DNA of 21,051 nucleotides, taken from a virus. Made by a program: the position numbers and the translations under genes. The stretch spans positions 1-21,051 of IMG/VR virus record IMGVR_UViG_3300021409_000095; one strand, 5' to 3'. The notes beneath the pieces are model-generated. The model saw only the letters and a program-made list of their open reading frames with translations. It was not told the origin of the DNA and did no database searches. Of the stretch, positions 1 through 21,051 are shown piece by piece. Numbering within the stretch: position 1 is the stretch's first letter; every line of letters begins with the position of its first letter.

Positions 1-68
1 TCAGCACACCAAACAGGGGGGTCCCTTTTGGACGCCTATACGGGGTCCCGATTCAATGCTGATTGACA
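1..68 (-). mobile_element. Terminal end of an insertion sequence (IS21-like) inside terL
   Basis: Read on the minus strand, the phage terminase reading frame changes abruptly at about position 68 into DNA starting TGTCAATCAGCATTGAATCG. The segment holds two copies of GGGGTCCC (18-25 and 42-49, 24 bp apart). A TG-starting end with repeated internal motifs resembles the multiple terminal repeats of IS21-family elements, and similar ends are familiar to me from alphaproteobacterial genomes. The rest of the element, including any transposase, lies outside the window. The disrupted terminase and the internal repeats are seen directly; the family name is an inference. Confidence 0.55.
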
Positions 69-1599
69 GCAGGCCGCGCCGGATCTTGCGGCCGCCCTCG
101 GTGATGTCGACCCAGGACGGGCCGTCCACCGGGCTTGCCCGGTCGAAGCCGCCGCGGCCCTTCACCGCCATCACCCGGTCCCGGCCCTGCCGCCGGGCCC
201 AGGCATAGACCGCCTGCGTGGTAAGGCCGTCGCCGGTGTCGACCGCCAGCCGAGCCAGCCCCATGCGCCGGCCCGAAGCATGCGGCCAGGTCCGGTCGAG
301 GAGCGCGGTCAGCGCCGCCCAGACCTCGGCCCCGGCGGTGTCGCCCTCCAGCACGATGTGGTCCACGAGCCAGGACTGCAGCCCGCGGCCCCAGCCCCAG
401 ACATCGACCTCGATCCGGTCGCGCTGGACATCGGCGCCGGCGGTCAGGAACAGCGCGCCCGCGGGCGCCGTGCCCAGCTCCCAGCGCTCGCGCCGCTCGT
501 AGAGCCGCTCCCAGTCCGGCGCCTCGCCGCTCTCCTGCCAGACCTCGCCCAGAATGGTGTTCTTCACGGTCTTCAGCGCCGCGTCGTTGCCCTGCGCCGC
601 CTCCCAGGCCCGGGCGATGCGCGGCCAGGACAGCATCCCCAGCGGCGAATAGAGGCCAGAGATGTGGTAGCCGACCGTGCCCGCCTCGGCCGCGGCTGCC
701 GCCACATCGGGGGGCGCCGTGGCGATCCAGCGCGCGCCGTTCGCCTCGGCCATGAACCAGGGCTTGTGCCGCTCCTCGATCGGCCGCTCGCAGCCCTCGC
801 AGTGATATCGCGCCTCGGCCGGGCGGCCCTTCGGCCAGCGCAGCCGCTCGAACTGGAGCCATTGCAGATGCCCGCAGTGCGGACATGGGACATGATAGCG
901 GCGCTGATCGGAGGCCTCGAACTCCCGCTCGATCCGGCTCGCGCCCCGCACCGTCGGGGTGGAAACGACGAAGATCTTCGCCCGGTGGCCGAAGGAGATG
1001 GTCCGCGCCTCGGCCAGCCCCACAGGATCGCCCTCGCCGTCGACATCGCCCGGGTAGCCGTCGACCTCGTCGAGGAACAGCCAGCGCACCGGCATGGAGC
1101 GCAGGCCGACCGCGCTGTTCGCCCCGGTCAGCACGAACTGCCCGCCGGGAAAGCGCTTCGCCAGAAGCGTGTTGCCGGAGTCCCGCGACCGCGCCGGCGC
1201 GACCAGCGCCCGCAGCGCCGAGCTGTCCTCGATCAGCGGCTCGATCCGCTGCTGCGACAGCCGCTTCGCGAGGTCCGTGGTCGGCTGCACGGCGAGGAAC
1301 GGGCCCGGCGCCCGGTGCATCACATAGCCGATCCAGTTGTTGCCGGCCTCGGTGGCGCCCACCTGCGCGGCCTTCATGAACACCACCCGCCGCGCCGGAT
1401 GCATGGGCGACAGCGCATCCATGATCTCCCGCAGGTACGGGGTCCGCGCCGTCCGGTATGGCCCCGCCTCCGAGGCGCCGCGCGAGGACAGGATCCGGTG
1501 CCGATCCGCCCAGCGGCTCACCGTCTGCGCCGGGTCCGGGGCGAGCCCCCCGAGCCAGGCCGCCCGGATCGCGTCGGACCCCTCAAACTCCTCCGCCAT
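1..1599 (-). CDS. Phage terminase large subunit (GpA family), C-terminus lost to IS insertion
   Basis: This is the ATPase-nuclease motor that packages phage DNA into procapsids. From the ATG at 1599 (MAEEFEGSD) the visible motifs are a Walker-A-like KAAQVGATE (residues 76-84), Walker B WLFLDEVDGYP (173-183), VVSTPT coupling motif (211-216), a zinc-finger pair CPHC/CEGC (239-270), and the start of the nuclease domain (GADVQRDRIEVDVWGWG, then AVDTGDG). The frame is open further upstream to 1818, but that stretch is low-complexity Gly/Ala/Arg and overlaps the holin-like gene, so 1599 is preferred. GpA-type proteins normally continue well beyond the KIRRGLL motif with a second half of the nuclease and an RNEALDC-type segment. 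Here, after KIRRGLL, 20 or so residues encoded by IS-end DNA precede a TGA. The gene is therefore 3'-truncated and probably non-functional. It lies 8 nt after the holin-like gene. Confidence 0.9.
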   Translation of the reverse strand: MAEEFEGSDAIRAAWLGGLAPDPAQTVSRWADRHRILSSRGASEAGPYRTARTPYLREIMDALSPMHPARRVVFMKAAQVGATEAGNNWIGYVMHRAPGPFLAVQPTTDLAKRLSQQRIEPLIEDSSALRALVAPARSRDSGNTLLAKRFPGGQFVLTGANSAVGLRSMPVRWLFLDEVDGYPGDVDGEGDPVGLAEARTISFGHRAKIFVVSTPTVRGASRIEREFEASDQRRYHVPCPHCGHLQWLQFERLRWPKGRPAEARYHCEGCERPIEERHKPWFMAEANGARWIATAPPDVAAAAAEAGTVGYHISGLYSPLGMLSWPRIARAWEAAQGNDAALKTVKNTILGEVWQESGEAPDWERLYERRERWELGTAPAGALFLTAGADVQRDRIEVDVWGWGRGLQSWLVDHIVLEGDTAGAEVWAALTALLDRTWPHASGRRMGLARLAVDTGDGLTTQAVYAWARRQGRDRVMAVKGRGGFDRASPVDGPSWVDITEGGRKIRRGLLSISIESGPRIGVQKGPPCLVC

Positions 1600-1607
1600 G
1601 GCTGCGG

Positions 1608-1811
1608 TCAGCGCCCGCCCTGATCGACCAGTCGGCCGAGGATCCCCAGCATCAGCACCGCCCCCGTGACCGCGCTCGCCACCCAATCCGGCACCCGCGC
1701 CGCCAGATCCGGCGGCAGCGCCGTCCAGGCCGCCTGCACCGCCAGCGCCGCCGCCATCGCCTGCACCGAGTACCAGCGCAGCGCCCCGCGCGCGCCCTCC
1801 ACCATCCGCAT
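1608..1811 (-). CDS. Small holin-like two-helix membrane protein (DUF7940-like)
   Basis: A 67-residue protein starting MRMVEGARG. It has two hydrophobic stretches, around residues 16-32 (VQAMAAALAVQAAWTAL) and 41-60 (PDWVASAVTGAVLMLGILGR), and ends with a charged tail (LVDQGGR). A strong ribosome site (AAGGAGGG) ends about 8 nt before the ATG at 1811. The ATG at 1818 would be too close to it, so 1811 is the start. It sits between the small and large terminase genes, where Rhodobacteraceae prophages often carry a small membrane protein. A holin role is plausible from size, topology and position, but nothing in the sequence proves lysis function. Confidence 0.7.
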   Translation of the reverse strand: MRMVEGARGALRWYSVQAMAAALAVQAAWTALPPDLAARVPDWVASAVTGAVLMLGILGRLVDQGGR

Positions 1812-1828
1812 GGCGCATCCCTCCTTCG

Positions 1829-2380
1829 CTATCGCAACTCGACCTTCACCTCGGCCAGCTCGGCGAGGTGCGCGCGCAGATACCGGTCCAGCACCTGCTC
1901 CATGGCATGCGGATCGACCCCGAGCTCCGCGGCCATGTTCGCCGCCACCCGCGCCGGCCAGGCGATCCAGGCATCCCGCTCGCGCCGGGCGAGGCTGAAC
2001 ACCAACTCCGTCGCCCGCGCCCGGTCCACGAGCTCGCCCTTCATCCTGCCCAGGCGCACCCGTTGGGTCTGCGCCTTCAGCACCTCGTTCGCCATGCGCG
2101 CGCGCAGGAACGAGACCTCGCCGCCGCCGCCCCCCGGCGCCTCGGCCGCCGCCTCCTCCACCGCCTCCAGCGCCGCCCGCGGCACCGGCCGCGGCGGGGG
2201 CGGTGCCGGCGCCGGCCGCTGCAGGGCCGGGTCCGTCTGCAGCGCCCAGGCCGCGTCCGCCTTCACCGGGTCGATGGTGCCGTCCGGCTCCAGCCCGATC
2301 CGGCCCGAGGCCAGCGCCTTGCGCACCGCGCTCTCCGCACATCCCCGGTGCCGCGCGTAAGCCCTCCGCGAAAGCCCCAT
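1829..2380 (-). CDS. Phage terminase small subunit (Nu1-like DNA packaging protein)
   Basis: A 183-residue protein with an N-terminal helix-turn-helix (residues 1-30, MGLSRRAYARHRGCAESAVRKAL) typical of Nu1-like small terminases that recognise the packaging site. A proline/alanine-rich linker follows, with a GGGGG stretch (about 82-86). The C-terminal region is predicted helical (ARMANEVLKAQTQRVRLGRMKGELVDRARATELVFSLARRERDAWIAWPARVAANMAAELG), and its RMKGELVD..R segment is characteristic of these proteins. It precedes the holin-like and large terminase genes on the same strand, as in lambda-like packaging modules. The ATG at 2380 has only a weak GGCGGGTGG-type ribosome site. Family assignment rests on the motif pattern and position. 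Confidence 0.85.
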   Translation of the reverse strand: MGLSRRAYARHRGCAESAVRKALASGRIGLEPDGTIDPVKADAAWALQTDPALQRPAPAPPPPRPVPRAALEAVEEAAAEAPGGGGGEVSFLRARMANEVLKAQTQRVRLGRMKGELVDRARATELVFSLARRERDAWIAWPARVAANMAAELGVDPHAMEQVLDRYLRAHLAELAEVKVELR

Positions 2381-2422
2381 CCACCCGCCGCCCAGCCCTG
2401 CCGCGGTGCGACTAGAGCATTG

Positions 2423-2438
2423 TAATAATTCGATATTA
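2423..2438. promoter_or_regulatory. AT-rich palindrome in the divergent terS / small-gene interval
   Basis: TAATA-N6-TATTA is a perfect 5-bp inverted repeat with a 6-nt spacer, inside the only clearly AT-rich patch of the 157-nt gap between the leftward small terminase and the rightward small gene at 2538. TATTAT (2434-2439) could serve as a -10 for the rightward gene and TAATAT for the leftward one. The 5-6-5 geometry equals that of the phage repressor sites near 13,400, but the arm sequence differs. Operator and promoter roles are inferred. Confidence 0.35.
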
Positions 2439-2537
2439 TGCCGGTTCTGCTTGCTGGAACACGACTATCCTGCGATGATGTCCGTGAAGGGAGAGGCACC
2501 CCCGCCACCCCCCGGACCCGCCCGAAAGGCCCCCGCC

Positions 2538-2756
2538 ATGACCATGCCCAGCACCACCGCCGAACTGATCGCCGCCGCCGCCGAGGCCCTCGTCGCGCGC
2601 GACATGCTCCGGCTCGAGGACCTCCTTCACCACGCCCGCACCTGGCTGCAGCCCGAGGCCGAGGCCGCCGCGCAGGATCTCATGCTCCGCGCCATGATCG
2701 AGGCCGCGTGCCTCCTCGAAGGCGAGCCCAGCGACCTCGAGGCCGAACTCGCCTGA
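2538..2756 (+). CDS. Small acidic helical phage protein, unknown function
   Basis: A 72-residue product starting MTMPSTTAELIAAAAEALV. It is almost entirely predicted helical and acidic at its end (ACLLEGEPSDLEAELA), with a strong C/G preference in third codon positions, as in neighbouring phage genes. The frame is open back to 2406, but that part has poor coding character, so the ATG at 2538 is chosen; an ATG near 2475 is the alternative. It is divergent from the packaging genes and followed after 46 nt by another small gene on the same strand. I do not recognise a family. There are no membrane segments and no known motif. Confidence 0.6.
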   Translation: MTMPSTTAELIAAAAEALVARDMLRLEDLLHHARTWLQPEAEAAAQDLMLRAMIEAACLLEGEPSDLEAELA

Positions 2757-2802
2757 AACCCTCTGCCCCTGCTCCGGCCGGGGCCCCACACGGATCCCCG
2801 CG

Positions 2803-3006
2803 ATGACCTGGCGCCACTTCCTGATCACCGATCCCGTAGACGACGAGCGCGTCCTCACCCTCACCCCCGCCGAACTCGACGAGTTCTACACCCCCGACGA
2901 GCTCGCCCGCATGGCCGACGGCGCCGCCATCTTCAAACACGGCGCCCTCCACGTCGACATGCACGCCGCGGCGCGCAGGGTCACCGAGGAGGAGCTGATG
3001 GGGTGA
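2803..3006 (+). CDS. Small phage protein, unknown function
   Basis: A 67-residue product (MTWRHFLITDPVDDERVLTL, then PAELDEFYTPDELARMADG). It is acidic and has strongly GC-biased third positions. The central LTPAELDEFYTPDELARMADG looks like a short helical hairpin. It probably shares a transcript with the gene at 2538 and ends at the left boundary of the cargo cassette. I cannot assign a family. Its reality rests on codon bias and the compact arrangement; a weak purine-rich stretch precedes the ATG. Confidence 0.6.
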   Translation: MTWRHFLITDPVDDERVLTLTPAELDEFYTPDELARMADGAAIFKHGALHVDMHAAARRVTEEELMG

Positions 3007-3090
3007 CTTTGCAGCTCCGCCCTTGCTTCGCTGCAGCCGGTCGAGCATTCATGAGCCTTGGATGGCTTCGCTGTCGGCTTCGAGCCCATC

Positions 3091-3167
3091 AGCGACATTC
3101 AGGCAGGCCGCAGCATGGGAGGTGCCTTCGCGGGTGCAGCATCGTGTTTGGCCCAAAGCGGACATTC
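3091..3167 (+). repeat. Left flank motif pair of the cargo cassette (degenerate repeat)
   Basis: AGCGACATTC at 3091 and AGCGGACATTC at 3157, 66 bp apart, lie in the gene-free DNA left of the Crp-family gene. A second pair with the same spacing but opposite orientation lies at 5350-5428, beyond the acylase gene. The DNA between the two motifs aligns poorly apart from a GCAGCAT, so this is a degenerate repeat. The rest of 3007-3238 contains no convincing gene. Confidence 0.4.
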
Positions 3168-3211
3168 AAGGCCTCTCCGGCGAGGGGGCACCTCGAGCGG
3201 GCAAGAGCGGC

Positions 3212-3232
3212 CGGTTGATCCTAATTCAACCG
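3212..3232 (-). terminator. Hairpin just after the Crp-family gene
   Basis: CGGTTGA (3212-3218) and TCAACCG (3226-3232) form a perfect 7-bp stem with a 7-nt loop (TCCTAAT), starting 6 nt after the stop codon of the minus-strand Crp-family gene. There is no clean T-run afterwards, so it may be a weak terminator or an mRNA-stabilising hairpin. Confidence 0.45.
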
Positions 3233-3238
3233 ATCCGG

Positions 3239-3946
3239 TCAGTCTTCGTCATCACCATAAGCGAAGGCCGTGAGCCCTTCGGAGTCGAGCAGCCTGATCC
3301 GGTTGTATCCGCAGGCGATCCAGCCGGCCGCCTCGAACGCCGCCAGCTTGCGTCCGACGTGATGGCGCGAGAGGTTGGACATCTCGGCCAGTTGGCGGTG
3401 GGTGAGCCAGAAGCCCTCGGGGTGGTCCGTCTCCACTTCTCCGGCTCCCAGGACCCGGAACAGCACAGCCGCGAGGCGTCTGCCCGCATCCGGCGTCAGG
3501 AGGTCCCGCGCGATCCATGAGCCGAGGCGGTTTCCGATTTCGGCAAGCTGCCCCACCCGCACCGCGACATCGGCATCCGCCTGCATCATCGGCACGAGCC
3601 GGGTGCGCGACAGGTAGAGCAGCCCGGTGGGCTCCAAGGCCCGGTAGGTCAGCTCGCGCGGGCCGCCGTGAAGCACCGCCTTGATCCCGAACCACTCGCC
3701 TCGGCGGAAGACATGACCCAGAAGCGGGGACTGGCGTCGGTGCCCGCCCTCGACGCCGATCGAACCGGACACGATGCCATAGAGGCCATCGGACGCGTCG
3801 TCCCTGCGGAAAACGAAAGTTCCCGCCCGAACCTCGAGGGGGACGCCGTTCCTGATGAGCCGTCCCCGGAACGACGCCGGATGCTCGGACAGCCAGCCAC
3901 GGGCCGAGAATACGGCGTCGAGGTCGGTGATCTGACTGCGAGTCAT
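3239..3946 (-). CDS. Crp/Fnr-family transcriptional regulator
   Basis: About 235 residues. The N-terminal half is a cyclic-nucleotide-binding-type beta-barrel: RAGTFVFRRDDASDGLYGIVSGSIGVEG, then a GEWFGI turn. After a long helix (RVGQLAEIGNRLGSWIARDLL) comes a winged helix with recognition helix HRQLAEMSNLSRHHVGRKLAAFEAAGWI. The ligand pocket lacks the canonical Crp cAMP-binding Arg/Ser signature, and there is no N-terminal cysteine cluster as in FNR, so the signal is unknown. In-frame ATGs exist at 4012, 3961 and 3946. None has a convincing ribosome site; 3946 (MTRSQITDL) gives a protein of typical family length and keeps the intergenic promoter region free. The gene is divergent from the acylase at 4066, which suggests it controls that gene. 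Confidence 0.85.
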   Translation of the reverse strand: MTRSQITDLDAVFSARGWLSEHPASFRGRLIRNGVPLEVRAGTFVFRRDDASDGLYGIVSGSIGVEGGHRRQSPLLGHVFRRGEWFGIKAVLHGGPRELTYRALEPTGLLYLSRTRLVPMMQADADVAVRVGQLAEIGNRLGSWIARDLLTPDAGRRLAAVLFRVLGAGEVETDHPEGFWLTHRQLAEMSNLSRHHVGRKLAAFEAAGWIACGYNRIRLLDSEGLTAFAYGDDED

Positions 3947-4065
3947 GTTCTGCCCGGGCATCGGTCTTCGGTAGACGATCAATTGTGCCGAGATTGTCAC
4001 TTCGCGCAACATCGGTCGGTCCGGACGGTGTCAGATGCGCGCGTGGACCAACTGGAGCGAGACAC

Positions 4066-5127
4066 ATGAAACGGACCTTGAAGATCGGCATCAGCGCCGT
4101 GCTTTCGATGGCGATGGCGGCGCCCCACGTGGCCGATGCCTGTTCGCGCGCCGTCTATTTCGGCGAGGAAGGCCAGACCGTCACCGGCCGCACGATGGAC
4201 TGGATGGTGTCGGACATCGATACCAACATGTGGCTCTACCCGCGTGGGCTCGAGCGCAACAGCAACACCGCGACCCCGCTCGTCTGGACGTCGAAATACG
4301 GCAGCGTCGTGACCACCATCTTCGAGGGCGTGTCGGCGGACGGCATGAACGAGGCGGGGCTCGTCGCCAACATGCTCTATCTCGCCGAATCCGAGTATCC
4401 GCCACAGGCGGCCGACGATGCCCGCCCCACGCTGCCGATCTCGGCCTGGGCGCAATACGTGCTCGACAACTACGCGACCGTGGCAGAAGCAGTCGAGGCA
4501 TTGCGCAAGGAGGAGTTCCGAATGGTCACGGTCAATGCCCCAACGGGCGAGGCCGGGACCGTGCACCTGTCGATCTCGGATGCCTCGGGCGATTCCGCGA
4601 TCTTCCAGTACATCGGCGGCAAGCTGGTCATCTACCACAGCCGCGACTACCAGATCATGACCAACTCGCCCACATACGACCAGCAGCTTGCGCTGGCGGC
4701 CTACTGGAAGACCATCGGCGGGTCGGTCATGCTTCCGGGTACGAACCGGGCCTCGGACCGTTTCGTCCGCATGTCCTATTACATCAACGAGGCCACCCAG
4801 ACGGGCGATCCGCGGCGCGCGGTGGCGACCGTGTTCAGCGTGATGCGCAATGTCAGCGTGCCCATTGGCATCAAGATTCCGGGCCAGCCCAACATCGCCG
4901 ACACGCTCTGGCTGACGGTCTCGGACCAGAAGAACAGGGTCTACTATTTTCAGGACACCAACAGCCCGAGCATCATCTGGACGAACCTCGCCAGGCTCGA
5001 CTTCAGCGAGGGGTCCGGGCCCCGCAAGCTGCAGCTCGACGGCAACCCCGATCTCGCAGGGGACCAGACCGCGAACTATCAGCCGGCCGAGCTCTTCAAG
5101 TTCATGTCGCCGGACAACCCGCACTGA
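4066..5127 (+). CDS. Secreted linear amide C-N hydrolase (choloylglycine hydrolase / penicillin V acylase family)
   Basis: A 353-residue Ntn hydrolase. Residues 1-25 form a signal peptide (MKRTLKIGISAVLSMAMAA, ending ADA). Cleavage after ADA exposes Cys26, which would be the N-terminal nucleophile of this family. Counting Cys26 as 1, Arg17 and Asp20 (GRTMDW) match the conserved catalytic Arg and Asp. ADGMNEAGL and MTNSPTYDQQL are further family motifs, and a later Arg (NRASDRF) may be the conserved second arginine. A GGAGCGA ribosome site supports the ATG at 4066. Family members hydrolyse conjugated bile salts, penicillin V or, for some Gram-negative enzymes, N-acyl-homoserine lactones; the substrate here cannot be read from sequence. 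The protein is predicted periplasmic or secreted. It is divergent from a Crp-family regulator and sits as non-phage cargo in the late region of the prophage. Confidence 0.9.
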   Translation: MKRTLKIGISAVLSMAMAAPHVADACSRAVYFGEEGQTVTGRTMDWMVSDIDTNMWLYPRGLERNSNTATPLVWTSKYGSVVTTIFEGVSADGMNEAGLVANMLYLAESEYPPQAADDARPTLPISAWAQYVLDNYATVAEAVEALRKEEFRMVTVNAPTGEAGTVHLSISDASGDSAIFQYIGGKLVIYHSRDYQIMTNSPTYDQQLALAAYWKTIGGSVMLPGTNRASDRFVRMSYYINEATQTGDPRRAVATVFSVMRNVSVPIGIKIPGQPNIADTLWLTVSDQKNRVYYFQDTNSPSIIWTNLARLDFSEGSGPRKLQLDGNPDLAGDQTANYQPAELFKFMSPDNPH

Positions 5128-5281
5128 GGCTCTGGAGCGTCACCGGTCTGCGCCAAACTTCCGCTCCACTCCGGGTACCAACGGCGCAGCCCGGGGCGAG
5201 GCATTTCGCTCTTGTCGCTGTCCTTCCCCACGAACTGATCCGATCCACCCAAACAATGACCTGGTGGAAAGAAGTTCACCC

Positions 5282-5446
5282 ATGAAGCATGCCGGCCTTC
5301 TCGCATCCGCCCTCAGCCTGACGCTGGCGCTTCCGTCCTTCGCGCAGTCGCGAACTTCCGCTTTCCGGCCTCCAGGTCGGTCATGCTGCCACCGCCAAGG
5401 GTCATGGATGGGCGCGGCGAACGTCCGCAAGGTCCCGCAAAGCTGA
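5282..5446 (+). pseudogene. Orphan signal-peptide remnant of a secreted protein
   Basis: The ATG at 5282 starts a textbook signal peptide (MKHAGLLASALSLTLALPSF, then AQ). The reading then turns into a short Arg/Ser/Pro-rich tail and stops at 5446, giving 54 residues. The change coincides with the flanking repeat motif that begins at 5350. The likeliest reading is a second secreted-protein gene of the cassette whose mature part was deleted at the cassette boundary. A genuine small secreted peptide is less likely. A GGAAAGAAG stretch precedes the ATG. Confidence 0.45.
5350..5428 (-). repeat. Right flank motif pair of the cargo cassette (degenerate repeat, inverted)
   Basis: On the minus strand, GCGGACGTTCGC (5428-5417) and AGCGGAAGTTCGC (5362-5350) repeat the motif pair seen at 3091-3167 with almost the same spacing and inverted orientation. 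The segment 5447-5544 holds no recognisable gene. Confidence 0.4.
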
Positions 5447-5544
5447 CGCCCAGTTCTCCTTCCGTGGTGCCGGGGGCGACAAAAGGGCTGTTCCGATTCG
5501 AGGCAGCAGGCGCGTCGACGAGAGCCTCTCGGTAACCTTGCCTC

Positions 5545-6264
5545 CTATAGAAGCCCGGCGAGGTCCGCGGCGCTGAAGCACATGCCGGAACGCCGCGGCA
5601 TCCGCGATGCCGGACGCCGCTCCCGCTTCGGCGTCTCCGGAGCTTCCGCCGGCCTCGACCGGAACCGGTCATAGACCGCGGAGATTATCGCGCGGTTGTC
5701 CTGGGATCTGCCCGCCTCGTCCCAGAGCAGGTCGAACCACTCTGTGTAGAAGCCCGCGACCTCCGGGCAGACGTCGATGTCGAACTGCTCCGTCCGGAGG
5801 TTCTTGTTGAGGTTCATGGAGGATCGCATCACCGCGGCGCTGCGGGCGCCGGAGACGATGATGACCTTCGCGTGGACGGAGAGGCAGCGGAACGCCTCGA
5901 CCCCGAGGGCCTCGATCAGCGGGCCGGCGTATTTGGGCGACTTCTCGAAGGTGCCGCGGTCGAGGAGCATGCGGATGTCCGCGATCCGGCCCTCGATCCG
6001 GATCCCGGCGGCGCGGCGGACGTCGTAGAGGCCGGAGGTCCAGGTCGAGATGCGCACCGCGCAGCCGGGGCCCAGCTGGTCGACCATGTGCTCCATGGCG
6101 TCGATGGCCGAGAACTGGCCGGCGGTCAGGCCGGTGACGCGCACGCCCGGGGTGAGCGGGCCGATCACCTCGGCCGCGGTGTCGGTGCGGTTGACAACCC
6201 GCAGCGTCCGGCCGGTGGCGTAGCGCAGCGCCCGGGGGCGCTTGGAGGGGGGCGGCGGTTTCAT
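5545..6264 (-). CDS. Phospholipase-D-fold (HKD) nuclease-like protein
   Basis: A 239-residue protein whose centre contains one HxK-type catalytic segment, SVHAKVIIVSG, followed by SSMNLNKNLRTEQFDI. This is the usual order of the His-Lys and Asn/Asp-Glu elements in the PLD superfamily. One motif per chain implies an active homodimer, as in bacterial Nuc-type or BfiI-type endonucleases. The N-terminal part (LRVVNRTDTAAEVIGPLTPG) fits the start of a PLD-like domain. There is no signal peptide, so it should act in the cytoplasm. Its ATG (6264) overlaps the stop of the upstream ParB-methyltransferase as ATGA, so the two are translationally coupled. Possible roles are phage DNA processing, host DNA degradation or superinfection exclusion; none is proven. 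Confidence 0.8.
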   Translation of the reverse strand: MKPPPPSKRPRALRYATGRTLRVVNRTDTAAEVIGPLTPGVRVTGLTAGQFSAIDAMEHMVDQLGPGCAVRISTWTSGLYDVRRAAGIRIEGRIADIRMLLDRGTFEKSPKYAGPLIEALGVEAFRCLSVHAKVIIVSGARSAAVMRSSMNLNKNLRTEQFDIDVCPEVAGFYTEWFDLLWDEAGRSQDNRAIISAVYDRFRSRPAEAPETPKRERRPASRMPRRSGMCFSAADLAGLL

Positions 6265-7634
6265 GCGGCCTGCCGTGCGGCGCGGAGCTCGGCGAAGCTG
6301 CGACCATCGCCCTCGAGCGTGGCCCGGCCGCCGCCGGTGAAGGTCTGCCAGCGCTCCACGATCACGTCGCAGAAGCGCGGGTCGAGCTCCACCAGGCGCG
6401 CGGCCCGGCCGGCCTTCTCGCAGGCGATCAGGGTGGAGCCGGAGCCGCCGAAGGGGTCGAGGACCACGTCGCCCGGGCGGGTGGAGTTCTCCAGCATGCG
6501 CAGGATCAGCGCCACGGGCTTCATGGTGGGGTGTTCGGCGTTGCGCGAGGGCTTGTCGATGCGCAGGACCGAGCCCTCGACGGCCTCCAGCGCGAGGCCC
6601 TGGCCGGTGATCACCACGGTCTGGTCGCCGACATCCACCTGGACGGTGCCGTCCGGCATGGCGCGGAGCCTGGCGCCGGTGTCCTCGATCACGGTGGTCT
6701 GGGTGCGGCCGCCGAACCACGGATGCGCCGCGCCGGGCTTCCAGCCGTAGAGGATCGGCTCGTGCCGCCACTGATAGTCCGACCGGCCGAGCACCAGCGA
6801 GGGCTTCACCCAGGCCAGGCAGCCCGAGAGCTTGAACCCCGCGTCGCGGAACGCCGCGCGGAAGGCGAGCCCCTCGGTGTCGGCATGGGCGACGTAGATC
6901 GGCGCGCCCGGGGCCATCACCCCGAAGGCCGCACCGAAGGCGGCCCGCAGGAAGGCCCGGAACTCGCCCGCGGCCATGTTGTCGTTCGCGATCCTGCCCG
7001 CGGTGCCCTCGTAGTTGACGTTGTAGGGCGGGTCGGTCCAGCACGCCTGCACCTGCCGTCCATCGCAGAGCCGCCCCAGCACCGCCGCCTCCGTGCTGTC
7101 GCCGCAGATCAGCCGGTGCCGCCCGAGTTCCCAGACCATGCCGGGCTGGGTGACCGGGACCGGCTCGGCCTCCGGCACGAAGTCGGGATCGCCCAGCGTG
7201 GGCGGGGTATCGTCCAGCTCCGCGCCGCCGAGGAGGTCCGACAGCTGGTCCTCGGTGAAGCCCAGCAGGTCGAGGTCGAAGGCCTCGCCCTGCAGCGCGC
7301 GCAGCTCCTCGGCCAGCAGCGCCTCGTCCCAGCCGGCATTCTCGGCGATGCGGTTGTCGGCGATGACCAGCGCCCGCCGCTGCGCCTCCGACAGATGCCC
7401 CAGCACGATGACCGGGACGGCCTCGAGCCCCAGCCGCTGCGCCGCCATCAGCCGGCCATGCCCGGCGATGATGGTCCGGTCCGAGCCCACGAGGATCGGG
7501 TTGGTGAAGCCGAACTCCACGATCGAGGCGGCGATCTGCGCCACCTGCCACTCCGGATGCGTCCGGGCGTTGCGGGCGAAGGGCGCGAGCGTCGCGACCG
7601 GCATCATCTCGATCTGCAGACCGGCCTCGCTCAC
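6261..7634 (-). CDS. ParB-domain / beta-class DNA (adenine-type) methyltransferase
   Basis: A 457-residue fusion. Residues 10-80 are a ParB/Srx-type domain with the intact nucleotide-binding signature IIAGHGRLMAAQRLG (56-69). A helical stretch follows. The methyltransferase has DPPY (201-204) before the AdoMet motif DPFGGSGS (393-400), the motif order of beta-class amino-methyltransferases such as CcrM, so the product is N6-methyladenine or N4-methylcytosine. The start is the GTG at 7634, overlapping the upstream stop as GTGA. Such ParB-MTase fusions are common in prophages and are thought to protect phage DNA from host restriction or to mark it. The target sequence cannot be inferred. It is coupled on both sides, to a phosphoribosyltransferase fusion upstream and a PLD nuclease downstream. 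Confidence 0.88.
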   Translation of the reverse strand: MSEAGLQIEMMPVATLAPFARNARTHPEWQVAQIAASIVEFGFTNPILVGSDRTIIAGHGRLMAAQRLGLEAVPVIVLGHLSEAQRRALVIADNRIAENAGWDEALLAEELRALQGEAFDLDLLGFTEDQLSDLLGGAELDDTPPTLGDPDFVPEAEPVPVTQPGMVWELGRHRLICGDSTEAAVLGRLCDGRQVQACWTDPPYNVNYEGTAGRIANDNMAAGEFRAFLRAAFGAAFGVMAPGAPIYVAHADTEGLAFRAAFRDAGFKLSGCLAWVKPSLVLGRSDYQWRHEPILYGWKPGAAHPWFGGRTQTTVIEDTGARLRAMPDGTVQVDVGDQTVVITGQGLALEAVEGSVLRIDKPSRNAEHPTMKPVALILRMLENSTRPGDVVLDPFGGSGSTLIACEKAGRAARLVELDPRFCDVIVERWQTFTGGGRATLEGDGRSFAELRAARQAA

Positions 7635-8446
7635 CGCACGTCCCCCGAGATCCACGCCGCGCCCATCGCCGGCTGGCCGGCGCCCCGCACCGCCATGAGC
7701 GCCTGCTCCAGGTGCGCCCCAGTGCTGGCCACATCGTCCACGATCAGGATCGGACCGGCCGGCTCGGCCGCCCACACCAGCTCCGGCAGTCGCGCGTTCC
7801 GTGCCGGATGCGAGACGCCCGCCAGCGGCCGGTCCGCCCAGAGCTCCACGAACTCCGTGCCGAGCGTCTCTGCGACCTGCTGCGCCAGCCGCTTGCCGAA
7901 GCAGTCGCCCGTTCCGGAATGGCCGCAGGGCACCGGTGTCACTGCGTGGTCCGACCAGTCGCCGCGCAGCCGGCGCAGCACGGTCGCCAGTTCCGCAGCC
8001 GCTGCCTCCAGCACCGCCGGATCGCGGGCAGCCTTCGCCGCCTTCAGCGCCGCCAGATCCTCGGCCTTCGACGTGTCCCGCCAGGCGCGGGCCGAGACCC
8101 AGGCGACCTCGTGGCGCGAATAGACCGCCGGGCGCCAGACCAGCGAACCCAGCACCCCGAGCCCGCCGGCCTTCGGGTCGAACCCGACCGGCCGTGCCCG
8201 CGAGGCGTTCCGCTTCGGTCCCCGGGGCGCGCCGAGCCGCACCACCGGCACCCGCGCCAGCCCGAGCTCCTGCGCCGCCAGCACCCGCGCCAGCCCGCCG
8301 ATCACCCGGCCGTCCCGGCCGATCACCACGGGCTGGCCGAAGCCCACCGAGGGGATCGCCGCGACCCATTGCGCCACGAGGGCAGCGGCCGGCTGACGGA
8401 TCGGCCCCGCGCCGTCAAGGATCTCCGCCGGCGTCATCAACGGCAT
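7631..8446 (-). CDS. Degenerate ParB-like domain fused to phosphoribosyltransferase
   Basis: A 271-residue protein. Residues 10-72 align visibly with the ParB domain of the next gene (FGQPVVIGRDGRVIGGLARV against FTNPILVGSDRTIIAGHGRL; AAQELGLARVPVVRLG against AAQRLGLEAVPVIVLG), but the GHGR signature is replaced by GGLAR. A central linker contains SLVWRPAVYSRHEVAW. The C-terminal part is a PRTase fold with the PRPP-binding loop ILIVDDVASTG (233-243) and an upstream PCGHSGTGDCFGKRLAQQVAETLG segment resembling ComF-type PRTases. The ATG at 8446 has a good GGAGGG ribosome site. Its stop overlaps the GTG start of the ParB-methyltransferase. Substrate and reaction are unknown; coupling suggests a role in phage DNA or nucleotide modification. 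Confidence 0.75.
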   Translation of the reverse strand: MPLMTPAEILDGAGPIRQPAAALVAQWVAAIPSVGFGQPVVIGRDGRVIGGLARVLAAQELGLARVPVVRLGAPRGPKRNASRARPVGFDPKAGGLGVLGSLVWRPAVYSRHEVAWVSARAWRDTSKAEDLAALKAAKAARDPAVLEAAAAELATVLRRLRGDWSDHAVTPVPCGHSGTGDCFGKRLAQQVAETLGTEFVELWADRPLAGVSHPARNARLPELVWAAEPAGPILIVDDVASTGAHLEQALMAVRGAGQPAMGAAWISGDVR

Positions 8447-8748
8447 GGCCGTGCCCTCCGCTGCGCACCCGCGCTCGCGCCGTCTGGGGCGCGCACCCGC
8501 AGTGCGCACCCGCGCACCTGCGCACCCCGATTTTCACGCTGACGCTGGCGAAGGTCCGCGCCTCCGCCCCCCGCATACGCGCGGCGCCCGGGAGGACCCG
8601 CGGCAGGGGGGGTGTGGGATTGCGCCACGGCTGGCGCAGTCGGATCCGCGTGCCCTACTTCGTCCTCGGGCCGGGGATCGCTCCCGCGAGAGGTTCGGCG
8701 CCGGGGCGCTTACTGACCGCGATTGGCCGGAGAATCGCACAACGCGAA
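8447..8748 (-). other. Gene-free interval between antiterminator and late-side genes
   Basis: This interval of about 300 bp separates the NusG-family gene from the phosphoribosyltransferase gene, while nearly every other junction in this operon overlaps. Two short frames cross it (8534-8752 and 8437-8628, minus), but their Arg/Ser/Pro-rich composition and weak third-position bias argue against coding. It is where a lambda-like phage places its late promoter and antiterminator-response site. Apart from the GCGCACC repeat cluster I see no clear promoter hexamers. Confidence 0.5.
8463..8526. repeat. Five-copy GCGCACC repeat cluster
   Basis: GCGCACC occurs at 8463, 8491, 8504, 8512 and 8520; the last three are exactly 8 bp apart. 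On the transcribed minus strand each reads GGTGCGC. The cluster ends 16 nt before the phosphoribosyltransferase ATG and overlaps its ribosome-site region. It may be a protein-binding array or an RNA element for the antiterminator encoded just upstream. Confidence 0.6.
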
Positions 8749-9348
8749 TCACCGATCAAGCCCTTCCTTGTCGAGGCGGTCCACCGGGATCGCCGCGCCG
8801 GCTGCGCCCAGCAGCGGCACGACGAAGCGGGCGAGGCCGCGGTGGACGTCCGTGACCTCGACCACCCAGCCGGCCATGGCGCCGTCGCGGATCCGCACCC
8901 GGTCGCCCGGTCGGACGGTGCGGGCCTCCTCGGCCTTGCGCCGCAGCGCGCGCAGCCGTCCCGGCACTTCCGCCATGCGCGCCATCACCGCGTCCGACAT
9001 CGGCATCGGCAGGCCGCCTGTGCCGATCACGCGAGTCAGCCAGCGGCACTCGCGCAGCGCCGGCCACTGCGGCGCGCCGGTGAAGCGGGCGAAGACGTAG
9101 CGGGGGACCACCGGCCGCTCGAAGCTGACCTTGCGCCGCGGCCCGCGGGCGAGCCGGCGCCAGGCGGTCTCGGTCGGGAACCAGGCCTCCACGCCCCGCC
9201 GGGCGAGCCAGGCCTGCGCCCGGAGCTCGGCCAGCGGCGGGGTCTGGAAGCCGAACCACACCGGCTCCTCCACCCCGAGCTGCAGCGGCGTGATCGCGGC
9301 CGGCGGCGCCGCGTCCCCGATCCGCCAGGGCGTGGACGGCTCACGCAT
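8749..9348 (-). CDS. NusG-family phage transcription antiterminator (NGN + KOW)
   Basis: A 199-residue protein. An NGN domain spans about residues 28-120: WFGFQTPPLAELRAQAWLARRGVEAWFPTE, then ERPVVPRYVFARFTG, matching the NusG/RfaH pattern of basic residues followed by P-x-Y-V-F. After a basic helical linker, a KOW motif follows at about 146-166 (VRPGDRVRIRDGAMAGWVVEV). NusG paralogues of this kind (RfaH, LoaP, phage versions) bind RNA polymerase and promote read-through of specialised operons. The start at 9348 has a GGGAGG ribosome site and overlaps the preceding stop by 8 nt. It occupies the position of lambda Q, after replication genes and before a gene-free gap and late genes, so a role in late gene expression is inferred. 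Confidence 0.85.
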   Translation of the reverse strand: MREPSTPWRIGDAAPPAAITPLQLGVEEPVWFGFQTPPLAELRAQAWLARRGVEAWFPTETAWRRLARGPRRKVSFERPVVPRYVFARFTGAPQWPALRECRWLTRVIGTGGLPMPMSDAVMARMAEVPGRLRALRRKAEEARTVRPGDRVRIRDGAMAGWVVEVTDVHRGLARFVVPLLGAAGAAIPVDRLDKEGLDR

Positions 9349-9586
9349 CGCAGCCTCCCCGGCGGCGCAGGGCCAGCCCCTCGAGGCGCCGGAACACCCG
9401 CCGCACGGCATAGCCGCGGGCCACCGAGGCGGCCGTGAACAGCGCGGTGATGCCGAGCGCATCCACCGCCGAGGGCGCCAGCCCCCACCACGGCAGCGCC
9501 CAGACGGTCAGCGCCCAGGACAGCGCGAAGCCCACCGCCGTGCCGGCGAAGGCCTCGACCAGATCGAGACGCCGGGCCCGCCTCAT
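9341..9586 (-). CDS. Small membrane protein, DUF7220-like
   Basis: An 81-residue protein, MRRARRLDLVEAFAGTAVGF, with two hydrophobic helices (about residues 12-32 and 38-55) and a basic C-terminus (ARGYAVRRVFRRLEGLALRRRGG). The pattern SLVEA-helix-helix-TAxSxxRxYxxRRxF matches small phage and plasmid proteins labelled DUF7220, whose function is unknown. Its ATG overlaps the stop of the upstream gene (ATGA), and its end overlaps the NusG-family gene, so it belongs to the same translationally coupled operon. Confidence 0.75.
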   Translation of the reverse strand: MRRARRLDLVEAFAGTAVGFALSWALTVWALPWWGLAPSAVDALGITALFTAASVARGYAVRRVFRRLEGLALRRRGGCDA

Positions 9587-10074
9587 GGCCGCCGCTCCTC
9601 GCCCCAGACCTCGCGGATGATCTCGGCGATACGCCCGGGGCTCGCCCGCTCGCGGCGTTCCGGCGCGTCGGCTTCGTCCCCGCGCTCGAGCGCCGCGATC
9701 ATCGCCCGCCGCGGGGCTCCGAGCCGGCGGCAGACCTCCTCGAGCTCCGCCCAGGACGGCCAGAACCGCCAGCGATGCTCGAGCAGGGCAGCCCGGGCCA
9801 CGTCGGCGGGAAAGCCCTGCAGGCGCCGGACATAGGCGGCGACCCGCAGTGTCTCGCCGGCCTCGTCGTCGGGCCGGCGCGCCACGATCACCGACAGCTC
9901 CGCCAGCCAGTGCTCCAGTTGCACGACGGTGGCCGGCTCCAGCAGCCGGCGCAGATCGCGCAGCGCCGCCGCGCGGGCCTCGGGGCTGCCCTCCACCCGG
10001 CAGCCGCGCACGACCGTCACCACGCCCAGCGAGCGGCCCTGCTCGTCCCGCGGGAAGCGGTAGTCATGGTCCAC
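9583..10074 (-). CDS. Phage protein downstream of the O-like initiator (possible helicase-loader analogue)
   Basis: About 163 residues if it starts at the GTG at 10074 (VDHDYRFPRDEQGRSLGV), which overlaps the O-like gene by 11 nt. The ribosome site is poor, and a GTG at 10125 preceded by GGAGGAG is an alternative. The protein is mostly helical: EASPEARAAALRDLRRLLEP-type repeats, then a conserved-looking FPADVARAALLEHRWRFWPSWAELEEVCRRLGAPRRAMIAALERG. The FPADVAR...WPSWAEL pattern recurs in phage proteins encoded next to replication genes. Position after an initiator suggests a lambda-P-like or replisome-organiser role, which is inference only. Confidence 0.65.
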   Translation of the reverse strand: MDHDYRFPRDEQGRSLGVVTVVRGCRVEGSPEARAAALRDLRRLLEPATVVQLEHWLAELSVIVARRPDDEAGETLRVAAYVRRLQGFPADVARAALLEHRWRFWPSWAELEEVCRRLGAPRRAMIAALERGDEADAPERRERASPGRIAEIIREVWGEERRP

Positions 10075-10792
10075 GTGCAAGCTGACGCCGCAGGACGATG
10101 CTCGCGAGACTGCTGCGCGGTCCACCTCCTCCGGGTGGCGCGCCGCCAGCCAAGGAGCGAGGGCCGAACTGCTCCCGCCGGTCGAGCCAGCCGCGCCAGG
10201 CGGCGTCCCAGTTCCGATAGAGCGAACCTCGGGCAAGGTGGTAATCGCGGAATCGCGCGGCTTCACGGCTGATCTCCTCATCTGACAGGTTGCGGTCGCG
10301 GGCATCCGCCCGGTTGCGGTCCGACGGCGCCCACTCCTCCGGAAGCGGCAGTTCCGGTCGGCGCCGCGTGCGCGCGCGTGCGCGGGAACTCCCGCAAGGG
10401 AGTTCCTCTGACGGTTCCTGATGGTTCAATGATGGTTCGGGGGAACGTGGTTCCGGGGTGCACGGAACGTCGTTCCGGGTCCGGCGGAACGAGCTTCCGG
10501 GGGGAACGTCGTTCCGGGGGGAATGTGCTTCCGGGTCCGTGACCACGCGATAGAGGTTGCAGCCGCGCGGTCCGGCGCCGATCTGGACCTCGATCCAGCC
10601 CTCGGACTCGAGGCGGCGGAGGATGGCGCGAACCCCGCGATCCGTCATCCGCACCCGCCGCGCGAGCGTCTCGAGGCTCGGCCAGCAGTGCCCCTCGTCG
10701 TCGGCATGATCGGCCAGCGCCAGCAGCACGAAGCAGGCCCCCGTGTCGGACGGGCCGGCCTCCCAGACGCGGGACATCACCCGGACGCTCAT
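10064..10792 (-). CDS. Phage replication initiator-like protein (winged-helix, O-like)
   Basis: A 242-residue protein. Residues 1-85 form a winged-helix DNA-binding domain typical of phage O-type replication proteins: MSVRVMSRVWEAGPSDTGAC, then LLALADHADDEGHCWPSLETLARRVRMTDRGVRAILRRLESEGWIEV. A low-complexity linker of Pro/Ser/Arg residues follows. The C-terminal element LSDEEISREAARFRDYHLARGSLYRNWDAAWRGWLDR is common at the ends of phage replication proteins. The start overlaps the previous stop (ATGA). The DNA encoding the linker carries five regularly spaced GGAA-N5-TTCC palindromes, as the lambda O gene carries the lambda origin. Binding of the array by this protein is predicted, not shown. 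Confidence 0.8.
   Translation of the reverse strand: MSVRVMSRVWEAGPSDTGACFVLLALADHADDEGHCWPSLETLARRVRMTDRGVRAILRRLESEGWIEVQIGAGPRGCNLYRVVTDPEAHSPRNDVPPGSSFRRTRNDVPCTPEPRSPEPSLNHQEPSEELPCGSSRARARTRRRPELPLPEEWAPSDRNRADARDRNLSDEEISREAARFRDYHLARGSLYRNWDAAWRGWLDRREQFGPRSLAGGAPPGGGGPRSSLASIVLRRQLARGP
10385..10532. repeat. Iteron-like palindrome array, candidate phage replication origin
   Basis: Five 13-bp palindromes GGAAyGnnnTTCC begin at 10442, 10464, 10486, 10503 and 10520, with spacings 22, 22, 17 and 17. On one side are three GGTTC half-sites (10413, 10423, 10434) spaced about 10-11 bp, in the least GC-rich stretch nearby. Beyond them lies a perfect 9-bp inverted repeat (GGAACTCCC 10385-10393, GGGAGTTCC 10398-10406, loop GCAA). 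Everything lies inside the linker-coding part of the O-like gene. The repeats are seen directly; the origin role is inferred from the lambda O/ori arrangement. Confidence 0.6.
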
Positions 10793-11049
10793 GGCGCGGA
10801 CACCGGCGATGCCGGCGGCTCCCGCATCACCCGGTCCTGGAAGCTCCGGACGATGCGGCGCAGCGCGGCGACCTGCCGGGGCGACAGAGGTCGGCCCGGG
10901 AAGCGGCGGCGGCGGGCGATGAGGGAGGCGCAGAAGCGGCGCTCCCAGTCGGACACGCCGCCGTCGCACACCAGCGCGGGCAGGTAGGCGCAGAGGGCCT
11001 CGGCCGCGTCCTGCGCAGCCTGATCGGGGATCCGGGGCGCCGCGATCAT
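10789..11049 (-). CDS. Small helical phage protein, unknown function
   Basis: An 86-residue protein (MIAAPRIPDQAAQDAAEALC). The second half, SDWERRFCASLIARRRR followed by LSPRQVAALRRIVRSFQDRV, resembles a short helical module (WE-x2-F-x-x-S...LS-x-x-Q-x3-L-x-x-I) seen near replication genes of many phages, whose function I do not know. It starts 4 nt after the RuvC-like stop and ends overlapping the O-like start (ATGA), so it is an integral member of the replication operon. Confidence 0.65.
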   Translation of the reverse strand: MIAAPRIPDQAAQDAAEALCAYLPALVCDGGVSDWERRFCASLIARRRRFPGRPLSPRQVAALRRIVRSFQDRVMREPPASPVSAP

Positions 11050-11053
11050 GGGA

Positions 11054-11497
11054 TCACACCCAGCGCATGCCGAACCAGGCGATCAGGGCGGCCTCGGCGC
11101 GGCCGTCTTCCTTCGCCCGGGTCCACTGCTCGGCGTCGAGCGGGAACAGCATCGAGGCCTGCTGGCGGGCGCCGGCCTTGTCGCGCGGGACGTTCAGCGC
11201 GCGTTTCCAGTCCACGGGCCGGACCTCCCGCACCGGGATCCCGGCGGCGAAGAGGCTGGCGGTGAGGGCGCCATAGGCCTCGGCGATCACGGTGGCGGAG
11301 CGGATGCCGATCCCGGGCGGGTAGAAGGGCTTCTCGAGGACGGCGAAGGCCACAGGCGTGAGCGTGGGCAGGAGGTCCTGCAACTCCGCCACCGAGGCGG
11401 GCAGGTCCTGCGTGCTCACCCGCCAGCCGCCACAGTCGCCGCGCGCCAGCGCCGCGATGGCGCCGCGCCGGCCGGGGTCGATGCCGAGGAGCCGCAT
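11054..11497 (-). CDS. RuvC-like Holliday-junction resolvase
   Basis: A 147-residue RNase H-fold nuclease. It opens with MRLLGIDPGRRGAIAAL, where the Asp of GIDPG is the first catalytic acid of the RuvC family. AVLEKPFYPPGIGIRSA supplies the central Glu (LEKP, equivalent to LE-x-P/Q). DGRAEAALIAWFGMRW gives the C-terminal Asp/Glu/Ala motif (DGR-AEAALIA). Phages use such enzymes to resolve branched replication and recombination intermediates before packaging. The size matches phage-type RuvC proteins. It starts 2 nt after the GapR-like gene and precedes the small gene at 11049. Confidence 0.85.
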   Translation of the reverse strand: MRLLGIDPGRRGAIAALARGDCGGWRVSTQDLPASVAELQDLLPTLTPVAFAVLEKPFYPPGIGIRSATVIAEAYGALTASLFAAGIPVREVRPVDWKRALNVPRDKAGARQQASMLFPLDAEQWTRAKEDGRAEAALIAWFGMRWV

Positions 11498-11499
11498 GG

Positions 11500-11853
11500 T
11501 CAGAGCTCCAGCGCGGCGCGGTACATCTCCACCACCGCCTCGAACTCGGCCCGTTCCTCGGGCCGCATCCGGCGCAGCCGGATCACCTCGCGCAGGGCCC
11601 TGGTGCTGTAGCCGCGGGCCTTGGCCTCGGCCATCACCTCGCCCTGTTGCCGGGCCAGATCGCGCCGCTCGGCCTCCAGCGCCTCCCATTGCGCGACAAA
11701 CTGGCGGAGCTCGCCGGCGGCCGCGGACTCGACCTTCGCCCGCACCGCGGCGTCCTGCGGGCTCTCCCGCAGGGGGCGAGGCGGGGCGGCCTCTGCCCCG
11801 GCGAACAGCGCGAGCTCCCCGCCGCTCGTGGCGCCATGCCCATCCTCGATCAT
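11500..11853 (-). CDS. DUF2312 / GapR-family DNA-binding protein
   Basis: 117 residues from the ATG at 11853 (MIEDGHGATSGG), which has an AGGGAGG ribosome site about 8 nt upstream and an ATGA overlap with the preceding stop; an ATG at 11889 is also in frame. The C-terminal core matches the DUF2312/GapR family: AAAGELRQFVAQWEALEAERRDLARQ, then EVMAEAKARGYSTRALREVIRLRRM. GapR of Caulobacter is an essential alphaproteobacterial protein that binds overtwisted DNA ahead of replication forks. A phage copy inside a replication operon may aid fork progress or bias host replication. The N-terminal 40 residues are variable and Pro/Ala-rich. Confidence 0.85.
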   Translation of the reverse strand: MIEDGHGATSGGELALFAGAEAAPPRPLRESPQDAAVRAKVESAAAGELRQFVAQWEALEAERRDLARQQGEVMAEAKARGYSTRALREVIRLRRMRPEERAEFEAVVEMYRAALEL

Positions 11854-12074
11854 CGCCGATCCTCCCTTGCCGGTCTGCGGCGCCACCACCGCGCCGCCGA
11901 AATCCCCTCGCGGCGCGCGAGTTCATCGACGCGCCGCTGCATCGCCCGGGAAACCTCGCCGGTGAGCTCGCCCTGATCGCCCAGCTGCGCACGCACGCCG
12001 TCCAGCTCGGCCAGCGAGCCGGTGGCGAGGATCACCCCGATCAGATGCCGCGTCCGGCCCGGATCCCCGCTCAC
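11850..12074 (-). CDS. Small phage protein, unknown function
   Basis: A 74-residue product: MSGDPGRTRHLIGVILATGS, then LAELDGVRAQLGDQGELTGEVSRAMQRRVDELARREGISAARWW. It appears as a helical, charged protein with a possible coiled-coil segment around residues 35-55. Both ends overlap neighbours by ATGA (with the cytosine methyltransferase upstream and GapR downstream), which is the main evidence that it is translated. No family recognised. Confidence 0.65.
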   Translation of the reverse strand: MSGDPGRTRHLIGVILATGSLAELDGVRAQLGDQGELTGEVSRAMQRRVDELARREGISAARWWRRRPAREDRR

Positions 12075-13138
12075 CCCGCGCCCTCCTCGGTCATGCGGAT
12101 GAAGGCGGCGGCAACCTGCGGGACGATCGCGTTTCCATAGGCGCGCAGGCGTCCCAATCTGGCGGAAAACCCATCAACCAGCGGGAATGTGCCGGGTTCA
12201 ACCGGCCGCCAGCGGCCATCCCGGCAGAAGAGCCAGTCCGCATCTCCCCATCCGCCGTGAGGCGCGCCGGGCCCGTCCAGTCCGGCGGCAGCGCCAACCC
12301 ATGGCCCGCGATCTCTGCCCCGCAGAGCGCCGCCGTCCGCCGGCTGGAATCCGTGTTGCCCGCTGCATTGCAGCCCGCCCGCGACGCGGTGCCCGCCATC
12401 GGCGTGGGCCAGCCCGCCAGCCGCGCCGCATCGGCCGGGTTCAGCCCGGGCTTCATGCCGCGTGCCAGCTTCGCCCCCGGCTCCTCGCCGGTGCCATTGT
12501 CCGTCGCGGTCGGGGTCGGCCAGCCCGCCAGCGCCGCCTGCCGCGGCAGCTGGTCCAGCCGCGACCGGCCGTCCGGCCGCGCCGTCGCCATGCCGGGCGT
12601 GTCCTTCCAGTCCCGCGCCGAGGCCGTCGCCCAGCCGGTCCGCGCGCCACCACAGCCGCTGGCGGATGTGCGGCGCCCCGACGCCCGCAGCGCAGAGATC
12701 GGCCGCCCGGCAGGCGTAGCCCGCAGCTTCCAGGTCAGCGCATACAGCGTCGAGCCAGCGCAGGCCGTCGGGGCTGGCCACCTGCTCGCCCAGGACGACA
12801 GCCGGCCGGCAGGCGTCGATGAGGCGGAACCAGACCGGCCAGAGATGCCGGTCGTCGGCAAAGCCCCGCCGCCGTCCGGCGCCGGAGAAGGGCTGGCAGG
12901 GGCAGGAGCCGGTCCAGACCTCGCGCCCGTCCGGCCAACCGGCGAGCCGCAGGGCAAGGTCCCATCCGGCGATGCCGGCGAAGAAATGGGCGCGTCCAGC
13001 CCCGGCAAGGTCGGCTGGACGCAGCTCGGCCACCGACCGCTCATCGACGGTCCCCCGCATCACCAGCCCCGCCGCGATCAGCGCGCGCAGCCAGGCCGCC
13101 GGATAGGGGTCGTTCTCGTTGTAGAAGGCCCACGTCAC
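12071..13138 (-). CDS. Phage DNA cytosine-5 methyltransferase
   Basis: 355 residues from the GTG at 13138 (VTWAFYNENDPYP), which overlaps the Cro-like stop as GTGA and has a GGAGGGGG stretch upstream. Visible C5-MTase motifs: HFFAGIAGWDLALRLAG (AdoMet loop, about 51-67), GSCPCQPFSGAGRRRGF with catalytic Cys81, GEQV (117-120) in place of the usual ENV, GAPHIRQRLWW (motif VIII-like), and near the end RLRAYGNAIVPQVAAAFI (motif X). The region from about 170 to 290 is Gly/Ala-rich, and no restriction enzyme is adjacent, so this is an orphan methyltransferase. The likely role is protection of phage DNA from host restriction or control of transcription. A second long frame overlaps it almost entirely. 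Confidence 0.88.
   Translation of the reverse strand: MTWAFYNENDPYPAAWLRALIAAGLVMRGTVDERSVAELRPADLAGAGRAHFFAGIAGWDLALRLAGWPDGREVWTGSCPCQPFSGAGRRRGFADDRHLWPVWFRLIDACRPAVVLGEQVASPDGLRWLDAVCADLEAAGYACRAADLCAAGVGAPHIRQRLWWRADRLGDGLGAGLEGHARHGDGAAGRPVAAGPAAAAGGAGGLADPDRDGQWHRRGAGGEAGTRHEARAEPGRCGAAGGLAHADGGHRVAGGLQCSGQHGFQPADGGALRGRDRGPWVGAAAGLDGPGAPHGGWGDADWLFCRDGRWRPVEPGTFPLVDGFSARLGRLRAYGNAIVPQVAAAFIRMTEEGAG
12091..13044 (-). other. Long overlapping alternative reading frame in the cytosine methyltransferase gene
   Basis: A 317-codon frame (MSGRWPSCVQPTLPG...) lies inside the methyltransferase gene on the same strand in another phase. It contains repeated LAGWPTP segments, ARDWKDTPGMA, RSRLDQLPRQ, LTWKLRATPAG, a GWPTPMAGT...AAGNTDSSRRT block and a terminal WLMGFPPDWDACAPMETRSS. 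From memory these motifs recur in proteins annotated from many unrelated phages and bacteria, so the frame may be conserved. It may instead be a systematic mis-annotation of the same methyltransferase family. I list it as possible only. Confidence 0.3.
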
Positions 13139-13359
13139 GGCCCCCTCCGCCGCGCGTCCAAGTCCCGCTGCGCCATCCAGTCGCGCAGCCGCGTGATGGT
13201 GCGGGGCAGGCACTGGCGCCCGGCATGGAGGTCGGCCACGAAGGAGGGATCCCCGAGCGCCTCGCGGCCGATGCGCGAGCGCGCAAGGCCGGTGCGGGCC
13301 GCGAAGGCCTCGATCTCGGCGACCAGGTCGGGGTGGGCTATGGGATCGGAGCGCCGCAT
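13135..13359 (-). CDS. Cro-like small DNA-binding regulator
   Basis: A 74-residue protein with an evident helix-turn-helix of Cro/C1 type: LVAEIEAFAARTGLARSRIG, then REALGDPSFVADLHAGRQCLPRTITRLRDWM. It is divergent from the CI-like gene and is the first gene of the leftward operon. A candidate promoter (TTGCCT at 13394-13389, 17-bp spacer, TATCGT at 13371-13366) would begin transcription at or next to the ATG, and no Shine-Dalgarno is present, so the mRNA may be leaderless. A repressor site fills the spacer of this promoter. It probably counteracts the CI-like protein; this role is inferred from position. Confidence 0.75.
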   Translation of the reverse strand: MRRSDPIAHPDLVAEIEAFAARTGLARSRIGREALGDPSFVADLHAGRQCLPRTITRLRDWMAQRDLDARRRGP

Positions 13360-13365
13360 GCCCGA

Positions 13366-13394
13366 ACGATAGGATAAAACCTAAGATCAGGCAA
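13366..13394 (-). promoter_or_regulatory. Promoter of the leftward lytic operon with embedded operator O1 (13369-13384)
   Basis: On the minus strand, TTGCCT (-35) and TATCGT (-10) are separated by 17 bp. The 16-bp imperfect palindrome ATAGG-ATAAAA-CCTAA occupies the spacer and touches the -10 element. Bound repressor would block RNA polymerase. The site is one of four related copies in this region. Confidence 0.6.
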
Positions 13395-13433
13395 GACGCG
13401 TCGGGAAAAATCGGAATGGCGCTGCGTCACGCT

Positions 13434-13449
13434 GTAGGATATAGCCGAC
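13434..13449 (+). promoter_or_regulatory. Operator O2 upstream of the CI-like gene
   Basis: GTAGG-ATATAG-CCGAC has one conserved half (TAGG) and one degenerate half and ends 2 nt before the CI-like ATG. It is centred 65 bp from O1. Its position suggests autoregulation of the repressor gene. No good -35/-10 pair for cI was found. Confidence 0.5.
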
Positions 13450-13451
13450 AC

Positions 13452-13790
13452 ATGGACCGAGACCCGACGATGACCCTCGTGGCCGCGAACATCGCCGCAG
13501 CGATGGAGCGGCAGAAGACCAATTGTGCAGAAGTGGCGCGCCGGGCGGGCACCGGGCCGACCAGCGTCTACGACATCGTCAGCGGCAAGAGCAAGAACCC
13601 CCGGCTCGACACGCTCCGCAAGATCGCCGAGCAGGGTTTAGGTGTTCCTCTGATTGCACTTTTCGTGCCGGAGGAGGAGGCTGAGCTCGACCAGGAGATC
13701 CTGCAGGTCTTTGCCAGGATGCCGCTCGAGCGGCGGCGGGATCTGCTTGCACTGGCACAGGCCCTCCTGTCGCAAACCCCCAGTCGATGA
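13452..13790 (+). CDS. CI-like XRE-family phage repressor
   Basis: A 112-residue protein with an XRE helix-turn-helix (about residues 7-62): MTLVAANIAAAMERQKTNCAEVARRAGTGPTSVYDIVSGKSKNPRLDTLRKIAEQGLGVPL. A short helical C-terminal tail follows: EEEAELDQEILQVFARMPLERRRDLLALAQALL. There is no LexA-type peptidase domain, so induction would not use RecA-stimulated self-cleavage. The start is the ATG at 13452 without a clear ribosome site (MTLVAA at 13470 is an alternative). Divergent from the Cro-like gene, with palindromic operators on both sides, it is the obvious candidate for the lysogeny repressor. Confidence 0.82.
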   Translation: MDRDPTMTLVAANIAAAMERQKTNCAEVARRAGTGPTSVYDIVSGKSKNPRLDTLRKIAEQGLGVPLIALFVPEEEAELDQEILQVFARMPLERRRDLLALAQALLSQTPSR

Positions 13791-13863
13791 GGGTCTGCAA
13801 CAGCGTCAGCTTGTCCCGATAGGACAGGCGCTGCAGCGTTCGGGCGAACTCGACGTCCAGCAT
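13579..13863 (-). CDS. Possible small gene convergent with and antisense to cI, uncertain
   Basis: A minus-strand frame starting MLDVEFARTLQRLSYRDKLT, then LLQTLIDWGF, has a very GC-biased third position over its first 30 or so codons, before it enters DNA antisense to the CI-like gene, where it looks like a shadow. It may be the surviving 5' part of a truncated gene. An ATG at 13887 is an alternative start. Function unknown. Confidence 0.3.
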   Translation of the reverse strand: MLDVEFARTLQRLSYRDKLTLLQTLIDWGFATGGPVPVQADPAAARAASWQRPAGSPGRAQPPPPARKVQSEEHLNPARRSCGACRAGGSCSCR

Positions 13864-13932
13864 CCCAACCCCCAGAATGCCACCCAAGCGATACTGAAGA
13901 GGCTATCTTTCAACTTTGGGGTGATATGGCAA

Positions 13933-13948
13933 GAAGGAAAAATCCTAG
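13933..13948 (+). promoter_or_regulatory. Operator O4 (distal copy before the recombination operon)
   Basis: GAAGG-AAAAAT-CCTAG shares the AGG-N6-CCT core and AT-rich 6-nt spacer of O1 and O3. It is centred 34 bp upstream of O3. It is weaker at the outer positions. Binding by the CI-like repressor is predicted. Confidence 0.45.
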
Positions 13949-13956
13949 CACGCGAC

Positions 13957-13985
13957 TTGCGCGAACTTAGGATATAACCTAATCT
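13957..13985 (+). promoter_or_regulatory. Promoter of the rightward recombination operon with embedded operator O3 (13967-13982)
   Basis: TTGCGC (-35, 13957-13962), a 17-bp spacer and TAATCT (-10, 13980-13985). The best copy of the palindrome, TTAGG-ATATAA-CCTAA with perfect 5-bp arms, covers the spacer and the edge of the -10, the same layout as at the leftward promoter. Transcription would start near 13992, leaving a short leader with AGGGGGA as ribosome site for the ATG at 14011. Confidence 0.6.
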
Positions 13986-14010
13986 GCCCCCGGCATCAGG
14001 GGGACAGATC

Positions 14011-14253
14011 ATGACCGACGCACCCATCCGCCTGAGCGGCAGCCCGGACACCGGCTGGACGCTGGACCGCGACGGCAGGCCGCTTCTGCAGTTCCGCGAC
14101 GGCCAGGAATTGGCCGATATCCTCGGCGCCCTCGACGAGGCGCTGCCGGAGATCGAGGCCGCGGAAACCGCGGCGCAGGATGCGGTGGACGAAGAGGAAC
14201 GCCGCCATCAGGCGGCCGAGCGGCTCCTGACCCTCAGCGCGCGGAGCCTGTGA
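14011..14253 (+). CDS. Small acidic phage protein, unknown function
   Basis: An 80-residue product, first gene of the rightward operon (MTDAPIRLSGSPDTGWTLDR). The N-terminal third looks like a small beta-sheet unit (GWTLDRDGRPLLQFRDG). The rest is acidic helix (ADILGALDEALPEIEAAETAAQDAVDEEERRHQAAERLL) with coiled-coil character. An AGGGGGA ribosome site lies 8 nt upstream. Its stop overlaps the next ATG. The position just before a RecE-like nuclease suggests an accessory role in recombination, but no family is recognised. Confidence 0.7.
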   Translation: MTDAPIRLSGSPDTGWTLDRDGRPLLQFRDGQELADILGALDEALPEIEAAETAAQDAVDEEERRHQAAERLLTLSARSL

Positions 14254-14468
14254 TGAGCGTGGCCGAACTCATGGCCGCCGAGGCGCGCGCCGGCCGGCTG
14301 GAAGTCGCGATCCATGGCGCGCTGTCCGAAATCCGCTCGGCGCAGCGCTTCGCCCGGGCGTTGGCCCGCGACCCCGCCGCCGACTGGCGCCTCGACGCCA
14401 TCGCCGAGCGGATCGATCTGGCAGAGCGCACCCTGACGGATGCGCTGGCCCGTGGAGGCCGTTCATGA
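14253..14468 (+). CDS. Small helical phage protein, unknown function
   Basis: A 71-residue, almost wholly helical product: MSVAELMAAEARAGRLEVAI, then SEIRSAQRFARALARDPAADWRLDAIAERIDLAERTLTDAL. The ATG at 14253 overlaps the preceding stop (TGATG), and the stop overlaps the next start (ATGA). Translational coupling in the recombination operon is the main support. No family recognised. Confidence 0.65.
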   Translation: MSVAELMAAEARAGRLEVAIHGALSEIRSAQRFARALARDPAADWRLDAIAERIDLAERTLTDALARGGRS

Positions 14469-15421
14469 CCCCGGGCCTGCACCGCCTCGAGGCCGAGGCC
14501 TATCACCGCGACCCGGCGCCGGCGCCCTCGCTTTCCAGCACGCTGGCGCGGCTGCTGCTGCGCCGCAGCCCCGCCCATGCCTGGCATGCGAGCCCGCGGC
14601 TGAACCCGGACTGGCAGCCGGTGGAGAAGGCCCACTTCGACATCGGCCGCGCGGCACACCGGGCGCTGCTCGGGGCCGGCGCGGACTATGCCGTAATCCC
14701 GGATGAACTCCTCGACGCGCGCGGTGCGATCAGCACGAAGGCGGCGAAGGACTTCGTGGCCGAGGCCCGCGCCCGGGGCCTGACCCCCATCAAGAGCGAC
14801 GTCGCCGCCCAGATCGAGACCATGGCCACGCTCTGCCGCGCCCGGCTGCAGGAGGCGGGCATCGCGCTGGAGCCGGAGCGGAGCGAGCTCACGGCACTGG
14901 CGCAGATCGACGGCGCCTGGTGCCGCTGCATGGCCGACAACGCGCCGGAGCGCCCGCTGGGCCGCCTCGGGCCGGTGCTGGTGGACTTCAAGACCACCAC
15001 CGACGCGAACCCCGCCGCCATCGAGCGCACGGTCATGACCTACGGCTACGACCTGCAGGCGGCCCATTACCTCGACACCTGGCGCGCCGCCACCGGCGAG
15101 ACCCGGGCCTTCGTCTTCGTCTTCCAGGAGAAGGAGCCGCCGCACGAGGTCGCCATCGCCCTGCTCGCGGGCGAGGCGCTGGAGATCGGCGCCCGGCAGG
15201 CCCGCGAGGCCCGGCAGCTCTGGCGCGCCTGCGTGGAGAACGGGAGCTGGCCCGGATACGAGGGCGGGATCCACCAGATCCGGCTCCCCGACCACTACAC
15301 CGCCCGCTGGCTGGAGCGCGAGAGCCAGTTCCACACCGCCCGCGACCGGATCGGCCGCGACACCCTCGAGGCCGCGCGCCGCTGGCAGGCCCCCGACAAC
15401 ATGGCAGGAGCCCCCGCATGA
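14465..15421 (+). CDS. RecE-like PD-(D/E)XK exonuclease
   Basis: A 318-residue protein of the PDDEXK-like exodeoxyribonuclease VIII type. SSTLARLLLRRSPAHAWHA (23-42) resembles the N-terminal substrate-contacting helix of this family. FDIGRAAHRALLGA (58-71) matches its conserved G-x-A-x-H motif. The metal site is likely Glu141 (SELTAL), Asp158 (ADNAPE) and VLVDFKTT with Asp174 and Lys176. YDLQAAHYLDTW (195-206) is the Q-x3-Y motif. Such enzymes resect double-stranded DNA to give single strands for annealing. The adjacent downstream gene is a Sak4-like ATPase, giving a complete phage recombination pair. ATGA overlaps on both sides indicate coupling. Confidence 0.85.
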   Translation: MTPGLHRLEAEAYHRDPAPAPSLSSTLARLLLRRSPAHAWHASPRLNPDWQPVEKAHFDIGRAAHRALLGAGADYAVIPDELLDARGAISTKAAKDFVAEARARGLTPIKSDVAAQIETMATLCRARLQEAGIALEPERSELTALAQIDGAWCRCMADNAPERPLGRLGPVLVDFKTTTDANPAAIERTVMTYGYDLQAAHYLDTWRAATGETRAFVFVFQEKEPPHEVAIALLAGEALEIGARQAREARQLWRACVENGSWPGYEGGIHQIRLPDHYTARWLERESQFHTARDRIGRDTLEAARRWQAPDNMAGAPA

Positions 15422-16521
15422 CCATCCGCTTCATCCCGGTCGCGGACATCCACGACCCGCTCACCGTCACCCTCGGCCTCTCTGGCGCCAGCGGCACCGG
15501 CAAGACCTACAGCGCGCTGCTCGTGGCCCGCGGACTGGCCGAGGCCGCCACCGGCCGCCCCGGCGCCCCCATCGGCTATGTCGACACCGAGAACCGCCGC
15601 GCGCTGCACTACAAGCAGGCCTTCCCCGAGATGGCCCATTTCGACATGCAGGCGGTCGATGCCGGAGGCACCCTCGTGGGCTTCGGCCCCGAGCGCTGGA
15701 TCGAGGTGATCGACGCGGCCGAGGCCGCCCAGCTCCCGGTCCTCGTCATCGACAGCTTCAGCCACGCCTGGGAGGGGGTGGGCGGCGTCCTCGACCTGCA
15801 CGCCCAGACCCTCGACCGGCTGACCCGTGGCGACGACAGCAAGAAGGACGCCCGCAGCCAGCTGGCCTGGGCCGAGGTGAAGCCGCGCTACCGCCGGCTG
15901 ATCGACCGGATCGTGCGCGCCAACTGCCACATGGTCATCTGCACCCGCGCCAAGCCGGTGCTGCAGGACCCCCGCAGCGGCCGCAACGCCCGCAAGACGA
16001 AGACCCGCCGCGCCGACGTGCCCTGGGACGTGGCCGGCGACGGCGATCTGCTGTTCGAGATGACCGCCATGATGATGCTGGACCCGGCCGCCCCCGGCTG
16101 CCCCGTCCACCAGATCAAATGCGCCGACCAGTTCCGCGCCCTCTTCGACCCGCGCCGCCCCATGGGGGTCGAGACCGGCCGCGCCATGGCCGCCTGGACG
16201 AAGGGCCAGGGTGACGCCCAGGCCCAGAAACAGCTCCTCGACGACGCCCGCGCCGCCGCCCGCCGGGGCCGCGACGCCTTCACCGCCTTCTGGAACAGCG
16301 ACCGCGGCAAGGAACACCGCGCGCTCCTGCGCAGCATCCTCGACGAATGCAAGAGCCTCGCCCGCGAGGCCGACGCCGAGGCCGAGGCCTGCGACACCGA
16401 CCCCTTCGGCCTGCCGCCGCTGCCCGACGACCACGCCCTCTCCGACGCCGACCGCGAGCGCATCGCCGCCGAGGTCCGCGCCGAGACCGACCGCCTCGCC
16501 CGCGAGGCCCCCGGACCGTGA
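15418..16521 (+). CDS. AAA_24/Sak4-like phage recombination ATPase
   Basis: A 367-residue P-loop protein. Walker A is GASGTGKT (23-30); Walker B is LPVLVIDSFSHAWEG (106-120). The region around RADVPWDVAGDGDLLFEMTAMMML and the RecA-like core fit the AAA_24 family that includes the phage single-strand annealing protein Sak4. The C-terminal 100 residues are charged and helical (QKQLLDDARAAARRGRDAF, DEDC-type acidic patch AEAEACDTD) and are longer than in minimal Sak4 proteins. Its start overlaps the RecE-like stop. A role in annealing or strand exchange with the exonuclease is inferred; it could also be a replication-associated ATPase. Confidence 0.78.
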   Translation: MTIRFIPVADIHDPLTVTLGLSGASGTGKTYSALLVARGLAEAATGRPGAPIGYVDTENRRALHYKQAFPEMAHFDMQAVDAGGTLVGFGPERWIEVIDAAEAAQLPVLVIDSFSHAWEGVGGVLDLHAQTLDRLTRGDDSKKDARSQLAWAEVKPRYRRLIDRIVRANCHMVICTRAKPVLQDPRSGRNARKTKTRRADVPWDVAGDGDLLFEMTAMMMLDPAAPGCPVHQIKCADQFRALFDPRRPMGVETGRAMAAWTKGQGDAQAQKQLLDDARAAARRGRDAFTAFWNSDRGKEHRALLRSILDECKSLAREADAEAEACDTDPFGLPPLPDDHALSDADRERIAAEVRAETDRLAREAPGP

Positions 16522-16525
16522 CGGC

Positions 16526-16585
16526 CTGCGACCCCGACAGTCGCAGCCCGGCGCGATCCCGCGCCAGGGCCGCTCCGGAAGCGGC
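16526..16585 (+). terminator. Three tandem hairpins after the recombination operon
   Basis: Directly after the ATPase stop come three perfect 6-bp stems. CTGCGA/TCGCAG spans 16526-16546, GGCGCG/CGCGCC spans 16550-16565 with loop ATCC, and GCCGCT/AGCGGC spans 16569-16585. No T-run follows, so termination strength is uncertain, but the tandem arrangement is not accidental-looking. Confidence 0.5.
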
Positions 16586-16620
16586 AACATCGCACGGGCC
16601 CGGAAGTCAACCCATTGATT

Positions 16621-16634
16621 TTACTGTAACGTAA
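16621..16634. promoter_or_regulatory. TTAC-N6-GTAA palindrome upstream of the AT-hook gene
   Basis: TTACTGTAACGTAA sits in an AT-rich patch 50 bp before the AT-hook protein gene, next to TTGATT (16615-16620), which could be a -35. It has half-site spacing like the repressor sites but different arms. It is possibly an operator for the integration module. Confidence 0.35.
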
Positions 16635-16684
16635 GCCTGTGTGCGCTGTCTGGAGAGGCCCACCCCACCGCTCAGGAGGACCCC

Positions 16685-16960
16685 ATGACCGAGACCCTCA
16701 CCACCCCCGACACCCGCAAGCGCGGCCGCCCGCCCAAGGACCCCGCCGCACAGTTGCCCCCGCTGGACCCGACGCAGGAGATCCACGTCGTCCTCTACCG
16801 CGCCGGCTCCACCGACCGCGCCGAGGTCCTCCACAGCGCCGCCGCCGCCGCCGCCCGTGCACAGGAACTCGCCGCCACCCGCGGCACCCCCGTCTTCACC
16901 TTCGGCCCCCCGACCGGCGCCTACAGCGTCGCCGCCGTCAACCTACTGGCCCGAAACTGA
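16685..16960 (+). CDS. Small AT-hook protein
   Basis: A 91-residue protein. Residues 10-18 (TRKRGRPPKDP) contain the RGRP core of an AT-hook, which binds the minor groove of AT-rich DNA. The remainder (EIHVVLYRAGSTDRAEVLHS, helix AAAAARAQELAATRG, then PVFTFGPPTGAYSVAAVNLL) looks like a small alpha/beta domain of unknown family. A CAGGAGGA ribosome site lies 5 nt before the ATG. It stands between the recombination and integration modules. It might be an architectural protein for excisive recombination or a regulator; this is speculation. Confidence 0.7.
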   Translation: MTETLTTPDTRKRGRPPKDPAAQLPPLDPTQEIHVVLYRAGSTDRAEVLHSAAAAAARAQELAATRGTPVFTFGPPTGAYSVAAVNLLARN

Positions 16961-16965
16961 CCCGA

Positions 16966-16988
16966 GGCGGGCGGCACCCCCGCCCGCC
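16966..16988 (+). terminator. Strong GC hairpin between AT-hook and excisionase genes
   Basis: GGCGGGCG (16966-16973) and CGCCCGCC (16981-16988) form a perfect 8-bp stem with a 7-nt loop, 5 nt after the AT-hook stop. There is no T-run. It may attenuate read-through into the excisionase and integrase genes. Confidence 0.5.
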
Positions 16989-17023
16989 GGACCAACGCGC
17001 ATGAAAAACCCAAGGGACAAGAC

Positions 17024-17257
17024 ATGAGCACCACCGTCCGCCCGTTTGTGCCTGCAAGACTGCTGGGAGAGCGCGCGGCGGCCGAATACCTCGGGGTGTC
17101 CCCGACGACCCTCCGCGGCCTCGGATTGCCGCGCCGGGTTCTGGGCGCAAGGCGGCTCTATGATGTCGCCGACCTCGAGGAATTCGCCGATGGTCTGCCC
17201 TATGAAGGCGAGCCGGAGAAGAACACGTGCGACGAAATCTGGGGCAGAACGGCGTAA
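17024..17257 (+). CDS. Excisionase-like small HTH protein
   Basis: A 77-residue protein with a MerR/excisionase-type winged helix: LLGERAAAEYLGVSPTTLRG, then LGLPRRVLGARRLYDVADLEEFADGL. The ERAAAEYLGVS...RR-LYDVADLEEF pattern is typical of HTH_17 proteins encoded next to integrases. AAGGGACA provides the ribosome site. It overlaps the integrase start by 31 nt. It is expected to set the direction of recombination, or to regulate int; either fits. Confidence 0.78.
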   Translation: MSTTVRPFVPARLLGERAAAEYLGVSPTTLRGLGLPRRVLGARRLYDVADLEEFADGLPYEGEPEKNTCDEIWGRTA

Positions 17258-18336
17258 GGCTCAGACATGTGCACACCGTCCGCAAGGGCGGGCGGGTCTA
17301 CCGGTATCTCCGGGCGCCGGGCCGGGAACGGGTCCGGCTTCCGGACTTGCCACCCGATCATCCCGACTTCATGGCCGCCTATCTTGCGGCCTTGCAGGAG
17401 GCGCCGAAGGCGGTTCGCAAGCCCGGAGCCGGCACCATTGCGGCGCTGGTGGAGGCCTACTTGCGGAGTTCGGATCACGCCGGTCTTTCCCCGGACTACC
17501 GGCGCATCATCAAGCGGGAGGCCGAGGCCATTGCCCGGACGGGAGGTCACGCCCGGGCCGCCGATCTGCGCCCCAACCACATTGCCGTCGATCTCGCGCC
17601 GCTCGCGCCATTCGCCGCCCGCAACCGCCGGTCCGCCTGGCGCGCCATCTGCCGCCACGCCCATGAGATCGGCCTGCTCGAGAGCAATCCGGCGGAGAAT
17701 GTGCGGGGCAAGAAGCTGCCCAAGAGCGACGGCTTTCCGCCATGGACATCCGCGGAGGTCGACAAGTTCCGCGAGCATTGGGCGCTCGGCAGCGTCCAGC
17801 GCCTCGCGTTCGAGCTGCTCTACTGGACCGGCTGCCGAATCGGCGATGCGGTGAAGCTCGGGCCGCAGCATGTGGCGCGGGACGGTGTGCTGGAGTTCAA
17901 GCAGAGCAAGACCGGCAACCCCGCCTGCGTTCCATGGACCTGCCCGCTGCCAGCCTATGCCGCGGCGATGGAGGCAGACCGTGATCTGCTGCACGCTGCC
18001 ATCGCGGCGCATCCCAGCGGACACCTGACATGGCTGGCGACCGCCTGGGGAAAACCCCGCACCGTCGCCGGCCTCGGCAATCTCATGACGAGCGCCGCGC
18101 AGGCCGCAGGGCTGGCGAAGTCGGCCCATGGTCTGCGCAAGGCACGGTCGGTCGCACTGGCAGAGGCGGGGGCCACCGCCCACCAGATCAGTGCCTGGAC
18201 CGGGCACGAAACGCTCCGCGAGGTGGCGCGCTACACGAGGTCCGCGGACCGCCGGCGGGCGGTCATGGGAACGGATGCGGACCGCGAGTCTGTAAACCCG
18301 GGTGGTGAAGTTTACAGATCGGCGGAAAAGGGTTGA
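17227..18336 (+). CDS. int: Tyrosine recombinase (phage integrase)
   Basis: 369 residues from the GTG at 17227, which has a GGAGAAG ribosome site. The N-terminal part (about 1-60) fits an arm-binding region and 70-160 a SAM-like core-binding domain. The catalytic residues are in the expected order: Arg204 (YWTGCRIGDA), Lys228 (QSKTGN), His301-x-x-Arg304 (SAHGLRKA), His327 (WTGHETL) and Tyr336 (VARYTR). It integrates and excises the prophage. It ends 24 nt before the 3' end of a convergent tRNA-Val, the usual attachment target of such enzymes. The start lies inside the excisionase-like gene, so expression is coupled. Confidence 0.93.
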   Translation: MRRNLGQNGVRLRHVHTVRKGGRVYRYLRAPGRERVRLPDLPPDHPDFMAAYLAALQEAPKAVRKPGAGTIAALVEAYLRSSDHAGLSPDYRRIIKREAEAIARTGGHARAADLRPNHIAVDLAPLAPFAARNRRSAWRAICRHAHEIGLLESNPAENVRGKKLPKSDGFPPWTSAEVDKFREHWALGSVQRLAFELLYWTGCRIGDAVKLGPQHVARDGVLEFKQSKTGNPACVPWTCPLPAYAAAMEADRDLLHAAIAAHPSGHLTWLATAWGKPRTVAGLGNLMTSAAQAAGLAKSAHGLRKARSVALAEAGATAHQISAWTGHETLREVARYTRSADRRRAVMGTDADRESVNPGGEVYRSAEKG

Positions 18337-18360
18337 GGTTTCAGGGGCCTGCGCGGGCGG

Positions 18361-18400
18361 TGGTGGGTGATGACGGACTCGAACCGCCGACATCCTCGGT
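18361..18400. other. Probable prophage attachment site within the tRNA-Val 3' half
   Basis: The integrase gene ends next to the 3' end of tRNA-Val, and everything on its far side is host-like. The duplicated core would be a stretch of the tRNA 3' half, including the T arm. The matching copy should lie beyond the left edge of this window; no second copy exists inside it. Exact borders cannot be set from one side. Confidence 0.45.
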
Positions 18401-18436
18401 GTAAACGAGGCGCTCTACCAGCTGAGCTAATCACCC
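18361..18436 (-). tRNA. tRNA-Val (anticodon UAC)
   Basis: On the minus strand the sequence begins GGGTGATTAGCTCAGCTGG and folds as a full cloverleaf. The acceptor is GGGTGAT/ATCACCC, the D stem GCTC/GAGC, the anticodon stem CCTCG/CGAGG with loop TTTACAC (anticodon TAC), and the T arm GGCGG-TTCGAGT-CCGTC. The 3' ACCA is encoded (18361-18364). It is intact, so integration at its 3' end has regenerated the gene. Confidence 0.97.
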
Positions 18437-18479
18437 GGGCCGTGCCTCAGATACAGGCAGGCGGCCGGGGCTGGCAAGC

Positions 18480-19277
18480 TCAGGTGGAGAGAAAGCGCAC
18501 CGGCTCGCCGGGCATCAGGATCGCGGCGGTCAGCCGGTCCGAGAAATAGGCGCCGGTGTCCAGCGCGATCCGCCCCTCGGCGACGGCAGGGCGGGTGACG
18601 ACGGTGTGGCCGTGGGCGACCCACAGCCCGTCCGTGCGCGGCCGGATCAGGAACTCGGGATGCCCCCACAACAGCGCCGAGGGCGGCTGCTCGTCGATCG
18701 GCAGGTCGGGGTCGCAGGCGGCATGCACCAGCGCCACATTGCCCGACTGCGCAATCAGCGGCAGCCCCGCCAGCCAGGCCACCAGGCCATCGGGGTCGCC
18801 CTCGCCCAGCGCCTCGGCCAGCGCGTCGCGGGCGGCCTCCAGCACCTCGGGCCCCGCGGTCTCGGCCACCCCCGCCAGCCCGAAACTCTCCAGCGTCTGG
18901 ATGCCGCCGTTGCGCAGCCAGCGCGGACCGGCCTCCAGCGGCGAGGCGAGGAAATCCAGCAGCATCCGCTCGTGATTGCCCATCAGGCAGAGCATCTCGC
19001 CCTCGGCCTCGGGGTCGGCGGACAGGCTGCGCTCCATCGCGCTGAGGGTCTGCAGGACGCGGCGGCTGTCCATCCCGCGGTCGACGTAATCGCCCAGGAA
19101 CACCGCCAGCGGCTGCTCCACCCCGGTGCGGGCCTGATCGGCATCGATCAGGTCGAACAGCTTCTGCAGGAGGTCGACACGGCCGTGCACGTCGCCGATC
19201 AGATAGAGCGGGCGATCGGGCTCCGGGGCTGGCGCGCGTCCGCCAAAGAGGCGGCGCAGGCGGTCGAACACGGGCAT
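18480..19277 (-). CDS. PPP-family metallophosphoesterase (serine/threonine phosphatase-like)
   Basis: A 265-residue protein with the calcineurin-like metal-binding series: GDVHGR (about residue 28), GDYVDRG, then LMGNHERMLLDFL, a distal His (ALVHAACDP) and WVAHGHTV. These define the PPP-type bacterial phosphatases, which include PrpA/PrpB-like protein phosphatases and diadenosine-tetraphosphatase-like enzymes; substrate specificity is not readable here. The start at 19277 (MPVFDRLRRLFGG) has a GAGGA ribosome site; the longer frame to 19361 looks non-coding. It lies downstream of groEL on the same strand but is separated by a terminator, so it is probably its own unit. It is a host gene, outside the prophage. 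Confidence 0.88.
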   Translation of the reverse strand: MPVFDRLRRLFGGRAPAPEPDRPLYLIGDVHGRVDLLQKLFDLIDADQARTGVEQPLAVFLGDYVDRGMDSRRVLQTLSAMERSLSADPEAEGEMLCLMGNHERMLLDFLASPLEAGPRWLRNGGIQTLESFGLAGVAETAGPEVLEAARDALAEALGEGDPDGLVAWLAGLPLIAQSGNVALVHAACDPDLPIDEQPPSALLWGHPEFLIRPRTDGLWVAHGHTVVTRPAVAEGRIALDTGAYFSDRLTAAILMPGEPVRFLST

Positions 19278-19367
19278 GCGGGCATCCTCGGACAGGGCAG
19301 AGGCGTCTTGCAGGGCGCAGCCCAGAGGTAATGGGCACCGTCCGCGGCTGCAAGCGGACATGCGAAA

Positions 19368-19385
19368 GGGGGCCCGAAGGCCCCC
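19368..19385 (-). terminator. Terminator after groEL
   Basis: On the minus strand, GGGGGCC-TTCG-GGCCCCC is followed by TTTCG, 26 nt after the groEL stop. It is a 7-bp GC stem with a stable UUCG loop and a short T tract, consistent with intrinsic termination. Confidence 0.75.
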
Positions 19386-19410
19386 TGACGTGGTCTGCGC
19401 TGGGCAGGAC

Positions 19411-21051
<1,641 letters not shown>

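Follow-up and report, generated by a model that had tools for sequence, protein, structure and literature searches.

A probable lambda-like switch with TAGG-N6-CCTA operators and a short XRE repressor in a Rhodobacteraceae-type prophage

Introduction

The lysogeny switch of bacteriophage lambda is arranged as a leftward cro gene, OR and a rightward cI gene, followed further on by OL, from which the recombination genes, xis and int are reached. The lambda operators lie inside the divergent early promoters, with the best sites at PR and PL, and the operator beside the start of cI serves autoregulation. Among the alphaproteobacteria, the temperate Rhizobium phage 16-3 has a C repressor and two operator regions (OL and OR), with operators of the form ACAA-N4/N6-TTGT. 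To our knowledge, little is known about the control of lysogeny in alphaproteobacterial temperate phages. The repressor of phage 16-3 and immX are mentioned in PMC10460002, and a search of the literature on alphaproteobacterial phage operators found nothing close to the operators described here. Two short repressors provide further points of comparison. The Rep protein of Salmonella phage SPC32H, whose working forms are the dimer and the tetramer, is released by Ant, an antirepressor (PMC9638917). In Bacillus, SinI hooks onto the C-terminal helices of SinR and thereby releases SinR, the partner consisting of the same two helices (PMC3163267).

In this study, the immunity region of the virus record IMGVR_UViG_3300021409_000095 (21,051 bases, 71% GC; this whole stretch is referred to as the window) was analyzed together with related loci. 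An earlier note had listed four operator sites around the repressor gene and proposed that they form one operator set for two divergent operons; its list contained neither a degenerate fifth site (OR2) nor the small convergent ORF described below.

Results

Gene map

The window holds the dormant prophage of a temperate bacterial virus in a Rhodobacteraceae-type genome, and its features are given in Table 1. The cro and cI genes are divergent with operators in between, here as in related loci. The start of the repressor gene is ATG 13452, in favour of which ATG 13416 was rejected. In the leftward operon, the NusG paralogue is a possible phage antitermination factor. The tRNA-Val gene is the likely attachment site of the prophage, and the right end also carries host groEL, as read from the translation. 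Toward the terminase end lies a choloylglycine hydrolase family (CBAH) gene (E 2.5e-47), and the gene divergent from it has by eye the look of a Crp-type regulator; the two may be cargo or host DNA. A near copy from a Rhodobacteraceae MAG (L005) is 94% identical across 4.6 kb and differs at one operator base among the four sites, which is located in OL1.

Table 1. Positions of operators, promoters and genes in the window
Feature	Position	Strand	Sequence or remark
Choloylglycine hydrolase family gene	4066-5124	+	
Crp-type-looking gene	3239-4012	-	
Leftward operon beyond cro	8749..13213	-	
NusG paralogue (PF02357)	8749-9462	-	Leftward (lytic) operon
HTH_36 protein	10064-10813	-	Leftward operon
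GapR-like DNA-binding protein	11500-11889	-	Leftward (lytic) operon
C5 methyltransferase	12071-13213	-	Leftward operon
Cro-like protein	13135..13359	-	74 aa; first gene of leftward lytic/replication operon
Predicted PR	13366..13394	-	TTGCCT (13394-13389), 17 bp, TATCGT (13371-13366)
OR1 (O1)	13370..13383		TAGGATAAAACCTA; 0 mismatches to TAGG-N6-CCTA; in spacer of cro-side PR
OR2 remnant	13402..13415		CGGGAAAAATCGGA; degenerate middle site, 4/8 arm bases
OR3 (O2)	13435..13448		TAGGATATAGCCGA; 1 mismatch; ends 3 nt 5' of repressor ATG
CI-like XRE repressor P0001	13452..13790	+	112 aa; HTH, then two C-terminal helices
Small ORF, tail-to-tail with repressor	13765..13863	-	Conserved part; ATG 13863; frame open to 13579
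OL2 (O4)	13934..13947		AAGGAAAAATCCTA; 1 mismatch; ~30 bp upstream of OL1
Predicted PL	13957..13985	+	TTGCGC (13957-13962), 17 bp, TAATCT (13980-13985)
OL1 (O3)	13968..13981		TAGGATATAACCTA; 0 mismatches; in PL spacer
Rightward operon	14011..18336	+	Begins with two small ORFs
Exonuclease VIII-like	14465-15421	+	Rightward operon
AAA ATPase	15418-16521	+	Rightward operon
AT-hook-like small ORF	Between AAA ATPase and Xis-like gene	+	Rightward operon
Xis-like HTH	17024-17257	+	Rightward operon
Tyrosine integrase	17227-18336	+	Rightward operon
tRNA-Val (TAC)	18361-18436	-	Immediately past integrase gene

Operator sites and promoters

All four sites of the earlier note were recovered by pattern matching at the positions that it had given. 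Over the whole window, there are five matches to TAGG-N6-CCTA when one mismatch is allowed, against 1.0 expected, and none of 100 shuffles reached five. The four operators fall inside 612 bp; the fifth match, GAGGCCGAGGCCTA at 14489, has a GC core and lies inside the exonuclease gene. Within the 614-bp region 13369-13982, the four sites compare with a mean of 0.12 in shuffles (0 of 2000 shuffles) and the two perfect sites with a shuffle mean of 0.0005, which places the set far above random frequency. When the stretches upstream and downstream of the repressor gene were shuffled separately, 0.02 and 0.07 sites were obtained, against two observed in each. The OR2 remnant occupies the position of the middle site of L099-L102 and L107, in which the copy is better.

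The claim that O1 and O3 each lie in the 17-bp spacer of a plausible promoter held for the hexamers and their spacing, both of which are present, but both PR and PL fall below the threshold of a strict sigma-70 consensus scan of the window. In relatives aligned on the sites, a TTG is found at an equal distance from OR1 on the cro side, OL1 lies directly 3' of TTGAC in most, with this TTGAC at or near the place of the -35 element of PL in the window, and OR1 and OL1 stand immediately 3' of a TTG-type -35 element in nearly all. Furthermore, in close relatives the cro ATG follows the end of OR1 by ~10-15 nt; OR3 stops just short of the cI ATG, by a few bases, and OL2 lies 26-34 bp upstream of OL1. 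The PR transcript is expected from this spacing to start at or near the cro ATG, and from the site-to-ATG distances we infer that the cro and cI messages are leaderless. Across loci, perfect arms were found in 13 of 14 OL1, 12 of 16 OR1, nine of 14 OR3 and six of 13 OL2 sites, and the arms of OR3 and OL2 are also less symmetric than those of OR1 and OL1, a ranking that fits a lambda-like filling order of the predicted operators.

Related loci

A search of viral contigs with the single repressor protein gave no match, and alignment-based patterns were needed. Relatives were fetched by protein patterns only, from repressor alignment A4, and their sites were inspected afterwards. Every one of the nine relatives (L099-L107, corresponding to six distinct loci) that are at least 42% identical has sites at about -77 and -18 relative to the repressor ATG. 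In most of them a second cluster follows downstream, close to the recombination-operon promoter (at +479/+508 from the repressor start in L099, +1103/+1133 in L100 and +487/+517 in L101). Over the six distinct loci, one of which (L100) is contig L037, with sites already seen before this blind test, the upstream sites number 13 (0.24 expected) and the downstream sites ten (0.94 expected); at a tolerance of one mismatch, L104-L106 show weak OL sites or none. Since the sites recur in place beside independently fetched repressors, the comparison supports the proposal that a single operator set serves both divergent operons.

The S24-type relatives L117, L118, L121 and L125 have both OR and OL sites, with a three-site OR at spacings of 23 and 35 bp in L117, L121 and L125, and L120, which has a longer S24-type repressor, likewise carries TAGG-N6-CCTA operators. 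Beyond the viral set, the alphaproteobacterial genome L132 also shows a 2+2 arrangement. Porphyromonas-like relatives (L110-L116; 37-39% identity) showed only isolated near-matches near the repressor. In relatives further removed, the geometry is retained with a different operator sequence, namely TAGG-N8-CCTA in L009 and TAGT-N8-ACTA in L011. Among all viral contigs, paired AT-core sites 8-38 bp apart were found in 29 contigs, against three with an arm-swapped control; in many of these contigs the sites lie beside a cro/cI pair, and several are without an obvious switch.

Separately, three copies of TAGG-N6-CCTA were observed in L073 (11097-11151) and four in L087 (1396-1483), with no cro/cI pair recognised in the pieces read. 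In addition, matches to the repressor HTH were found in Rhodobacteraceae genomes inside frames of 740-760 aa (L007, L008, L012, L016, L019, L021, L022 and L024) that read like ribonucleotide reductases (MTLFNCFVMGTIPDSMGGIF...), the HTH being fused to, or encoded within, the enzyme-like frame.

The repressor

An S24/LexA-like self-cleaving domain is absent from P0001, for which Pfam returned HTH families only and the model shows an HTH and two helices. The AF2 model (pLDDT 90) places the C-terminal helices at 74-88 and 92-108. Beyond the HTH, its full-length structural matches are PDB 5d4z, a Salmonella temperate phage repressor that we take to be SPC32H Rep (98 of 102 residues, r.m.s.d. 2.6 A), and SinR (PDB 1b0n; 99 of 103 residues, r.m.s.d. 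4.5 A, 15% identity), and the predicted structure is that of an HTH with a two-helix C-terminal hook of the SinR/SPC32H Rep type. A search of P0001 against phage records gave no sequence match to the 16-3 repressor at E 0.01. Because a self-cleaving domain is absent, lambda-type RecA induction cannot apply, and on the predicted structure the induction of this prophage must differ from that of lambda.

The small convergent ORF

In seven distinct short-repressor loci, a minus-strand ORF lies between cI and OL, with ribosome sites that are plausible by eye. In leave-one-out locus searches with the seven sequences, which had been chosen by eye, the ORF came top in five of seven (E 5e-6 to 0.07) and second in the window (E 0.11) and was missed in L104, and support for a family is therefore moderate. 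A search of S24-type loci with the same operators by the small-ORF HMM found no member. The small-ORF profile matched the C-terminal hairpin of the repressor over 31 columns in register (E 2.5e-4, Prob 43%), with the caveat that amphipathic hairpins can look alike; none of 200 column shuffles reached this score, and the repressor N-domain and a reversed profile scored far lower. The 33-residue peptide is predicted to form a two-helix hairpin (helices 2-11 and 15-31, pLDDT 92); at an offset of 77, the break between its helices and its second helix line up with the corresponding parts of the repressor. The idea that the ORF arose by inverted duplication of the repressor tail was rejected, the DNA identity being 27/84. 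Between the window and L005, a near pair, three codon changes in the ORF are silent and three are not. No leftward promoter for it was recognisable by eye at OL2.

Discussion

Taken with the enrichment and conserved geometry of the sites and the gene order, the immunity region is very probably a lambda-like switch in which the short XRE repressor binds OR and OL, probably sharing them with the Cro-like protein. The repressor would bind two clusters, OR (OR1, the degenerate OR2 and OR3) between cro and cI and OL (OL2 and OL1) ahead of the recombination/integration operon. On OR1 and OL1 it would cover the spacers of PR and PL, turning off the lytic and recombination operons, and on the weaker OR3, which adjoins its own start codon, it would limit its own synthesis. 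The Cro-like protein probably reads the same operators and would compete for them.

The locus shares with lambda the gene order, operators in predicted divergent early promoters, a site at the cI start, the most perfect sites at the predicted PR and PL, and a second cluster with the same operator sequence at the recombination-operon promoter; its map is the mirror image of that of lambda, with OL facing the recombination genes. However, the operator here is TAGG-N6-CCTA, OR has one degenerate site and OL has two sites, the clusters are just ~0.6 kb apart with a candidate small antagonist gene in between, and the 112-aa repressor has no cleavage domain, self-cleavage belonging to lambda but not to all such switches. 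Phage 16-3 is likewise an alphaproteobacterial temperate phage with two operator regions, but its operator letters differ, and a search of the open-access literature with the operator letters found no paper. The predicted fold of P0001 is shared with SPC32H Rep (PDB 5d4z and 5d50), whereas the candidate antagonist here, in place of Ant, is the small convergent ORF. SinR is likewise a short XRE repressor ending in a two-helix hook, as predicted for P0001, and is a cellular biofilm regulator and not a phage repressor.

The operators alone do not have the power to tell which protein binds, because TAGG-N6-CCTA is also found beside unrelated S24 repressors, with the XRE repressor and the Cro-like protein as candidate binders. 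A Pfam search with the 74-aa Cro-like protein gave no match, and the alignment of its family, which stands beside XRE/S24 repressors in many loci, was too diverse for use as a search query. In L067, L080 and L088 the operator and Cro homologues are kept although the neighbouring S24 repressor has a different HTH, which suggests that the Cro-like protein reads the operator too. These loci also lend something to the improbable reading that the operators belong mainly to the Cro-like protein, with the XRE repressor mostly an autoregulator or acting through other sites. However, the sites are found beside all close relatives of the XRE repressor, members of the Cro family with other operators exist (L009, L011 and L029), and CI and Cro of the lambda type share operators, so that both may hold. 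It is very unlikely that a host regulator exploited by the phage binds the sites: TAGG/CCTA palindromes resemble some metal-regulator boxes, but the 3.2-Mb near-copy MAG (G001) has just two perfect matches, one of which is OR1, and the operators are therefore unlikely to be a host regulon; furthermore, in alphaproteobacterial phages that are distant from one another, the sites go with the phage cro/cI pairs. Chance, or AT-rich spacer composition within a GC-rich genome, has a negligible probability, since the intergenic stretches are indeed AT-richer than the window as a whole but the shuffles of those very stretches and the arm-swapped control refute it.

With the lambda-like switch as the preferred reading, the small ORF is put forward as a hypothetical repressor antagonist by analogy with SinI and SinR, although sinI, unlike the small ORF, is not convergent with sinR. 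Tentatively, and with somewhat less than even likelihood, it may encode a SinI-like peptide that mimics the repressor hairpin, heterodimerises with the repressor and switches the prophage on, replacing the self-cleaving domain in this clade. If this is true, the small ORF would offer an answer to the question of how induction occurs in prophages that lack a cleavable repressor.

The lambda-like wiring is known; what is new is the operator class and its sequence, in the setting of a repressor without a cleavage domain, together with the candidate SinI-like antagonist. A wide range of temperate phages of alphaproteobacteria is thereby given a sequence-defined operator class. The OR/OL geometry is kept while the operator letters vary (TAGG-N6-CCTA, TAGG-N8-CCTA and TAGT-N8-ACTA) and the repressor type, short or self-cleaving, likewise changes, and immunity groups are therefore predictable from sequence.
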